DNA from: Gluconacetobacter tumulisoli
Lineage (GTDB): Bacteria > Pseudomonadota > Alphaproteobacteria > Acetobacterales > Acetobacteraceae
Assembly (NCBI RefSeq): GCF_014174155.1
Contig: NZ_JABEQM010000007.1
Coordinates: 1 to 64,000, forward strand
DNA: 64,000 nt
Direction of reading: 5' to 3'
Shown: positions 1-64,000 of the stretch, piece by piece
How the letters are laid out: each line of letters opens with the position of its first letter
Numbering within the stretch: the stretch's first letter is position 1
The notes under the pieces: model-generated
Databases searched by the model: none
What the model saw: the letters and a program-made list of their open reading frames with translations, nothing else
What the model was told of the DNA's origin: nothing
Position numbers and translations under genes: made by a program

Positions 1-195
1 TTCCTCGGTGCCGATATCCATCAGCAGGTCCTTCAACATCGGATCGTCAGTATTGATGCCCTGGATCGAATATTGCATCGCCGCGGCCAGTTCACCGTTC
101 GCACCGCCAAAATGCTACAGAAGCATCTTACCGAACTTCGGATCGGCTTCACCGATCCGGACTGTGTACATCAGTTTTTTCACATGATGGTACAT
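1..195 (-). pseudogene. Manganese catalase, 5' part, interrupted by an amber codon
   Basis: Reading leftward from the ATG at 195-193, the translation begins MYHHVKKLMYTVRIGE and later contains GGANGELAAAMQYSIQG and KDLLMDIGTEE. This is the characteristic N-terminus of non-haem manganese catalases (H2O2 disproportionation, di-Mn centre). The gene runs off the window edge. Codon 27 (117-115) is TAG where the family normally has Glu in KMLLEQFGG, and the next codon is CAT where CAG (Gln) is usual. Both differences are single G-to-T changes from GAG CAG, and the reading frame is intact on both sides. A ribosome-binding site (AGGA) lies just upstream near 203-206. The likely reading is a recently inactivated gene. 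Readthrough, suppression or a sequencing error at two adjacent codons are the alternatives. Family identity is confident; functional status is not. Confidence 0.85.
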
Positions 196-898
196 GACAC
201 ATTCCTATATTTATTAAACATGCTGTCCGCCTCAAACACGTCGTCGGGTACCTGATCTGCGGGTTTGTGCTTTACTCGCCAATTTTTACCAGAAGGGCAT
301 CGGCCAGCGCCGAACTTTTTCAGATCTTCCTCTATTTCAGAGAGAATTTACTGAGCCTAGCCGGTCTATCTTGGCCCAGATGCCTTGAATGCCTTTTGAG
401 ATCCGGCATCTGCGACACGCGCTCCGATTACCGGAGCGTCTTCGTGATTCGCCTCAGGCAAAATAACGCCCTTCAATATTTCATGGGATATTTCACGGGA
501 CGTGCCCGACGCGAAAAATTCCTCTCCGAAAACGTCCTCTTTCCGGTTGGTACGAGAATCTTCTCGTTTGTTTCGGAGTTAAACTATTATAGGTCCAAAA
601 ATATACCTGAATTATTTCAGGAGTTTCTTTGGGCATAAGGAATTTTTGAAAGAGAGATTCCCCTCTCTTTTTGCAGAACCGCAGCGTTGCCGGCCCATGT
701 CGTTCCTCTCAGGAAGACCGCTGACCAACTGTAACGGCCCCGTCGGCACAAGGTTCCACAGGGATGCTCTTTAATTTTCCATCCTTTGAATTCAGGATCT
801 GCCTTCTCTCTTCGACCAGGCATCCGTCGCCACCATCGAAGGATGGCGCATCATCGAATCATTCGTAACCGGAAAATAAAAAATCACGGTGAATATAA
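196..898. other. Gap of lower G+C with no intact gene
   Basis: About 700 bases separate the catalase start from the GH1 stop. G+C is clearly lower than in the rest of the window. On the minus strand there are short open stretches with protein-like character but no start or family match: one ends at the catalase leader and reads KKFGAGRCPSGKNW, another reads EANHEDAPVIGARVADAG near 390-465. These may be relics of one or two decayed genes. Small inverted repeats lie near 562-573 and 607-622, and a terminator-like hairpin at 649-672. No gene is assigned. Confidence 0.5.
649..672 (+). terminator. Hairpin with T-run in decayed region
   Basis: AAAGAGAG (649-656) pairs with CTCTCTTT (663-670) around a 6-base loop, and T residues continue to 672. 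It has the form of a rho-independent terminator on the plus strand, yet no plus-strand gene is recognisable upstream. It could be a relic, or could act in reverse for the GH1 gene. Confidence 0.4.
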
Positions 899-2251
899 TC
901 AGCGAACAATGAAGGTATTATCCTTGTATTTCGACCTGCTTTTATGGTTGTATTCAAGAACCCGCTCTGGCCGGCGCCACCAACCCGATTGTTCCAAGGC
1001 TGAATGAGCCAGGCTGCCGTCGCGTATGAGCCTCTTCAGAACGTCGGCCATCAGGGTGGGCTGGGGTACGCCAGAGCTTATGTCATAGATCCCAGCTTCA
1101 TATACATCATGACGCTCCCGCAGCAGACAATGCCAGTCGACCAGACCAAAAAGAGCCCATGCGGTCACGGCACGTATATCCAGGCCCTCAGCGCGCAGGC
1201 GATTCGCAGCATCCCATGCTTCGAGAAACCAACGCACTCGTTCCAATCCATCTTTGCAGCCAAGGTGTACTTCTGCGATGACAATCGGACGATGGTATCG
1301 ATTCCAAGCCTCACGCAGCCTGGCCGCCCATCCGGTCTCTCCCTCGTCGAGTTCGACCCGTGCTGCTTCGATGTCTGCATAAGCCTGATATTCGTTCCCT
1401 CCATGAAGATGGGCGGGGTACAGGTCCAGCCGATGGTCGAGAAACCGGTCGCTGGTTACGTAATGGTTTATTCCAATTATATCGGGTGCCGCCTCTCCAC
1501 TCGTCAACTCGTCAAGATGGTCGGGATTGACGCCGGCTGCCTCCAGGCGCCGTCGCCACGGGTGGGCGCAATTGATCAAACCGCACAGCAGATCCAGACC
1601 GAGCCAGCGTCTGCTGTTTTCATATTCCGCTTGTTTCACTAGCGGCTTTGTCGAAAAAACACGCCCCAGGTCCTCTGTCTGCAGAAGACGTGCTTCGGGT
1701 ATGTGCCTTCGAATCGCGCGCATCGACAACAGGATTGCACGGCATTGAGCCACAGTCGCACGCAGGAACGCGTTCTCGTCACATAAGTGCGGGTACCAGT
1801 GACCGTAAAGACAAGAAAATCTGGCAGTTGTCAGAGGTTCATTCACGGGCGTCCAAAGGGTGAGAAATGGATAGCGCTCTGCAACCTGTCTTGCGTGAAG
1901 CGCCAACCCTTCTGGAAAGAGCGGGTCGACCAGCGATGTCCAGCACGGTCCCGAACCATGATGCAACAACCCTACCGCAGCGTCGACACCATGGTATTGC
2001 AATGCGTTCAATTGCCGATCGTGCCACGCCCAGCCACAGGCACCCGGGTGACGTGTATCGACACGTTCCCACAATACAGGATAACGAACCGTCCGAATCC
2101 CCAGCGCAGCAATGTATTCGAGATCCTGCTCACCGCGCAGCTGATGCCCCGTCTCCTCGACTTGGTCACGCCACCCATTGCCGATACGCACGACGCTGCA
2201 CTCGAGGCCGCCCCAGAGCGCGAGCGGGCTGTGCTCGAACGAGCCGGCCAT
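899..2251 (-). CDS. GH1-type glycosyl hydrolase domain protein, probably C-terminally truncated
   Basis: The 450-residue product is a glycoside hydrolase family 1-like TIM barrel. It has the acid/base motif TPVNEPL (Glu138) and the nucleophile-type motif IAEVHLG (Glu327). In related proteobacteria, as I recall, this domain is usually the N-terminal half of a roughly 700-residue protein whose second half is an RmlD-like (dTDP-4-dehydrorhamnose reductase) nucleotide-sugar domain, with GWWRR near the junction. Here GWWRRPERVL is followed by about 18 residues of low-complexity, low-GC-coded tail (433-450) and a stop. The second domain therefore appears lost at about 956-965. The ATG directly abuts the stop of the broken glf gene, so the two were one operon. 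Substrate is unknown and activity doubtful. Confidence 0.75.
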   Translation of the reverse strand: MAGSFEHSPLALWGGLECSVVRIGNGWRDQVEETGHQLRGEQDLEYIAALGIRTVRYPVLWERVDTRHPGACGWAWHDRQLNALQYHGVDAAVGLLHHGSGPCWTSLVDPLFPEGLALHARQVAERYPFLTLWTPVNEPLTTARFSCLYGHWYPHLCDENAFLRATVAQCRAILLSMRAIRRHIPEARLLQTEDLGRVFSTKPLVKQAEYENSRRWLGLDLLCGLINCAHPWRRRLEAAGVNPDHLDELTSGEAAPDIIGINHYVTSDRFLDHRLDLYPAHLHGGNEYQAYADIEAARVELDEGETGWAARLREAWNRYHRPIVIAEVHLGCKDGLERVRWFLEAWDAANRLRAEGLDIRAVTAWALFGLVDWHCLLRERHDVYEAGIYDISSGVPQPTLMADVLKRLIRDGSLAHSALEQSGWWRRPERVLEYNHKSRSKYKDNTFIVR

Positions 2252-2963
2252 TTACTTGATTTCCGAAGCGGCAGGCAGATGGTCGTCCCAGGTCTTTGTC
2301 GCGCTCACGCTCGTCGTGGGACAGACCTGGCCGGTAATGTGTTTGTATTCGAAAACCCGGGTATAGCCCTCCGTCTGGGAATAGTTCCTGGTTACTGCAG
2401 GTTGAAGAATGCTACGGTCAGACAGACGCCTCAGACGATGGTCAAGAAACGCGTCGACGCCGCCTATCCAGATTAAACGACCTTTCTTCCGCTCAGTACG
2501 GTCGAGTTCAGACGGGTAAAGCCCCCTCTGCCTGCGTGTAGCTCCGGAAGAACTTTTCATACATTTCGTTCCCCTTGCGAAAGGTCGACGTCCTCCGCAC
2601 TGCGAACAGGGTCCATCTTTTCTGCCCGAGCGGCAAACCACCTTTCCAGATCCGCTGATCAACTCAAAGCATGGGGGCGATTGATCGTGTCAGATAGGAA
2701 TCGACACGAGCAACCATTCACCAGCCCTAAAACCCGGTGTTCGTATGCTGCCCTAAACCGGAAGAAATATTTGGGCCCGGTCCAGCTGTTCGTGTGGAAA
2801 ATATGCAGGCTGTAGAGATGGACAGAGATGGACGCGTATATCCGCGTCGAGAAAATCGAACGCATTGCCGGCGACGTGGTTGCGGCGGTCGACAACATTG
2901 ACCGGCAAGGGCTGCACCTGCAAAATCGGCACCGATCCCGGTCCAGCCATAGCTTTTATTCAT
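2252..2963 (-). pseudogene. glf: UDP-galactopyranose mutase (glf) remnant
   Basis: Pieces of UDP-galactopyranose mutase (flavoenzyme making UDP-galactofuranose) occur in order on the minus strand but in different frames. First is the FAD-binding start GADFAGAALA near 2930. Next is VVDRRNHVAGNAFDF near 2850-2890, then LHIFHTNS and YEHRVLGLVNG at about 2715-2810. Last is the C-terminal stretch DAFLDHRL, GYTRVFEYKHITGQ and CPTTSVS at about 2290-2480. The normal middle and extreme C-terminus are missing, so frameshifts and deletions are both present. The original ATG at 2963 overlaps the stop of the upstream glycosyltransferase gene, showing former translational coupling. Identity is firm from the conserved motifs; it cannot be functional. 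Confidence 0.85.
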
Positions 2964-4227
2964 AACGCTTGACGTCCAGAGGCCGGGGCCGGTCTGTCAG
3001 TGACTTGCCGATGGCAGTTCTGTCAATCAGCCGTTCCATTCCGGCCCAGATCATATCCCAGGATTGTTTCGACAGCCGTTCGTCGACATTGGCCAGCCAC
3101 TGCGCTCTCGGACGTTTTAATAACCTCTCCAGTGCCGCAATCATCGCTTCGGGTCCATCAGCGATCTCCACCAGGTTATCGTTGCCCCAATCCGTTATCA
3201 CGTCGGCAATGGGCGTTGAAACGAGCGGAACGGCCGCGGCCAGGAATTCGGGCGTCTTGGTAGGGCTGATGAAACGCGTCGCGTCATTGAGCGCGAACGG
3301 CATTATGCCTGCGTCCCAACCAGCCAAATAAGCCGGAAGCTCGTCATAGGATCTTTTACCGATCCAGTGCAGATTAGGATGCTGGGGGAGGTGGGCCGGA
3401 TCGATTTTTGCCGTCGGGCCAACCATGATAAAATGCCAGTCGGGCCGGGCCGTTGCCATGGCAGAAAGAAGCACATAATCGATCCGTTCATCGATAACAC
3501 CGAAAAAGCCGATCCGCGGTCGCGGCAGGTTAGCCTGGTCAGGCGGCTGCGCGCTCTGGGAATCGCGCGCCTGATGGAAGTGCGTCACATCGACGCTCGA
3601 TGGAAACAGATGGACGTTTCCGCAAATCCGGCGCTTCGCTTCGAAGAGGCTTCGCCCCCCCGCGAAGACAAGGTCGGCTTTCTTGAGCAAGCGCCGCTCA
3701 AGCAGCGATAGTCGCGGCGATGCCCCGCGGAACATGCTTAGTTCATCCATGCAGTCATAGACCGTAATGGCCGCGGGCACGTGGGCGGCAAACTCCAGGG
3801 CCATTGGGGTATAGAACCACGCGATCGCTACCGGGCCCGCCAGAGCGATAAGCAGCCGGTCCAACTGCTGGCGTTGCAATATATCCAGCTTCCGCGGGTC
3901 ATGTTCCGCGGCGAGCCGAGGAGTCGCCACCAGAACTTTTCCTGCCACGCAATGCAGGTCCATTCCTGGGGCTTCCCCTGCCGGCAGGGCGAACACAGGC
4001 TCCTGGACATAAACCACCCGATAAGCCCGCGCGGCACGACAGAGGAGATGCTGGGGCCTTTGCAATACAAAGTCCCAACGGAGGTGTGACAAACATAGTA
4101 TGATCGGCCGATCGTCACAAAAAAAGGAAGTCTCGGCCGTGCCCCCGGCAGGATCAATAATATCAGGCAGGTTGTCGGGAACGGGGCGAGTTGCACCACC
4201 CCCCGTCTTCTTGGTTATTGGGGCCAT
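2956..4227 (-). CDS. Glycosyltransferase (GT-B type, group 1)
   Basis: The 423-residue soluble protein has a two-lobed GT-B layout. The N-terminal lobe contains LSHLRWDFVLQRPQHLL and a VYDCMDEL motif. The C-terminal lobe has RIGFFGVIDERIDY followed by SPTKTPEFLAAAVPLVST, where the acidic/PE motif of the sugar-nucleotide site is expected. It likely transfers a sugar during extracellular or lipopolysaccharide synthesis. It heads the leftward operon with the broken glf and truncated GH1 genes and is the only member still intact. It may therefore be an orphan whose pathway has decayed. G+C is lower than in the core genes to the right. The start is supported by AGGAAA upstream of ATG. Confidence 0.8.
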   Translation of the reverse strand: MAPITKKTGGGATRPVPDNLPDIIDPAGGTAETSFFCDDRPIILCLSHLRWDFVLQRPQHLLCRAARAYRVVYVQEPVFALPAGEAPGMDLHCVAGKVLVATPRLAAEHDPRKLDILQRQQLDRLLIALAGPVAIAWFYTPMALEFAAHVPAAITVYDCMDELSMFRGASPRLSLLERRLLKKADLVFAGGRSLFEAKRRICGNVHLFPSSVDVTHFHQARDSQSAQPPDQANLPRPRIGFFGVIDERIDYVLLSAMATARPDWHFIMVGPTAKIDPAHLPQHPNLHWIGKRSYDELPAYLAGWDAGIMPFALNDATRFISPTKTPEFLAAAVPLVSTPIADVITDWGNDNLVEIADGPEAMIAALERLLKRPRAQWLANVDERLSKQSWDMIWAGMERLIDRTAIGKSLTDRPRPLDVKRYE

Positions 4228-4439
4228 GTTCGCTATTTCCTGGGGGATTCCTGAATAACAGCCGCCCTTTGGGTGCGGCAGAACCTTTCGCAGCTCCTGC
4301 CGTTCTCGTCAGAATTTTTACGGACGTCCTTGCCGCTTAAAACGACTGATCGACCTGTAGAGTTTCTTGGCAAGTTCGTGCCCCCGGCGCCGTTCGGCCT
4401 GCGGAAGGAACCGTCCCGCCTGACGCTGCCCGCCGGACA

Positions 4440-4950
4440 GCAAATATCAGTGAGGCCCGGCGGCTCAAGATTTGGAAAGAGGAGAACACCAAGCTGACGC
4501 GGATCCTGGCCGGGAGCGTCCTGGACGTCTCGATGCTGAAGGAACCGCCGGCCAAACTCCTGACGCCCGGTTTGCGGCGGGAAGCCGCGACCTGGACGAT
4601 GAGGAAGCGGGATTATTCGTCGCGACGGGGCTGCCGGCGCATTGGCATGGATCCGAAAGGTTGGCGCTATGCGTCACGCCGTTCGGACGGAGACGCTGCA
4701 CGGACGCGGTTAAGCGAGCTGGCCGGCGAGCGGCGCCGGTTCGGGTATCGGCGTCTGCTATCCTGCTCGACCGCGAAGGCATTCCATGGCGGGCGCAAGC
4801 GGGCGACGCGTACCTGAACGAACACCTGTTCCGGAACCTAACCCATGCCTGGATGGTCATCGATGCCCTGGCGGGCCGACCGTAGCACCGTCAGGCCGCA
4901 CGCCAGGCTCAAAGGCGTGACGCCAGAAAGGCACACGACAGCATCACGAC
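4440..4950 (+). mobile_element. IS3-family insertion sequence remnant
   Basis: A plus-strand frame beginning near 4452 reads SEARRLKIWKEENTKL then LDVSMLK, matching the leucine-zipper end of an IS3-family OrfA. It continues directly into GLRREAATW, GMDPKGWRYASRR and ELAGERRRFGYRRL, which match the N-terminus of OrfB. The frame breaks near 4755. ILLDREGIPW, then YLNEHLFRN and finally RPHARLKGVTPE follow in other frames, corresponding to the extreme C-terminus of the DDE transposase. The catalytic core between them is deleted. I could not identify terminal inverted repeats. It is inactive and marks the border between the decayed locus and the core pdx genes. Confidence 0.8.
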
Positions 4951-4985
4951 CCTGACTCGGAACCGAGGGCACGTTGGGGGCAGGG

Positions 4986-5741
4986 TCACCCGGGACATCT
5001 CGCCCGCTCCATCTCCTGTCGCATCCGCGCGATGACAGCGGGCAGGCCGTCGAAGATCGCCTGGCCGATCAGGAAATGGCCGATATTCAGTTCCACGATC
5101 TGCGGCAGGGCGGCGATCGGGCCGACATTGTCGTAGGTCAGGCCATGGCCGGCATGGACCTCCAGCCCCGCCGCGTCGGCCGCGATGGCAGCGGCACGCA
5201 GGCGGTCCAGTTCGCCGGCACGGCCTTCGGCGTAGGCGCCGGTGTGCAGTTCCACTACCGCCGCGCCGATGGCGGCCGAGGCCGCGATCTGCGCCAGGTC
5301 GGGGTCGATGAACATCGATACGCGGATGCCCGCGTCGCCCAGCGCGCGGACGCATGGCGCCAAGGCCGCGACCTGGCCGGCGACGTCCAGCCCGCCCTCG
5401 GTCGTGACCTCGGCCCGGCGTTCGGGGACGATGCAGCAGGCATGGGGCCGCAGGGACAGGGCGATACCCACCATTTCGTCCGTGGCGGCCATTTCCATGT
5501 TCAGCGGGGCGGCGATGTCGGCGCGCAGGCGGGCGAGGTCGGCGTCGCGGATATGGCGCCGGTCCTCGCGCAGGTGGGCGGTGATGCCGTCGGCCCCGGC
5601 GGCGACGGCCACGCGCGCGGCGGCGACCGGGTCGGGATGCGCGCCGCCGCGCGCGTTGCGCACCGTCGCCACGTGGTCGATGTTGACGCCCAGCCGCAGC
5701 TTTTTGGGTCGCGGCATTTTGGGCGGGGTGGAATCGGTCAT
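4986..5741 (-). CDS. pdxJ: Pyridoxine 5'-phosphate synthase
   Basis: PdxJ condenses 1-deoxyxylulose-5-phosphate with 3-amino-2-oxopropyl phosphate in the last ring-forming step of the DXP-dependent vitamin B6 pathway. The TIM-barrel signature [16 protein letters not shown] is near the N-terminus; [14 protein letters not shown] and HTGAYA follow. I chose the ATG at 5741, giving 251 residues. It overlaps the pdxA stop as ATGA and has AGGGGA six bases upstream. An upstream ATG at 5759 lies inside pdxA. The pair forms a translationally coupled pdxA-pdxJ operon supplying consecutive steps. Confidence 0.95.
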
Positions 5742-6730
5742 GCTGTTCCCCTGTTGCACGCCATGTCATCCGCCAGGCGCAGGGCGGCCAGCAGGCTGGA
5801 CGGGTCGGCGACACCCTGTCCTGCGATATCGAACGCCGTCCCGTGGTCGGGCGAGGTCCGGACGATGGGCAGGCCCAGGGTCACGTTGACCCCGCCCGCC
5901 ATGTCGATGGTCTTCAACGGGATCAGCGCCTGGTCGTGATACATGCACAGCGCCAGATCGTAGCGCGCCCGCGCCGGCGGGGTGAACATGGTGTCCGGCG
6001 GCCAGGGACCGGTGACGGCGATTCCCTCGGCGCGCAAGGCGTCGATGGCCGGGCCGATGATCGTGCCTTCCTCATCCCCCATCACCCCGCCCTCGCCGGC
6101 ATGGGGGTTGAGGCCGGCGACCGCCAGCCGGGGGGTCGCGATCGCGAAATCCCGCCGCAGGGCCGCCGCCGCCGTGCGTCCGCAGCGGACGATTTCGGCG
6201 GTGGTCAGGCTATCCAGCGCGCGGCGCAGCGACATGTGGATCGTCACCGGCACCACGCGCAGTTCAGGACAGGCCAGCATCATGACCTCCTGCCCGGCAA
6301 CACCGCAGAGTTCGGCCAGATATTCGGTGTGGCCGGGATGGCGGAAACCAGCCTGCTTCAGCACCAGCTTGCTGATCGGGTTGGTGACCACGGCCGCGAC
6401 CTGCCCGGCCTGCGCCAGGCGCACCGCACGTGCGATGCTGCCGGTGATGGCCGGCGCGTTGGCGGAATCGGGTTGGCCCGGCCGGGCCGGACACGCCAGA
6501 TCGACGGGCAGGACCGGCAGTGCGTCCGGGAAGACCGAAGCAGCCTCGGCCATGTCGGCGACCGCGCGCACCGGGGCGTAGGCGGACAGCAGGGCGACGT
6601 CGCCCGGCACGACGAAGGCCGGGCCGTCGCCGGCACGCAGGGCGTGCCAGGCGGCGGCGGTGATTTCCGGCCCGATCCCGGCCGGGTCGCCCATCGTCAG
6701 CGCCAGCATCGTCCGTCCGCCATCCGTCAT
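5738..6730 (-). CDS. pdxA: 4-hydroxythreonine-4-phosphate dehydrogenase
   Basis: PdxA oxidises 4-phosphohydroxy-L-threonine with NAD(P), giving after decarboxylation the substrate of PdxJ. The 330-residue length is typical. The N-terminal signature [15 protein letters not shown] is present. The metal and substrate motifs [18 protein letters not shown] and [11 protein letters not shown] are intact, as is the C-terminal [14 protein letters not shown]. The ATG at 6730 has a modest AGGGA upstream; a later ATG (MLALT) is possible. The last four bases overlap pdxJ. Confidence 0.95.
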
Positions 6731-6782
6731 ATCGTGGCTGTCCCTACAGGATGGGGTCTTCTTCGGGCTGCGCCCGAACCCG

Positions 6783-6872
6783 CAAGGGGCCGCAGGCCCC
6801 TTGACCCCGATTCAATAAAACGACTGGTTTCCAAAGGCGACCGCCTTTGGCGGGGTGCGGGGCAGGGCCCCG
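6783..6872. repeat. Dispersed palindromic repeat, copy 1
   Basis: It contains the hairpin CAAGGGGCC-gca-GGCCCCTTG (6783-6803) and the core stem CCAAAGGC/GCCTTTGG (6831-6850), followed by GCGGGG...GCAGGGCCCC. It lies just downstream of the M20 peptidase stop and reads in the inverse orientation to copies 2, 3 and 6. Confidence 0.7.
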
Positions 6873-6873
6873 C

Positions 6874-8280
6874 CTACGCATCGGCCAGCGCACCCAGCAC
6901 CCGCACCCAAGAGCGAATGCCCCGATGGAACGAGGTCAGGTCGTATTTCTCGTTGGGGGAGTGGATGCGGTCGTCCTCCAGCGCGAAGCCGATCAGCAGC
7001 GAGTCCATGCCAAGGGCCTGCTTCACCTCGGACACCACGGGGATCGAACCGCCGCTGCCGACCGTGACCGCCGGATGGCCCCATTCAGCACCCAGCGCGG
7101 CCAGCGCGGCGGGCAGCGCCGGGCCGTCCGAGGGCACGACGCTGGCGAACGACCCGCCGTGGGCGGCGAATTCGACCGTGCAATCGGCCGGCAGCATCGC
7201 GCGCACATGGTCGCGGAAAGCGGCACGGATCCGGGCCGGATCCTGGCCCGCGACCAGCCGGAACGACACCTTGGCCGAGGCCTGGGCCGGCAGCACCGTC
7301 TTGAACCCATCGCCGGTATAGCCGCCGGTCATGCCGTTGATTTCGAAGGTCGGGCGGCACCAGGTCTGCTCGATCGCGGAATAGCCGCGTTCGCCCGCCG
7401 GCACCGACAGGCCCACGGGGCCGAGGAAGTCGGCGTCGGACGGCGCGATGGCCTGCCATTGGGCGCGGACTTCGGCCAGGGGGTCCTGCACCCCGTCGTA
7501 GAAGCCCGGCAGGAGGACGCGCCCGCTGTCGGCATCGCGGACCGAGGCCAGGATGCCGCACAGCAGTTCGATCGGATTGCGTGCGGCGTTGCCGTAGATG
7601 CCCGAATGCAGGTCGCGGCTGGCGCAATGGATGGTCACGTCTTCGCCCACCATGCCGCGCAGGGCGGTGGTGATGGCCGGTACCCCGCCCTCGAGCATCG
7701 AGGTGTCGCAGATCAGCGCCACGTCGGCGCGCAGTTCGTCGCGGTTGGCCTGCAGGAACGGCAGCAGGTTGGCGCCGCCGCTTTCCTCCTCGCCCTCGAT
7801 GACGATCGAGACGCGCAGCGGCAATGTCCCCTGTTCGGCCCGCAGGGCGCGCAGGGCCTCGACGAAGGTCATGACCTGCCCCTTGTCGTCGGATGCGCCG
7901 CGCGCGACGATCCGTGCCGTACCGTCGTCATTACGGACCAGTTTCGGGTCGAACGGCGCGGAATGCCACAATTCCAGCGGGTCGACCGGCTGCACGTCGT
8001 AATGACCGTAGAACAGGACATGCGGCCCCTCGGCCGCGCTGCGATCATGGGCGACGACCATCGGATGGCCCGGCGTCTCGCGCACCGAGGCGTCGAGGCC
8101 GATCGCCGCCAGTTCCGCGCACAGCCAGTCCGCCGCCCGGCGGCAGTCGCCGGCATGGGCCGGCTGGGCCGAGATGCTGGGAATCCGCAGGAAATCGAAC
8201 AGCCGGTCCAGGCTGGACTCCAGCGTCCGATCCACCCTGTCCAGTACCGGGTTCAGGTCTCGTCCGCTCTTCATGTCCAT
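6874..8280 (-). CDS. M20-family metallodipeptidase
   Basis: The product is a 468-residue zinc dipeptidase or amidohydrolase of the M20 (carnosinase/ArgE/DapE-like) family. The first metal ligands sit in VLFYGHYDVQPVDP. GASDDKGQ provides the bridging Asp and IEGEEESGG the catalytic and metal-binding glutamates. GGYTGDGF and the C-terminal SPNEKYD are typical of the dipeptidase subgroup. No signal peptide is seen. I use the ATG at 8280 (MDMKSGRD) because GAGGA lies just upstream; an in-frame ATG at 8382 would add a tail unlike the family. The natural substrate is not evident. Confidence 0.85.
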   Translation of the reverse strand: MDMKSGRDLNPVLDRVDRTLESSLDRLFDFLRIPSISAQPAHAGDCRRAADWLCAELAAIGLDASVRETPGHPMVVAHDRSAAEGPHVLFYGHYDVQPVDPLELWHSAPFDPKLVRNDDGTARIVARGASDDKGQVMTFVEALRALRAEQGTLPLRVSIVIEGEEESGGANLLPFLQANRDELRADVALICDTSMLEGGVPAITTALRGMVGEDVTIHCASRDLHSGIYGNAARNPIELLCGILASVRDADSGRVLLPGFYDGVQDPLAEVRAQWQAIAPSDADFLGPVGLSVPAGERGYSAIEQTWCRPTFEINGMTGGYTGDGFKTVLPAQASAKVSFRLVAGQDPARIRAAFRDHVRAMLPADCTVEFAAHGGSFASVVPSDGPALPAALAALGAEWGHPAVTVGSGGSIPVVSEVKQALGMDSLLIGFALEDDRIHSPNEKYDLTSFHRGIRSWVRVLGALADA

Positions 8281-8413
8281 GGTCCCATCCTCGATCCGGC
8301 GTCGCGGCGCGTCGGCGCGCACGACAGTCGAGGGGGAATGTGCGAACACAACGCGGGAAATGCAATCCATGTGCCGACCCATGTGCCGACAGATCCGACG
8401 GCGCGTCAGCCTC

Positions 8414-8920
8414 TCAACGGCGGGCGCGATACAGGGCGGAGAAATCCACCGGCTGCATCAGCACCGGCGCGAATCCGGCCTCCCGCGTCAGGTCGGCCAG
8501 CATGTTGCGCGCCGCCGGGAAGATCATGGCGGGCACTTCGATCAGCAGCAGGGCCTCCAGCGTGGCGGGGGTCGCGTCATGCAGGGATACCAGGCTGGCG
8601 TAGGCGATATCGGCCTCGAAGATCACGGGCGCGGGGGGCGCCTGTCCGGCGGGGGCCGCATTCCCCCGGCAGCGCAGGGTCAGCGCGACCTCGAACAGGG
8701 TGGGCGATCCGTCCATCTGCCGCGCGTCGACATCCAGGTCAAGGGTCAGGACGGGCAGCACCTTGGGCGCGGCATGCACCCCCGGCGCGGCGGGAACCGC
8801 GAAGGCGACCGATTTGACGTACTGGCTGACGATCAGCGCCCGGGGCGTCGGCGGAGGCGACGAGGCCGGCGGCCCGGCGGCCGCGCCGGAGATGGTGTCG
8901 ACGGCGTGTCCTTCGGTCAT
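8414..8920 (-). CDS. secB: Protein-export chaperone SecB
   Basis: SecB holds preproteins unfolded and delivers them to SecA. The 168-residue protein has the family core SQYVKSVAFAVPAAP, then LDVDARQ, the beta-sheet segment FEVALTLRC and the C-terminal DFSALYRARR, as in alphaproteobacterial SecB. A Pro/Ala-rich N-terminal extension of about 25 residues precedes the core. The AGGAG upstream is distant (about 13 bases) from the ATG at 8920. Confidence 0.88.
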   Translation of the reverse strand: MTEGHAVDTISGAAAGPPASSPPPTPRALIVSQYVKSVAFAVPAAPGVHAAPKVLPVLTLDLDVDARQMDGSPTLFEVALTLRCRGNAAPAGQAPPAPVIFEADIAYASLVSLHDATPATLEALLLIEVPAMIFPAARNMLADLTREAGFAPVLMQPVDFSALYRARR

Positions 8921-9071
8921 GAAAGTGCTGCGTGCTCCTGCGCGTGAAGCGCGAGCCTGCCAGACGATCGTGAACCGAACGTTTAGAAGCGGCGTGAAAG
9001 TCGCTCTGCCGGCGATCCGGCGCGCGGGGCACGACTTTCTCGCCCGATAGTCCGAATTCCCTGACGGCCCC

Positions 9072-9653
9072 TTACGGGATCCAGCCCCGGGCGCGAACCA
9101 GCGTGATGGCGGCCAGGGTGACCATGCAGGTGATTTCGCCGTCGCGGATCATCCGCTCCATCTCGGCCAGCGGGACGGTGTGGCTGGTCATGTCGCCTTC
9201 CGTGACCTCGCGTCGGGGAGGGCCCTGCGTCAGGCCCGTCGCCAGATAGACGTGGCCCCGCTGGGTGGAATAGCCCGCGCCCTGGTACAGCGTGCCGGCA
9301 TGGCGCAGGGCAAAGGCGCGCAGGCCGGTTTCTTCCTCGAGTTCGCCATGCGCCACGATTTCCGGGTCGGTGTCGGGACGATGCTCCCACATGCCCATCG
9401 GCAGTTCCCACAGCCGCGCGCGCACCGGATAGCGATATTGCCGGACCAGGGTCACGCTCGGACCCTCCGGCCCGTTTCCCAACGGCAGCACGACGACGAA
9501 TTCGCCGCGTTCGACCACGCCGTACAGACCCTCGCCGCCATCGGGACGCCGGATGATGTCCTCGCGCAGGCGGGTCCACGGGTTTTCGTAGACGATACGC
9601 GACGACAGCGTGACGAACCCGCCCGCGTCGGGCCCTTCGGTATCGGCGGTCAT
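9072..9653 (-). CDS. Nudix hydrolase, ADP-ribose pyrophosphatase-like
   Basis: The 193-residue protein hydrolyses a nucleoside diphosphate linked to another group, probably ADP-ribose judging by length and the RQYRYPVRARLWELPMG segment. The Nudix box is degenerate: HGELEEETGL keeps the metal-binding EExxEE-like glutamates, but the usual Arg before the first Glu is Gly. The start at 9653 has a strong GAGGAGG four bases upstream. The in-frame upstream extension to 9950 has no SD and no homology-like character. Confidence 0.8.
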   Translation of the reverse strand: MTADTEGPDAGGFVTLSSRIVYENPWTRLREDIIRRPDGGEGLYGVVERGEFVVVLPLGNGPEGPSVTLVRQYRYPVRARLWELPMGMWEHRPDTDPEIVAHGELEEETGLRAFALRHAGTLYQGAGYSTQRGHVYLATGLTQGPPRREVTEGDMTSHTVPLAEMERMIRDGEITCMVTLAAITLVRARGWIP

Positions 9654-9885
9654 GCGCCCTCCTCTGTCCCCCAGCGCGGTCCGCGACCGCCGGGCGATCA
9701 TGCCGCGCCGGGGGGTGGGGGCGTCAATGCCGCGTCCGGTCCTCGCGCGGTCGTGACGGGCCTGGGGCCGGTCACGGGGGCGATTGCACCGGATGGGGCG
9801 CTGCCAGGATGTCCCGGTACCTTGGCGGCGACCCGGCCGGGATCGTATGGTGCCTGAAAACAAAGACAGGAGCTTCCCTCTCGCC

Positions 9886-11088
9886 ATGACATCGCCGCGG
9901 ACGTCCTCGGGTTCTCCAACGCTGCGCATCCTGGCGGTCGTGCTGTTCAACCTGATCTGCTATGTCGATATCGGCCTGCCGATGGCGGTCGTCCCCGTGT
10001 TCGTCCACCAGACGCTGGGCTACAACACCGTCGTCGCCGGCCTGGCGGTATCCCTGCAATATCTGGCGACCTTTGCCTCCCGCGCGACGGCGGGGCGATT
10101 CGTCGACGGCCGGGGGGCCAAGCCCGCGGTCGTGATCGGCCTTGCCACCTGCATGGCGGCGGGCGTGGCGCTGATGCTGTCGGGGGCGTTTCCCCAGCGG
10201 CCGGGCCTGTCGGTCGTGCTGCTGATCGTCAGTCGCATCCTGATGGGCGTAGGCGAAAGCTGGACGGCGACGGGCGCGATCCTGTGGAATATTGGCCGCG
10301 TGGGGGCCGAGCGCACGGCGCAGGTCATTTCGTGGAACGGCATCACCTCCTATGGGGGGATCGCCCTCGGTGCCCCGGTCGGCGAGATGCTGTCCCACCT
10401 GCCCGCGCCCTTCGGCGGGCTGCTGGGGGTCGGCATGCTGTCGGCGGTGCTGGCCTTCGGCGGATTGCTGGCCGCATCGCGCTATGCCCCCGTGCCGCCG
10501 ATGCCCAAGGGCGAGGTACTGCCGTTCAGCCAGGTCTTCTGGCGAGTGCTGCCGCACGGCATCGTGCTGGCCTGCGGATCGGTCGGTTTCGGGGCGATTT
10601 CGGCGTGCCTGTCCCTTTATTTCTCGGCCCGGCACTGGCAGGGGGCGGCGCTGGCCCTGACGGTGTTCGGCCTGGTGTTCGTGCTGGTGCGGCTGCTGTT
10701 TTCGCGCCAGATCGGGCGGCAGGGCGGGCTGAGGGTGGCCGTCGCGTCGCTGCTGGTCGAATCGGCGGGCCTGCTGATCCTGTGGCGCAGCACGGGGGTG
10801 CTGTCGGCCGATCTGGGGGCGGCGCTGACGGGGGCAGGATTTTCGCTGGTGTTTCCCGCCCTGGGGGTCGAGGCCGTGTCCCGTGTCGGACCGCAGAACC
10901 GGGGCGCCGCGCTGGGGGCGTTCAGCGTGTTCCTGGATATCGGCATCGGGGTGTCCGGACCGATGCTGGGACTGATGATCCAGAGCCTGGGCTACGGCCC
11001 GATGTTTCTGGCGTCGGCCCTGTTTACCGGGGCGGGGGTCGGTGCCACTGTGCTGCTGCGGGGGCGAACCCGGCCCGGCATCGCCTGA
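9886..11088 (+). CDS. MFS transporter (YhhS/YfcJ-like)
   Basis: A 400-residue major facilitator with about twelve hydrophobic segments. The first is LRILAVVLFNLICYVDIG. The loop SRATAGRFVDGRGAKPAV matches the RxGRxxDxxG motif between TM2 and TM3. Substrate is unknown; related YhhS/YfcJ permeases are drug or arabinose exporters. The ATG at 9886 has AGGAG 11 bases upstream. ATG 9847 is the alternative and would add 13 residues. The gene is divergent from the Nudix gene across about 230 bp in which I see no feature. Confidence 0.8.
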   Translation: MTSPRTSSGSPTLRILAVVLFNLICYVDIGLPMAVVPVFVHQTLGYNTVVAGLAVSLQYLATFASRATAGRFVDGRGAKPAVVIGLATCMAAGVALMLSGAFPQRPGLSVVLLIVSRILMGVGESWTATGAILWNIGRVGAERTAQVISWNGITSYGGIALGAPVGEMLSHLPAPFGGLLGVGMLSAVLAFGGLLAASRYAPVPPMPKGEVLPFSQVFWRVLPHGIVLACGSVGFGAISACLSLYFSARHWQGAALALTVFGLVFVLVRLLFSRQIGRQGGLRVAVASLLVESAGLLILWRSTGVLSADLGAALTGAGFSLVFPALGVEAVSRVGPQNRGAALGAFSVFLDIGIGVSGPMLGLMIQSLGYGPMFLASALFTGAGVGATVLLRGRTRPGIA

Positions 11089-11203
11089 GGCACATGCCGG
11101 CCCCGGGTTGCCGCGCGAACGCGGGCCCCAGGCCGCCTGTCGACGCACGCCGTCCGGATCGTTTCCGCCGCCCGCCCGCATCGTATCAGGAGGATGAGGA
11201 TTC

Positions 11204-11785
11204 ATGTCCGTTGCCGCCGTCGCCGTATTCTGTGGATCCCGTTTCGGAACCCGTCCCGCCTTCCTGGCCGCGGCGCGCGAAATGGGGACCGGCCTGGGCG
11301 AGGCCGGGATGCGCCTTGTCTATGGCGGGGGCGATGTCGGCCTGATGGGCGCGGTGGCGGACGCCACGCTGCTGGCCGGCGGCCAGGTTTCGGGTGTGAT
11401 CCCGACCTTCCTGCAGGCGTGCGAGGTCATGCATGCCGGCGTGGCCGACCTGACCGTCACCGATTCGATGCACAGCCGCAAGCAGCTGATGTTCGCGTGG
11501 GCCGACGCCTTCGTCGTGTTGCCCGGCGGCCTGGGCACCTTCGACGAGACGATGGAGATCGTGACGTGGCGGCAGCTGAAGCTGCATGACAAGCCGATCT
11601 TCATCATCAATGTCGCGGGCTGGGCCGATGCGATGCTGGCGATGCTGGACGCCGCCGTCCGCGATGGCTTCGCCGAGGCATCGGCGCTGAAGCTGTTCGA
11701 GGTCGTGCCGGATGTCGCCACGGTGATGGCGCGCCTGACCGCGACGGTCCGCCAGCCGACCACCGAGGATGTCAGCCGCCTGTGA
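11204..11785 (+). CDS. LOG family protein (nucleoside 5'-monophosphate phosphoribohydrolase)
   Basis: The 193-residue Rossmann-fold protein belongs to the TIGR00730/LOG family, which cleaves the N-glycosidic bond of nucleotides such as cytokinin riboside monophosphates or AMP. Diagnostic motifs are VYGGGDVGLMGA, MHSRKQLM and the family signature PGGLGTFDE. A strong GAGGATGAGGA lies upstream of the ATG. Whether it makes cytokinin or only recycles nucleotides cannot be told from sequence. Confidence 0.9.
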   Translation: MSVAAVAVFCGSRFGTRPAFLAAAREMGTGLGEAGMRLVYGGGDVGLMGAVADATLLAGGQVSGVIPTFLQACEVMHAGVADLTVTDSMHSRKQLMFAWADAFVVLPGGLGTFDETMEIVTWRQLKLHDKPIFIINVAGWADAMLAMLDAAVRDGFAEASALKLFEVVPDVATVMARLTATVRQPTTEDVSRL

Positions 11786-11860
11786 AGGGGCGGCCGGCGA
11801 AAAGATGACGCGGGGGCCCTTGCGAAGACCCGGGATGGGTTGTATAGCCCCCGTCAAGTT

Positions 11861-11937
11861 CGGAGTGTAGCTCAGCCTGGTAGAGCACTGTGTTCGGGAC
11901 GCAGGGGCCGGAGGTTCGAATCCTCTCACTCCGACCA
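11861..11937 (+). tRNA. tRNA-Pro (CGG)
   Basis: A 77-nt cloverleaf is clear. The acceptor stem CGGAGTG (11861-11867) pairs with CACTCCG (11927-11933), followed by A and an encoded CCA. The D-loop is AGCCTGGTAGA. The anticodon loop TTCGGGA gives anticodon CGG (Pro, codon CCG), with one G-T pair in the anticodon stem. The T-arm is GGAGGTTCGAATCCTC. CCG is a heavily used codon in this G+C-rich genome. Confidence 0.96.
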
Positions 11938-12156
11938 GGTTTTTCAAAGATATGACGATGATCGCCGTTGCAGCCGGCCTGTTCGAAAGAACAGGGTGGT
12001 CCGCAAGGGCATTGTCGTGCGTACGGGCCGCTCGCTGACCGGCCGTTCCGGCGCGCCCCGTCCTGAAACGGTTTCTTAAATGCCTCCGCCCCATGCTGGC
12101 CGTCGTGCGGCGCGCCGGGCGCCGCGCCGATCCAGCACGCGGTTCGCGAGACCATC

Positions 12157-13344
12157 ATGTTCATTTCGCTTTTCCAGCGCGGCTGCCGGGCCGTGCCGGC
12201 CGGTCCCCACGGGGCGCGTCGGGACGCTGGTCACCATAAGGGACCGGCGCGCACGATTGGAATTGCCGACGTCGCGGACTCCGTCACCTGCCTGGAAACC
12301 TGTCCTGCCCAGCCTGCCCGGTTCGCGGGCGGCGCGATGCGCCACCGGGAGATGAACCCGTTTTCGGCATGGTCGAGCACGCCGGTCACGCTGACGGTCC
12401 ATCATCTGCGCGACGTGGTCTACGATGTCGATCATCGGGTGCTGATCAAGGATGGCCGCCTGATCGCCGAGACCTGCTACCTGCAACCGGCGGAGGCGCT
12501 GGACCGGATCGCCGTCGATCCGGCACGGCTGGGCCGGCTGGCGGCACCCGGGCTGGCAATTCCATGCAGCGACCATTGGCCGGGCAATTATTATCACTGG
12601 ATGGCCCACACCCTGCCGGTGGTCGCGGCCCTGTCCGACCTTCCAGGGTCCGGTCTGTCGGCGCGCTATCCGCGCCATGGCGGATCGGCGCGGCTGCTGC
12701 TGCCGGAGCTGCTGCCGTGGCAGCGTCGGACGCTGGAACTGCTGCGGCCCGGGCGCTGCGGGATCGAACCGATCGTCCCGGGGAGGCAATATCGGATCGA
12801 CCGGGTCGCATATTGCAATGTCGTGGCGGGGGCGGCCGATTTCGCGGTATCGCGGCTGTGCGCCTCCGTCTTCACGCGCATGGCGGCCGCTGTTCCGGTC
12901 ACCCGCCCGCGGGGGGTACGCCTGTATGTCGATCGGGGGGGAGCCGGCAATCGCGCCATCCCGAACGAAGGCGCGCTGGCCGCGCGGCTGCGCGACATGG
13001 GTTTCCTGGCGGTACGGCCCGAGACCCTGGCCCTGGAAACGCAGATCGACCTGTTCCGCGCCGCATCGATCGTGGTGGGGCCGCTGGGCGCCGGCATGGC
13101 CAATATCGGCTTCTGCCGGCCCGGGACCGTGGTGTACGACCTGGTCCCGGACCATCACGCCAATCCCTGCTTCCTGGCCATGGCCATGCGGGGCGGCCTG
13201 GCCTACTGGGCGGACCGGTTTCCCACCGGGACCGACAGGCAGGACCATGTGGCCAGCTGGTCGCACGGGATCGATGTGGAGCACGTGGCGCGGCGGGTGG
13301 CGGAATTGGTGCCAGGCAGGGCAGGCGTCAGGGCCCTGCCCTGA
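12157..13344 (+). CDS. Glycosyltransferase family 61 protein
   Basis: The C-terminal half of this 395-residue protein carries the GT61 (formerly DUF563) signatures LYVDRGGAGNRAIPNE, FRAASIVVGPLGAGMANIGF and VVYDLVPD. The central SDHWPGNYYHWMAHTLP block is also typical. GT61 enzymes transfer pentoses or related sugars to glycans. The first about 60 residues look unlike the family and no SD is visible at 12157, so an internal start such as ATG 12337 is possible. The 3' end runs into dispersed repeat copy 2. The neighbourhood gives no pathway; it is not linked to the decayed locus at 1-4950. Confidence 0.82.
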   Translation: MFISLFQRGCRAVPAGPHGARRDAGHHKGPARTIGIADVADSVTCLETCPAQPARFAGGAMRHREMNPFSAWSSTPVTLTVHHLRDVVYDVDHRVLIKDGRLIAETCYLQPAEALDRIAVDPARLGRLAAPGLAIPCSDHWPGNYYHWMAHTLPVVAALSDLPGSGLSARYPRHGGSARLLLPELLPWQRRTLELLRPGRCGIEPIVPGRQYRIDRVAYCNVVAGAADFAVSRLCASVFTRMAAAVPVTRPRGVRLYVDRGGAGNRAIPNEGALAARLRDMGFLAVRPETLALETQIDLFRAASIVVGPLGAGMANIGFCRPGTVVYDLVPDHHANPCFLAMAMRGGLAYWADRFPTGTDRQDHVASWSHGIDVEHVARRVAELVPGRAGVRALP

Positions 13345-13386
13345 AACCCGCCAAAGGGCGATGCCTTTGGAACCAACCGGTTGATC
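13328..13386. repeat. Dispersed palindromic repeat, copy 2
   Basis: CAGGGCCCTGCCCTG is followed by AAACCCG and the stem CCAAAGG/CCTTTGG (13351-13370), then AACCAACCGGTTGATCC. It overlaps the last codons of the GT61 gene and lies in the gap before the convergent mctP. Confidence 0.75.
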
Positions 13387-13404
13387 CACCGCCGGCGCGC
13401 ATTT

Positions 13405-14877
13405 TCAAACGGGCTGGGTGGTTTCCGTGCGGCGGCGGGGTACCAGCAGGGTCGCGACGGCCACCACGCCGATATTGACCAGCAGCGCCAGCAGGCCGGT
13501 CGAAACCGCCTGGTGCACGCCGCCCAGGGCCAGGACATGGGTGGGCTTCAGCCCGTCCTGGAAGCACAGGTACGTCCCGAACACCGTCCCGATCGCCCAG
13601 CCCAGCAGCATCGCGCGCGCCGGGAAACGGATCCGCGTCAAGCCCAGCACCAGCGCCGGAAAGGTCTGGAGGATCCACAACCCACCCAGCAATTGCAGGT
13701 CGATGGCGAACTGGGCATTCAGGAACAGCACGCAGGCCAGCGCGCCCAGCTTGACGCCGAAGGCGACGATACGGGCGGCCCCGACATCGTTCCCGCGCCC
13801 GGTGACGATGTTGCGGGTGACCAGGTTCGCGGCGCCGATGGCCATGACCGCCGCGGGCACCAGCGCGCCGACGGCGATGGCGGCGAAGCAGAAGCCGCTG
13901 AACCAGTCCGGGAAGATGGCCAGGAACAGCATCGGCACGACCGACGAGGAATGGGTCGTCACGATCCCCGCCGCATGCGCCATCAGGCCCAGCATCGCGA
14001 TCAGCCCCAGCAGCAGCGTATAGGCCGGCAGCATGACCGCGTTCTTGCGGATCGTGTCGGCCGAGCGCGCGGCCAGTACGCCGGTCAGCGTGTGCGGATA
14101 CAGGAATGCCGCCAGCGCCGACGACAGCGCCAGCGTCGCATAGGGCACGGCCTGCCCCGCCATCAGCGCGTGGTTGCCCTGGGGCCTGGGCAGATGCGCG
14201 GCGGCGGTGGCGAACATCGCGGCATATCCGCCGAGATGCAGCGGAATGACGGTCACGGCGGCCAGCACCGCGATATAGATCATGATGTCCTTGATGAACG
14301 CCGTCAGCGCCGGGGCGTGCAGCCCGCCCAGCCACGTATAGGCGGCCAGCGACACGAACGCGACGATCAGCGGGATTTCGCCCGGCAGGCCCAATGAGGC
14401 GATCACCGTGCGGATGCCGATCAGCTGCAGGGCGATATAGGGCATGACCGCGACCAGGCCGCTGCAGGCGATCGCCAGTTCCAGCGGCCGGCTGCCGAAG
14501 CGCGCCCGCACGATGTCCGCCGCCGTGGCATGCCCGCCGTCATGCGCGATCCGCCACAGGATCGGCATGATCAGGAACACGAACGGATAGACGATGATCG
14601 TATAAGGCAGTGCGAAGAAACCGAACGCCCCGGTGGCGTAGACCAGGGCCGGCACCGCAATCACGGTATAGGCGGTATAGAAATCGCCGCCGACCAGGAA
14701 CCAGGTGACCCAGGTCCCGAACTGCCGGCCGCCGAGGCCCCATTCCTCGGACTTGTCGGCGCCATGCGCGGGGCGGTGTGCGCGCCACCAGTTGACGGTG
14801 CTGCCCAGCAGGATCGTGGCCGCGAAGAACAGGATGAAGACGACGAGGGCCGCCGGGCCGGGCGCCTGGGCGGTCAC
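13405..14877 (-). CDS. mctP: Monocarboxylate permease of the sodium/solute symporter family
   Basis: The 490-residue membrane protein has about 13 hydrophobic segments. It carries SSS-family features close to MctP (lactate, pyruvate and acetate uptake): GLGGRQFGTWVTWFLVGGDF near the N-terminus and AFIKDIMIYIAVL centrally. Translation starts at a GTG that overlaps the DUF3311 stop (GTGA), so the two are coupled. MctP family assignment is good; the exact substrate is inferred. Import of monocarboxylates fits the divergent PPDK gene, which converts pyruvate to PEP. Confidence 0.82.
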   Translation of the reverse strand: MTAQAPGPAALVVFILFFAATILLGSTVNWWRAHRPAHGADKSEEWGLGGRQFGTWVTWFLVGGDFYTAYTVIAVPALVYATGAFGFFALPYTIIVYPFVFLIMPILWRIAHDGGHATAADIVRARFGSRPLELAIACSGLVAVMPYIALQLIGIRTVIASLGLPGEIPLIVAFVSLAAYTWLGGLHAPALTAFIKDIMIYIAVLAAVTVIPLHLGGYAAMFATAAAHLPRPQGNHALMAGQAVPYATLALSSALAAFLYPHTLTGVLAARSADTIRKNAVMLPAYTLLLGLIAMLGLMAHAAGIVTTHSSSVVPMLFLAIFPDWFSGFCFAAIAVGALVPAAVMAIGAANLVTRNIVTGRGNDVGAARIVAFGVKLGALACVLFLNAQFAIDLQLLGGLWILQTFPALVLGLTRIRFPARAMLLGWAIGTVFGTYLCFQDGLKPTHVLALGGVHQAVSTGLLALLVNIGVVAVATLLVPRRRTETTQPV

Positions 14878-15053
14878 GAGCGCGCGCCCTTCTTCCAGAC
14901 CAGCAGGACGAGCAGGGACGTCAGCGGCACCCAGGCCAGCTGATACCAGTAGAAGAACGGGAATCCCAGGAACGAGGGTTCGATCCGGTCATAGAACGGA
15001 AGCCATAACAGCCCCAGGAACGGCAGCAGCAATGCCAGACGGAGCATTTTCAT
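14874..15053 (-). CDS. DUF3311 small membrane protein
   Basis: The 59-residue protein has two hydrophobic segments (LALLLPFLGLLWLPF and WYQLAWVPLTSLLVLLVW) joined by YDRIEPSFLGFPFFY, the hallmark of DUF3311. These proteins are routinely encoded directly before SSS symporters such as mctP and are thought to be small accessory subunits. The ATG at 15053 has AAGG upstream; a second ATG two codons later is possible. Confidence 0.88.
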   Translation of the reverse strand: MKMLRLALLLPFLGLLWLPFYDRIEPSFLGFPFFYWYQLAWVPLTSLLVLLVWKKGARS

Positions 15054-15207
15054 CCTGATGCGCCTTATTTCTTGTTGGTTAGGGCAGACGTTGCCCATTC
15101 GCGTTGGCCTGTCAACCGGACGGACGGGACCATCCGCGCGACCGGATTGCCGGATTTTCCATGCCCCGGTGCCGAAAATCGAGGACGCGGACCCTGAAAA
15201 GGCGGTC

Positions 15208-15240
15208 TTTCCATATCGGGATATCATATCGACATGGAAA
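15208..15240. promoter_or_regulatory. Candidate operator between mctP operon and ppdK
   Basis: TTTCCATATCG (15208-15218) and CGACATGGAAA (15230-15240) form an 11-base inverted repeat with one mismatch around an 11-base spacer that itself contains GATATC. It lies in the 508-bp divergent gap (15054-15561) between DUF3311-mctP and ppdK, in its most A+T-rich part. A dimeric regulator could coordinate both transcription units. No gene or RNA is seen elsewhere in this gap. Confidence 0.45.
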
Positions 15241-15561
15241 TAATATGTACTATTCTCGATCGTTCACAATAATGACGTCCGAAGAATGCCGCCTGTTGCA
15301 CGTGCGATTGCGGCGACGGGGCCCCCATGCCCTGGCGCAGTCCACATCGGCGCCGGGGGCGCGGGCCTGGCCGTACCACCGCGGCGGCACCGGCAACACG
15401 GCGGGGACCGGACAGGTTCCGTCATAATAAAAAGATCGAAATCCGCGCCCTGAACAGCTAAGAAAGCCGGGCGGAAACCGAACAAGCAAGATAAAGAAAG
15501 TTCGGGCCAGGGGAATGCCTACGTTTCACGCAGAAGGAACGGGGCGCAAGGAGATACCAAC

Positions 15562-18252
15562 ATGACGAAGTGGGTCTATGGTTTCGGAAGCGGCGCCAAC
15601 GAAGGCAGGGCCGGCATGCGCGACCTGCTGGGCGGCAAGGGCGCCAACCTGGCGGAAATGGCGGCGATCGGCCTGCCCGTGCCGCCGGGTTTCACGATCA
15701 CCACCGAAGTCTGTACCAGTTTCTATGAAAACGGCCGCACCTATCCGGCGGAGCTGAAGGCGCAGGTCGACGCGGCGCTGCACGGCGTCGAGGAGACGCT
15801 GGGCCTGCGCTTCGGCGACCCGGTCGCCCCGCTTCTGGTCTCGGTCCGCTCGGGCGCGCGGGTGTCGATGCCGGGCATGATGGACACCGTCCTCAATCTC
15901 GGCCTGAATGACATTACGGTGGACGGGCTGACCGTTTCGTCGGGCGATCCGCGCTTCGCCTGGGACAGCTATCGCCGTTTCATCCAGATGTACGGTTCGG
16001 TCGTCCTGGGCGTGTCGCATCATCGTTTCGAGGACCTGATCGAGGAAACCAAGCGCGCGGCCGGCGTGCAGGACGATACCCGCCTGTCGGCCGAGGACTG
16101 GCAGGATGTCGTCGCGGGCTACAAGGATATCGTCCTGCGCGAGACCGGGGCCCCGTTCCCGATGGACCCGCACGAGCAGCTGTGGGGCGCGATCGGGGCG
16201 GTGTTCGGATCCTGGATGAATCCGCGCGCCAACACCTATCGCCGCCTGCACGACATTCCCGCGAGCTGGGGCACGGCGGTCAACGTGCAGACCATGGTGT
16301 TCGGCAACATGGGCGAGGATTGCGCCACCGGCGTATGCTTCACCCGCGACCCGTCCACCGGCGAAAACGTCTTCTATGGCGAATACCTGATCAATGCCCA
16401 GGGCGAGGACGTGGTGGCCGGCATCCGCACGCCCCAGCCGATGTCCGAGGCCCGCGCCCGTGGCGACGAGCTGTCGATGGAAAAGGCGCTGCCCGACGCC
16501 TATCGCGAACTGCTGGCGGTGCGCGACATCCTGGAACGCCATTACCGCGACATGCAGGACATCGAATTCACGGTCCAGGGCAACCGCCTGTACATGCTGC
16601 AGACCCGCACCGGCAAACGCACCGCCGCCGCCGCGCTGCGGATCGCCATCAGCATGGCCGAGGAAGGCCTGATCACGCATGAGGAGGCGATCCGCCGGGT
16701 GCCGCCCTCGTCGCTGGACCAGCTGCTGCATCCCACGCTGGACCCCGACGCGCCGCGCACGCTGCTGAGCCGCGGGCTGCCGGCGTCGCCGGGGGCGGCG
16801 GCGGGTGCCATCGTCTTCACCGCCGAAGACGTGGAAATCCGCGCCGCCCGGGGCGAGGACGTGATCCTGGTCCGGATCGAGACCTCGCCCGAGGACGTGC
16901 ACGGCATGCATGCCGCGCGCGGCGTGCTGACCACCCGCGGCGGCATGACGTCGCACGCCGCCGTGGTGGCGCGCGGCATGGGGCGCGTCTGCGTCGCGGG
17001 CGCCGGCGGGATCCATGTGGATTATCGCGCGCGCACGCTGTCGGTCGGCGCCACGACCCTGCATGAAGGCGAGTGGATCACCCTGGACGGCGCGACCGGC
17101 GAAGTCTTTGCCGGCCGGGTCGGGACGATCGAACCCACCCTGTCGGGCGATTTCTCCACCCTGATGGGCTGGGCCGACCGCACGCGCCGGATGAAGGTCC
17201 GCGCCAATGCCGAAACGCCCGAGGACGCCGAGACCGCGCGCCATTTCGGCGCCGAGGGCATCGGCCTGTGCCGGACCGAGCACATGTTCTTCGCCCCGGA
17301 CCGCATCGGCTTCGTCCGGCAGATGATCATGGCTGGCGACGATGCCGCACGGACGCGCGCCATCGACGCGCTGCTGCCGTTCCAGCGCGAGGATTTCAAG
17401 GCGCTGTTCCGCATCATGGCGGGGCTGCCGGTGACGATCCGCCTGCTGGATCCGCCGCTGCATGAATTCCTGCCGCATGGCGAGTCGGAGCTGGCCGAGG
17501 TCGCGGCGGCGCTGAGCGAAAGCGTCGAGGCCCTGGCGGCGCGCAAGGCGGCGCTATCGGAATCCAACCCGATGCTGGGCCATCGCGGCTGCCGCCTGGG
17601 CCTGACCTATCCCGAGCTGTACGCCATGCAGGCCCGCGCGATCATCGAGGCCGCGATCGCCGTGTCCGGCGAGAGCGGAGAGAAGGTGGTGCCGGAGATC
17701 ATGATCCCGCTGGTGGGCCTGGAAACCGAACTGCGCCGGACCCGCGCGAATGTCGAGGCGGTGGCGGCGGAGGTCGTGGCGGCGACCGGAGTGGCGCTGG
17801 AGTACAGCATCGGCACGATGATCGAACTGCCGCGCGCCGCGCTGACGGCCGACCGGATCGCACAGGACGCGGATTTCTTCTCGTTCGGTACCAACGACCT
17901 GACGCAGACCACGTTCGGCCTGTCGCGCGACGATGCGGGGACGTTCATGCCGTTCTATCTGGAACATGACCTGATCCCGCGCGACCCGTTCATCTCCATC
18001 GACCAGGAAGGCGTGGGCCAGCTTGTCGCGATGGGGGTGGAGAAGGGACGCCGCACGAAGCCGGGCCTGAAGCTGGGCGTCTGCGGCGAGCATGGGGGCG
18101 ATCCGGCCTCGATCGGGTTCTTCGAGACGGTGGGGCTGGATTACGTGTCCTGCTCGCCGTTCCGGGTGCCGATCGCGCGCCTGGCGGCGGCGCAGGCCGC
18201 CCTGGCCCGCCGGGACGAGGAAAAGCGTCCGCTGCCGGCCGGCAGCCGCTGA
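15562..18252 (+). CDS. ppdK: Pyruvate, phosphate dikinase
   Basis: PPDK reversibly makes PEP from pyruvate, ATP and phosphate. The 896 residues cover the ATP-grasp domain (KGANLAEM; RSGARVSMPGMMDTVLNLG), the swivelling phosphohistidine domain with GGMTSHAAVVARGMG (His465), and the C-terminal PEP/pyruvate barrel with CGEHGGDP (Cys841). GTNDLTQTT is also present. AAGGAGATACC precedes the ATG. The PPDK regulatory protein follows 218 bp downstream. Acetic acid bacteria typically rely on PPDK for gluconeogenesis, which matches the divergent monocarboxylate permease. All key residues are present. Confidence 0.97.
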   Translation: MTKWVYGFGSGANEGRAGMRDLLGGKGANLAEMAAIGLPVPPGFTITTEVCTSFYENGRTYPAELKAQVDAALHGVEETLGLRFGDPVAPLLVSVRSGARVSMPGMMDTVLNLGLNDITVDGLTVSSGDPRFAWDSYRRFIQMYGSVVLGVSHHRFEDLIEETKRAAGVQDDTRLSAEDWQDVVAGYKDIVLRETGAPFPMDPHEQLWGAIGAVFGSWMNPRANTYRRLHDIPASWGTAVNVQTMVFGNMGEDCATGVCFTRDPSTGENVFYGEYLINAQGEDVVAGIRTPQPMSEARARGDELSMEKALPDAYRELLAVRDILERHYRDMQDIEFTVQGNRLYMLQTRTGKRTAAAALRIAISMAEEGLITHEEAIRRVPPSSLDQLLHPTLDPDAPRTLLSRGLPASPGAAAGAIVFTAEDVEIRAARGEDVILVRIETSPEDVHGMHAARGVLTTRGGMTSHAAVVARGMGRVCVAGAGGIHVDYRARTLSVGATTLHEGEWITLDGATGEVFAGRVGTIEPTLSGDFSTLMGWADRTRRMKVRANAETPEDAETARHFGAEGIGLCRTEHMFFAPDRIGFVRQMIMAGDDAARTRAIDALLPFQREDFKALFRIMAGLPVTIRLLDPPLHEFLPHGESELAEVAAALSESVEALAARKAALSESNPMLGHRGCRLGLTYPELYAMQARAIIEAAIAVSGESGEKVVPEIMIPLVGLETELRRTRANVEAVAAEVVAATGVALEYSIGTMIELPRAALTADRIAQDADFFSFGTNDLTQTTFGLSRDDAGTFMPFYLEHDLIPRDPFISIDQEGVGQLVAMGVEKGRRTKPGLKLGVCGEHGGDPASIGFFETVGLDYVSCSPFRVPIARLAAAQAALARRDEEKRPLPAGSR

Positions 18253-18470
18253 AAGGCCGTCTGAAACGCATTCCGTCGGCGACCCGACGCGTTTTTTTCC
18301 TGCGTCGCGGCGGGCGGGCATCGGGGCCGCCATGCCCCGATGCCTGGAAAATCGCGTCGGGCATACCGTCCCGCGGCACGTCCGCCGGGGGAAATGCGTT
18401 TCCGAACGGATTCTGACGGCCGGCCCTGCCGGTCATGTCCGCCCCCATGGGGCGCTGGGGTCCTACACGC

Positions 18471-19358
18471 ATGCCGTCACATCATATCGTGCTGCATCTG
18501 GCATCGGACGCCACGGGGCAGACGCTGGATTCCCTTGCCCGCGCCTCGGTCGCGCAGTTCAGCCACGCCGAGGTCACCTACCATCGCTGGAACCTGCTGC
18601 GGACGCGGTCGCAATTGCGGCGCATGCTGGAAGGGATCGCGCAGGATCCGGGGCCGGTCCTGTCATCGGTCGTCGATCCCCGCCTGCGGCACGAGCTGAC
18701 GGCCGGGTGCGCGCATATCGGCGTCCGGCTGATCAATGTGCTGGACCCGGTCACCACCATCCTGCAGGACGAACTGGGCGAGCCCGCCATCGCCCGGCCG
18801 GGCGGCCAGTACGTGATGGACGACGCCTATTTCCGCCGCATCGACGCCATGCATTTCGTCCTGGCCCACGATGACGGGCAGGAGATGGGGGGCCTGGGGC
18901 ATGCCGACGTCGTGCTGGTAGGGGTGTCGCGCGCATCGAAGACCCCGACCTCGTTCTATCTGGCCAATTGCGGGATCAAGGCGGCGAACGTACCGCTGAT
19001 CCCCGACCTGCCGCTGCCCGACGAGCTGGAGCATCTGTCGCGGCCGGTGGTCGGATTGACCATCGATTCCGACGTGCTGATCGGCATCCGGCGGCACCGG
19101 CTGGATTTGATGGCCGACCGGCGGATGGACCTGGTGATGCGCAACAACCCCTATGTCGACCCCGAGCGTGTCGAGGAAGAGGTCCGCTGGGCCCGGCGCC
19201 TGTGCGCCCGCCACGGCTGGCCGCTGGTAGATGTCAGCCAGCGCTCGATCGAGGAAACATCGGCGGCCGTGATGGAATTGATCGCCCAATGGGACGACCG
19301 CCACCGGGACGATCGTCACCGGAATGACCACCATCGGGACGCCCCCCACCGGCCCTGA
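18471..19358 (+). CDS. PPDK regulatory protein (bifunctional kinase/pyrophosphorylase)
   Basis: Members of this DUF299 family use ADP to phosphorylate PPDK on a Thr beside its catalytic His, and reverse this with phosphate. The protein opens with [16 protein letters not shown] and carries the P-loop-like [11 protein letters not shown] at 151-161. The ATG at 18471 starts the conserved region; 18435 is an alternative and neither has a good SD. Its place after ppdK supports PPDK rather than PEP synthase as the target. The C-terminus is unusual: four tandem 15-base units (19296-19355) encode [15 protein letters not shown] and APHRP. Confidence 0.9.
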
Positions 19359-19512
19359 GCCGGAACCGTTCCGCCGAGCTCGGTGCGGGCCATGCACGGC
19401 GTCCTCAGCCGCCATGTTCCAGGCGCAGGCGCGTTACATATCGATACCGATGCAACCTGAATCGGACCACATGACCCCCTATATTGAACCGCATGGGAAG
19501 GGAGATCCTGTC

Positions 19513-20133
19513 ATGCGGCGATTTCTGGTTCTGGGGGCGGTAGCCCTGATGTTGGGAACGGCGGCCGGAAGTCCGGCCGCCTGGGCACAGCATGGCGGCG
19601 GCGGCCATGGCGGTGGTGGCGGCTGGCATGGCGGCGGTGGTGGCGGCTGGCACGGAGGTGGTGGCGGTGGTGGCTGGCGCGGTGGCGGAGGTGGCTGGCA
19701 CGGCGGTGGCGGCTGGGGTGGAGGAGGCTGGCGTGGGGGTGGCTGGGGATACCGGCCCTATTACGGCGGCTGGGGCTGGGGCGGCTACCCGTATTACGGC
19801 GGCTATTATGGCGGTTGGGGCTGGCCACTGGCCTTCGGCGCCGTCATGGGCATGGCGGCCGGCGCGGCGGCGACCTCGTACGGGTCGTACGATGACGGGT
19901 ATGACGACGGATATGGCGGCGACGATGGGGGATACCCGCCCGGCTATTATCCCGGCACAGCGGCGCCCGGCGCCTATCCGCAGCAACCTTATCAGCCCTA
20001 CCAGCCTTATCAGCCGTATCAGCAGCCCTATGGCGCCGCACCGGCACAGGGGGCGCCGATGCAGTCACCGGTCGTCACCTGCAGCAAGGGTCTGGTCTTC
20101 AACCGCCTGACCGAAAGCTGCGACCGGCCGTGA
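19513..20133 (+). CDS. Glycine/tryptophan/histidine-rich secreted protein
   Basis: A 206-residue protein with a clear signal peptide (RRFLVLGAVALMLGTAAGSPAAWAQ). After it comes a long GGGGWHGGGG-type region with regularly spaced His, Trp and Arg, then a Tyr/Gly stretch. A small-residue segment (FGAVMGMAAGAAATS), an acidic DDGYDDGYGGDDGG patch, a PYQPYQPYQPYQ repeat and a C-terminal CSKGLVFNRLTESC pair of cysteines follow. GGGAAGGGAGA precedes ATG 19513. I do not recognise a characterised family. The His-rich part suggests metal binding, which is inference. A smaller paralogue lies at 23988. Confidence 0.75.
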   Translation: MRRFLVLGAVALMLGTAAGSPAAWAQHGGGGHGGGGGWHGGGGGGWHGGGGGGGWRGGGGGWHGGGGWGGGGWRGGGWGYRPYYGGWGWGGYPYYGGYYGGWGWPLAFGAVMGMAAGAAATSYGSYDDGYDDGYGGDDGGYPPGYYPGTAAPGAYPQQPYQPYQPYQPYQQPYGAAPAQGAPMQSPVVTCSKGLVFNRLTESCDRP

Positions 20134-20270
20134 CGCGGCGTGACGGTCCGAGGCCCGGCAATGGGCTTCGGATCGCCACAACCGTGACATATTATGTTAC
20201 ATGATACGGATCCGGGGCACGGGCGGACAGTTCCGCTCCGCTGTCCGACAATCGGGATTGGATACGAGAG

Positions 20271-20630
20271 ATGATGAGTTTGCGGAAATGCGTCGCGCCC
20301 GGCCTGATGGCCGCCGGCCTGCTGGTGGCGGGTACCGCGACGGATGCGCGGGCCGAACCCGGCGGCTGCCTGAAATACGGCGCGGTCGGCGCGGTTGGTG
20401 GGCATCTGGCCCATCATGGCGTCCTGGGAGCCGCCGGCGGGTGCGCCGCCGGCATGTATACCCGTCACGAATATCGCAAGGGCATCCGCGCGAAAGCCGC
20501 GCTGTATGACAAGGAACACCCCGCCGACCCGAACATGAGCCTGGCGGAACGGTACCGGAACCGCAAGACGGACGAGCAGAAGGCCACCCTGTACGACGCC
20601 GAGCATCCATCCGCCCCGCCGGGACACTGA
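20271..20630 (+). CDS. Small exported protein with glycine-zipper segment
   Basis: The 119-residue product has a signal peptide (cleavage probably after ATDARA). A glycine-zipper-like hydrophobic stretch, GAVGAVGGHLAHHGVLGAAGG, is flanked by two cysteines. The C-terminal half is charged and contains two related copies of KAALYDKEHPADP and KATLYDAEHPSAP. No characterised family is recognised. The GC3 pattern and signal peptide support it as real. Confidence 0.65.
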   Translation: MMSLRKCVAPGLMAAGLLVAGTATDARAEPGGCLKYGAVGAVGGHLAHHGVLGAAGGCAAGMYTRHEYRKGIRAKAALYDKEHPADPNMSLAERYRNRKTDEQKATLYDAEHPSAPPGH

Positions 20631-20652
20631 GGACGCCCGGTCGCTGGGCCCC

Positions 20653-20745
20653 GGGGCGCTGCCCCTGAAACCCGCCAAAGGGCATTACCCTTTGGGAACC
20701 CGGTCGTTCCTATCCATTGATCGGGGGTCAGGGCCCCTGGCCCTG
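20653..20745. repeat. Dispersed palindromic repeat, copy 3
   Basis: GGGGCGCTGCCCC, then CTGAAACCCG, then the stem CCAAAGGG/CCCTTTGG (20675-20695) are followed by GGAACCCGG, ATTGATC and GGTCAGGGCCCCTGGCC. It sits between the exported protein gene and the convergent hemH. Confidence 0.75.
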
Positions 20746-20770
20746 GCCCTGGCATTGTCCGATCGGTTCT

Positions 20771-21808
20771 TCAGGCAGGGTCCAGCCAGCCCGCCAGTTC
20801 CCGCCGCGCCAGGGCTTCCAGCAGGTCGATCGCGGCGGGGGCCGCATTCAGGCAGGGGATCAGGGCGAAATCGGTCCCGCCGGCGGCGATGAATTCGGCA
20901 CGCACCTCGTTGCCGATCTCGTCCAGTGTTTCGATGCAATCGGCCATGAAGCCCGGCATGATCACCGCGACGCGGGTGATGCCCTGCGCCGGCAACGCGC
21001 GCACCAGCGGGGCGGTATAGGGTTCCAGCCAGCGCGCGGGACCGAAGCGCGACTGGTAGGTCAGCGGCATGGTCGTATCGTCCATGCCCAGCGCCCGGCG
21101 CAGGGCGGCGATCGTGCGTTCGCAATCCTGGGGATAATGATCGCCACGGGCCACGTAATCGCGGGGCAGGCCGTGGAACGACGCCACGATCCGTTGCGGG
21201 ACGAAAGGCAGTTCCGCCAGCGTCTGGCGCACCGAACGGGCCAGGGCGTCGATATAAAGCGGATGGTCGGGGAAAGGCGGCACGGTCCGGATGGCCGGCT
21301 GGTTGCGCAACCGCATCAGCGCGCGAAACGCCTGGTCGTTGGCGGTGGCCGTCGTGGTCGCGCTATACTGCGGGTAGAGCGGCAGCAGCAGGATCCTGTC
21401 GCAGCCCCGACGCAGCAGACGGTCGATCCCCGACAGGACCGCCGGATTGCCGTACCGCATGGCCCATTCCACCGCCACGCCGTCGGCCGCCAGCCGTCCG
21501 GCCAGCCCCTCGGCCTGTGCGCGGGTGTGGGTGCGCAGCGGGCTTTCGTTCTGCTGGACATGCCAGATGCGGCGATAGGCGGCGCCCGTCCTGCGCGGGC
21601 GCAGGGTCAGGACGGGGCCCTGGAGGATGGGTTGCCAGATGGCCGGGCTGGCCTCGATGATGCGGCGGTCGGACAGGAACTCCGACAGATAGCGCCGGAT
21701 GGCCTGATAGCCGGTTCCATCGGGGGTGCCGAGGTTCGTCAGCAGGACGCCGATGCGCGACAGGCCGGACGTCGCGGACGCGTCGGGACGGATGGTCAGG
21801 AAGGTCAT
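20771..21808 (-). CDS. hemH: Ferrochelatase
   Basis: HemH inserts Fe2+ into protoporphyrin IX, the last step of haem synthesis. The 345-residue protein has the expected order: IGVLLTNLGTPD, the FLSDRRIIE loop, WAMRYGNP, LLPLYPQYSATTT, the catalytic His in ASFHGLP, then LTYQSRFGPARWLEPYT and the late FMADCIETLDEIG. No [2Fe-2S] cysteine tail is present. No clear SD precedes the ATG at 21808. Confidence 0.95.
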   Translation of the reverse strand: MTFLTIRPDASATSGLSRIGVLLTNLGTPDGTGYQAIRRYLSEFLSDRRIIEASPAIWQPILQGPVLTLRPRRTGAAYRRIWHVQQNESPLRTHTRAQAEGLAGRLAADGVAVEWAMRYGNPAVLSGIDRLLRRGCDRILLLPLYPQYSATTTATANDQAFRALMRLRNQPAIRTVPPFPDHPLYIDALARSVRQTLAELPFVPQRIVASFHGLPRDYVARGDHYPQDCERTIAALRRALGMDDTTMPLTYQSRFGPARWLEPYTAPLVRALPAQGITRVAVIMPGFMADCIETLDEIGNEVRAEFIAAGGTDFALIPCLNAAPAAIDLLEALARRELAGWLDPA

Positions 21809-21917
21809 GGTGTCATTCTGCTACAGGATGGTGCGGTTCCTGGCAAAATGTCCGCATCGACCGCGTGCTCCACCAGCCGCGAGTACCCGGGGAACGCGAA
21901 GAAATCTCGTCTCCGCG

Positions 21918-22058
21918 TCAGCGGCGATCACGCACCCGCACGGGCACCGCGCGGGGCGCGGGCATGGCACGCCAGGCCTGGACCGCGGCACAGCCCATCA
22001 GCACGGAGGCACATACCAGCGGCAGGGATGACGACAGAAAGGCGGCAATGCTGGTCAT
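21918..22058 (-). CDS. Very small membrane protein
   Basis: A 46-residue frame, MTSIAAFLSSSLPLVCASVL onward, is a single hydrophobic segment followed by a basic tail (RAVPVRVRDRR). GGAG lies six bases upstream of the ATG at 22058; a second ATG is immediately before it. It lies upstream of hemH on the same strand. It has no recognised family, and the small size makes the call tentative. Confidence 0.35.
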   Translation of the reverse strand: MTSIAAFLSSSLPLVCASVLMGCAAVQAWRAMPAPRAVPVRVRDRR

Positions 22059-22214
22059 CATGCTCTCCATCCCGATCGGGGACGGTCCCCCGAAGGCTTG
22101 CGCGGCGGAACAGGGCCGCACATTCCAGTGAACCGTGCCGGTTTATGCCCCGTCAACGAAAAAATGACGGGAACCTGCGGCGCATTCCCGACATGGGAAT
22201 GGCCCGGCGCTTCG

Positions 22215-23288
22215 TCAAGTTTCGGCGGGTCCCGCGCGACGAGCGATGTCCAGGCATTTGCGCATCAGCGACGGCAGGGCCAGCCCGTCCAGCTCCCGTT
22301 CCCCGTAGACCAGCCCGCCCCCCATGGCGATGACGTTGGGGAAGCGGTCGATGCGCGCCGCGTACACGTCCACATGCAGGGTGAAGTGGGTGAAGACATG
22401 TGTCACCCGGCCCATGGACGTCCAGGGTGCGGAGGCCAGCGGGGCATGAGAGACCGCATCGGCCATGGTCCAGGCCTGGGCCCGCCAAATGGTGCCCGGC
22501 AGTTCCAGCATGCCGCCCAGCAGGCCCTTGTCCGGCCGGCGGCGCAGCAGGACGTTTCCGGCGGCATCGACCAGGTGGAAATGCGCGCCGTGGCGGACCG
22601 GCTTCGCGCCCTTCGGCGCCTTGGCCGGCAGGGTGGCGGCGATGCCCAGCCGCGCCCCGGTGCAGGCCCCAAGCCATGGGCAGAGCGCGCAGGCCGGGGA
22701 TTTCGGGGTGCAGATCCCCGCCCCCAGATCGAACAGCGCCTGCGCGAAATCGGACGGCCTGGCCCGCGCCTCGGCCCCCTCGCCCAGCGTCGCGGCGCGC
22801 AATGCGACGGCCTTGCGCGCAGCCGGCAGGGGATCGGTCAGGGCGAACAGGCGCGTGGTCACGCGTTCCACATTGCCGTCGACCGGCACGACCGGATGGC
22901 CGAAGGCGATGGCCGCGATGGCCGCCGCGGTATAGGGCCCGACCCCGGGCAGGGCCAGCAGCCCCGCCATGTCGCGGGGGAAGCCCCCGGCGCGGTCCAC
23001 CGCCTGGGCGCAGGCATGCAGGTTACGAGCCCGCGCGTAGTAACCCAGGCCCGCCCACGCGGCCATGACGTCATCCTGGCGCGCGCGCGCCAGGTCCGCG
23101 ACGGTGGGAAAGCGGTCGAGAAAACGATGGAAATATGGGATGACGGCGGCGACGGTCGTCTGCTGCAGCATGATCTCGCTGAGCCAGACGTGATAGGGAT
23201 CAGCGGTCCGGCCGGGCAGGGCCCGCCAGGGCAGCGTCCGGCGGTGACGGTCGTACCAGCGCAGCAGATCGACGGGTAAGGGAGGCAC
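22215..23288 (-). CDS. mutY: A/G-specific adenine DNA glycosylase
   Basis: MutY removes adenine mispaired with 8-oxoguanine. The frame has the helix-hairpin-helix LPGVGPYTAAAI followed by the catalytic Asp in VPVDGNVERV. The [4Fe-4S] ligands are spaced C-x6-C-x2-C-x5-C (CTPKSPACALCPWLGAC). A C-terminal Nudix-like domain carries LLRRRPDKGLLGGMLELPG. The first residues of the family begin at VDLLRWYD, so the start is a GTG at 23288 (357 residues), nine bases from the divergent DUF721 gene. The much longer open frame upstream is only shadow. Confidence 0.93.
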   Translation of the reverse strand: MPPLPVDLLRWYDRHRRTLPWRALPGRTADPYHVWLSEIMLQQTTVAAVIPYFHRFLDRFPTVADLARARQDDVMAAWAGLGYYARARNLHACAQAVDRAGGFPRDMAGLLALPGVGPYTAAAIAAIAFGHPVVPVDGNVERVTTRLFALTDPLPAARKAVALRAATLGEGAEARARPSDFAQALFDLGAGICTPKSPACALCPWLGACTGARLGIAATLPAKAPKGAKPVRHGAHFHLVDAAGNVLLRRRPDKGLLGGMLELPGTIWRAQAWTMADAVSHAPLASAPWTSMGRVTHVFTHFTLHVDVYAARIDRFPNVIAMGGGLVYGERELDGLALPSLMRKCLDIARRAGPAET

Positions 23289-23297
23289 GGTCCGCTT

Positions 23298-23795
23298 ATG
23301 ACGAAGGAACCGACGAACGGCAAGCGCACACGCCCCGCCGCCCCGCCGCCCGAGCCCGCGCGCGCCTGGGCGATGCGCAGCCTGGGCGCGCTGATCCCCA
23401 ACGTCGCCCGCCCCGCCTTCCGCAAGCAATCGCCGGCGGCGGCGCAGATCATCGCGGACTGGGCCGACATCGTGGGACCCGAGCTTGCGCGCGCCACCGT
23501 GCCGCGCCGCCTGTCGGCCGGGGTGCTGACCCTGGGCTGTGCCGGGCCGGTGGCGATGGAATTGCAGCATCTGGCGCCCGCCCTGATCGGACGGATCAAT
23601 CGGGCCTGCGGCCATGACGCGGTGCGGTCGCTGAAGCTGGTGCAGGATCTGGTGCCCCGTCCGGCCCCGGCGGCCCCGCCCCCCCGGCAGGCCCCGCCGC
23701 CGCCCCTCGCCATTCCCGACATGCCCGACGGGCCGCTGAAGGACGCGCTGGCGGCGCTGGGCGCGCGGGTGCGCGAGCGCGCCGGACGGCGTTGA
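23298..23795 (+). CDS. DUF721 (DciA-like) protein
   Basis: The 165-residue protein carries the DUF721 core IIADWADIVGPELARATVP followed by LTLGCAGPVAMELQHLAPALIGRIN. DciA, the characterised member, loads the replicative helicase in bacteria lacking DnaC. The C-terminus is Pro-rich and ends in DGPLKDALAALGARV. It is divergent from mutY with only nine bases between start codons, a pairing common in alphaproteobacteria. Confidence 0.82.
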   Translation: MTKEPTNGKRTRPAAPPPEPARAWAMRSLGALIPNVARPAFRKQSPAAAQIIADWADIVGPELARATVPRRLSAGVLTLGCAGPVAMELQHLAPALIGRINRACGHDAVRSLKLVQDLVPRPAPAAPPPRQAPPPPLAIPDMPDGPLKDALAALGARVRERAGRR

Positions 23796-23987
23796 CGAAA
23801 CGGTTGCGAAGGGAAACATGATGATCGGGTCCTGCCACAAAAAGGCCGGGATCGCGGCGCTTCCTGCGCCGGTATTGACGGGGCATGGGTCGCACAATCC
23901 CGCGAATGTGCGCGGCGGACCGGTTTCCCGGACCGCCCATCCCGCCGAAGATGAGAGATCGGTTTCTTGCTGAAAGGGAGCATTCCG

Positions 23988-24368
23988 ATGCGCAAGATGG
24001 CTTTCCTGCTGGCCTTGTCGCTGGGTGTCGCCGGCACCCTGTCATCGACATCCGCCATGGCGTGGGGCGGACGCGGCGGCTGGGGTGGCGGTGGCTGGCG
24101 TGGCGGCGGCTGGGGATGGCATGGCGGAGGCTGGGGCGGCGGCTGGCGTGGCGGCTGGCGCGGTCCCGGATGGGGCTGGGGCGGCTTCGGCGTCGGCATG
24201 CTGGCCGGGGCGGCGGCCGGCGCGGTGGTGGCGGCGCCGTACTATGGCGGATATCGCTACCGCTATCCGGCTTACGGTTATCCGGCCTACCCCGCTTATC
24301 CGGCGTACCCGGCCTATTCGTATCCGGCGTATGGCGCCCCTTATCCGGGCTATTATCCAGGCTGGTAA
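23988..24368 (+). CDS. Glycine/tryptophan-rich secreted protein, paralogue of 19513
   Basis: A 126-residue protein with signal peptide RKMAFLLALSLGVAGTLSSTSAMA is followed by GGRGGWGGGGWRGGG-type sequence. It also has a glycine-rich hydrophobic segment (FGVGMLAGAAAGAVVAAPYY) and a tail of YPAY repeats. The order of segments matches the larger protein at 19513, without the acidic patch and cysteine end. AAAGGGAG precedes ATG 23988. A strong UUCG terminator follows, so it is a single-gene unit. Cell-surface or matrix role is a guess. Confidence 0.75.
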   Translation: MRKMAFLLALSLGVAGTLSSTSAMAWGGRGGWGGGGWRGGGWGWHGGGWGGGWRGGWRGPGWGWGGFGVGMLAGAAAGAVVAAPYYGGYRYRYPAYGYPAYPAYPAYPAYSYPAYGAPYPGYYPGW

Positions 24369-24393
24369 AGAAAGGTCGGGCGCTGCCCGGACC

Positions 24394-24425
24394 GGCAAGG
24401 GCTTCGGCCCTTGCCTTTCGTTCGT
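24394..24425 (+). terminator. Rho-independent terminator with TTCG tetraloop
   Basis: GGCAAGGGC (24394-24402), loop TTCG and GCCCTTGCC (24407-24415) form a perfect 9-bp stem followed by TTTCGTTCGTTT. It ends the glycine-rich protein gene. Confidence 0.85.
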
Positions 24426-24437
24426 TTACAAAACCCT

Positions 24438-24487
24438 GGGTTTCCAACGGGCAGCGCCCTTTGGTGGGGCAAGGACAGGGCCTTGCC
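24438..24487. repeat. Dispersed palindromic repeat, copy 4 (inverse, divergent)
   Basis: GGGTTTCCAACGGGC pairs imperfectly with GCCCTTTGG and is followed by GGGGCAAGGACAGGGCCTTGCC. It is a diverged member in the same orientation as copies 1 and 7, at the 3' end of trpF. Confidence 0.55.
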
Positions 24488-24493
24488 TTGGCC

Positions 24494-25138
24494 TCACCCG
24501 GCCTGTCGGGCCGCGCGGATGAATCGTGCGACCAGCGCCGGGTCCTTGCGGCCCGGCGCGCTTTCCACGCCCGACGACACGTCGACCGCGGGCGCGCCGC
24601 CCTTGGCGATCGCGTCGGCCACATTGTCGGGGGTCAGCCCCCCGGCCAGGATCCATGGTGCCGGCGCGACCCAACCCCGCGTGATCGTCCATTCTATGGC
24701 GTGGGCATTGCCGCCCGGCCGGTCCGAACCCGCGGGCGGGCGAGATTCGATCACCAGCCCATCCATGGACGTTTCGACAGGGAGATCCCCGGGGGTCGCG
24801 ACGCCATGGGCATGCCAGACCGGCAGGCCGAAGCGGTCGCGGATGGCGTGCGCGCGGGCCTGCGAGGCATAGACCTGCAACCCATCCAGGTCGGTCGCGT
24901 CCAGCACGGCGGCGATGGCGTCGTCATCCGGCGCCACGAACAGGCCGATGCGGCGCGGTCCCCCGGCCGGCACGCGCGCGATCAGCGCCGCCGCCTGCGC
25001 CGGCGTGACATACCGGGGCGAGCGCGCGAAGAACACGAACCCGACCCAGTCCGCGCCATGCGTCACCGCGGCGTCCAGCCCGGCCGGTTCGGTCAGGCCG
25101 CAGATCTTGACGCCGATATACTCCACTGGAAGCTCCAT
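24494..25138 (-). CDS. trpF: Phosphoribosylanthranilate isomerase
   Basis: TrpF catalyses the Amadori rearrangement of phosphoribosylanthranilate in tryptophan synthesis. VKICGLTEPAG carries the catalytic Cys near the N-terminus. GFVFFARSPRYV, ILAGGLTPDNV and the catalytic Asp in AVDVSSGVES are intact. I chose ATG 25138 (214 residues), eight bases past the pyrF stop; a TTG at 25156 overlapping pyrF is possible. trpB/trpA, often next to trpF, are absent here. Confidence 0.93.
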   Translation of the reverse strand: MELPVEYIGVKICGLTEPAGLDAAVTHGADWVGFVFFARSPRYVTPAQAAALIARVPAGGPRRIGLFVAPDDDAIAAVLDATDLDGLQVYASQARAHAIRDRFGLPVWHAHGVATPGDLPVETSMDGLVIESRPPAGSDRPGGNAHAIEWTITRGWVAPAPWILAGGLTPDNVADAIAKGGAPAVDVSSGVESAPGRKDPALVARFIRAARQAG

Positions 25139-25145
25139 GGGACGG

Positions 25146-25868
25146 TCAGCCGGCAAGTTCCGCAGCGATGGCGGCGGCGGCGGCGGCCGGATCGGCGGCG
25201 GTGGTGATCGGACGACCGACGACGATCCAGTCCGCCCCTGCGCGGCTGGCCTCGATGGGGGTCATGATCCGCTTCTGGTCGCCGGCGGCGGTCCCGGCGG
25301 GCCGGATGCCCGGCACCACCAGCACCGGGCGGTCGCCCAGCCGGTCGCGCAGCGGCGCGATTTCGTGCGACGAGCAGACCAGCCCGTCGGCCCCGGCCGC
25401 CATCGCCAGCGTCCCCAGCCGCACCACCTGCCCGCGCGGGGTGTCGGACACCCCGGTTTCGCGCAGGGCCTCGGCATCCATGCTGGTCAGCACCGTGACC
25501 GCCAGCAGGATCGGCCGCGCGTCCACGGGAAAGGCGTCATCCACCGCCGCCCGCGCCGCCGCGATCATCGCATGTCCGCCGGCGGCATGGATCGTCAGCA
25601 TCGCCGGGCGCATCGCCGCCAGGCTGCCGATCGCCGAGGCGACGGTATTGGGAATGTCGTGCAGCTTCAGGTCCAGGAACAGCGGTCGGTCGCCCGCGAC
25701 ATCCCGCACCGCATCCAGCCCGCGGGCATAGGTGAATTCCAGCCCCAGCTTCACGGCATCGGCCCCCGGCCTGACGTCGCTGGCCGCCGTCTGCGCGCGC
25801 CAGGCGCGGGCCTGGTCCGTGTCCTTGGTGTCCAGCGCCACGATCAGGCGCGTGCGCCGCGCGGTCAT
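25146..25868 (-). CDS. pyrF: Orotidine 5'-phosphate decarboxylase
   Basis: PyrF makes UMP from OMP. The 240-residue protein has LIVALDTKD, VKLGLEF, the catalytic DLKLHDIPNTV and VVPGIRPAG, ending in GADWIVVGRPIT. The ATG overlaps the stop of the LapA-like gene as ATGA. trpF follows after seven bases, giving a three-gene operon. Confidence 0.95.
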   Translation of the reverse strand: MTARRTRLIVALDTKDTDQARAWRAQTAASDVRPGADAVKLGLEFTYARGLDAVRDVAGDRPLFLDLKLHDIPNTVASAIGSLAAMRPAMLTIHAAGGHAMIAAARAAVDDAFPVDARPILLAVTVLTSMDAEALRETGVSDTPRGQVVRLGTLAMAAGADGLVCSSHEIAPLRDRLGDRPVLVVPGIRPAGTAAGDQKRIMTPIEASRAGADWIVVGRPITTAADPAAAAAAIAAELAG

Positions 25869-26209
25869 CGCGGCAGCACGTCGCGATAGGGTGCCGCCGG
25901 TGGGGCGGGCGGCGGAACGGCGGGGGGATTGAAGGTTTCGGCCTGCTGGCGGCGCAGTTCGGCGATCTGCTCCTCAAGCGTGCGGATCTGCTGTTCGGCG
26001 CGGCGGGCGCGGCCGCGCTGGCGCAGTTCGGCGAACCACAGCGACAGCGCGCCCAGTGCGAAGAAGAACGCCGCGACGATCAGGGTCAGCACGCCGACCG
26101 ACGATTTCCAGCCCCAGTCCAGGAACCACATCTGGATCGAGTCCTGGTTGCAGGCGCTGAAGACGATCAGCGCCAGCAGGAAGGGAATTGTGATGAGAAG
26201 ACGCAACAT
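25865..26209 (-). CDS. LapA-domain (DUF1049) membrane protein
   Basis: The 114-residue protein has two transmembrane segments (LLITIPFLLALIVFSAC and VGVLTLIVAAFFFALGALSLW). A coiled-coil-like basic stretch (RRAEQQIRTLEEQIAELRRQQ) and a Pro-rich tail follow. This is the architecture of LapA/DUF1049 proteins, which are implicated in envelope lipid assembly. GGAGG precedes ATG 26209, and the stop overlaps pyrF. Confidence 0.8.
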   Translation of the reverse strand: MLRLLITIPFLLALIVFSACNQDSIQMWFLDWGWKSSVGVLTLIVAAFFFALGALSLWFAELRQRGRARRAEQQIRTLEEQIAELRRQQAETFNPPAVPPPAPPAAPYRDVLPR

Positions 26210-26359
26210 GCCTTGCCTCCTACAGTTCCGCATGGCCGGCGGCAAGAAAATCGGCCCCGCGCGCCGCGCGGGACTACCCGCCCCGTCCGGCGCAGATGGG
26301 TCTTGATTCCCGACGGACCGGCGTGGTCTCGTGACAGCAGCCCGAGGCGGAGTTTGCTC

Positions 26360-26650
26360 TTGAGTGAAATCATCGCGTTTCGCGGTACCGCGCGCAAGGA
26401 CGACACGCTCTGGGCGGTCATCGCCTCGGCCGGGCGAACGATGCGGATCGCCGATGTCTATCCCGCCCGCGCCGCCGCGATGGCCGATCGGGACTGGCGC
26501 GAACAGCAGGTGCGGGCCTATGCGCAGTTCCTGCGCCAGACCCGCCAGCCGGCGCCGCGCTACAGCATCGCCCCGATCCGCCGCGCCGACCTGCCCCGGG
26601 CATGGCGGCCGTTACCGGCGCTGGGCTTCCTGCGGGGACAGTTCATCTAG
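26360..26650 (+). CDS. Small hypothetical protein with TTG start
   Basis: A 96-residue frame reads SEIIAFRGTARKDDTLWAVI onward and ends in LPALGFLRGQFI. A GGAG seven bases upstream favours the TTG at 26360; no ATG fits the codon-usage boundary. GC3 bias is strong across the frame. No domain is recognised. It lies alone between the divergent lapA-like gene and the convergent M1 peptidase gene. Confidence 0.5.
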   Translation: MSEIIAFRGTARKDDTLWAVIASAGRTMRIADVYPARAAAMADRDWREQQVRAYAQFLRQTRQPAPRYSIAPIRRADLPRAWRPLPALGFLRGQFI

Positions 26651-26696
26651 GGTCCGGTCACTGGCGTCCGGGCGGGGGAGATCCCCGCGCCCTGCC

Positions 26697-28811
26697 TCAA
26701 TGTGCCGTCGCGGGCGGCGGCGGGGCGGCCAGGGTCAGGACATTGTCCGTCCGGTTCAGGTCGGGGATGTCGTGGTCCGGGTCCAGCGTCACCGTCTGCG
26801 GCGTGCGGGTGGTGGGGATGGTCAGCTCGAGCTCGTTGCGCAATTGCCAGCTCTCGGTCGGGATGACCAGGCGCGAGGTCGTGCCGTCGGTGTAGGACAG
26901 CATCAGCGTCACCGGCAGGGGCAGCCAGCCCTTGTTGTCGACGGTGACCAGGACACCGCGCGCCGCGCCATCGCCCGTCGTCGTCGCGGATTTCACCGCA
27001 TAGTCCGGGCCCCAGTTGTTGAAATACCAGCCGCGCCAGAACCAGGACAGATCCTCGCCCCCCTCGCTGTCCATCAGGCGGAAGAAGTCCGACGGCGTGG
27101 GATGGCGATAGGCCCACAGCGCGATATAGCGCCGGAAGGCGCGATCGAAACGCTCCGGACCCAGGATCTGCTCGCGCAGCAGCATCAGGCCGTAGGCACC
27201 CTTGAAGTAGGTCACGGGATGGCGATAGCGTTCCGATATCAGGTCGGACGGCGTCATCAGGCGGGGCGCGGCCGGATCACGCAGGACCGACAGGATGTCG
27301 TCGGCCGGCTTGCCGGTCGCGGGGGCGAATTCCGGATCGCGCTTGGGCGCGAATTCGCCATTGTTGAAATGATCGGACGCATAGGCGTCGATGAAGGTGT
27401 TGAAACCCTCGTCCATGAAGGCGTTGCGGCGTTCGTTGGAGCCCACGATCATCGGGAACCAGTCGTGCCCGAGTTCATGCGTCGTGATCCAGAACAGTTC
27501 GGGATCCTTGTCGTGCATCCCGTCGAAGACGATGCCGGGATATTCCATCCCCGCCCCGTGACCGCCCAGATTGATCGCGTTCGGCCAGGGGTACGGGTAC
27601 CATTGGTGCGAGAAATACTCGATCGCGTGCTTCACATAGGCGGTGGAACGGTCCCACTGGTGCGGGCCCGCGCCCTCGACCGGATAGACCGACATCGCCA
27701 GGCGGGGTGTCGCGGCGCGCCCGCCCTCCGCCGCCAGGGGCGGCAGGTCCAGGCGCGCCGCGTCCCACAGGAATGCCGGCGAGGCCGCGAAGGCCACGTC
27801 CCGCGTATTGTTCATGCGGAAATGCCACGTCCGGGTCCCGCTCTGCGCCAGGTGACTCTTGGGATCGGCGGCGTCGGCTTCGGTACGGATCATCACCCGT
27901 TCGTCGCTCTTGGCCGCCTGGGCCAGGCGGTCTCGTTCGGTCTGGGTCAGCACCTCGGCCGGGTTCAGCAGCGCGCCCGACCCCACGACGGTGAAGTTCC
28001 ACGGCACGGTGATGCTGTAATCGATGTCGCCATAATCCAGGAAGAATTCCTGGCCCAGATAGGGCGCGGTATCCCAGCCGCGAATGTCGTCATAGACGGC
28101 CATGCGCGGATACCATTGCGCGACCTCGTAGATATCGCCGTTGCGGCTGGCGGTGACGGCGGTGCGGCCGCCCCATTCGCCGGGGATCGTGTAATGCCAG
28201 ACGATCTTGACCCGGATCCTGCCGCCCTTGCCGTCCAGCGGGGCCGGCAGCGGCAGCTGCATCCGCGTGTCCGAGATCACGGGCGTCACTGCCACGCTCT
28301 TGCCGTCCTGTTCGACCGAGACGCTTTCGATCGCCTCGCCATCCGTGTGACGGGCGTGTCGCTGGGGATTGGCGAAGCCGCCGCGCGACCCGTCGCGATA
28401 GATGTTCTGGTCCAGCTGGACCCACAGCACGTCCAGCGCGTCGGGGCTGTTATTGACATAGGTGATCGTCTCCGACCCCGACAGCAGGCGGTTGGCGGGG
28501 TCGATGGCGGCCTTGATCTCGTAATCCGCGCTGTTCTGCCAATAGGCCGGGCCGGGCACGCCGGAACCCGACCGGTAGGATCCTGACGTCTGCGGATAGG
28601 CCAGTGGGGCAAAGATCCGCACCGGATCCGGCGGCGGCAGCGCGGGCATCGCCGGGACGGGCGCCGCGTCGGGGGCCGCATCGGCGGCATCGGCGGGCAG
28701 GGCCCCCGCGCCGCAGCCCAGTATCGCGACCAGCATCGCCCCGCCGGTCCGAAAGAGACGGCCGGCGGCGGCGGGACGGGACGGATGCAGGCGAGAGTTC
28801 GGCAAGATCAT
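26697..28811 (-). CDS. M1-family zinc metallopeptidase, exported
   Basis: The 704-residue protein has an N-terminal signal region (AMLVAILGCGAGALPADA). Its gluzincin core has GAGMEYPG near residue 420 and the zinc motif HELGHDW (His445), with the downstream Glu in FMDEGFNTF. The leader places it in the periplasm or outside. It is an aminopeptidase-type enzyme of the M1 clan; some relatives have lost peptidase activity, but the visible ligands here are intact. It lies 107 bp downstream of metF on the same strand and may be separately transcribed. Confidence 0.85.
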   Translation of the reverse strand: MILPNSRLHPSRPAAAGRLFRTGGAMLVAILGCGAGALPADAADAAPDAAPVPAMPALPPPDPVRIFAPLAYPQTSGSYRSGSGVPGPAYWQNSADYEIKAAIDPANRLLSGSETITYVNNSPDALDVLWVQLDQNIYRDGSRGGFANPQRHARHTDGEAIESVSVEQDGKSVAVTPVISDTRMQLPLPAPLDGKGGRIRVKIVWHYTIPGEWGGRTAVTASRNGDIYEVAQWYPRMAVYDDIRGWDTAPYLGQEFFLDYGDIDYSITVPWNFTVVGSGALLNPAEVLTQTERDRLAQAAKSDERVMIRTEADAADPKSHLAQSGTRTWHFRMNNTRDVAFAASPAFLWDAARLDLPPLAAEGGRAATPRLAMSVYPVEGAGPHQWDRSTAYVKHAIEYFSHQWYPYPWPNAINLGGHGAGMEYPGIVFDGMHDKDPELFWITTHELGHDWFPMIVGSNERRNAFMDEGFNTFIDAYASDHFNNGEFAPKRDPEFAPATGKPADDILSVLRDPAAPRLMTPSDLISERYRHPVTYFKGAYGLMLLREQILGPERFDRAFRRYIALWAYRHPTPSDFFRLMDSEGGEDLSWFWRGWYFNNWGPDYAVKSATTTGDGAARGVLVTVDNKGWLPLPVTLMLSYTDGTTSRLVIPTESWQLRNELELTIPTTRTPQTVTLDPDHDIPDLNRTDNVLTLAAPPPPATAH

Positions 28812-28918
28812 GACCTTTCCCGAGGAAACAGAATGCCGACGCTAACGGAATTGCCGGACGGACGTAACCCACCCGCCGGGTCCATGTCAGGCGGACGAGG
28901 GAAGGCCGGGCCGTGCCT

Positions 28919-29662
28919 TCAGGCGATTCCGTCCTGGATCGGGGCAAGGTAGCGCGACAGTTTCACGCGCAGCGGCATCAGGTAGACATGGCCGCCCTGG
29001 GCGCGGACGGTGCGGATCGCATCGCAGGCGAAGGCAACGTTGGCGTCGATCGTGGAGGCGAAATCGCGGGGAAAGACCACGTGGTTCGTCGTTTCCCAAT
29101 AGGAGCGCGATTTCGGCCCGATGACCGGCGACAGGCCCCAGAAGACGGTCTCGCCCGCCAGCCAGCCCATGCAGACATCCAGCATGCGGCGGTCGAACAC
29201 CGGCTGGGTGAAGAAGCCCATGGCCCCGGCGTCCTTCTTGCGCGCGACGGCTTCCAGCTCGCGGTACGGGGCGCGGCGATAGGGGTCGAAGGCGGCGTAG
29301 ACCGTCAGGTGCGGGGCCTCGCGCCGATAGCGGCGGATGACGCTTTCGCTGGAATTGGGAAAGGTGCGGCGGCTGATGTCGGACGGCGGGTCGCCGCGCA
29401 CTACCAGGATTTCGCTCGGTCCGTCCGGGTCCAGGCCCGGCAGCGGGCCGTCGGGATCGATGTCGATGGCGCGGACATGCGGCACCACGCGCGGCAGTAC
29501 GGGACGCAGCATCGGCACCGTGTCCCAGCTGCGCAACGCAAAGCGCATCAGGTCGGGGACGTTGAGGGTATCGGCGACGGGGAAGCAGTCCCGGACTTCG
29601 GCCGCGTCGCGCAGCAGGGTTTCCGCGTCGCGGGGGATCAGTTCGACCGAGATCCGCGTCAT
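28919..29662 (-). CDS. metF: Methylenetetrahydrofolate reductase-like protein
   Basis: MetF reduces 5,10-methylene-THF to 5-methyl-THF for methionine synthesis. The 247-residue protein is shorter than the usual about 290 residues. It keeps the barrel motifs [42 protein letters not shown] and [10 protein letters not shown]. It belongs to a short alphaproteobacterial form paired with folD. The ATG overlaps the folD stop (ATGA), so the two folate enzymes are coupled. True MetF activity is likely but not proven. Confidence 0.75.
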
Positions 29663-30588
29663 GCGGCGGCCGCCCCGCCGCCGTCGACGATGCGCCGCGC
29701 GGCGGCCAGCGTGTTGTTCAGCAGGCAGGCGATCGTCATCGGACCGACGCCGCCGGGCACGGGGGTGATGCGACCGGCCCGGGTCACGGCCTCGTCGAAC
29801 GCCACGTCGCCGACCAGGCGGGTCTTGCCGTTGGGCAGGGCCACGCGGGTGATGCCGACGTCGATGACCGTCGCACCGGGCTTGATCCAGTCGCCGCGCA
29901 CCAGGCCCCGGCACCCCGTCGCCACCACCAGGATATCCGCCTGCCGCGCCAGCGCGGCGGGGTCGCGAGTGTCGATATGCGCGATGGTGACGGTGCAGCC
30001 TTCGCGCAGCAGCAACTGCGCCATCGGCCGGCCGACCAGGTTCGACGCGCCGACGACCATCGCATGCAGCCCGCGCAGGTCGCCCAGTTCGGATTTCAGC
30101 AGCATCAGGCAGCCCAGCGGCGTGCAGGGCACGATCCCCGGCTGCCCCAGCGCCAGGCGCCCGGCATTGACCTCGCCCAGGCCGTCGACATCCTTGTCCG
30201 GGTGGATGGCGTTGGTGACCGCCACAGGGTCCAACCCCTCGGGCAGCGGCAGCTGCACCAGGATGCCGTGGATTTCGGGATCGACGTTCAGCCGCGCGAT
30301 CAGCGCCAGCAATTCGGCCTGCGACGTGGTCGCCGGCAACATGTGCATGAACGAGCGCATGCCCGCGCGATGGGTCTGCACCGCCTTGTTGCGGACATAG
30401 ACCTCGCTGGCCGGGTCGTTGCCCACCAGCACCACTGCCAGGCCCGGCGTCACGCGATGACGCGCGTGGAACGAACGGACGTCCCATGCGATCGTCTCGG
30501 TCAGGTTCGCCGCGAATGCCTTGCCGTCGATCAGGCGCGCGGACGGGTTGCGGACGGGCGCGGTTTGGGCGGAAGCTGGATCGGTCAT
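29659..30588 (-). CDS. folD: Bifunctional methylenetetrahydrofolate dehydrogenase/cyclohydrolase
   Basis: FolD interconverts 5,10-methylene-THF and 10-formyl-THF. [41 protein letters not shown] and [18 protein letters not shown] are all present. The ATG at 30588 has CCGGAG five bases upstream. Its initiation codon lies on top of an in-frame ATG of the divergent aldolase gene (TCATGA), so the two transcription units share very little leader. Confidence 0.95.
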
Positions 30589-30625
30589 GAACGCTCCGGA
30601 CACTGGCTTGACAGGGGACGACATC

Positions 30626-31681
30626 GTGAAAGAGCAGATACGCAAGAATTTCAGCAGCGACAATGTCGTTCCGGCCTGTCCCGCCATCATGGCCGCGCTG
30701 ATGGAAGCGAACGCGGACGCGGCCCCCGCTTATGGCGCCGACGCCTGGACCGGGCGCCTACAGGACGCGGCGTCGGAGCTGTTCGAGCGCCGGGTGCGGA
30801 TCTTTCCCGTCGCCACCGGCACCGCCGCCAACGCGCTGGCGCTGGCGGCCACGACCCCGCCCTTCGGCGCCGTCCTGTGCGACGAGAGCGCCCATATTGT
30901 GCAGTCGGAATGCGGCGCGCCGGATTTCTATACCGGCGGCGCGCGCCTGGTTCCGATCCCGTCCGAGGACGGGCGGATGACGGCCGAGGCCCTGGCCTAT
31001 ACGCTGGACCGCCTGCCGGTGGACGACACGCAGCAGAACCTGCCGGCGACCCTGAGCCTGACGCAGGCGAGCGAATGGGGTACCGTCTACGATCCCGCCA
31101 CCGTCGCCGACCTGGCGGCACGGGCGCGCGCCCGGGGGATGGCGGTGCATATGGATGGCGCCCGGCTGGCCAACGCCATCGCGCATCTGGACTGCACCCC
31201 GGCCGAGGCAACCTGGAAGGCGGGGGTGGACGTACTGGCGCTGGGCGCCACCAAGAACGGCGCGATGGCGGCCGAGGCCGTGGTATTCTTCGACCCCGCG
31301 CGGGCCGAGCATTTCGCCCGGCGCCGCAAGCGCGGCGGCCATGACTGGTCGAAGCAGCGATTCCTGAGCGCGCAGCTGCTGGCCTATCTGCGTGACGATC
31401 TGTGGCTGCATAACGCGCGGCAGGCCAACGCGATGGCGCAGCGCCTGGCGGGCGGGCTGTTCCGCCATCCCGGCGCGCGGCTGCTGTACGAAACGCAGTC
31501 CAACGAGATCTTCGTCCTATTGCCCGGCCCGGTGGTCACGCATCTGCGAACGGCGGGGTTCGTGTTCCGCGACTGGCGCGCGCCGCTGGGCCTGAACGGC
31601 ACGGTGGTGCGACTGGTCACCAGCTATCATACGCGCATCGAGGACGTGGACGCGTTCCTGGCCGTGCTGTCGGCCGTCTGA
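30626..31681 (+). CDS. ltaE: Low-specificity L-threonine aldolase
   Basis: This PLP enzyme cleaves threonine or allo-threonine to glycine and acetaldehyde. The protein has [33 protein letters not shown] and the PLP Lys in [13 protein letters not shown] prefer a GTG at 30626, which has AGGGGAC eight bases upstream and starts close to the conserved SSDN. An in-frame ATG at 30587 overlaps the folD start codon. Glycine produced here feeds one-carbon metabolism, in keeping with folD-metF opposite. Confidence 0.88.
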
Positions 31682-31712
31682 CCGCGACCATCTGACCGCA
31701 GCCGAACGCAAA

Positions 31713-31738
31713 CGGGCCGCACCCGAAGGTGCGGCCCG
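31713..31738. terminator. Hairpin between convergent ltaE and degP
   Basis: CGGGCCGCACC, loop CGAA and GGTGCGGCCCG form a perfect 11-bp stem. It sits between two convergent genes, so it can serve both, although there is no strong T-run. Confidence 0.65.
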
Positions 31739-31777
31739 CAAACGCATGCCGGGACCGGTCGTTACCGGGTCCGGGAT

Positions 31778-33343
31778 TTACTGGTCGTCGTCGGAATTGC
31801 CGCCGTTATCGCCCTCGTCATTCGATCCCGGCGTCACGGCGACGAAGATGTTCTGTCCGTTGCGCAGGATGCGCAGCAGGACCGACTGATTCGCCTTCAG
31901 CGCCGCGCGAACGGCGGTGACGGTGGCGCCGGGGTTTTCCACCGGCTTGTTGCCCACGGCCTGAATGACGTCGCCGGCATGAATCCCGGCCTGTTCGGCG
32001 GCCGAACCCGCCTGCACGTCGCTGACGACCACGCCGCGCACCGTGCCGTCCAGGCCGAGCTGCTGCCGCAGGTCCGGCGTCAGGGGCGACAGCGAGACGC
32101 CAAGGCGCGGGCCGCCCTCGTTCTTGTCGCCGATCGAGCCATCCGGCGATGCGGCGCCCGACAGGTTGGCGATGGTGACCGAGGCCGTCTGTTCGGCGGA
32201 ATTCCGCACGAAACTCAGCGTCGCCTTGGTACCGGGCGCCACCGACGCGACCTTCACCGCCAGGTCGTGCGGGGTGTCGATCTTCTGCCCGTTCAGGGCG
32301 GTGATCACGTCGCCGGCCTTGATGCCGCCCTTTTCCGCCGGACTGCCGTTGCTGACGCTGGCGACCAGCGCACCGCTGGGCGGCGCGCCCTGCGCCCCGG
32401 CCTTCAGGCCCAGCGCCTTGGCCATCGCCGGCGTGACCTGCTGCGCCACGACGCCCAGGTAGCCGCGCGTAACGTGGCCGGTCTTCTCCAGCTGGTAGAC
32501 CACGTTCTTCACCACGTCGGAGGGGATGGCGAAGCCGATGCCGATCGATCCGCCGGACGGCGAGAGGATGGCGGTGTTGACGCCCACGACCTTGCCGTCC
32601 TGGGTGAAGAGCGGGCCGCCGGAATTGCCGCGATTGATCGGCGCGTCGACCTGGATGAACGAATCATATGGGCCGTCGCCGATATCGCGCCCGCGCGCCG
32701 AGACGATGCCTGCCGTCACGGTGCCGCCCAGCCCGTACGGGTTGCCCACCGCGACCACCCATTCGCCAGGCTCGATCTTGTCGGAATCGCCCAGTTCGAT
32801 GAAGCGGAGCTTGCCCTGCGACGTGACCTTCAGCAGCGCCAGGTCGGTCTTGGGATCGCGGCCGACGATCTTGGCCGGCAGGGTCGTGCCGTCATCCAGC
32901 GTCACCGTGACCTTGGTCGCGCCCTTCACCACATGGTTGTTGGTCACGACATAGCCGTCGGCCGAGATGATGAAGCCCGATCCCCGGGCCTCGACCGTGC
33001 GGCGCTGCTGCTGCTGCGGCATCATCTGGAACGGGAAGGGAAAGGGGAACGGCGATTGGGGCTGCCCGTCCATCCCGCCTTCGTCGTCCATGGCGTCGGC
33101 GCGCAGGCTGGCGGTGATCGACACCACCGCGGGCTTCACCTGCTTCACCAGGTTGACGAAATTGGGCAGCGTCTGGATCTGCGTATCGGGCCGGATCACA
33201 CCGGTATCATCGGCGCGCGCGCGCGCGACCAGCGCCCCGTCGGCCACACCACCCATTGCGGTGCCCGCCACCAGCGCGGCCAGGAGCCCTGCCCGCAGCC
33301 GACGGACGCGGGGGGAAGAAATCGGCTGAAACTCGTCAGACAT
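31778..33343 (-). CDS. DegP/HtrA-type periplasmic serine protease
   Basis: The 521-residue protein has an N-terminal signal/anchor region (LRAGLLAALVAGTAMGG). The trypsin-like domain has its triad His in VTNNHVVKG (His137), Asp in DLALLKV and Ser in GNSGGPL (Ser241). Two PDZ domains follow, with QGAPPSGALVASVSNGSPAEKGG and AEQAGIHAGDVIQAVG. A Gln/Met/Pro-rich loop precedes the catalytic His. It ends in an acidic DNGGNSDDDQ tail. AGGA precedes the ATG at 33343. Role: envelope protein quality control. Confidence 0.92.
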   Translation of the reverse strand: MSDEFQPISSPRVRRLRAGLLAALVAGTAMGGVADGALVARARADDTGVIRPDTQIQTLPNFVNLVKQVKPAVVSITASLRADAMDDEGGMDGQPQSPFPFPFPFQMMPQQQQRRTVEARGSGFIISADGYVVTNNHVVKGATKVTVTLDDGTTLPAKIVGRDPKTDLALLKVTSQGKLRFIELGDSDKIEPGEWVVAVGNPYGLGGTVTAGIVSARGRDIGDGPYDSFIQVDAPINRGNSGGPLFTQDGKVVGVNTAILSPSGGSIGIGFAIPSDVVKNVVYQLEKTGHVTRGYLGVVAQQVTPAMAKALGLKAGAQGAPPSGALVASVSNGSPAEKGGIKAGDVITALNGQKIDTPHDLAVKVASVAPGTKATLSFVRNSAEQTASVTIANLSGAASPDGSIGDKNEGGPRLGVSLSPLTPDLRQQLGLDGTVRGVVVSDVQAGSAAEQAGIHAGDVIQAVGNKPVENPGATVTAVRAALKANQSVLLRILRNGQNIFVAVTPGSNDEGDNGGNSDDDQ

Positions 33344-33483
33344 ATCGTTCCTGATTGTTGCCGGGGCGGCCAGACCGGCGATCCGCCCCGAATCCTCTGT
33401 CGTCACCGGCAGAATGCGACACCGGACCGCACGCCACCCCTACCTGCCGATGAAAGATGCGTTAACTGGACGCCAGCCGCAAA

Positions 33484-33960
33484 TCACCGGCCGCGCAGGC
33501 CCGCGAAAAAACCGCGCAGCAGGGATGCGGATTCGGTCTCACGCACGCCGCCGATCCATTCCGGGCGGTGCAGGCAATCGGGACGGGCGAACAGGCGCGG
33601 CCCATGTTCCACGCCGCCGCCCTTGGGATCGTAGGCCCCGAACACGATCCGCCCGACGCGGAAATGCACCGCCGCCGCCGCGCACATCGGGCAGGGTTCC
33701 AGGGTCACCACTAGGGTGCATTCGGCCAGGCGCGGGCTGCCCAGCCGCCGGGCGGCGTCGCGCATGACCAGCATTTCCGCATGGGCCGAGGCATCGTCGC
33801 CGGCCTCCACCGCGTTGCCGGCGCGGGCCAGCACCGCGCCGTCGGGCCCGACCAGCACCGCGCCCACCGGAACCTCGCCCCGCGCGGCGGCGGCCCGGGC
33901 CTCTTCCATCGCGATCGACATCGGGTCGCGCGGGTCACGGGATAGGGTGTCAGGACCCAT
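33484..33960 (-). CDS. tadA: tRNA-specific adenosine deaminase
   Basis: TadA converts A34 to inosine in tRNA-Arg(ACG). The zinc site is intact: SAHAEM (His and catalytic Glu) and LEPCPMCAAA (two Cys). GEVPVGAVLVG and GAYDPKGGGVEHG are typical. The 158-residue length fits. Neither ATG 33960 nor ATG 33921 has a good SD; the upstream one is given. Confidence 0.88.
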   Translation of the reverse strand: MGPDTLSRDPRDPMSIAMEEARAAAARGEVPVGAVLVGPDGAVLARAGNAVEAGDDASAHAEMLVMRDAARRLGSPRLAECTLVVTLEPCPMCAAAAVHFRVGRIVFGAYDPKGGGVEHGPRLFARPDCLHRPEWIGGVRETESASLLRGFFAGLRGR

Positions 33961-34260
33961 CGCGCACCGCGCGAAAACAGCAGAAAACCAGGATTTATCC
34001 CTCCCGCATCGTGCAACCCCGGCCGGCCCGGGGGCGTTCGATCCATACCGCAGGCACCCCGGTCCATGCGCCCGTGGCGATGATGCGGTGCGATCACAAC
34101 ATGTTACAGGCCCCTGCCCCGCCCGGACACGGCCCGCGGGTCACGATCCCCTGAAAGATGTTGATTTTAATGGACAGACAGGGAAACGGGTGACACGCTT
34201 GTCATCATTCGGATAACGTTTCCTGTAACAATCGAAGCCGATATGAACAGGAGGAAGACG
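33961..34260. other. Intergenic region upstream of a small lipoprotein-like gene
   Basis: The 300-bp divergent gap contains TGTTACAGG (34102-34110) and its exact inverse CCTGTAACA (34222-34230). A short TGACA-cgct-TGTCA inverted repeat lies at 34191-34204. No coding or RNA gene is evident. The repeats could be regulatory sites for the small gene at 34261. Confidence 0.35.
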
Positions 34261-34386
34261 ATGAATACGCTCACGCTGATCCTGGCCGCCGCGGCAATCG
34301 TGATCGGTTTTTCCGCCTGCGAACCCGACCTGATGGGCCGGCATACCCTGACCGCGAGCGCACATTCGGTGGTCTACGACGGCTGA
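34261..34386 (+). CDS. 41-residue lipoprotein-like peptide
   Basis: ATG at 34261 follows a strong AGGAGGAAG. The peptide begins NTLTLILAAAAIVIGFSAC, a hydrophobic leader ending in a Cys at a lipobox-like position (FSAC, with Phe rather than Leu at -3). EPDLMGRHTLTASAHSVVYDG follows in short order. Size and layout recall entericidin-type lipoproteins, but the sequence does not match one I know. The good SD and leader support it as a gene. Confidence 0.5.
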   Translation: MNTLTLILAAAAIVIGFSACEPDLMGRHTLTASAHSVVYDG

Positions 34387-34399
34387 TTCCGCCGCCCCG

Positions 34400-34470
34400 A
34401 TTGCCTTGACGGCTGGATTTCAAGGGTGACGCCTTGGATGGGATTCAAGGGGCAGAAAGCCCCTTGCGCC
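34400..34470. repeat. Dispersed repeat relative, copy 5 (divergent)
   Basis: CAAGG/CCTTG (34421-34435) is followed by GGGATT and the hairpin CAAGGGGC-agaaa-GCCCCTTG (34446-34466). It resembles copies 8 and 9 and lies at the 3' end of the SDR gene, where it can also act as a terminator. Confidence 0.5.
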
Positions 34471-34477
34471 CGCACGG

Positions 34478-35455
34478 TCAGAAACGCTCGCCGACCATTT
34501 CCTCGCTTCGGCTCCACAGAGCCTCGGCACGCGCCGGGTCGAGGGCGTAGCTGCGCACGCCCTCGCTGATCGCGCTGATCGCCACGTCGTCGGGCACGAC
34601 CGTGCCGACATGGCAGTTCTCGCAATAGCGGCCGCCGACGGCGTCGGCCTGAGCGACCACGCCCGCCCATACGGATGTCGCGGCGCCCTGGGGAATGGTC
34701 TTCCACGCGAAGGGCGGCTCGCCGTTGGCGGCGCGCTGCTGGTTTATCTGGACGACCATCGCCTCGATCTGTCCCGGGTCCATATGGCGGGCGAGTTCGG
34801 TCTGGATACCGCCGGGATGGACCGCCGTCGCGCGCACGCCGCGGGCACGGTGACGGCGGTCGAAGGCGACCGCAAACAGGATATTGGCGGTCTTCGAACG
34901 GCCATAGGCGACGAACGGGTCGTAGGGCGTGCGTTCGAAATTCGGGTCGTCGAGGTCGACATCGGAAAAGCGATGGCCTGACGAGGCCAGGTTCACCAGC
35001 CGCGCGCCGGCCCACATCAGGGGCGCGATGCGGTTGACCAGCACGAAATGGCCCAGATGATTGGTGCCGAACTGCGTTTCGAACCCGTCCGCCGTGTGGC
35101 CGAGCGGCGTCGCCATGACACCGGCGTTGGCGATGACCAAGTCGAACGGTTCAGCCCGCGCGTTCAGCGCGTCCGCGCAGGCGCGCACGCTGGCGAGACT
35201 GGCGAGATCGAGTTCGACCAGTTCGAAACCGCCGCCGCCCCGTGCCGCATCCGCGCGGACCTGCGCCGTTGCGGCCTGCGCCTTTTCCAGGTCGCGCGCC
35301 GCGCCGACGACATGCGCGCCGTGGGCGGCGAGCGCCCGCGCGGTCTCGACGCCCAGCCCGGCCGAAACGCCGGTCACCAGGACGCGCCTGCCGGCCAGGG
35401 TCACGCCCGTCAGTACCTCGTCAGTCGTGGATGTCGCGCCGAATTCGTCTGCCAT
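34478..35455 (-). CDS. Short-chain dehydrogenase/reductase
   Basis: The 325-residue NAD(P)-dependent oxidoreductase is of the longer SDR type (retinol dehydrogenase/WW-domain oxidoreductase-like). It has the cofactor motif TGVSAGLGVETA, NAGVMATP, the catalytic Ser in NLASSGH and YGRSK. GGAGG precedes the ATG at 35455. It is divergent from a TetR regulator with candidate operators between them, so it is probably that regulator's target. Substrate unknown. A longer in-frame start at 35755 lies inside the regulator gene and is rejected. Confidence 0.88.
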   Translation of the reverse strand: MADEFGATSTTDEVLTGVTLAGRRVLVTGVSAGLGVETARALAAHGAHVVGAARDLEKAQAATAQVRADAARGGGGFELVELDLASLASVRACADALNARAEPFDLVIANAGVMATPLGHTADGFETQFGTNHLGHFVLVNRIAPLMWAGARLVNLASSGHRFSDVDLDDPNFERTPYDPFVAYGRSKTANILFAVAFDRRHRARGVRATAVHPGGIQTELARHMDPGQIEAMVVQINQQRAANGEPPFAWKTIPQGAATSVWAGVVAQADAVGGRYCENCHVGTVVPDDVAISAISEGVRSYALDPARAEALWSRSEEMVGERF

Positions 35456-35528
35456 GACGGCCTCCGTGATATATCCGGATAAAGAAGCACGGCGTGCGCA
35501 TTGAAGGGCGGCGCCATGCACGTTATGT

Positions 35529-35570
35529 GGAGATATTCTCCGGTTAGATATATACGGAGGATTGCTCCGT
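35529..35570. promoter_or_regulatory. Paired candidate TetR operators between SDR and tetR
   Basis: Two inverted repeats share the form GGAG-N5-CTCC: GGAGATATTCTCC at 35529-35541 and ACGGAGGATTGCTCCGT at 35554-35570. Their centres are 27 bp apart. They sit in the A+T-rich divergent leader, directly before the regulator's likely TTG start. A related ATATATCCGGA lies near the SDR side. TetR dimers binding here would control both genes. Confidence 0.6.
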
Positions 35571-35587
35571 TTAACAAGGGGGACCGC

Positions 35588-36166
35588 TTGGCGGAGGATA
35601 AGAATGCGCGACGTCGGCCGCGCAGCGACGGGCAGCGCAACCGCGAACGGCTGATCGCCGCCGCCAAGGCCGCGTTCACCGCGGGCGAGACGGAAGTGCG
35701 GTTCGACGAGATCGCCCGCCGCGTGGGTGTGGGGATCGGCACGCTGTACCGCCATTTTCCGACCCGCGATGCGCTGATCGAGGCGGTCTATCGCACCGAG
35801 GTCGAGCGGCTGGGCGAGGCGGCTACGCAGCTCGCCGCGACACGCCCGCCGCTGGAGGCGCTACGCGACTGGATGCGGCTGTTCGTCGATTATATCGCGG
35901 CCAAGCAGGTGATCGCGCCCGCGCTCAACTCGCTCGTCGGCGGCCCGTCCGCGCTTTATGCCGCGTCGGGCGACAGCGTGAAGACCGCGATCCGCGACCT
36001 GGTCGCCCGCGCGGAGGCCAGCGGCGACATGCGCCCCGACCTCGATCCGATCGACCTGCTGCGCGCCCTGGTCGGCGTCGCCAACATCGCCTCCGACCCC
36101 GGATGGGAAGCCAGCGCGAAGCGTCTGGTGGATATTCTTATCGCGGGGTCGCGACCGGAGGCGTAA
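35588..36166 (+). CDS. TetR/AcrR family transcriptional regulator
   Basis: A 192-residue repressor-type protein. The N-terminal helix-turn-helix reads VRFDEIARRVGVGIGTLYRHFPTRDALI, typical of TetR. The C-terminal ligand domain (SETBP-like, with NSLVGGPSAL and DPIDLLRALVG) is as found in the AcrR group controlling oxidoreductases. I take the TTG at 35588, five bases after AAGGGG. Upstream ATGs at 35501-35525 would place both operator palindromes inside the gene. Probable autoregulation and control of the divergent SDR. Confidence 0.85.
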   Translation: MAEDKNARRRPRSDGQRNRERLIAAAKAAFTAGETEVRFDEIARRVGVGIGTLYRHFPTRDALIEAVYRTEVERLGEAATQLAATRPPLEALRDWMRLFVDYIAAKQVIAPALNSLVGGPSALYAASGDSVKTAIRDLVARAEASGDMRPDLDPIDLLRALVGVANIASDPGWEASAKRLVDILIAGSRPEA

Positions 36167-36244
36167 CCGGTCGATGCGGGCAGGAAAGTGCCCTATCCAA
36201 GTCGCTCCCCATCACGGGGCGGAGCGGGGCCGGGGCATGCGCGT

Positions 36245-36571
36245 TTACGCCTTCCGCAGAAACTCGGCCTTGAGCATGTAGCTGCCGGCCTCGACCGCGT
36301 GGTCGCCGCCACGCAGACGGATATTCTTGATCCTGGTGCCCACCTTCAGCGTTGTCGAGGACCCCTTCACCTTGAGGTCCTTGATCACGACGACCGTGTC
36401 GCCATCAGCAAGTATTACACCATTGGCATCGCGCACCACATCTTCGGCGGGTGCGGCTTCGGCGATATCGGCAGGCCATTCATAACCGCAGATCTCGCAG
36501 ACATGGTTCGCCCCTTCGACGTGTGTCTCTTCCAGGGTGCATTGCGGGCAGGCGGGTGCGATGGTGCTCAT
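36245..36571 (-). CDS. yjdM: YjdM/PhnA-family zinc-ribbon protein
   Basis: The 108-residue protein begins with a zinc ribbon, PACPQCTLEETH...HVCEICGYEW. The conserved DANGVILADGDTVVVIKDLKVKG and the C-terminal SH3-like KAEFLRK complete the family. Despite the old name PhnA it is not phosphonoacetate hydrolase; its function is unsettled. Single gene. Confidence 0.92.
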   Translation of the reverse strand: MSTIAPACPQCTLEETHVEGANHVCEICGYEWPADIAEAAPAEDVVRDANGVILADGDTVVVIKDLKVKGSSTTLKVGTRIKNIRLRGGDHAVEAGSYMLKAEFLRKA

Positions 36572-36930
36572 GAACGGGGCTTAGCCCCACGGGGCCTGGC
36601 ACACAATCCCTCGCATCCGTTGCGTGTCAGCCCGCATCGACCGGCCTTGGAATCGCGTTGGCAAGAATCAGGACCGCGTGCGCTTGCTGACAGGCAATAG
36701 CCCCCGCCTTGTCTCGGGCGATCCGGAATTTCTCATTCAGCTTTGCGCCTGTGCCGGCCGTCTGTGTGTGTTCGAATATGAATCACATAAGTGGACGTAA
36801 CCCGATTGCATTCGGGCGGGTGGTCTGGCGGGTAGGCGGAATGTCGGCTGCCGGGCTCATGACAAAGAAGAGCGGACTTTCCACGGAGCGAATATCCCGT
36901 CAGACCGGTCTCCGAAGACCTGCCTTTCCC
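36572..36930. other. Intergenic region without recognised feature
   Basis: About 360 bases between yjdM and the aldehyde dehydrogenase stop. G+C is lower than in the flanks on the left. A 149-codon open plus-strand frame runs through it into the antisense of the dehydrogenase but has no start signal or protein-like features. I see nothing assignable. Confidence 0.4.
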
Positions 36931-38352
36931 TCATCGCAGAACAAAATTTGTGATGAGGTCGGTAAGCTTTCCAAAAGGAGGCTCAAGAAGCGTCGCCGCA
37001 TTGAAACGACCCTGCCTGTAAATGCCGCGGGGATGGGTGAGGGCCATGAAGCCTTCCTTCCCGTGATACGCCCCAATGCCGCTGTCCCCCACGCCACCAA
37101 ACGGCAGGTCGTCCTGAGCGTAATGCAGCAATGTACCGTTGATCGTGACATTCCCTGAAACCGTGCGCTTCAGAAATCTGTACCGTTCAGCGCGTTTTTC
37201 TCCAAAATAATACAAAGCCAGAGGCCGGGGCCGCTCGTTGATGAAGGCAATCGCTTCATCGAGATGCCTGTATGTCAGCACTGGCAGGACGGGCCCGAAA
37301 ATTTCCTCTTGCATGACCGCCATTCCGGGCGTGACGTTCAGCAGAAGAACAGGAGCAAGGACGTGGCTGGCAGGTGAGTCGCTTCCCAGTCGGATGACAC
37401 GTGCGCCCTGCGCCTCGGCATCGCGGACCAGGCCGCTCAGCCGCTCGTAATGATGCGGGTTGAGGATGGCCGTATAATCGGGTGACCCCGGGTAACCGTT
37501 CGGATGAAGTTTTTTCACGGCCTTCTGATATGCCGTGGCAAAAACCTCCTGATGACTGTCGTGAAGCAGCACATAATCCGGCGCAATGCAGGTCTGTCCG
37601 GCATTGGTCAGCTTGCCGAACGCCACCCGTTCCGCCACCTGCTTCATGGGAAAGCCGGGTTCGATCACTACGGGGGATTTGCCCCCCAGTTCGAGCGTGA
37701 CCGGAGTAAGGTTACGGGCGGCTGCAACGGCGACTTTCTTTCCGACCGCCGTGCTGCCAGTGAACAGGATATGATCGAAGGGCAGAGCCGAAAACGCCGC
37801 GCCCACTTCGGAGTCCCCCATGACGACGGAAACCTGTTCCGGCGCAAAGATAGCCTGAACGATCTTTCCGATCACCGCCGATGTAGCTGGCGTGAGTTCA
37901 GACGGCTTGAGCATGGCGCGGTTGCCGGCGGCAATTGCCGTGGCCAGCGGCACAAGGGCAAGGGAGACCGGATAATTCCACGGTGCGATAATCCCCACGA
38001 CCCCGACCGGCTGACGGATCACCCATGCGCGACCAAACCGGAAGTACGGAGAAACGTGGCGACGTTCCGGCTTCATCCAGCGTCCCAGATGCCGGATGAG
38101 ATAATTGATCGATTGCACCAGTGGGATCAGTTCCACAATGGCACTTTCCCGTTCCGACCGCTGGCCAAAATCTGTCCTCAGGGCACGAACGATATCGGTT
38201 CGCCGCTTCAGAATTTCAGCTTTCAGGCGGTGCAGATCGGCCCGACGCTGCTTCGGACCGGGCGGTCCGTCACGCAGGAACGCGGTACGCTGGCGGTCGA
38301 GAAGCCGGGATAAATCAGGTGATGTGACATGTGCTGAAACAGCGTCGGACAT
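36931..38352 (-). CDS. Coniferyl-type aldehyde dehydrogenase
   Basis: The 473-residue ALDH3-like enzyme oxidises an aldehyde to the acid with NAD(P). PWNYPVSL, ELGGKSPVVI (catalytic Glu) and NAGQTCIAPDY (catalytic Cys) are intact. The extended N-terminus, and PFGGVGDSGIGAYHGKEGF near the end, match coniferyl aldehyde dehydrogenases. The start at 38352 follows GGAGG; ATG 38364 carries that SD inside the gene and is less likely. G+C and codon use are lower than in the core genes, as in the adjacent TetR gene, suggesting joint acquisition. Substrate is inferred only from similarity. Confidence 0.88.
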   Translation of the reverse strand: MSDAVSAHVTSPDLSRLLDRQRTAFLRDGPPGPKQRRADLHRLKAEILKRRTDIVRALRTDFGQRSERESAIVELIPLVQSINYLIRHLGRWMKPERRHVSPYFRFGRAWVIRQPVGVVGIIAPWNYPVSLALVPLATAIAAGNRAMLKPSELTPATSAVIGKIVQAIFAPEQVSVVMGDSEVGAAFSALPFDHILFTGSTAVGKKVAVAAARNLTPVTLELGGKSPVVIEPGFPMKQVAERVAFGKLTNAGQTCIAPDYVLLHDSHQEVFATAYQKAVKKLHPNGYPGSPDYTAILNPHHYERLSGLVRDAEAQGARVIRLGSDSPASHVLAPVLLLNVTPGMAVMQEEIFGPVLPVLTYRHLDEAIAFINERPRPLALYYFGEKRAERYRFLKRTVSGNVTINGTLLHYAQDDLPFGGVGDSGIGAYHGKEGFMALTHPRGIYRQGRFNAATLLEPPFGKLTDLITNFVLR

Positions 38353-38360
38353 TGCGCCCT

Positions 38361-38443
38361 CCATGTTTACAGGAGAAACTTGTCCGGGCAGGGTATGGAG
38401 CAGAATGATCCGGTGTCAATGAAAGTTTCTCCTGTAAACATGG
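38361..38443. promoter_or_regulatory. Perfect 21-bp inverted repeat operators, ALDH/TetR divergent region
   Basis: A 21-base block at 38361-38381 recurs as its exact reverse complement at 38423-38443, with 41 bp between. Each block contains the partial palindrome GTTTACAGGAGAAAC (GTTT-N7-AAAC). One copy abuts the aldehyde dehydrogenase ribosome site, the other lies nine bases before the TetR start. This is the expected layout for a regulator that represses both divergent promoters, perhaps by looping. Confidence 0.75.
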
Positions 38444-38452
38444 GTCTCGTGA

Positions 38453-39061
38453 ATGAGTGAAACGAAGGACCGTCCCTATCATCACGGCGATCTGCGCCGT
38501 GCCCTGACCGATACGGCCCTTGCCATGCTGGCCACAGATCAGAACTGGGCCTTTACGCTGCGGGAGGTTGCGCGACGCACCGGTGTCAGCCACGCGGCGC
38601 CCTACAAGCATTTTCGCGACAAGGACGTCCTCCTGCGTGAACTGGCCCGGATCGGGTTCGTCCGGCTTGGGCAAACCATGACGATGGCAATGTCTTCAGA
38701 CGGGTCTTCCGTGCGCGGGAAATTCGTTGCCGGAGCGCAGGCCTGTATTGATTTCGCACTTCAAAATCCCGGTCTTTACCACCTGATGTTCAGTTCCGAC
38801 GCTGACAAGACAGCGGACCCGCAACTGCATGACGCCGCCATGAACACATTCGCGATTCTTCTGCGATTTCTGGAAGAGGGACAACGTAACGGCAGTTTCC
38901 GTCCGGTTGCCATCAGCGCTCTGGCGGCGGCAAGCTGGGCACAGGTGCATGGTCTGGCCATGCTGGCCATCAATGGCCAGCTTCTTGAGGAGAAGGTCGG
39001 GCCGGAGCCGGTTCGTGCCGCGCTGGACGTGCTGCTGGATGGATTATGTCGCGGGGATTGA
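38453..39061 (+). CDS. TetR/AcrR family transcriptional regulator (WHG domain)
   Basis: The 202-residue protein begins YHHGDLRRALTDTALAML and has the helix-turn-helix FTLREVARRTGVSHAAPYKHFRDKDVLL. This N-terminal form and the C-terminal region (NPGLYHLMFSS; AAASWAQVHGLAML) are typical of TetR proteins with the WHG ligand domain. It almost certainly controls the divergent aldehyde dehydrogenase through the repeats at 38361-38443. G+C is lower than in the flanks. Confidence 0.9.
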   Translation: MSETKDRPYHHGDLRRALTDTALAMLATDQNWAFTLREVARRTGVSHAAPYKHFRDKDVLLRELARIGFVRLGQTMTMAMSSDGSSVRGKFVAGAQACIDFALQNPGLYHLMFSSDADKTADPQLHDAAMNTFAILLRFLEEGQRNGSFRPVAISALAAASWAQVHGLAMLAINGQLLEEKVGPEPVRAALDVLLDGLCRGD

Positions 39062-39182
39062 TCGAACCACGGTCCGATGTCCGCTTTCCGGACAAGGCAA
39101 CATGATCCTGATGTCCGACATAGAGCCGGTGGCTGCCAGACTGCACGCCGGTGCCTCACCGATTTCATGACACGCGACGATT

Positions 39183-40601
39183 TCAGGAAGCCCGTTCCGG
39201 AACGGTCCGGCCTATCAGGCCGGACAGGGTCTCATAGATTTCCGTTCCCTCCATCCGCGACACGTTGAACCGCATGAAGCCGCCTGCCGCGCCGTTGGCG
39301 CTGAAGGCATTACCGGGAGCGAGGACGATGTTGTGCGACAGCGCGCGGCGGGCGAGGTCCGTGGCGTCGCAGCCATCCGGCAGGCGGGCCCAGAGGAACA
39401 TGCCGGCCGTGGGTTCCAGCCAGGGGGTGACGCCGATCGCCTTCAGCCGCCGGAGGGTGGTGGTCATCGCGCGGGCCAGGCGGGGGCGCAGGGCCGTCAG
39501 ATGCCGGCGATATCCGCTGTCGGTCAGGGCCATGTGCGTCACTTCCGCGGCCAGGCGACCACCGGAGATGCCCGTCGCGACCCGCAGGTTGACGAGCCCG
39601 TCGATCCAGTCCGGCCGCGCGGCGATATAGCCGCAGCGCAGCGAGGCCGAGATCGTCTTGGAGAAGCTGCCGATGCGAATCACCCGGTCCAGCCCGTCGA
39701 AGGTCGCAAGGCGGGGCGCCGGAGCATCCTCCAGATCCGCGAAGATGTCGTCCTCGACAATGATCAGGTCGTGGGCCTCGGCCAGTTTCAGCACGCGATG
39801 CGCCGTGACCGGCGACAATGTCGCGCCCGTCGGATTATGCAGCGCGGAATTGGTGACATAGAGCCGGGGCCGGGCCTCCGCCGCCAGGGCCGTGAAACGG
39901 TCCAGGTCGGGGCCATCCGGCGTATAGGGCACGCCGACGACCCGCACCTGATGTGCGCGCAGCATGGCGTGGAAATTGAAATAGCACGGGTCGTCCACCA
40001 TCACCGCGTCGCCCGGCCGCAGGAAATAGCGGCAGACGAGGTCCAGTGCATGGGTGCCGGAATCCGTCAGCAGGATCTGCGCCGGGGCAGCCATGATGTC
40101 ATGGTCCGCCATGCGTCGCGCCAGCAGGCGGCGCAAAGCCGGCAGGCCGAGGGGCGCGTCATAGTCGAACAGGGCGGCGCCGTCGCCGGTTCGGGCGATC
40201 GTCCGCAGCGCGCGACGCACGACGTCGTCCGGCATCCAGCTTTCGGGCAGCCAGCCGCAGCCGGGGGCGATCCGCCGGGATGCGTCCTCCAGCGACTGGC
40301 GCAGCACCAGCAGGGGGTCGATGTCCCGGTCGCGCGTCGCGGGTTCCATGTCCAGCGCCAGGGGCGCCAGCGGCGCGGTCACGAAGAAGCCGGCCCCGGC
40401 ACGCGCGCGGATCACGCCTTCGGCGGCGAGGCGGTCATAGGCCTCGACCACCGTGGATTTCGAGACCTTCATCGTTTCCGCCATCAGGCGGATCGAAGGC
40501 AGGCGTGCGCCCGGCGTCAACTGGCGGCGATCGATCCGATGGCGGATCGCGCCGACGATCCGGGCCACGCGCGTGCCTTCCTGGGGCTGGAGTACGTCCA
40601 T
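39183..40601 (-). CDS. MocR-type GntR/aminotransferase regulator
   Basis: A 472-residue fusion. Residues about 10-75 form a GntR winged helix (GARLPSIRLMAETMKVSKSTVVEAYDRL). The remainder is a class I aminotransferase fold with LTDSGTHALDLVCRYFL, TNSALHNPTGATL and the PLP Lys in GSFSKTISASLRCGYIA. MocR proteins sense PLP or amino-compound adducts and usually regulate a neighbouring gene. Here the divergent EamA transporter is the natural target, with a candidate operator between them. Confidence 0.92.
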   Translation of the reverse strand: MDVLQPQEGTRVARIVGAIRHRIDRRQLTPGARLPSIRLMAETMKVSKSTVVEAYDRLAAEGVIRARAGAGFFVTAPLAPLALDMEPATRDRDIDPLLVLRQSLEDASRRIAPGCGWLPESWMPDDVVRRALRTIARTGDGAALFDYDAPLGLPALRRLLARRMADHDIMAAPAQILLTDSGTHALDLVCRYFLRPGDAVMVDDPCYFNFHAMLRAHQVRVVGVPYTPDGPDLDRFTALAAEARPRLYVTNSALHNPTGATLSPVTAHRVLKLAEAHDLIIVEDDIFADLEDAPAPRLATFDGLDRVIRIGSFSKTISASLRCGYIAARPDWIDGLVNLRVATGISGGRLAAEVTHMALTDSGYRRHLTALRPRLARAMTTTLRRLKAIGVTPWLEPTAGMFLWARLPDGCDATDLARRALSHNIVLAPGNAFSANGAAGGFMRFNVSRMEGTEIYETLSGLIGRTVPERAS

Positions 40602-40635
40602 ATTTATGCCAATCCACGGTATGAATGGCCTGGCT

Positions 40636-40730
40636 CAGGGCGCTGCCCTGAAACCCGCCAAAGGCCACCGGCCTTTGGAAACCAGTCGGTTGATCCATGA
40701 TCAGGGTCCAGGGCCTCAGGCCCCGGTTGG
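40636..40730. repeat. Dispersed palindromic repeat, copy 6
   Basis: CAGGGCGCTGCCCTG, AAACCCG and the stem CCAAAGGCC-acc-GGCCTTTGG (40658-40678) are followed by AAACCAGTCGG, TTGATCCATGATC and GGGCCTCAGGCCC. It is one of the best-preserved copies and lies at the 5' side of two divergent genes rather than at a 3' end. Confidence 0.8.
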
Positions 40731-40788
40731 GGTCGGGCAAAGCCCGATCTGTCCTGTCACCCGTATCATTCCGTACTGGATCCTTGAT

Positions 40789-40814
40789 CGGTACAGTACA
40801 CGATAATCGTACCG
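40789..40814. promoter_or_regulatory. Candidate MocR operator upstream of eamA
   Basis: CGGTAC (40789-40794) and GTACCG (40809-40814) form an inverted repeat with a 14-base spacer in the A+T-richer part of the MocR/EamA gap. TTGATC at 40784 and TAATCG at 40804 could be promoter elements, which the repeat would then overlap. Confidence 0.4.
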
Positions 40815-40876
40815 GACTGTCTCTGGAAAGCATGTTCCTTCCTGCCGCACAAGGACTGCGGGAAAGGAGACAGGCG

Positions 40877-41785
40877 ATGGCGCTGAACAAGACGAGCCAG
40901 GGGTGGATCTGCGGCCTGGTCGGTGTAGCGATCTTCAGCGGGTCGATGCCCGCGACGAAGCTGGCGGTGACGGGGTTCGATCCGGTGTTCCTGACTGCCG
41001 CGCGGGCCGCCCTGGCAGCGGCGCTGGGGGCGCTGTGCCTGATCGGCCTGCGCGCGCCGCCGCCGGCCCGCACGGACGGATGGCCGCTGGCGACGGTCGC
41101 GCTGTGCGTCGTCATCGGGTTTCCGCTGCTGAGCGCGATGGCGCTGCGGCACATGACGGCGTCCCGGTCGATCCTGTTCCTGGGCCTGCTGCCGTTGGCA
41201 ACTGCGGTTTTCGGCGTGTTGCGCGGGGGCGAGCGTCCGCGTGCGCCGTTCTGGCTGTGTTCGGCCGGCGGGGCTGGGCTGGTGGTGCTGATGGCGGCGC
41301 GGCAGGGCGGCGGCGGGTTCGGCACGGCCGACCTGGCGATGGGCGCGTCGGTGTTGCTGTGCGGGCTGGGCTATGCGGAAGGCGGCGCGCTGGCCCGCCG
41401 CCTGGGCGGATGGCAGGTCATCTGCTGGGCGTTGCTGGTCGCGGCGCCGCCCATGACCCTGGTGGCACTGGTGCTGTGCCCGCCGTCGCTGCGCGCCGTT
41501 CCGTACCCGGCGTGGCTGGGGCTGGGATATGTGACGGTGTTTTCCATGCTGGTGGGCTTCGTCTTCTGGTATCGCGGCCTGGCGTTGGGTGGGATCGCCG
41601 CCGTGGGGCAGGTGCAGCTTCTGCAACCGTTCCTGGCCTTCGCGCTGGCGGCGGTCCTGCTGCATGAGGCGATCGGCTGGCCGCTGGTCCTGACGACCGC
41701 GGGTGTCGCCTTGTGCGTCGCCGGGGCGCGGCGTTTTGCCGCCCCCATGCCCGGTCGGGGAATGCCCGAACCCACCAGGGCCTGA
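40877..41785 (+). CDS. EamA/DMT-family transporter
   Basis: The 302-residue protein has ten predicted hydrophobic segments in two EamA repeats. The first contains GLVGVAIFSGSMPATKLAV, the second FVFWYRGLALGGIAAVGQVQLLQP, as in amino-acid or metabolite exporters of the drug/metabolite superfamily. AAAGGAGA precedes the ATG at 40877. Divergence from a MocR regulator suggests export of an amino compound; substrate unknown. Confidence 0.85.
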   Translation: MALNKTSQGWICGLVGVAIFSGSMPATKLAVTGFDPVFLTAARAALAAALGALCLIGLRAPPPARTDGWPLATVALCVVIGFPLLSAMALRHMTASRSILFLGLLPLATAVFGVLRGGERPRAPFWLCSAGGAGLVVLMAARQGGGGFGTADLAMGASVLLCGLGYAEGGALARRLGGWQVICWALLVAAPPMTLVALVLCPPSLRAVPYPAWLGLGYVTVFSMLVGFVFWYRGLALGGIAAVGQVQLLQPFLAFALAAVLLHEAIGWPLVLTTAGVALCVAGARRFAAPMPGRGMPEPTRA

Positions 41786-41804
41786 AGCCCCGGACCCCCA
41801 TCAT

Positions 41805-41857
41805 GATTGGTTTTCAAAGGCGACTGCCTTTGGCGGGTTTCAGGGCAGCGCCCTGAA
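41805..41857. repeat. Dispersed palindromic repeat, copy 7 (inverse)
   Basis: GATTGGTTTTCAAAGGC, gact, GCCTTTGG, CGGGTTTCAGGGCAGCGCCCTGAA. This is the reverse complement arrangement of copies 2, 3 and 6, located between eamA and the aminotransferase gene. Confidence 0.78.
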
Positions 41858-41898
41858 GCGTGCCGCCCTTATCCCCTATCCCTCACGGAGGAAGGACG

Positions 41899-43057
41899 AT
41901 GTCCGACCCGCTGAACCGCTGGATCGCCCCCGCGCGCGCTGAAACCGGCGTCTACCTGGCCAATGCGGCCTGCGGCCTGGCCTCGGCCCCCGTCCTGGAC
42001 GCGGTGATGGGCCACCTGCGGCACGAGGCCGAACGGGGCGCACCCTGGGCGGCGGCGGCAGGGCGCGATCGGCTGGACGCGGGGTATGCCGATGCCGCGC
42101 GCCTGATCGGTGCCCGGCCGGACGAAATCGCCTTCGTCGAGAGCGGCAATGGCGCGCTGCGTGCCCTGCTGCTGTCGGTCGGGTTGCGGGACGGGGAGCG
42201 GATGCTGGTCGATCGCGCCTGCTGGGGCGGGACGCTGGCGATGCTGCGGGGGCTGGACGGGGTGTCGGTCGACGTGATGGCGACGAACGCGGAGGGCGCG
42301 CCCGACATCACGGCGACGCGGACGATGGTGCGGGCCGGCACGCGCCTGGTCCTGACGACCTGGTGCCCGGCGGTGAGCGGCGCGGTCAATCCGGTCGAGG
42401 CCATCGGGTCGCTGGCGGCGGAGATCGGGGCGGTGCATCTGGTGGATGCCTGCCAAGCCTTGGGCCAGATCCCGGTGGATGTCGGCACATTGCGCTGCGA
42501 CGGGCTGGTGGCCAGCGGGCGGAAATGGCTGCGTGGCCCCCGGGGCACCGCCTTGCTGTATGCGTCCCGGCGGTTCCTGGCGCGCAGCCGGGCCGTCATG
42601 GCGGATCAGTTCGGCGCAGGGCGCGAGGACGCACGGCGGTACGAGGGCGGAGAGGCCTTCGTCGCCGGGCGTCTGGGGCTGGCCACGGCGATCGAGGGCG
42701 CGCTGGCGCTGGGCGTGCCGTTCATCCGGGCGCGCATCGCCGACCGGGGCCACGCGCCTGCGCGACGGGCTGCGCGCGCTGCCCGGCGTGCGCGTGCACG
42801 ACCAGGGCGCGATGCTGTCGGGGATCGTGGGGTTCACGATCGACGGACTGGATGCGACCGAAATCGCGGAACGGCTGGGGCACGGCGGCGTCACCGCGAG
42901 CGTCCTGCCCGCGCCCTATGCGCCGCTGGACATGGCGGCGCGCGGCCTGCCCGCGATCGTCCGGCTGGCCCCGCATGTGTTCACGACCGATGCGGGGATC
43001 GACCGCGCGATAGGGATCGCCGACGCCGCATCCGCCGCCTGCCGACGACCTGATTGA
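41899..43057 (+). pseudogene. Class V aminotransferase with one-base frameshift
   Basis: From ATG 41899 (GGAGGAAGG upstream) the frame encodes a PLP-dependent class V enzyme: VYLANAACGLASAPVLDAV, the ligand Asp in LVDACQALGQIPVD and the PLP Lys in VASGRKWLRGPRG. At 42746-42749 the frame GAC CGG GGC CAC diverges into a meaningless Arg-rich tail. One G fewer there gives DRATRLRDGLRALPGVRV and then MLSGIVGFTIDGLDATEIAERL to a stop at 43057, about 385 residues in total. The lesion is an extra G in a GGGG run. It is either a recent mutation or a sequence error. Relatives include cysteine desulfurase-like and isopenicillin N epimerase-like enzymes. Confidence 0.82.
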
Positions 43058-43066
43058 AGCCGACGA

Positions 43067-43142
43067 CCTGTTTGAAAATGCGCTCCGTGGCGGGCGGCCT
43101 GAAGGGGCGCTTCCGCTTACCGGCCCCCCATTTTCAAACAGG
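43067..43142. repeat. 14-bp perfect inverted repeat element
   Basis: CCTGTTTGAAAATG (43067-43080) and CATTTTCAAACAGG (43129-43142) flank 48 bp of G+C-rich sequence. It lies between the aminotransferase and puuD-like genes. A related GTTTGAAAATGCGC occurs on the minus strand near 13394-13408. The layout is that of a small palindromic mobile relic or an operator. Confidence 0.55.
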
Positions 43143-43247
43143 CTCCGACGGCCGGATCCAGGGGGCAACGCACCTTGCGTCCGGAATTTCGGCCGCCGGC
43201 CACCGGAGCGATTTCCTTCACGGCCATATTACTCTAGGTCAGGCGGG

Positions 43248-43982
43248 ATGACCCGATCCCGCCCCCTGATCGGCGTGACCCTGGACAGCGAGGCCGGTGC
43301 CCCCGACGGCAGGGCCTATTCGCGCTATCCGTGGTACGCGCTGCGCCGGAACTACATGGATGCCATCGCCGATGCCGGCGGGGTGCCGGTGGCGCTGGCG
43401 CATCATGCGGCGCTGACCGACGATATAATGACGCGGGTCGACGGGCTGGTGATCACCGGCGGGGCGTTCGATGTCGATCCGGCGCTGTACGGGGACAGCA
43501 CGCGCCACGCCGCCGTCACCCTGAAAGCGGACCGGACCGGCACGGAACTGGCGCTGGCACGGGCGGCGATCGCACGGCGCGTGCCGGTACTGGGCATCTG
43601 CGGCGGCCAGCAATTGCTGGCCGTAGCGCTGGGGGGCACGCTGATCCAGCATATCCCCGACGCCCGCCCCGACGCGCTGGCGCACGAGCAGCCCAATCCC
43701 CGCCACGAACCCGGCCACGAGGTCGATATCGTTCCCGGCACGCTGCTGGCGCGGGTGACCGGCGCGGCCCGCCTGGCGGTCAATTCGGCCCATCACCAGG
43801 CCGTCCGCACGCCCGGACGCGCGGTGGTGTGCGCGACGGCGACGGACGGCATCATCGAGGCGGTGGAGTATCCCGCCCATCCCTTCTGCCTGGGCGTGCA
43901 ATGGCACCCGGAATTCGCCATATCCCCGGCCGACGCACGCCTCTTTTCTGCTTTGACCGACGCCTCGGAATCCAGACGATGA
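43248..43982 (+). CDS. Class I glutamine amidotransferase, gamma-Glu-GABA hydrolase (PuuD) family
   Basis: The 244-residue hydrolase has the catalytic Cys in VLGICGGQQLLAVALGG and the His-Glu pair in GVQWHPEF. ITGGAFDVDPALYG, typical of the PuuD/peptidase C26 group, is also present. PuuD frees GABA from gamma-glutamyl-GABA in putrescine breakdown, but no other puu genes are nearby, so the substrate is open. Its stop overlaps the rluB start. Confidence 0.85.
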   Translation: MTRSRPLIGVTLDSEAGAPDGRAYSRYPWYALRRNYMDAIADAGGVPVALAHHAALTDDIMTRVDGLVITGGAFDVDPALYGDSTRHAAVTLKADRTGTELALARAAIARRVPVLGICGGQQLLAVALGGTLIQHIPDARPDALAHEQPNPRHEPGHEVDIVPGTLLARVTGAARLAVNSAHHQAVRTPGRAVVCATATDGIIEAVEYPAHPFCLGVQWHPEFAISPADARLFSALTDASESRR

Positions 43983-44752
43983 ACCAAGACGACACCCAAC
44001 ACCCCGACCGTGGCGAACGGATCGCCAAATGGCTGGCGCGCTCGGGCGTGGCCAGCCGTCGCGATGCCGAGCGCATGGTCGAGGAAGGGCGCGTGCGCCT
44101 GAACGGCGAGGCGGTTACCCATCCGGCGACATTCGTGGGGCCGGGCGACATCGTGCAGGTGGACGGCGCGGTGATCGAGACGCCGGAGCGCACGCGGTTG
44201 TGGCGCTATCACAAGCCCGACGGGCTGGTGACGACCCATCGCGACCCGGAAGGACGACCGACGGTGTTTGCGTCGCTGCCGGCGGGCATGCCCCGCGTCA
44301 TCAGCGTCGGGCGGCTGGACCTGAACAGCGAGGGGCTGCTGCTGCTGACCAATGACGGGGAGCTGGCCCGGCGACTGGAACTGCCGTCGAATGGCTGGAT
44401 CCGACGCTATCGCGTGCGCGTCTTCGGCGTGGTTGACGAGGGCCGCCTGAAGGCGCTGTCCGGCGGCAGCGTGTTCGAGGGGGTGCGTTACGGCCCGATC
44501 GAGGCCGGGCTGGATTCCCGCAAGGGCGACAATGCCTGGCTGACCGTATCGCTGCGCGAGGGCAAGAACCGCGAGGTCCGCAAGGTGATGCGCGGGCTGA
44601 ACCTGCATGTCAGCCGTCTGATCCGCACGTCCTACGGGCCGTTCCAGCTGGGAACCCTGCTGCGGTCGGAGCTGGAGGAGGTGCCGGGCAAGGTCCTGCG
44701 CGAACAGGTGCCCGGACTGACCGCGCCCACCCGCGCCGGGCGCCGCGGCTAG
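43979..44752 (+). CDS. rluB: 23S rRNA pseudouridine synthase, RluB/RsuA family
   Basis: An N-terminal S4 domain (RIAKWLARSGVASRRDAERMVEEGRVRLNG) precedes the catalytic domain with the Asp in VGRLDLNSEGLLLLTNDG. LREGKNREVRKVM is also typical of RluB/RsuA. The 257-residue length favours RluB (U2605), though the exact target is inferred. The start ATG overlaps the puuD-like stop (ATGA), and rsmD follows after 20 bases, so these form an operon of rRNA modifiers. Confidence 0.9.
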   Translation: MNQDDTQHPDRGERIAKWLARSGVASRRDAERMVEEGRVRLNGEAVTHPATFVGPGDIVQVDGAVIETPERTRLWRYHKPDGLVTTHRDPEGRPTVFASLPAGMPRVISVGRLDLNSEGLLLLTNDGELARRLELPSNGWIRRYRVRVFGVVDEGRLKALSGGSVFEGVRYGPIEAGLDSRKGDNAWLTVSLREGKNREVRKVMRGLNLHVSRLIRTSYGPFQLGTLLRSELEEVPGKVLREQVPGLTAPTRAGRRG

Positions 44753-44772
44753 GCCCCCGGACCCGGTCCCGG

Positions 44773-45363
44773 ATGCGCATCGTCGCCGGAACCCATCGCG
44801 GGCGGGCGCTGGCCGCCCCGCCCGGCCGCATGACCCGTCCCACCGCCGATCGCGTGCGGCAGGCGCTGTTCGACATGCTGCTGCATGCCCCCTGGGCCGG
44901 GGTCGGCGCGGTCGTGGGCGCGCGGGTACTGGACGGGTTCGCGGGCACCGGCGCCCTGGGGCTGGAAGCCCTGTCGCGCGGCGCGGCCCACTGCACGTTC
45001 TTCGAAACCGACCGCGCGGCGCTGGCGGCGCTGCGCGCCAATGTCGCCGCATGCCATGCCGAGGCCGCCGCCACCATCCGCCCCATCGACGTCACCCGTC
45101 CGCCACCCGCCGGCGCACAGGGGGCCTGCGGCCTGGTCTTCCTGGACCCCCCTTACGGGCAGGGCCTGCCGGAGCGGGCGCTGCGCGCGCTGGCGCGGGC
45201 CGGATGGATCGCGCCCGGCGCGCTGATCGTCGTGGAGACCGCCGCCGACGAGGACGTGCCGTCCGACGCGCTGCCGGCCGGGACGGGCCCGCTGCTGGCG
45301 GAACGCCGGCATGGGGCGGCACGGCTGTCGATCTGGCGCGCCGCCACGGGAATGCCGGAATAG
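44773..45363 (+). CDS. rsmD: 16S rRNA (guanine966-N2)-methyltransferase
   Basis: The 196-residue Rossmann methyltransferase has the RsmD start RIVAGTHRGRAL and RPTADRVRQALFDML. The SAM motif reads LDGFAGTGALGLEALSRG and the catalytic motif is FLDPPYGQGL. It lies directly behind rluB. Confidence 0.94.
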   Translation: MRIVAGTHRGRALAAPPGRMTRPTADRVRQALFDMLLHAPWAGVGAVVGARVLDGFAGTGALGLEALSRGAAHCTFFETDRAALAALRANVAACHAEAAATIRPIDVTRPPPAGAQGACGLVFLDPPYGQGLPERALRALARAGWIAPGALIVVETAADEDVPSDALPAGTGPLLAERRHGAARLSIWRAATGMPE

Positions 45364-45462
45364 GCGCGTAACTCCCTTCTGTATTCAGGGGCCAGGAGGC
45401 TATAGTTCATCCGGTTCCGCAGCCCTCGGCCCGGCGCCGGGCGGCCCCACCGGCTTCATCGC

Positions 45463-45509
45463 GCCTGCCGTCCCTGCGGAAACGTCCCGTTTCCGCAGGG
45501 ACGACAGGC
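45463..45509. terminator. Long 22-bp hairpin between rsmD and ftsK
   Basis: The arm at 45463-45484 pairs with 45488-45509 with a single mismatch (C-A) and a 3-base loop, an exceptionally stable stem. No T-run follows. It may stop transcription from the rsmD operon in a Rho-dependent way, or shape the ftsK leader, which begins only 22 bases later. Confidence 0.6.
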
Positions 45510-45531
45510 CCCGCACACAGGATCCGAGTCT

Positions 45532-48255
45532 TTGCCGACCCTTGGCCGATTCATCCCCGCCTCCCTGATCTCCCCGCGTATCCGGTCGGCCGCGCGGCAG
45601 AGACTGGGCGAACTGGGGGGCATGACGCTGTGGCTGCTGGCGCTGGCCCTGGCCGCCGCGCTTTGGAGCTACAGCCCGCTCGACCCGTCGATGAACACCG
45701 CCAGCAGCCAGGTGCCCACGAACCTGCTGGGGATCGTGGGGTCCTACCTGGCCGACGCGCTGCTGCAGAATGTGGGCATCCTGTCGGCCCTGCCGGTGCT
45801 GGCGCTGGCGGCGTGGGGCTGGCGCGTCATCCGGCATGCCGGTGTGGGGTCGGTGGCGCTGCGGATCGTCGCCCTGCTATGCGCCATGCCGGTGATCGGC
45901 GCGCTGCTGGCGGCCATGCCGATGCTGGTCCCGTCGTTGCCCGCGCCCCGCTGGCCCACCGAATCCGGGCCCGGCGGAGCGTTCGGCCTGTCGATCGCCC
46001 ATGCCGCGCTGCAGGCCGGGGCGTCGATCCTGGGGCCGGCGGGACGGCTGGCGGTCTGGGGGCTGGGGCTGCTGCTGACGGTGCTGCTGGTTCCGCTGGC
46101 GATGGGGCTGTCGCTGGCCGAATGGATCGCGATCGGCCGGGGCATCCGCGTGGCGGCCCGGCAGCCGGCGCGCCTGGTCCGCCGCATGCCGGGCCGCCCG
46201 GTCCCCGATACGGCGACCGCCGGCGCTGGACGCTGGGACGGCGCGCTGGACGGCGCCCCGCCCCCGCCGCCCCGTCCCGAAATGAATGCCACCGCCCGCG
46301 CGCCCGCGCCGCCGCCCCGCACGCTGCGGGTCGAGCGGAGCGAACCTCGCCCCGCCGCGCGCCCGGCCGCAGCCGCCCGGACGGCGGTCCGTCCGTCGCT
46401 GGGCACCGGCTGGGTGCAGCCGCCGGGCATGGGCGATGACGACGCCACCGATCCGCCGCCGCTGCTGCTGGGTGGCCCGCGCACGCAGGACGGCGTGGCC
46501 TGGAGCACCGAGGAACCCGCCTTCCCCGAGGAGGAGGAGATGGCCCCCATCTCCCCCTCGGCGACCGCCGAGGCGCCGCGAGGCACCTTCCTGGACCGCC
46601 TGTTCGGCGGCCGGCCTGCCGCCGGGGACCGGCCATCCGCGCCGGAGGACCATGCCCCCGGCATCGAGGATCGGCCGGCCACGCGGGGGGACTATACCCC
46701 GCCGCCCGCCGACGGGCGCGATCCGTGGCACCTGCCGTCGGCCGCCCTGTTGCGGGCGGCCCCGTCACGCACCGAGACCGGACCGTCGCAGGAGATGTTG
46801 CAGGCCAATGCCCGCCTGCTGGAGACCGTGCTGTCGGATTACGGCGTGCAGGGGCAGATCGGGCAGATCCATGCCGGCCCCGTCGTCACGCTGTACGAAC
46901 TGGAACCCGCGCCGGGCATCCGTTCGGCCCGGGTGATCGGGCTGGCGGACGACGTGGCGCGATCGCTGTCGGTGCTGAGCGTGCGCATCGCCACCGTGCC
47001 GGGGCGCAACGTCATCGGCATCGAGGTGCCGAACGCGATGCGCGAGACGGTGTACCTGTCCGAACTGTTCACCGACGATGCCTGGCATCATTCACCGTCG
47101 CGCCTGTGCCTGGCGCTGGGCAAGGATATCTCGGGCGTGCCGGTCTACGGCGACCTGGCGCGGATGCCGCATCTGCTGATCGCGGGCACGACCGGGTCGG
47201 GCAAGTCGGTCGGCGTGAATGCGATGATCCTGTCGCTGCTGTACCGGCTGTCGCCGGAGGAGTGCCGGCTGATCCTGATCGACCCGAAGATCCTGGAACT
47301 GTCGATCTATGAGGGCATCCCCCACCTGATGACCCCGGTGGTGACCGAGCCGGCCAAGGCGGTCGCCGCCCTGAAATGGACGGTACGCGAGATGGACCGC
47401 CGCTATCGCGCCATGTCGCACCTGCAGGTCCGCAATATCGGCAGCTATAACGAGCGCGTGGCCGAGGCCCGGGCGCGGGGCGAGGTCGTGACCCGTCGGG
47501 TGCAGACCGGCTACGATCCCGAGACCGGCCGTCCGACCTTCGAGGAACAGCAGCTGGCCCTGGATTCCATCCCCTATATCGTCGTGGTGATCGACGAGAT
47601 GGCGGACCTGATGATGGTCGCGGGCAAGGAAATCGAGGCCGCGGTGCAGCGCCTGGCCCAGAAGGCCCGCGCCGCCGGCATCCATGTCATCATGGCGACC
47701 CAGCGCCCGTCGGTGGATGTCATCACCGGCACCATCAAGGCGAATTTCCCGACCCGCATTTCCTTCCAGGTCATCAGCAAGTTCGACAGCCGCACCATCC
47801 TGGGCGAACAGGGGGCCGAGCAGCTGCTGGGCCAGGGCGACATGCTGTACATGCAAGGGGGCGGGCGCATCACGCGCGTCCATGGTCCCTTCGTCGGCGA
47901 CACCGAGGTGGAAGACGTGGTGCGCTTCCTGCGCAGCCAGGGCGAGCCGATCTATGACGACGACGTCATATCCGCCCAGGACGAGGATGGCGGCAGCAAC
48001 GGCGGCGGCGGCCGGTCGTCCGGCAACGGGCTGGGCGGCGGCGGTTTCGACGAAGAGACGAGCCTGTTCGACCAGGCGGTCGCCATCGTGGCGCGCGAGG
48101 GCAAGGCCTCGACTTCGTTCATCCAGCGCCATCTGTCCATCGGATATAATCGCGCGGCGAAGATCATCGAGCAGATGGAAAAGGAAGGCATCGTCAGCGA
48201 GGCCAACCATGTCGGTCGCCGCGAGGTGCTGCTGCGCCGTACCGAGGACGAATGA
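45532..48255 (+). CDS. ftsK: DNA translocase FtsK
   Basis: FtsK couples septation to chromosome dimer resolution. The 907-residue protein has four hydrophobic segments within the first 200 residues (for example LWLLALALAAALW and LLLTVLLVPLAMGLSL). A Pro/Ala-rich linker runs to about 410, followed by the RecA-like motor with Walker A GTTGSGKS (552-559) and Walker B IVVVIDEMADLMMV. The C-terminal gamma winged helix begins DEETSLFDQAVAIVAREG and reads ASTSFIQRHLSIGYNRAAKII. A Gly/Ser-rich spacer precedes the gamma domain. The start is TTG at 45532 with a weak AGGA; MTLWLL at about residue 31 is the only downstream alternative. Confidence 0.95.
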   Translation: MPTLGRFIPASLISPRIRSAARQRLGELGGMTLWLLALALAAALWSYSPLDPSMNTASSQVPTNLLGIVGSYLADALLQNVGILSALPVLALAAWGWRVIRHAGVGSVALRIVALLCAMPVIGALLAAMPMLVPSLPAPRWPTESGPGGAFGLSIAHAALQAGASILGPAGRLAVWGLGLLLTVLLVPLAMGLSLAEWIAIGRGIRVAARQPARLVRRMPGRPVPDTATAGAGRWDGALDGAPPPPPRPEMNATARAPAPPPRTLRVERSEPRPAARPAAAARTAVRPSLGTGWVQPPGMGDDDATDPPPLLLGGPRTQDGVAWSTEEPAFPEEEEMAPISPSATAEAPRGTFLDRLFGGRPAAGDRPSAPEDHAPGIEDRPATRGDYTPPPADGRDPWHLPSAALLRAAPSRTETGPSQEMLQANARLLETVLSDYGVQGQIGQIHAGPVVTLYELEPAPGIRSARVIGLADDVARSLSVLSVRIATVPGRNVIGIEVPNAMRETVYLSELFTDDAWHHSPSRLCLALGKDISGVPVYGDLARMPHLLIAGTTGSGKSVGVNAMILSLLYRLSPEECRLILIDPKILELSIYEGIPHLMTPVVTEPAKAVAALKWTVREMDRRYRAMSHLQVRNIGSYNERVAEARARGEVVTRRVQTGYDPETGRPTFEEQQLALDSIPYIVVVIDEMADLMMVAGKEIEAAVQRLAQKARAAGIHVIMATQRPSVDVITGTIKANFPTRISFQVISKFDSRTILGEQGAEQLLGQGDMLYMQGGGRITRVHGPFVGDTEVEDVVRFLRSQGEPIYDDDVISAQDEDGGSNGGGGRSSGNGLGGGGFDEETSLFDQAVAIVAREGKASTSFIQRHLSIGYNRAAKIIEQMEKEGIVSEANHVGRREVLLRRTEDE

Positions 48256-48292
48256 TACGCGGATGGGTGGGCGGTCGCGAGGGGTCCGCCGC

Positions 48293-48958
48293 ATGACCTC
48301 CGCCCCGGACCCGTTTCCGGTTCTGTTCCGTGACAGCCGCTTCGTCGTGATCGACAAGCCGGCCGGGCTGTCGGTCCACCCGGGGCCGGGCGGCGGTCCG
48401 TCGGTCGAGGATGCGTTTCCCCTGCTGTCGCGCAGGCGGGACGGGCCGTGGCTGGCCCATCGGCTGGATCGCGACACGTCAGGCTGCCTGGTGATCGCGT
48501 TGCGCAAGCAGGCGCTGCTGGCGGCGCAGCAGTGTTTTGCGACGGGTGCCGCCGCCAAGACCTATTGGGCGGTGGTACACGGACGCCCCGCCGCCGAGCA
48601 GGGTACCGTCGATCTGGCGCTGGCCCGGCGGTCCGATCCGGCCGGCTGGCGGATGGTGGCGGCGGCGGATGGCCAGGTCGCGCGGACCGACTGGCGGGTG
48701 CTGGCCTCCGACGGGCGGAAAAGCTGGTTGGAACTACGATTGCTGAGCGGGCGGACGCATCAGGCGCGGGTCCATTGCGCCAGCCTGGGCTGCCCGATCC
48801 TGGGGGACCCGGTCTATGGCCCGCCGGACGGCCATCGCCTGCATCTGATGAGCCGCCGTCTGGTCCTGCCGCTGTCGCCACCCGTCGTCGCCGAGGCATT
48901 GCCCCCCGCCCACATCCGCGCCACCCTGGCCCGCCACGGGTGGAAGCCGCCCGTATAA
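48293..48958 (+). CDS. RluA-family pseudouridine synthase
   Basis: The 221-residue enzyme lacks an S4 domain and has the catalytic HRLDRDTSGCLV and the later LSGRTHQARVHCASLGCPILGD. VVIDKPAGLSVHPG opens the domain. This is the RluA/YqcB-like group; the target uridine (23S or tRNA) cannot be set from sequence. GAGGGG precedes the ATG. It follows ftsK by 37 bases on the same strand. Confidence 0.88.
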   Translation: MTSAPDPFPVLFRDSRFVVIDKPAGLSVHPGPGGGPSVEDAFPLLSRRRDGPWLAHRLDRDTSGCLVIALRKQALLAAQQCFATGAAAKTYWAVVHGRPAAEQGTVDLALARRSDPAGWRMVAAADGQVARTDWRVLASDGRKSWLELRLLSGRTHQARVHCASLGCPILGDPVYGPPDGHRLHLMSRRLVLPLSPPVVAEALPPAHIRATLARHGWKPPV

Positions 48959-48962
48959 CTGG

Positions 48963-49015
48963 ATTTCAAAGGCAAGCCTTTGATGGGGGGGCCAGGGGGC
49001 AAATCCCCCGGATCG
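48963..49015. repeat. Dispersed repeat relative, copy 8
   Basis: GATTTCAAAGGC-aa-GCCTTTGA (stem 48966-48983) is followed by GGGGGCAAATCCCCC. It is a shortened member of the palindromic family between the convergent RluA-like and lipoprotein genes, where it can act as a terminator for either. Confidence 0.6.
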
Positions 49016-49016
49016 C

Positions 49017-49571
49017 TTACGGCTTGTCGACCAGGCGCGGCGCAGTCGCCAGCGGCTGGGGATTATAGACCGCCGACGCGGGCTGCGGCGGCACCGGCGG
49101 CGCGGAGAAGGCCGATACCGGGCCGAACAGTCCGCCCTGCATCGGGCGCATCGTCGCCTCGGGCTGCCGGACGCAGCCGCGGACGATTGCGGCGCATACG
49201 CCATCGGTGCCGATGAATTTGTCGTTGTCGCCGGAATAATGGACTTCGGTCACCCGGTCACCGACAAGGCGGACGTTCGTCACGCAATAGCTGCCGTTGC
49301 CGCCGTAATTGATCGTCGCCAGATTCAGCGGGCTGATGCTGAACGAGCCGCTGACCCCGGGTTTGTAGCCGTACTGGAACACCCTGGTCGTGTCGTTCAG
49401 CGTCACCGCCTTGTCGGGCGGGCCCGCGCAGGCCTGCAAATCGTTCGACGTCATGCCGATCATGCCGATTTGCGCCCAGTGGGCGGCTCGGGAATCATCA
49501 TATCCGCAGCCGGCCAGGGCCAGGGGGACGAAAATGCCGTACAAGAGGTGACGATACGATTTCCGAGGCAA
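49017..49571 (-). CDS. Lipoprotein of unknown function
   Basis: The leader HLLYGIFVPLALAGC is a classic lipobox, so the mature protein starts at Cys and is lipid-anchored. WAQIGMIGMTSNDLQACAGPPDK resembles the SmpA/BamE-like start used by several small outer-membrane lipoproteins (substitution of that family is inference). Later cysteines (SYCVTNV, GVCAAIVRGC) may form disulfides. The TTG at 49571 has AGGAGG four bases upstream and is preferred over ATG 49616. Confidence 0.7.
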   Translation of the reverse strand: MPRKSYRHLLYGIFVPLALAGCGYDDSRAAHWAQIGMIGMTSNDLQACAGPPDKAVTLNDTTRVFQYGYKPGVSGSFSISPLNLATINYGGNGSYCVTNVRLVGDRVTEVHYSGDNDKFIGTDGVCAAIVRGCVRQPEATMRPMQGGLFGPVSAFSAPPVPPQPASAVYNPQPLATAPRLVDKP

Positions 49572-49738
49572 GATGCCTCCTTTCCAGAGAAGCAGTTTCA
49601 GACGGATCCCCGACATGCGAGGGCATATTGGTACGGCCCGTTCGGACTCGCCTTGTCAAGGAACGGTCCGCGCCCCGGAGGGGATCTTGACGTCCCCGCG
49701 ACCATGAACAAAAATGGAACATCACCCAGCGCGCCACC

Positions 49739-50902
49739 ATGCCGGATACATTCCCGATGCCCAGTTCCCCGGTCCCGCTGACGAAGGCCGAGGCCCGGCA
49801 CATCTGGCTGCGGGCGCAGCGCCTGGACACGGCGTCGCCGTTCGGCGATGGGCCGGAGGCCACGCGCGCGGCGGTGGAGCATCTGGGATATGTGCAGATC
49901 GACACGATCAACGTGATCGAACGCTGCCATCACCACATCCTGTGGAGCCGGATTCCGGGATACCGGCGGGCGCACCTGCAGCAGGCGCAGAGCGTGGACA
50001 AGACGATCTTCGAATACTGGACGCACGCCCTGTCCTACGTGCCCACCCGGGACCTGCGCTTCTTCCTTGACGACATGCGCGATCGCCGCCGGTCGCCGGG
50101 AAGCTGGTTCGACAGGGTGACGTCCGAGGACCTGCGCAAGGTGATGACGCTGGTCCGCCGGGACGGCGCGCTGTCGATCCGCGATATCGACGATGACGTG
50201 CTGGTCGAGAAGGACCATGCCTGGGCCAGCCGCAAGCCGTCGAAACGCGCCCTGCAACTGGCCTTCCATAGCGGCCTGCTGACGGTCAGCGCGCGGACCG
50301 GCATGGTGAAGACCTATGACATGATGGGGCGGCATTTTGGCTGGGACACGCCGCCCCGCCCGGTCTCGGCGCAGCGGAAGGCGGAGTACCTGCTGGACCG
50401 CGCCCTGCGGTCGCAAGGGCTGGTGAGCCTGGATTCGATCTGCCATCTCGACGCTCCCCGCAAGGCGGGCGTTCGCGCGGCCATCGAAGCGCGGGTGCGC
50501 CGCGGGCGTCTGCTGCCGGTCATGGTCGAAGGGGCGGGACGAACGGCGCACTGGATCCGGCCGGAGGATCTGGTCCCTGCGCGCCCGGCCGGGGAACCGG
50601 TCCATATCCTGTCGCCGTTCGATCCCCTGATCATCCAGCGCAAGCGGCTGCGGCTGATGTTCGAGTACGATCACCGGTTCGAGGCCTATGCGCCGAAGGA
50701 GAAGCGGCTGTTCGGCTATTTTGCCCTGCCTGTCCTGGTCGGCGACGACATCGTGGCGGCCATCGACCTCAAGGCCGATCGCGGCGCCCGCGCGTTGAAC
50801 ATCCAGCACTGGAACTGGGTCGGGCGCGGCGCGGCGGCATCACATAAGGCGCTGATCGAAGAGACGCTGCACCGCTTCGAACAGTTCCAGTTCCAGGCCT
50901 GA
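49739..50902 (+). CDS. ycaQ: YcaQ/AlkX-type winged-helix DNA glycosylase
   Basis: The 387-residue protein is a HTH_42-family winged-helix protein. It has the N-terminal LTKAEARHIWLRAQRLD and the catalytic-type QxD motif in YVQIDTINVIERCHHHILWSRI. The C-terminal block ILSPFDPLIIQRKRLRLMFEYDHRFEAY is typical. Characterised YcaQ unhooks interstrand crosslinks and other bulky alkyl lesions. Key residues are present. Single gene. Confidence 0.88.
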   Translation: MPDTFPMPSSPVPLTKAEARHIWLRAQRLDTASPFGDGPEATRAAVEHLGYVQIDTINVIERCHHHILWSRIPGYRRAHLQQAQSVDKTIFEYWTHALSYVPTRDLRFFLDDMRDRRRSPGSWFDRVTSEDLRKVMTLVRRDGALSIRDIDDDVLVEKDHAWASRKPSKRALQLAFHSGLLTVSARTGMVKTYDMMGRHFGWDTPPRPVSAQRKAEYLLDRALRSQGLVSLDSICHLDAPRKAGVRAAIEARVRRGRLLPVMVEGAGRTAHWIRPEDLVPARPAGEPVHILSPFDPLIIQRKRLRLMFEYDHRFEAYAPKEKRLFGYFALPVLVGDDIVAAIDLKADRGARALNIQHWNWVGRGAAASHKALIEETLHRFEQFQFQA

Positions 50903-50946
50903 CCAGGGCGAGAGGGAACGGCCCGAGGAATTCGAGGTTCCGGGAC

Positions 50947-51501
50947 CTATGAGCCTGTCTTGCCGTTCAGGGCATCAAGGCAGTCCGCGCTCTGGTCCGT
51001 CAGGTGGATATCGTGCAGGGCTTCGACCGCGCGGATCGAACGGCGGCGCCAGCTGGCCGGCATGCCGGCGGGGGTACAGATCGTCCGGCCGCCCCGCAGC
51101 GTTCCGTTCTTGGGATCCAGCGCTGCCAGGACGGCCCGGGGATTGCGCGGCAGCGCCTGGCGCAGGGCATTCTGCAGGGAACGGGCGGTCGCCGGATCGG
51201 TCGCCGGCATCAAATCGGGTACCAGCACGATCCAGTTCTGCCAGCCGGTCGCCACCGCGCGGTGCACGCGGGGCCATTCCTTGTCCTGGGTCAGGGTCTG
51301 CACGACCTTCTGCGGCCCGTCCTGCTGGATCTGCCGTGCCAGCGTGCGGGCCGTCAGGGTACGCGCGGCCTCGGTGGGGCCGAAGGGCGGCGTCACCGCA
51401 CCGGCCCGGGCCACGATGGCCATGACCAGACAGGCGACGCAGGCCAGGCCCCACGGGCGGGCAAGACGGGCGAAAAGGGCGGCGCGCATCCGCAAGACCA
51501 T
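50947..51501 (-). CDS. Hypothetical membrane-anchored protein
   Basis: With ATG 51501 the product is 184 residues. It has one hydrophobic segment (GLACVACLVMAIVARAG) and a soluble part with ARTLARQIQQDGPQKVVQTL and a C-terminal pair of cysteines (RTICTPAG, SADCLDAL). GGAGA overlaps the ATG; a TTG at 51495 and an ATG at 51552 are alternatives. No family is recognised. GC3 bias supports coding. Confidence 0.6.
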   Translation of the reverse strand: MVLRMRAALFARLARPWGLACVACLVMAIVARAGAVTPPFGPTEAARTLTARTLARQIQQDGPQKVVQTLTQDKEWPRVHRAVATGWQNWIVLVPDLMPATDPATARSLQNALRQALPRNPRAVLAALDPKNGTLRGGRTICTPAGMPASWRRRSIRAVEALHDIHLTDQSADCLDALNGKTGS

Positions 51502-51738
51502 TCTCCATGTCGAGGACACAAGACGAGGGAATGGAGAAAAGCGGCGGATCATGGCATGGTCCGGGCGGCAAGAAGACGTTTCGGGGGCAGGCGCGAACGG
51601 TCGCGGGAATGGTTGCGGGCGGGGGCCCATGTGCCTATAGCGGGCGGCGACCCGTCCGGCACGCCGGATTTCGTTCGGCCCGGCCGCCCGCATACCAGAC
51701 CGGAACCGGAATGCCATATCCCCAGGGAGCATAAAATT

Positions 51739-51987
51739 ATGAGCAGCATGTCAGCCTCCGAGATCGCCCGCCTGCAGGTCTGCCTGCGCCGGCTTCTGGG
51801 TTCGCCCGAACTGACGGTCAATGCCCCGCCGCGCGCCGGGCTGTCGGTCGAGGTTGCCGTGAAGGGCGAGGTCGTCGGCACGATCCATCGCGACGAGGAC
51901 GAGGGCGAAGTATCCTACGCCCTTCATATGACCATCCTGGAAGAAGATCTGCCAGCCGAGACCGCAACCGCGCGTCCGCGCCGCTGA
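51739..51987 (+). CDS. DUF3126 family protein
   Basis: The 82-residue protein has the DUF3126 pattern: SASEIARLQVCLRRLLGSPEL, GEVVGTIHRDEDEGEVSYALHMTIL. The family is small, widespread in alphaproteobacteria and uncharacterised. CAGGGAG precedes the ATG. Confidence 0.82.
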   Translation: MSSMSASEIARLQVCLRRLLGSPELTVNAPPRAGLSVEVAVKGEVVGTIHRDEDEGEVSYALHMTILEEDLPAETATARPRR

Positions 51988-52028
51988 ACCGCCCGCCTGG
52001 ACTTTCGCGATTGCCGGTCCGGTGATTC

Positions 52029-52095
52029 GAGGGGCCCTGCCCCTTGAATCCCATCAAAGGCGTCGTTTTCGAAAGCCCTTTCCCAAAGGGGCGTG
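52029..52095. repeat. Dispersed repeat relative, copy 9 (degenerate)
   Basis: GAGGGGCCCTGCCCC-TTGAATCCCATCAAAGGCG and CCCTTTCCCAAAGGGG keep the order of the family but the stems are imperfect. It lies between convergent DUF3126 and DUF2939 genes. Confidence 0.45.
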
Positions 52096-52116
52096 GGATG
52101 GCGATGATCCGGCGGG

Positions 52117-52743
52117 TTAGCGGACCAGCAGGGCCGCCTGGGCGGACGCGGCCGAGGCCTCCATGATCCGGTGGCCGGGGCGCGCGGACGGCAGGTCCAC
52201 CCGCGTGATCTTCCAGCGCCAGCCTTGGATGCGCATCTGCAGGTGCAGCGGGGTTTCCTGGTCGTGTCCCGGCACCGCGATGCTGGCCTCGAACATGTCC
52301 GGGCGCAGGAAACGGACATGAACGTGATGCAGGATCGCGACCCGCGATTCCAGCGGAACGGCAGGCGTCACGGGCATTACCTGCCCGACCAGCGACCCGA
52401 GATTGGTGGCGTTCACGTTCAGGTCCACCGCGTTGGACACCGCCGCCGTGGCGAAGGACGATCCGAATTCCGGCAGGTCGTCGGCGGACGCCTGGGTGCC
52501 AACGACGCTGTCGACGATCTGGGATTTCAGGCTGGTTCGGACCGCGCGCCAGTTCAGGAACGATCCCAGCGCCCGCATGTCGTTGGCCTGCAGCGCCGAG
52601 GAAACGGACCACAGCGTCACGAAGGGCGAGGCGACGAACAGCGAGAGGGACATCACCAGCGTTACGGCACAGATCCGCCGGGCCTGCTGCCGACGGACGG
52701 CAGCCATGTGACCGACTGGCATCAGACGCCCCAAACGGTACAT
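52117..52743 (-). CDS. DUF2939-type membrane-anchored protein
   Basis: The 208-residue protein has one N-terminal transmembrane segment (ICAVTLVMSLSLFVASPFVTLW). A soluble domain follows, with LQANDMRALGSFLNWRAVRTSLK and a repeated amphipathic pattern, matching the DUF2939 layout. AGGGGA precedes ATG 52743. Function unknown. The divergent ThiF-like gene starts 166 bp away. Confidence 0.65.
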   Translation of the reverse strand: MYRLGRLMPVGHMAAVRRQQARRICAVTLVMSLSLFVASPFVTLWSVSSALQANDMRALGSFLNWRAVRTSLKSQIVDSVVGTQASADDLPEFGSSFATAAVSNAVDLNVNATNLGSLVGQVMPVTPAVPLESRVAILHHVHVRFLRPDMFEASIAVPGHDQETPLHLQMRIQGWRWKITRVDLPSARPGHRIMEASAASAQAALLVR

Positions 52744-52909
52744 CAAATCGTCCCCTGCTCTTGCACCTCGATCATATGATAAGCATATCGGACATGCATG
52801 GTTTTCATGCCGCGCGAAATAAATTGTCACAAAAAGATGATCTGAAGGCCGTATTCGTCCGGCCGCCTCCGGCCCATACCATGCGGAAACGCCCATCCGA
52901 GGCAGATGC

Positions 52910-53767
52910 ATGATCCCTGATTTTTCCGAAGCCGAGATCCAGCGCTACGCCCGCCATATCCTGCTGCCCGAAGTCGGGGGCAACGGGCAGGCGGCCTTGC
53001 GCGCCGCCAGCGTGCTGGTGGTCGGCGCGGGCGGCCTGGGATCGCCGGTGGCGCTGTATCTGGCGGCGGCGGGGGTCGGACGCATCGGGCTGGTCGACGA
53101 CGACGTGGTCGAGCTGTCGAACCTGCAACGCCAGATCGCGCACACCACCGACCGGATCGGCCGGCGCAAGGTGGAGTCCGCCGCCGAGGCGATCCATGCG
53201 ATCAATCCGCTGGTCCAGGTCGATCGCCACCCGGTGCGGCTGGACGCGGACAATGCCCGCGCGCTGGTCGCGCGCTATGACCTGGTCTGCGACGGGTGCG
53301 ACAATTTCGGCACCCGTTACCTGGTGGCCGACGCCTGCGCGCTGGAACGGCGGACCCTGATTTCGGCCGCCGTGCTGCGGTTCGAGGGCCAGATTTCCAC
53401 CTTTCGGCCGCATCGTGGCGGGCCGTGCTATCGCTGCCTGTATCCATCCGCACCGCCCGCCGCCAGCGTTCTGTCCTGCGCCGAGGCCGGGGTTTTCGGC
53501 GCGGTGACCGGGGTGATGGGAACATTGCAGGCGACCGAGGCGTTGAAGGAGCTTCTGGACATCGGCGAAAGCCTGTCGGGACGCCTTCTGGTCTGGGACG
53601 CGCTGGCCGCGCGGTTCCATACCATCCGGTTGTCGCCTGATCCGGAATGCCCGCTCTGCGGCCCGGACGCGACGATCCGCGACCTGACGGCACATGGCGC
53701 GAGCGCTCCGGAGGCGCCTGCACGGGGGACGACCGCGAGGGAGGCCTGCGACATCCATGCCGGTTGA
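52910..53767 (+). CDS. MoeB/ThiF-type adenylyltransferase
   Basis: The 285-residue E1-like enzyme adenylates the C-terminal glycine of a sulfur-carrier protein such as MoaD or ThiS. The nucleotide motif is VLVVGAGGLGSPVALYLAAAGVG; DDDVVELSNLQRQIAH follows. Two CxxC pairs bind zinc (CYRCLYP; CPLCGP) and the catalytic-type Cys lies in VLSCAEAGVFG. No rhodanese domain is attached. The stop overlaps the DsrE-like gene, giving coupled translation. Whether it serves MoaD or ThiS is not shown; neither gene is near. Confidence 0.88.
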   Translation: MIPDFSEAEIQRYARHILLPEVGGNGQAALRAASVLVVGAGGLGSPVALYLAAAGVGRIGLVDDDVVELSNLQRQIAHTTDRIGRRKVESAAEAIHAINPLVQVDRHPVRLDADNARALVARYDLVCDGCDNFGTRYLVADACALERRTLISAAVLRFEGQISTFRPHRGGPCYRCLYPSAPPAASVLSCAEAGVFGAVTGVMGTLQATEALKELLDIGESLSGRLLVWDALAARFHTIRLSPDPECPLCGPDATIRDLTAHGASAPEAPARGTTAREACDIHAG

Positions 53768-54170
53768 GGATTTTCGGCCCGTCGACGCCTCCCCGGCCGG
53801 GGGACTGGCGATCCTGCTGCTGGATGGAGGGTACGAGCGCGCGCATTATGCGTTCGTGCTGGCGGCGGGGGCGCTGGCCGTCGATCGACCGGTCGTCCTG
53901 TTCGCAGCCGGACAAGGGGTGCATGCCCTGGCCCGGGACTGGAACGGCCTGCGCGAGGCGGGGCGCGACGCGGGGGTGCAGGCCAGCGGCGTCGCCGGTT
54001 TCGACACGTTGCGCGCTGCGGTGCGCGAGCTGGACGGCGTCCTGCTGGCATGCGAATCCGGGCTGCGCATCGCCGGTCTGCCCGCGGACGCGTTGCTGTC
54101 CGGGGTCCGGGTGGCTGGCATTCCAACATTCCTCGATGCGGCCCGCGGCCGGCAGATCATTAGCCTGTGA
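53757..54170 (+). CDS. DsrE-family-like protein
   Basis: The 137-residue protein has a Rossmann-like DsrE/DsrF/peroxiredoxin pattern: LAILLLDGGYERAHYAFVLAAGALAVDRPVVLFAAGQGVHAL and a late LLACESGLRIAG. Its single conserved Cys is at the position used for sulfur transfer in relatives. The ATG lies inside the ThiF-like gene, which suggests a shared sulfur-handling role (inference). Confidence 0.75.
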   Translation: MPVEDFRPVDASPAGGLAILLLDGGYERAHYAFVLAAGALAVDRPVVLFAAGQGVHALARDWNGLREAGRDAGVQASGVAGFDTLRAAVRELDGVLLACESGLRIAGLPADALLSGVRVAGIPTFLDAARGRQIISL

Positions 54171-54250
54171 GGCAGGATGACCTGCCCGTTCCCGGCCGCC
54201 ACGCCGGATCCCCCTTGCCGAGCGGCGTAGGCCTTGGCAGGGATGCAGCC

Positions 54251-55402
54251 ATGATCCGTTCCGCATTTCCCCTCCCGTCTGCCCGCGCGCGTGGCCGCCT
54301 CGGCCGCGGGGCATTGTCGATGGCCCTGATGATCCCCGCGGCGTTCCACGCGACGGCGGCGGCAGCCCAGGGTACCGTGAACCCGGGGTCCGCGACCCAG
54401 GCCACCACCACGGCCCGCCACCACCATCACCATCACGCAGGCACCGTCACCGCGACGGGGGCGAAGGGCACGAAATCCAGGGCGGCCCCCGCCACGCATG
54501 GCCCAGGGGACCATCGCCACCCCCATCACCACGCGACGACCGGGCACCCGGCCCCGTCTTCCGCCCATGCCCGGCATGCCGAGGCCCCGCCGCATCATCC
54601 CCACGGTCCGCCCCCCCACGGTGCGGCGCACGGGTTTGCCGCGACCGCGACGCGACATGCAGGGCATGCAGCGGGGATCGCCACCGGCGCCGCCGTGGGG
54701 GTTGCGGCAGGGGTCGCCACGGGAACCGCCGCGGTGGGAGGAGCCGCCCCCGCGGGCGGAACGACCCTGCCCACCGACGTGCCGCCGGCTGCGGGCGCCT
54801 CCGACAAGGGCACGGTGACCGGCCTGCCCCTGCCGCGCTTCGCGGCGCTGCGCGCCGACGAGGTCAACATGCGGTCGGGCCCGGGGCAGCGTTATCCGAT
54901 CCAGTGGGTGTACCATCGCCGCGACCTGCCGGTGGAGATCGAACGCGAATTCGACGTCTGGCGGCTGGTCGAGGATTCCGACGGGCAGAAGGGATGGGTT
55001 CACCAGGCCACCCTGGTGGGCACGCGCACCTTCGTGGTGCCGGGCCTGCCGCCGGTCGATCCGACCCAGCCGACCACCCCGCCCGCCGCCGGCACGCCGT
55101 CCGGCGACAGGACCGGCGGCACTGCGCCGGCCGACCCGACCGGCCATTCCGACACGCGCATCGTCGGCCGCCTGGCGGACCCGGCCGAGGCCGCCACGAT
55201 CCCCGGCGCCGTCATGCTGCGGTCGTCGGCCGATGCCGCGTCGTCCGTCGTCGCGGTCCTGCGGCCCGGGGCGGTGGGCACATTCCGCACCTGCGCCGCC
55301 GGTACCACCTGGTGCCGGGTCAGCGTGCAACATTATTCCGGCTGGCTGGACCGCAGATCGGTCTGGGGCCTCCTGCCGCAGGAGACGATCCAGCCGTCCT
55401 GA
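54251..55402 (+). CDS. Exported SH3-domain protein with His-rich linker
   Basis: The 383-residue protein has an N-terminal leader (LSMALMIPAAFHATAAAAQG) and a low-complexity region of about 130 residues rich in His, Ala and Gly, including six consecutive His. Two bacterial SH3-like modules follow. The first has LRADEVNMRSGPGQRYPIQW and WVHQATL, the second PGAVMLRSSADAASSVVAVL and GWLDRRSVWG. Such SH3 modules bind cell-wall components or modulate wall enzymes. The His-rich linker may bind metal. AGGG precedes the ATG. pyk follows after 46 bases. Confidence 0.82.
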   Translation: MIRSAFPLPSARARGRLGRGALSMALMIPAAFHATAAAAQGTVNPGSATQATTTARHHHHHHAGTVTATGAKGTKSRAAPATHGPGDHRHPHHHATTGHPAPSSAHARHAEAPPHHPHGPPPHGAAHGFAATATRHAGHAAGIATGAAVGVAAGVATGTAAVGGAAPAGGTTLPTDVPPAAGASDKGTVTGLPLPRFAALRADEVNMRSGPGQRYPIQWVYHRRDLPVEIEREFDVWRLVEDSDGQKGWVHQATLVGTRTFVVPGLPPVDPTQPTTPPAAGTPSGDRTGGTAPADPTGHSDTRIVGRLADPAEAATIPGAVMLRSSADAASSVVAVLRPGAVGTFRTCAAGTTWCRVSVQHYSGWLDRRSVWGLLPQETIQPS

Positions 55403-55448
55403 CGACCGGCGTCCGGTCGAAACAAAACCCAGAAGGAGAAAGCGCCCA

Positions 55449-56888
55449 ATGACCATCGTCTCCGCGTCCCGCCCCCGGCGGACGAAAATCGTCTCGACCC
55501 TTGGCCCGGCCTCGTCCGACCGGGCCACGATCCGCGCCCTGGCGGAAGCCGGCGCCGACGTGTTCCGCCTGAACTTTTCCCACGGGACGCACGCGGACCA
55601 TGCCGCGCGTCACGAGATCATCCGGGCCGTCGAGGCCGAACTGGGCCGGCCGATCGGGATCCTGGCCGACGTCCAAGGCCCCAAGCTGCGCGTCGGCACA
55701 TTCGAGAACGGCCGCGTCACGCTGGAAACCGGCGCCACTTTCCGCCTGGACCTGGACGACGCCCCGGGCAACGCCACGCGCGTGCGCCTGCCGCACCCCG
55801 AAATCATCCATGCCGCGACCGTCGGCAGCAACCTGCTGCTGGATGACGGCAAGCTGCGCCTGGTGGTCAGCGCGACGGGTCCCGACCATCTGGACACGAT
55901 CGTCGCCGTCGGCGGCGTGCTGTCGGATCGCAAGGGCGTGAACGTTCCCGACATCGTGCTGCCGATTCCCGCCCTGACGGCCAAGGACCGCAAGGACTTG
56001 GACTTCGCCCTGGAACTGGGCGTCGAATATATCGGCCTGTCCTTCGTCCAGCGTCCCGAGGACGTGGAAGAGGCCCGCGCCATCGCCGGCGGCCGGGCTT
56101 GGATCATGACCAAGGTGGAGAAGCCGCAGGCGATGGACAATCTGGACGAGATCGTCCGGCTGTCCGACGCGGTGATGGTCGCGCGCGGCGACCTGGGCGT
56201 GGAACTGCCACCCGAGGCCGTGCCGCTGGCGCAGAAGCGGATCATCCGCTTGGCCCGCCAGATGGGCAAGCCGGTGGTGGTCGCCACCCAGATGCTGGAA
56301 AGCATGATCAGCGCGCCGACCCCCACCCGGGCCGAGGCGTCGGACGTGGCGACGGCCGTGTTCGACGGCGCGGACGCGGTGATGCTGTCCGCCGAGACGG
56401 CGGCGGGCCAGTTCCCGTTGGAGGCCGTCAGCATCATGAACCGCATCGTCAGCCGCGTGGAAGACGACGCGGTCTGGCTGTCGATCATGCAGGCCAGCTG
56501 CCCGGCGCCCGAGGGCTATGTCGCCGATGCGATCGCCGCCGCGGCCGGCCAGATCGCCACTACCGTGAGTGCGCGGGCCATCGTGGCCTTCACGCTGGCG
56601 GGCGCCACGGCGCTGCGCATTTCGCGCGAACGTCCGTCCTGCCCGATCATCGGCCTGACGCCCACGGATGAGATCGCCCGCCGCCTGTGCGTGGTGTGGG
56701 GCGTCCTGGCGCAATCGGTCGGCCAGGAAACCCCCGTCCGCACGGTCGAGACGGTGGTCGACCAGGCGATCGAAGCGGCCGTGTCCAGCGGCCTGGCCCG
56801 GTCCGGCGACACCGTGGTGATCGCCGCCGGCCTGCCCTTCGGCGTCGCCGGCAGCACCAACACGCTGCGCGTCGCCCTCGTCCCCTGA
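55449..56888 (+). CDS. pyk: Pyruvate kinase
   Basis: Pyk makes pyruvate and ATP from PEP. The 479-residue enzyme has TKIVSTLGPASSD, FRLNFSHG, the catalytic IMTKVEKPQAMDNLDEI and MVARGDLGVELPPE, followed by the effector-region KPVVVATQMLESMI. AAGGAGAAAG precedes the ATG at 55449. With ppdK in the same window both directions of the PEP-pyruvate node are represented. An upstream in-frame extension lies inside the SH3 gene and is rejected. Confidence 0.96.
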   Translation: MTIVSASRPRRTKIVSTLGPASSDRATIRALAEAGADVFRLNFSHGTHADHAARHEIIRAVEAELGRPIGILADVQGPKLRVGTFENGRVTLETGATFRLDLDDAPGNATRVRLPHPEIIHAATVGSNLLLDDGKLRLVVSATGPDHLDTIVAVGGVLSDRKGVNVPDIVLPIPALTAKDRKDLDFALELGVEYIGLSFVQRPEDVEEARAIAGGRAWIMTKVEKPQAMDNLDEIVRLSDAVMVARGDLGVELPPEAVPLAQKRIIRLARQMGKPVVVATQMLESMISAPTPTRAEASDVATAVFDGADAVMLSAETAAGQFPLEAVSIMNRIVSRVEDDAVWLSIMQASCPAPEGYVADAIAAAAGQIATTVSARAIVAFTLAGATALRISRERPSCPIIGLTPTDEIARRLCVVWGVLAQSVGQETPVRTVETVVDQAIEAAVSSGLARSGDTVVIAAGLPFGVAGSTNTLRVALVP

Positions 56889-56969
56889 CCCCGGCACCCG
56901 GTTCCTCGCCACAGGCGGGGACCGGGCCGCCGGATCGTCCTGTCTGGCGTCGGGTATGAGACCTTCTGA

Positions 56970-57033
56970 GGTTCAGGGCTCTGCCCTGAAACCCGCCAAA
57001 GGCCGCAGGCCTTTGGAAACCAATCCATTTATC
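56970..57033. repeat. Dispersed palindromic repeat, copy 10
   Basis: GGTTCAGGGCTCTGCCCTG, AAACCCG and the perfect stem CCAAAGGCC-gca-GGCCTTTGG (56996-57016) are followed by AAACCAATCCA. It lies between convergent pyk and the DUF1275 gene. Confidence 0.8.
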
Positions 57034-57083
57034 CGCAATTGGAATGCAGCCAAGCTGGGCGCGCCCCTGGGCACGTCGGTCGC

Positions 57084-57764
57084 CTACAGGGGGCTGACGT
57101 TTTCCAGCCGCTCCAGCAGCGGGTGATCGCGGAGATAGAGCAGGAATCCCGCGCCCGTGATCGTCAGCCCGACCAGCGCGATCGCGATCGGCACCGACAG
57201 GCTGGACGCCCACGCGCCCAGCACCGCCCCGCCGAACAGGCCGAAGATGGCGGCCAGCCGGCGCCAGGTGCCGCGCGCGGGGCCGCCGGCGAGGCGACTG
57301 TCATGCACCAGGCCGTGCAACAGCAGGGTCGCCGCCGGCAGGGTCAGGTCCGTGACCTGGGCGTGGCGGGTGGCCGAGGTCTGCAACCCCATCGCGACGG
57401 CCAGGACGACAAGGGTGACATAGTACCGCCACGTCATGTCCACCCACCAGATCGCCGCCGCCGCCAGGATAAGCGCGCCTACGCCCATCAGCAGGTCGGC
57501 GACGGTGCGCCGGCGCGAATGCGCCCGCCGCACCAGCCGGCCGCCCAGCGCGGCGCCGACCAGATAGGACGAGATGGCCAGCAGCCCCGGGCCAAGGATG
57601 GACTGGGCGGAGACCAGATGCACGGCGATCAGGATGACCGTTGCGGTCATGTAGCCCGTGAAAACCTGAAGGTGGGTCAGCGAAATGGCGTCCAGCGCCC
57701 CCATCGCGACGGTCACCATGATGACGGCGATGACCAACCTGGGATCGTGGGATTGGGTTTTCAC
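57084..57764 (-). CDS. DUF1275 (YoaK-like) membrane protein
   Basis: The 226-residue protein has six or seven transmembrane segments. The family start reads VTVAMGALDAISLTHLQVFTGYMTATVILI, and the later GLQTSATRHAQVTDLTLPAATLLLHGLVHDSRL is a hallmark of DUF1275/YoaK. Function and substrate are not established. Single gene. Confidence 0.88.
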   Translation of the reverse strand: MKTQSHDPRLVIAVIMVTVAMGALDAISLTHLQVFTGYMTATVILIAVHLVSAQSILGPGLLAISSYLVGAALGGRLVRRAHSRRRTVADLLMGVGALILAAAAIWWVDMTWRYYVTLVVLAVAMGLQTSATRHAQVTDLTLPAATLLLHGLVHDSRLAGGPARGTWRRLAAIFGLFGGAVLGAWASSLSVPIAIALVGLTITGAGFLLYLRDHPLLERLENVSPL

Positions 57765-57832
57765 GGCCTGCGTCTTTTCACTCCTGCGGGTTTCACCGGT
57801 GGGGTTTTAGCGGGTATCGCGGGAATTTGAAC

Positions 57833-57867
57833 AAAAAAAGAGGTGCATCGCATGCGATGCACCTCTT
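57833..57867 (-). terminator. Perfect palindromic intrinsic terminator
   Basis: A 30-base perfect palindrome (57838-57867; left half AAGAGGTGCATCGC plus centre) is followed on the minus strand by a run of seven T (57839-57833). It is the strongest rho-independent terminator in the window. Confidence 0.85.
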
Positions 57868-57978
57868 GCGAAATCAGGTCCCAAGGGCGTCACGGCCCCT
57901 GGCTTTTCATTCCCACGATCGTAATGCCGCAGGTTTCTTGTTCTTGGGAGCGGGCCGTTCCGGTCTTCTCGCTCTGGT
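57838..57978 (-). ncRNA. Candidate small RNA with terminator
   Basis: A compact minus-strand transcription unit without a plausible ORF. A sigma70-like promoter (58013-57985) would start transcription near 57978, and a strong intrinsic terminator lies at 57867-57833. The transcript would be about 140 nt. The tolC operon has its own terminator upstream, so this terminator needs another transcript. No known RNA family (6S, SRP, tmRNA, RNase P) is recognised. A short peptide gene is possible but no start codon with SD is seen. Confidence 0.45.
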
Positions 57979-57984
57979 AGGTCT

Positions 57985-58013
57985 TTAATGATCTGTTTTT
58001 TTCTGTCCGTCAA
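57985..58013 (-). promoter_or_regulatory. Candidate promoter for the small RNA
   Basis: On the minus strand TTGACG (58013-58008) is followed, after 17 bases, by CATTAA (57990-57985). The -35 match is strong, the -10 only moderate. Confidence 0.45.
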
Positions 58014-58049
58014 CGGAAATATACAAATAAACGCAAAACACTGCTTTTG

Positions 58050-58083
58050 TTGCACTGCACAATACATTGCACCGCACAATATA
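58050..58083. repeat. Two tandem 17-bp repeats upstream of the small RNA promoter
   Basis: TTGCACTGCACAATACA (58050-58066) is followed directly by TTGCACCGCACAATATA (58067-58083), identical at 15 of 17 positions. They lie 37 bp upstream of the candidate -35 and could be activator or repressor sites. Confidence 0.55.
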
Positions 58084-58133
58084 CCCGGATCACGACCATC
58101 GGTTATTTCGGGCGCATGGCGACCCGAAATGCG

Positions 58134-58158
58134 AAAAGGCGGGCCTGGGGCCCGCCTT
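58134..58158 (-). terminator. Terminator of the RND efflux operon
   Basis: AAGGCGGGCC (58136-58145) and GGCCCGCCTT (58149-58158) form a 10-bp stem with loop TGG, followed on the minus strand by T residues. It lies 30 bases beyond the outer-membrane channel gene stop. Confidence 0.75.
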
Positions 58159-58187
58159 CTGCACGCATGCCGTTTTGTCGCCGGCGT

Positions 58188-59708
58188 TCAGCCGGCGGTC
58201 GGGCCGGCCGGGTGGGCCGCCGTCGCGGTGGCGGCCGGGGCGTGTTCCGTCCAGCCCCCGCCCAGTGCGCGATAGACGGTGATCAGGTTCTGGTAGCGCG
58301 CTTCCTGCACCACGATCTGGTTCTGCTGCGCGTTATAGAACGTGCGTTGCGAGTCCAGCGTCGTCAGGTAGGAATCCACGCCCGCGTCGAAGCGCATCCG
58401 CGCCAGCCGATAGGCGTCGCCCGACGAGGCGACCAGCGCGTCGGTCTGGCGGGACTGGTCCAGGTAGGTCGACCGCGCGGCCAGCGCGTCCGAGACCTCG
58501 TGGAACGCGGTCTGGATCGCCTTTTCATACGCCATCAGCCGCTGGTTCCGCCGCGCCTTCGACACCTGCAGCGATCCTTCGTTCTGGCCCCAGGTCAGCA
58601 GCGGGATCTGCAGTTGCGGATTGACCCCCCACGTCGTGGCGCCCGTGGTGAACAGGTTGCGGAACTGCAGGCTGGACACCCCGTCCGACGCCGTCAGGAT
58701 CAGACGCGGGAAGAAGGCGGCGCGCGCGGCCCCGATGTCGTCATTGGCCGACAGCAGGGCATATTCCGCCGACATGATGTCCGGCCGCCGGTCGAGCAGG
58801 TCCGACGGCACGCCGGCCGGCAAATCGGCCAGCACGGTCTGGTGGCCGAACGGCGCGGGCGGCGGCAGGTCTGCCGGCAGCGGCGCCCCCACCAGCAGCA
58901 CCAACTGGTTTTCGTCCTGCGCGACCTGCCGCTGATATTGCGCGCGGTTGGCCGCCGCCTGCTCGACCTCGGTCTCGACCTGTCGCAGGGTCAGCTGCTC
59001 GGTTTCGCCGCGGTCGAAGCGGGCCTGGGTCAGGCGCAGGCTTTCCTGCTGCGACGCCAGGGTCTGCTCCGTCACGCGCAATTGCTCGCGGTCGGCCAGC
59101 CAGGCGACATAGGTCGTCGCGACCTGCGAGATCAGGCTGATCAGCACGCTGCGCTGGTTTTCCACCTGGCTCATCATCTCGTCCGTCGCCTCGCGCGACA
59201 GGCTGCGGATGCGGCCGAACAGGTCGACCTCGTAGGACGAGAAGCCGATGCCGGCCTGGTAAAACTTGAAGACGTGACCGTTGCCGTAGGCCTGGCCGTT
59301 CTTGCCTGCCTCCAGGCCCGGCGCGAAGCTGAGGCCCGCGTTCCCGGACGGCGCCTGATATATGGCCTGGCCGGTCGAACCGATCTGCGGGAACAGCGAG
59401 GCATGCTGCACCCGATACTGGCCCTGCGCCTGGACGACCGCGTACGCGGCCGAGCGCAGGTCGCGGTTTTCGCGCACCGCCAGCGCGATCACCGCCTGCA
59501 GGCGCGGATCGATGAAGAAGTCGCGCCAGCCCAGTTCGGACGCCGCGGTGCCGATCTGCCCGGTTCCGCTGGCGTGATAGGCCGCGCCCTGGGGCCAGGT
59601 CGCCGATACCGGCAGCGGCGGGCGCTTGTAGTCCGGAATCAGGGTGCATCCGGGCAGGGCCGCCATCAGCAGCAGCGCCGCCCGGCGCGGATGGAGAACT
59701 CCCTTCAT
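58188..59708 (-). CDS. RND efflux outer-membrane lipoprotein (NodT/OprM family)
   Basis: The 506-residue TolC-like channel has a lipobox leader (ALLLMAALPGC). Two internally repeated OEP domains carry ELGWRDFFIDPRLQAVI, YEVDLFGRIRSL and ARFDRGETEQLTL in the first, and RRPDIMSAEYALLSANDDIGAARAAFFP in the second. AGGAG precedes the ATG at 59708, four bases beyond the pump stop. It completes the tripartite system. It ends in a short Pro/Ala/His tail. Confidence 0.93.
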   Translation of the reverse strand: MKGVLHPRRAALLLMAALPGCTLIPDYKRPPLPVSATWPQGAAYHASGTGQIGTAASELGWRDFFIDPRLQAVIALAVRENRDLRSAAYAVVQAQGQYRVQHASLFPQIGSTGQAIYQAPSGNAGLSFAPGLEAGKNGQAYGNGHVFKFYQAGIGFSSYEVDLFGRIRSLSREATDEMMSQVENQRSVLISLISQVATTYVAWLADREQLRVTEQTLASQQESLRLTQARFDRGETEQLTLRQVETEVEQAAANRAQYQRQVAQDENQLVLLVGAPLPADLPPPAPFGHQTVLADLPAGVPSDLLDRRPDIMSAEYALLSANDDIGAARAAFFPRLILTASDGVSSLQFRNLFTTGATTWGVNPQLQIPLLTWGQNEGSLQVSKARRNQRLMAYEKAIQTAFHEVSDALAARSTYLDQSRQTDALVASSGDAYRLARMRFDAGVDSYLTTLDSQRTFYNAQQNQIVVQEARYQNLITVYRALGGGWTEHAPAATATAAHPAGPTAG

Positions 59709-59712
59709 CGAC

Positions 59713-62700
59713 TTACTCCTGACCGGGCGCATGGGACGCGCCGGACGGCGCGGCATGCGGGTCCGTCCGGTCCTTGATCCGGGTCACCCGGAACAGCCGC
59801 AGCACCAGAACGAAGAACAGCGGCACGAAATAGATGGCCAGCAAGGTCGCCGACAGCATGCCGCCGACCACGGCGGTGCCGATGGCGACGCGCGCGCCCG
59901 ACCCGGCGCCGGTCGAGACGGCCAGCGGAAACACGCCGCAGACGAAGGCGATCGACGTCATCAGGATCGGGCGCAGGCGTTCGCGGCCGGCCTTGACCAC
60001 GGCCTCGGCCAGATCGTCCCCGGCCTCGAAGAACGCCTTGGCGAATTCCACGATCAGGATCGCGTTCTTGACCGCGAGCCCGACGGTGGTCAGCAGGCCG
60101 ACCTGGAAATAGACGTCGTTCGCCAGGCCCCGCGTCAGGGTCGCCGCCAGCGCGCCCAGCACGCCCAGGGGGATGACCAGCAGCACCGCGAAGGGAATCG
60201 CCCAGCTTTCATACAGGGCCGCGAGGCAGAGCAGGATCACGGTCGCGGCCAGGGCATAGAGCGGCGCGGTGGAGGAACCGGAGGCCATCTGTTCGAACGA
60301 CAGGCCGGTCCATTCATAGCCGATGCCCGGCGGCAGCTTGGCCAGGGCTTCCTGGATCGCGGTGACGGCGGTGCCGGTGCTGTAGCCCGCCGCCGGCTGG
60401 CCCAGGATTTCGAACGCGTTCAGGCCGTTGTAATCCTCGACCTTCTGCGGGCCGACGATCCATTTGCCGGAGGCGAAGGCGTTGAAGGGCACCAGGCCGT
60501 TCGTCGCGTTGCGCAGGTACCATTTGTCCAGGTCGCTGGGCAGCATGCGGGCATCGGGCTCGCCCTGGATGTAGACCTGCTTCACGCGGTCGTCGCGCAT
60601 GAACTGGTTGACGTAGATCGAGCCCAGCGCGCCCTGGATCGTGGTGTTGATCTCGGCATTGGTGATGCCCAGCGCGTTCGCCTTCTCGCGGTCGATGTTC
60701 AGGCTGTACTGGGGCGCGTCCTCCATGCCGTTGGGACGCACCGCCACCAGGCGCGGGTCCTTGGCCGCCGCCATCAGGATCTGGTTGCGGGCGGCCAGCA
60801 GCTTGTCATGCCCCAGATGCCCGCGATCCTCCAGTTCCAGGTCGAAGCCGGTCGCGTTGCCCAGTTCCAGCACCGCCGGGGGGTTGATGGCGAAGATCTG
60901 TGCCTCCGGATCGCCCCAGAAATGCATCATCACCCGCATGGCGACCGCAGACGACGTACGCGCCGCCCCCGGACGGACGTCCCAATCCTTGAGCCGGATG
61001 AAGAACGCGCCGGCGTTCTGGCCCTGGCCCGCGAAGTTGAAGCCGTTCATCGAGAAGACCGAGACGACGTTGCTGCCCTCGGACTTGAGGATGTAGTCGG
61101 TGACCTTGCGGTTGACCGCGGCCGTCTGTTCCTTGGTGGACCCCGGCGGTGTCGTCACCTGGCCGAATACCAGCCCCTGGTCCTCGTCCGGCAGGAAGCC
61201 GCCGGGAATGCGGGTGAACAGGAACACCGTCAGGCCGGTGACCGCCACGTACAGCACCAGCGACAGCGCCGAGCGCCCCAGCATCCAGCGGATGCCGGAC
61301 TGGTAGCCCCGGTTCGTGCGGTCGAACACGCGGTTGAACCAGCCCGCCGGCCCGCGCGTCTTCTCATGCGTGCCGGGCTTGAGCATCGTGCCGCACAGCG
61401 CCGGCGTCATGATCATGGCGACCAGGACCGACAGCCACATGGCGGACACGATGGTGATCGAGAACTGGCGGTAGATCACGCCGGTGGACCCGCCGAACGC
61501 CGCCATCGGCAGGAAGACCGACGTCAGCACCAGCACGATGCCGACCAGCGCGCCGGAAATCTCGTCCATCGAGACGCGCGCGGCCTCCTTGGGCGACAGC
61601 TTCTTTTCCGCCATCACGCGCTCGACGTTTTCCACCACGACGATGGCGTCGTCGACCAGCAGGCCGACGGCCAGCACCATGGCCAGCATGGTCAGGGTAT
61701 TGATGGTGAACCCCAGCGCCGCCAGCACCCCGAAGGTGCCCAGCAGCACCACCGGCACGGCGATGGTCGGGATCAGCGTCGCGCGGAAATTCTGCAGGAA
61801 CACCAGCATCACCAGGAACACCAGGCCGATGGCCTCGAGCAGGGTGATGACGACTTCCTTGATCGACAGCACGATGAAGGGCTCGGTATCCAGCGGATAC
61901 ACGACCTTCAGCCCCGGCGGGAAGAATTTGGACAGCTGGTCGATTTCGGCCCGCACGGCGGTTTCGGTCGTCAGCTGGTTCGCCCCGGGCGCCAGCTTCA
62001 GCGCCATGCCGACGGTGGGCTTGTTGTTGTAGTACGAGCTGACGGTGTAGCTCTGCGGCCCCAGTTCCACCCGCGCCACGTCGCGGATGCGGACCTGCGA
62101 TCCGCCCTGCTGCACGCGCAGCAGGATATTGCCGAATTCCTCGGGCGAGGTCAGGCGGGTCGGACCGATGATGGTAGCGTCCAGGCGCGCGCCGGGCTTG
62201 GCCGGCAGGCCGCCGATTTCGCCCGACGAGACCTGGATGTTCTGGGCCTGGATCGCCGCCTGCACGTCGCTGATGGTCAGGCCGTACTTGAACAGCTTGC
62301 CGGGATCCAGCCAGATGCGCATCGCGTATTCCGAGCCGAACAGCGTATGGTCGCCCACGCCGGACACGCGGCTGATCGGGTCGGAGACGTTCGACGCCAC
62401 GTAATCGGCGATGTCGAAGCCCGACATGGACCCGTCGGTCGAGATGAAGGCCAGGACCAGCATGAAGTTCCTGACCGCCTTGGTGACGGTCAGGCCCTGG
62501 GCCGTGACCTCGGACGGCAGGCGCGGCTGGGCGAGCTGCAGCTTGTTCTGCACCTGGACCTGCGCGATGTCGGGATTGGTTCCCTGCTCGAACGTCAGGT
62601 CGATTTCCATCTGCCCGCTGGCATAGGATTGCGCCGACACGTATTCGAGATGGTCCAGCCCGTACATCTGCTGCAGGATGGGCCGCACGACGGTGTTGTT

Positions 62701-62871
62701 GACCGTTTCGGCCGACGCGCCGGGATAGGTGACGCTGATGGCGATCTGCGGCGGTGCGATGGACGGGTACTGCGCGATCGGCAGGCGGAAGACCGAAACG
62801 GCGCCGACCAGCATGATCACAAGGCCGATGACCCATGCGAAGATGGGCCTGTCGATAAAGAAACGCGACAT
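59713..62871 (-). CDS. RND efflux pump, hydrophobe/amphiphile exporter (HAE1, AcrB/MexB type)
   Basis: The 1052-residue inner-membrane pump begins SRFFIDRPIFAWVIGLVIML and has the duplicated 6+6 transmembrane plan with two large periplasmic loops. The proton-relay aspartates lie in VGLLVDDAIVVVENVERV, and FPPGLKVVYPLDTEPF and GGFLPDEDQG are typical of HAE1 pumps. AcrB-like length is complete. The adaptor gene stop lies seven bases upstream, so the three genes form one operon. No repressor gene is inside the window; it may lie beyond the right edge. Substrate range is unknown, with drugs, solvents or organic acids typical. Confidence 0.95.
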   Translation of the reverse strand: MSRFFIDRPIFAWVIGLVIMLVGAVSVFRLPIAQYPSIAPPQIAISVTYPGASAETVNNTVVRPILQQMYGLDHLEYVSAQSYASGQMEIDLTFEQGTNPDIAQVQVQNKLQLAQPRLPSEVTAQGLTVTKAVRNFMLVLAFISTDGSMSGFDIADYVASNVSDPISRVSGVGDHTLFGSEYAMRIWLDPGKLFKYGLTISDVQAAIQAQNIQVSSGEIGGLPAKPGARLDATIIGPTRLTSPEEFGNILLRVQQGGSQVRIRDVARVELGPQSYTVSSYYNNKPTVGMALKLAPGANQLTTETAVRAEIDQLSKFFPPGLKVVYPLDTEPFIVLSIKEVVITLLEAIGLVFLVMLVFLQNFRATLIPTIAVPVVLLGTFGVLAALGFTINTLTMLAMVLAVGLLVDDAIVVVENVERVMAEKKLSPKEAARVSMDEISGALVGIVLVLTSVFLPMAAFGGSTGVIYRQFSITIVSAMWLSVLVAMIMTPALCGTMLKPGTHEKTRGPAGWFNRVFDRTNRGYQSGIRWMLGRSALSLVLYVAVTGLTVFLFTRIPGGFLPDEDQGLVFGQVTTPPGSTKEQTAAVNRKVTDYILKSEGSNVVSVFSMNGFNFAGQGQNAGAFFIRLKDWDVRPGAARTSSAVAMRVMMHFWGDPEAQIFAINPPAVLELGNATGFDLELEDRGHLGHDKLLAARNQILMAAAKDPRLVAVRPNGMEDAPQYSLNIDREKANALGITNAEINTTIQGALGSIYVNQFMRDDRVKQVYIQGEPDARMLPSDLDKWYLRNATNGLVPFNAFASGKWIVGPQKVEDYNGLNAFEILGQPAAGYSTGTAVTAIQEALAKLPPGIGYEWTGLSFEQMASGSSTAPLYALAATVILLCLAALYESWAIPFAVLLVIPLGVLGALAATLTRGLANDVYFQVGLLTTVGLAVKNAILIVEFAKAFFEAGDDLAEAVVKAGRERLRPILMTSIAFVCGVFPLAVSTGAGSGARVAIGTAVVGGMLSATLLAIYFVPLFFVLVLRLFRVTRIKDRTDPHAAPSGASHAPGQE

Positions 62872-62877
62872 GGACGA

Positions 62878-64000
62878 TTATCCCGCCTTGCCCTGCCCCT
62901 GGGGGGCATCCGTTTGCGCGACCTCGCTGGGATTGACGGTGTCGCCCGGGTGAATTTTCTGCAGGCCGCTGACGACGACCTGTTCGCCGGGCTTCAGCCC
63001 GGCGGTCACGATCCAGTCCGTGCCGACGGCGGGCCCGGTGGTGACGGGACGGATCGACACCTTCCTGTCCGTGCCGACCACCATGACGATCGGGTCGCCA
63101 TGTGGCGTGCGCGCCACCGCGACCTGCGGCACGCGCAGGGCGGTGGGATCGACGCCTTCCTGCAATTCGGCGTGCACGTACATGCCCGGCAGCAGCATGT
63201 GGTCGGGGTTGGGGAACACGGCGCGGACGACGACGGTCGCCGTCGTTTCGTCCACGTTGACCTCGGAGAATTCCAGGCGGCCCTGCGTTTCGTAGCTGCT
63301 GCCGTCCTCCAGCGTCAGGCTGACGGTCGCGGCGTCGTCGCCGGCGCGGCTCAGCCGGCCCTGCTTCAGTTCGCGCCGCAGTTCCAGCAGGCGCGTGGCG
63401 GGCAGGTTCACGTCGACATAGATCGGGTCGAGGCGGGTGACGATGGACAGGTTGGAGGTCTGGTTGACGGTCGCCAGCGCGCCCACCGTCATCAGCGACC
63501 GGCCGATCCTGCCGGAGATGGGCGACAGCACGCGCGTATAGCCCACGTCAACCGCCGCGCGGTTCATGGTGGCGCGGGCCTGGGCGATGTCGGCGTCGGC
63601 TTCCCGCGCGGTGGCCAGGGCGTCGTCGTAATCCTGCCGGCTGACGGCATGGGCGCGGGCCAGCGGGCCGTAGCGGTCCAGGCGGGCCTGTGCCGTGACG
63701 CGGGCGGCCTGGGCCCGCAGCAATTGCGCATGCGCCGAATCATAGGTGGCCTGGTACGCGGACGGGTCGATCTGATAGAGCTGCTGGCCCGCCGTCACGT
63801 CGGAGCCTTCGACGAACAGCCGCTTCTGGATGACGCCGTTCACCTGGGGGCGGACCTGCGCGATCTCCACCGCCTCGGTCCGGCCGGGCAGGTCGGTGGT
63901 GATCCCGACCGGGCTGGCGCGCAGGGTCATGACGTCCACCGCCTGCGGTGGCGGGGCGGGAGGGGCGGCCTTCCGGCCGCAGCCGGCCAGCGCCAGCGAC
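62878..64000 (-). CDS. RND periplasmic adaptor (AcrA/MexA family), 5' end outside the window
   Basis: The frame is open to the right edge, beginning SLALAGCGRKAAPP, a lipobox that shows only about 15-20 leader residues are missing. The barrel-sandwich hybrid and alpha-hairpin follow: EAVEIAQVRPQVNGVIQKRLFVEGSDV, QLYQIDPSAYQATYDSAHAQL, VLSPISGRIGRS. The beta-barrel (DPIYVDVNLPATRLLELRREL; LLPGMYVHAELQEG) comes next. It links pump and channel and is the first gene of the operon. Confidence 0.94.
   Translation of the reverse strand, partial: SLALAGCGRKAAPPAPPPQAVDVMTLRASPVGITTDLPGRTEAVEIAQVRPQVNGVIQKRLFVEGSDVTAGQQLYQIDPSAYQATYDSAHAQLLRAQAARVTAQARLDRYGPLARAHAVSRQDYDDALATAREADADIAQARATMNRAAVDVGYTRVLSPISGRIGRSLMTVGALATVNQTSNLSIVTRLDPIYVDVNLPATRLLELRRELKQGRLSRAGDDAATVSLTLEDGSSYETQGRLEFSEVNVDETTATVVVRAVFPNPDHMLLPGMYVHAELQEGVDPTALRVPQVAVARTPHGDPIVMVVGTDRKVSIRPVTTGPAVGTDWIVTAGLKPGEQVVVSGLQKIHPGDTVNPSEVAQTDAPQGQGKAG

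Follow-up and report, generated by a model that had tools for sequence, protein, structure and literature searches.

In a 64,000-nucleotide stretch of Gluconacetobacter tumulisoli DNA (hereafter the window), the minus strand between a DUF1275 gene and an efflux operon carries what is best read as a small RNA (sRNA) gene of the genus Gluconacetobacter. With moderate confidence, we regard it as a stand-alone gene that is controlled by PhaR and whose product is trans-acting, probably Hfq-dependent, and unrelated in sequence to MmgR, the PhaR-controlled sRNA already described in the PhaR literature. The RNA represents a new family, absent from Rfam 15, that is like MmgR in its presumed control but unlike it in sequence and shape. 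A small RNA had been proposed at this place in an earlier note made from the sequence alone, and it is this reading that comparison among relatives supports best, through conservation of the unit, changes that preserve base pairs, and independence from the neighboring genes.

The locus and its elements

The elements of the unit, all on the minus strand, are as follows.

58081-58048, minus strand: tandem 17-mers TATTGTGCGGTGCAATG and TATTGTGCAGTGCAACA, read from the sequence, identical at 14 of 17 positions
58062..58082, minus strand: distal PhaR-like box, 21 bp, by the S. meliloti PhaR matrix
58045..58065, minus strand: proximal PhaR-like box, 21 bp, its center 77 bp 5' of the presumed RNA start
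58008..58013, minus strand: -35 element TTGACG, read from the sequence
57985..57990, minus strand: weak -10-like element CATTAA, read from the sequence, with a 17-nt spacer to the -35
57833..57978, minus strand: putative small RNA gene, about 146 nt, found by blastn in 14 of 14 genus genomes and by covariance model R1
57948..57974, minus strand: hairpin 1 (GAGCG...CGCTC), inner ACCGGAA invariant, where a C-G pair in one clade is U-A in another
57932..57945, minus strand: A-rich linker AAGAACAAGAAACC with core AACAAGAAACC, from the alignment, (ARN)n-like, candidate Hfq distal-face site
57912..57933, minus strand: hairpin 2, 100% of cells paired, double change in one of seven pairs
57881..57902, minus strand: hairpin 3, from local folds of 14 sequences, its sequence differing by clade
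57838..57867, minus strand: intrinsic terminator, perfect 30-base palindrome AAGAGGTGCATCGCATGCGATGCACCTCTT with T's at 57839-57833, listed by a terminator scan

On the 5' side of the RNA gene lies a nodT-like outer membrane efflux gene (PF02321, 58188-59756) of an RND operon (PF00873), and on the 3' side, on the same strand and 69 nt past the T run in the window, a DUF1275 gene (PF06912, 57084-57764). An AT-rich stretch separates the tandem 17-mers from TTGACG. The 5' end of the RNA, 57978, was placed from the promoter spacing together with a conserved A(C/T)CAGAG start.

The TTGACG-N17-CATTAA promoter named in the earlier note is present on the minus strand by direct reading, and TTGAC is kept in relatives, both in the 12 of 14 loci that make up the main alignment and in L010 and L012 (other strand), which were added afterwards. 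A sigma-70 scan of 57000-59000 reported no promoter because the -10 hexamer is poor, CATTAA agreeing with TATAAT at only three of six positions; among relatives, this element reads CATTAA, CATGAA, CATTGA, CATGTA or CATCAA. The 30-base perfect palindrome and T run are likewise there as described, the palindrome being listed by a terminator scan of 57000-59000 that returned two sites on both strands, compared with 1.0 expected. The unit therefore has the layout of an intergenic sRNA, namely its own promoter, with a weak -10, and its own intrinsic terminator, between genes. At 58030-57991, two segments flanking the -35 are invariant in the 12 aligned loci, TTATTT on its 5' side and the A-rich spacer AGAAAAAAA on its 3' side; they could serve as an UP element or as another binding site.

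Conservation within the genus

A blastn search with 321 bases against 60 genomes matched 14 of them, comprising all 14 Gluconacetobacter genomes and none of the 46 others, and the unit is conserved from box through terminator in every one of the 14. The core motif is found in nine named records, which belong to eight Gluconacetobacter species and Nguyenibacter vanlangensis. Under strict filters and at E <= 0.1, covariance model R1 matched 14 of 299 family genomes, seven of them in the genus, while the seven matches outside it (L034-L040) have E-values of 0.0017-0.082 per genome and resemble chance when inspected. Applied unfiltered to pyk loci from 17 genomes that do not belong to the genus, R1 gave no E-value better than 0.09, and a search for the RNA in plasmids returned no match. 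Within the reach of these searches, the putative RNA gene is restricted to the genus.

An Rfam search, one of the checks proposed with the sequence, assigns the candidate to no family: at the gathering score, the sole Rfam 15 match over the window is a tRNA (11861-11934), and at E-values up to 10 there is no credible family over the unit. Nor did the RNA turn up in the titles and abstract starts listed by searches of the open literature on sRNAs of Gluconacetobacter and the Acetobacteraceae, Hfq, PHB in G. diazotrophicus, PhaR and the transcriptome.

Predicted structure of the RNA

Across 27 pairs and 14 sequences, 97.9% of cells are paired, compared with 34-55% after sliding by 1-3 columns. 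This count takes in hairpin 1 together with its inner stem, hairpin 2 and hairpin 4; hairpin 3, whose arms are not aligned, is excluded, and L004 and L005 are misaligned at hairpin 1, which lowers the count there. Covariation, also among the proposed checks, gave a divided answer. Five of the 27 pairs changed on both sides in the 14 sequences, and in the terminator three of 12 counted pairs carry double changes, but the number of further pair types is not above that of shuffles (407 of 500 as high), a control weakened by the relatedness of the sequences, just as kinship inflates the remaining pairing measures.

Of the 14 full-length minimum-energy folds, 10 contain hairpin 1, the four without it being L001, L002, L012 and L014; the fold of the window RNA does not contain it. 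Hairpin 3 forms in all 14 local folds from differing sequences, its arms being, by clade, CCAGGGGC/GCCCTTGG, CGAAGG/CCTTCG or GAGGG/CCCTC. The fold z-score of the window unit, -3.19, is owed to the terminator, since its removal leaves -0.04; four relatives without the terminator range from -0.89 to -2.32. Thermodynamics alone gives no evidence for a structured RNA.

The stretches invariant in all 14 sequences include ACCGGAA, within hairpin 1, and AACAAGAAACC, the unpaired core of the linker. An (ARN)n repeat is the rule for binding to the distal face of Hfq, and the AACAAGAAACC linker is a candidate for such a site. Sequence features expected of an Hfq-dependent RNA are present, in that AACAAGAAACC is invariant in 14, there is a U tail, and hfq is encoded; hfq (PF17209) is found in 13 of the 14 genus genomes, and the one genome without it is an assembly of 87% completeness.

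PhaR-like boxes upstream of the promoter

The earlier note had also pointed to two tandem 17-bp repeats as likely regulator sites. Both repeats are present in the window, although only 11 of the 14 genomes keep them as a tandem, while all 14 retain the proximal box; as regulator sites, they would fit PhaR boxes as judged by a matrix of S. meliloti sites. Each 17-mer consists of TGC-R-N-T-GCA within AT-rich arms, and ATTGTGCRNTGCAA occurs exactly twice in 64 kb, compared with 0.00 expected, the pattern having been drawn from the sites themselves. The motif of S. meliloti PhaR (AniA) is WNWD2NYGCRNYGCRNH2WNW, with gel-shift results tabulated in PMC12542648, and PhaR-type boxes are described for Bradyrhizobium and Herbaspirillum in PMC10888616 and PMC3206438. 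The published loose IUPAC motif is about as frequent in the window as chance predicts, with 5 occurrences against 4.65 expected, and is uninformative there; the matrix was therefore built from S. meliloti sites only. It comprises 18 sites from promoters scored 'Efficient' for PhaR binding in gel shifts, a score that is given per promoter and not per site, and leaves out weak, none and not-evaluated promoters as well as two of the four exoH sites.

With this matrix, the proximal box scores 28.0 bits and the distal box 19.9 bits, ranking first and second of 63,980 window positions, and the third-ranked position scores 12.4 bits. Random first-order Markov sequences, 60 in number, reached at most 19.0 bits for a single site and 23.3 bits for a tandem, as against a tandem sum of 47.9 bits here. 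The boxes lie at -77 and -94, the nearer one ending 31 bp 5' of the -35, so that, by sequence match, a PhaR box stands before the promoter. The proximal box is found at -77 with 24.8-28.0 bits in all 14 genomes; the distal box scores 13.7 bits or higher in 11 genomes and is lacking in L006, L007 and L014.

A tight box pattern has 43 exact matches in the 14 genomes, 34 of which stand at two sRNA genes, while its reversed control has one; the count is partly circular, and thus illustrative, because the pattern was chosen after viewing the sites. Of these matches, the new RNA accounts for 21, spread over all 14 genomes, and mmgR for 13; seven precede an oxidoreductase gene and two lie elsewhere. 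The box evidence is more independent where it comes from the reversed control and from the mmgR copies found through Rfam.

A boxed and an unboxed copy of mmgR

A conserved box 5' of mlaE was first met by pattern search, before the search with RF00519, the Rfam model of mmgR. An RF00519 RNA scores over the cut-off in all 14 genomes, and a further copy lies between the box and mlaE in 13 of the 14 (11 above the cut-off and two just below), the presence of which suggests why a conserved box is found there. These mlaE-linked loci are L188-L200, L194:1284-1357 corresponding to C7:218313-218386 of the window genome. All 13 mlaE-linked copies have boxes of 22.4-27.9 bits, while the other copy has no box above 4.8 bits in the six loci examined. 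In terms of predicted sites, mmgR is duplicated with split regulation, a boxed copy at mlaE versus an unboxed one. In S. meliloti, mmgR is among the targets of PhaR (PMC12542648) and is repressed by AniA/PhaR (PMC8401924, PMC7143759); with the boxed mlaE copy, the PhaR-like box is therefore found in Gluconacetobacter, too, at a relative of an sRNA known to be under PhaR control.

The new RNA was also considered as a member of RF00519 itself. That model has no match in 57700-58200 at E-values up to 10 and, at the gathering score (41 bits), none in L096, which covers the unit, and the MmgR core UUUCCUCCCU is absent from all 14 RNA sequences.

A third conserved PhaR-like box precedes the oxidoreductase gene (Gfo/Idh/MocA-like by eye), with a match in seven of the 14 genomes. 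Its context was inspected in five of the seven, at L098:1496-1516 (about 163970 on C7 of the window genome), L217, L218, L226 and L227; G002 and G009 were assigned by identical match only.

PhaR, PHB genes and possible targets

A phaR gene (PF07879) is encoded in 13 of the 14 genus genomes. The PhaR of the window genome scores above the TIGR01848 cut-off and adjoins a PhaC-like protein, in which PhaC_N is barely above its cut-off and the class III model TIGR01836, with an E-value of 5e-38, is below its own; the same arrangement of phaR beside a PhaC-like gene is reported for G. diazotrophicus (PMC4210832). The four phaR loci scored (L092-L095) have no strong box, the best reaching 7.4 bits, and none of the 14 genomes encodes Phasin_2 (PF09361), the only phasin family searched. 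The regulon thus gains no confirmation from the classic PhaR targets. The absence of Phasin_2 occurs despite the wide presence of phaR and, in the window genome, a PhaC-like gene.

The 11-mer complement of the invariant linker has no exact match common to the genus: of 24 exact matches in the 14 genomes, 14 lie in the RNA gene itself and 10 elsewhere, in seven genomes, the remaining seven having no second match. Hairpin 1 plus the linker showed no unusual pairing with the starts of phaR, a phaE-like ORF, the oxidoreductase gene, DUF1275, nodT and the RND gene, 16-98% of random windows pairing as strongly or more strongly; these are six of the seven intended genes, mlaE having been left out.

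Alternative explanations

A DUF1275 gene on the same strand, so close to the T run, invites the view that the unit is the 5' leader or attenuator of DUF1275 and its hairpin a conditional terminator, and a tblastn search with the neighboring proteins finds DUF1275 next to the RNA, on its 3' side, at 13 of the 14 loci. We consider this quite improbable. G. sacchari (L014, L089 and L020) has no adjacent DUF1275 but a convergent pyk instead, and still keeps the proximal box, TTGAC, the RNA and the terminator; L014 and L089 are one genome, and all loci without DUF1275 come from this one species of 14. No competing antiterminator was noticed in a non-systematic look at the printed folds. On the other side, a nodT match is missing from the upstream flank examined in L004-L007 and from 7 kb upstream in L021. 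Retained without either neighbor, the unit is therefore a stand-alone gene and not a DUF1275 leader or the 3' end of an operon. It is very improbable that the transcript is instead the mRNA of a short protein. Reading frames can be drawn, among them a 90-aa TTG ORF (57807-58079) that crosses the unit in the window and a 62-aa GTG frame in four of 14 loci, but the former is lost in relatives and frames between box and terminator vary by clade. Within the RNA, a closed ORF of at least 5 aa exists in eight of the 14 sequences, in several different frames, L014 has no ORF of at least 40 aa over the unit, and no ORF common to all 14 loci was found. The span of some 140 nt without a good ORF described in the earlier note is thus borne out, at 146 nt, as a span with no ORF conserved across the 14 loci, and a conserved short protein, which that note had named as counterevidence, is not common to the 14 loci.

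The sRNA gene could also be real while its boxes are bound by another regulator with a TGC-N3-GCA-type site and no link to PHB. PhaR binding in Gluconacetobacter is itself a prediction, the phaR region and phasins lend it no confirmation, and the boxes sit 5' of the -35. We nonetheless hold another regulator to be unlikely, since the S. meliloti PhaR matrix scores both boxes far above the rest of the window and the same box recurs at an mmgR copy, the S. meliloti relative of which PhaR binds. Sharing that box with mmgR would also suit a sponge that titrates mmgR (alpha-r8) siblings, for which CrfA acting on SisA-D in Caulobacter is a precedent (PMC12559287). Pairing speaks against it, and we give it very little credence: the RNA pairs with the mmgR core no better than shuffled RNA does (31-90% of shuffles as strong or stronger, 14 sequences), the reversed core, used as a control, pairs more strongly with all 14 except L009, and whole-RNA duplexes are inconsistent, with z-scores from -2.29 to -0.04 for the boxed copy (11 genomes) and from -1.55 to 0.78 for the other copy (four genomes).

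Proposed mode of action and implications

For the PhaR-controlled sRNA that we favor, the following course of events is envisaged. An RNA of about 146 nt would start at the TTGAC promoter and stop at the intrinsic terminator. PhaR, a regulator that senses PHB granules, would bind at -77/-94, to one box or to both, and would most probably act as a repressor of the gene, and PHB granules, or a carbon surplus, would titrate PhaR away so that the RNA appears. The RNA would then probably act in trans with Hfq, through the A-rich (ARN)n linker and the U tail, on mRNAs predicted to belong to the metabolism of carbon or of the envelope, and would complement the PhaR-boxed mmgR copy as the other of two arms. 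Repression by PhaR as opposed to activation is a guess toward which we lean with modest confidence. In S. meliloti, repression is the commoner sign among boxed genes, and phaP1 is assigned to repressed module 1 (PMC12542648). Activation is possible, however, given that the nearer box here ends 31 bp 5' of the -35 rather than covering the promoter.

The PhaR-like boxes suggest a second regulatory RNA linked to carbon storage beside MmgR, and they provide the family with a concrete candidate regulator. Because most tight PhaR boxes stand at two unrelated sRNA genes, we entertain, at somewhat less than an even chance, the broader idea that PhaR of Gluconacetobacter works mainly via sRNAs, the new family and the duplicated mmgR copy converting the carbon-storage state into post-transcriptional control of different targets. 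If an unrelated second RNA does have the same switch, RNA control of carbon storage was assembled more than once, and these plant-associated acetic acid bacteria would offer one genus with two such RNAs for the comparison of targets.

Comparison with known systems

CrfA of Caulobacter crescentus is a carbon-status sRNA that occurs beside several alpha-r8 siblings and sponges them via a G/A-rich loop, as described in PMC12559287; the new RNA shows no sign of the latter. The tandem spacing finds a counterpart in phaP1 of S. meliloti, whose PhaR boxes are 18 bp apart (Table 3, PMC12542648), compared with 17 bp here. Unlike the present promoter, that of phaP1 drives a phasin gene rather than an RNA, and its boxes are listed at 65 and 47 from the transcription start.

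The closest parallel is MmgR (alpha-r8, RF00519) of S. meliloti, which is likewise a stand-alone sRNA with a PhaR box at its promoter, as stated in PMC12542648 and PMC8401924, and is Hfq-dependent in that species. MmgR is 77 nt long, whereas the new RNA, at about 146 nt and with four hairpins, has a different sequence that lacks the UUUCCUCCCU core. The position of the box differs as well, being reported between the -35 and the -10 for mmgR and lying at -77/-94 for the new RNA. Gluconacetobacter has true RF00519 copies of its own, separate from the new RNA.
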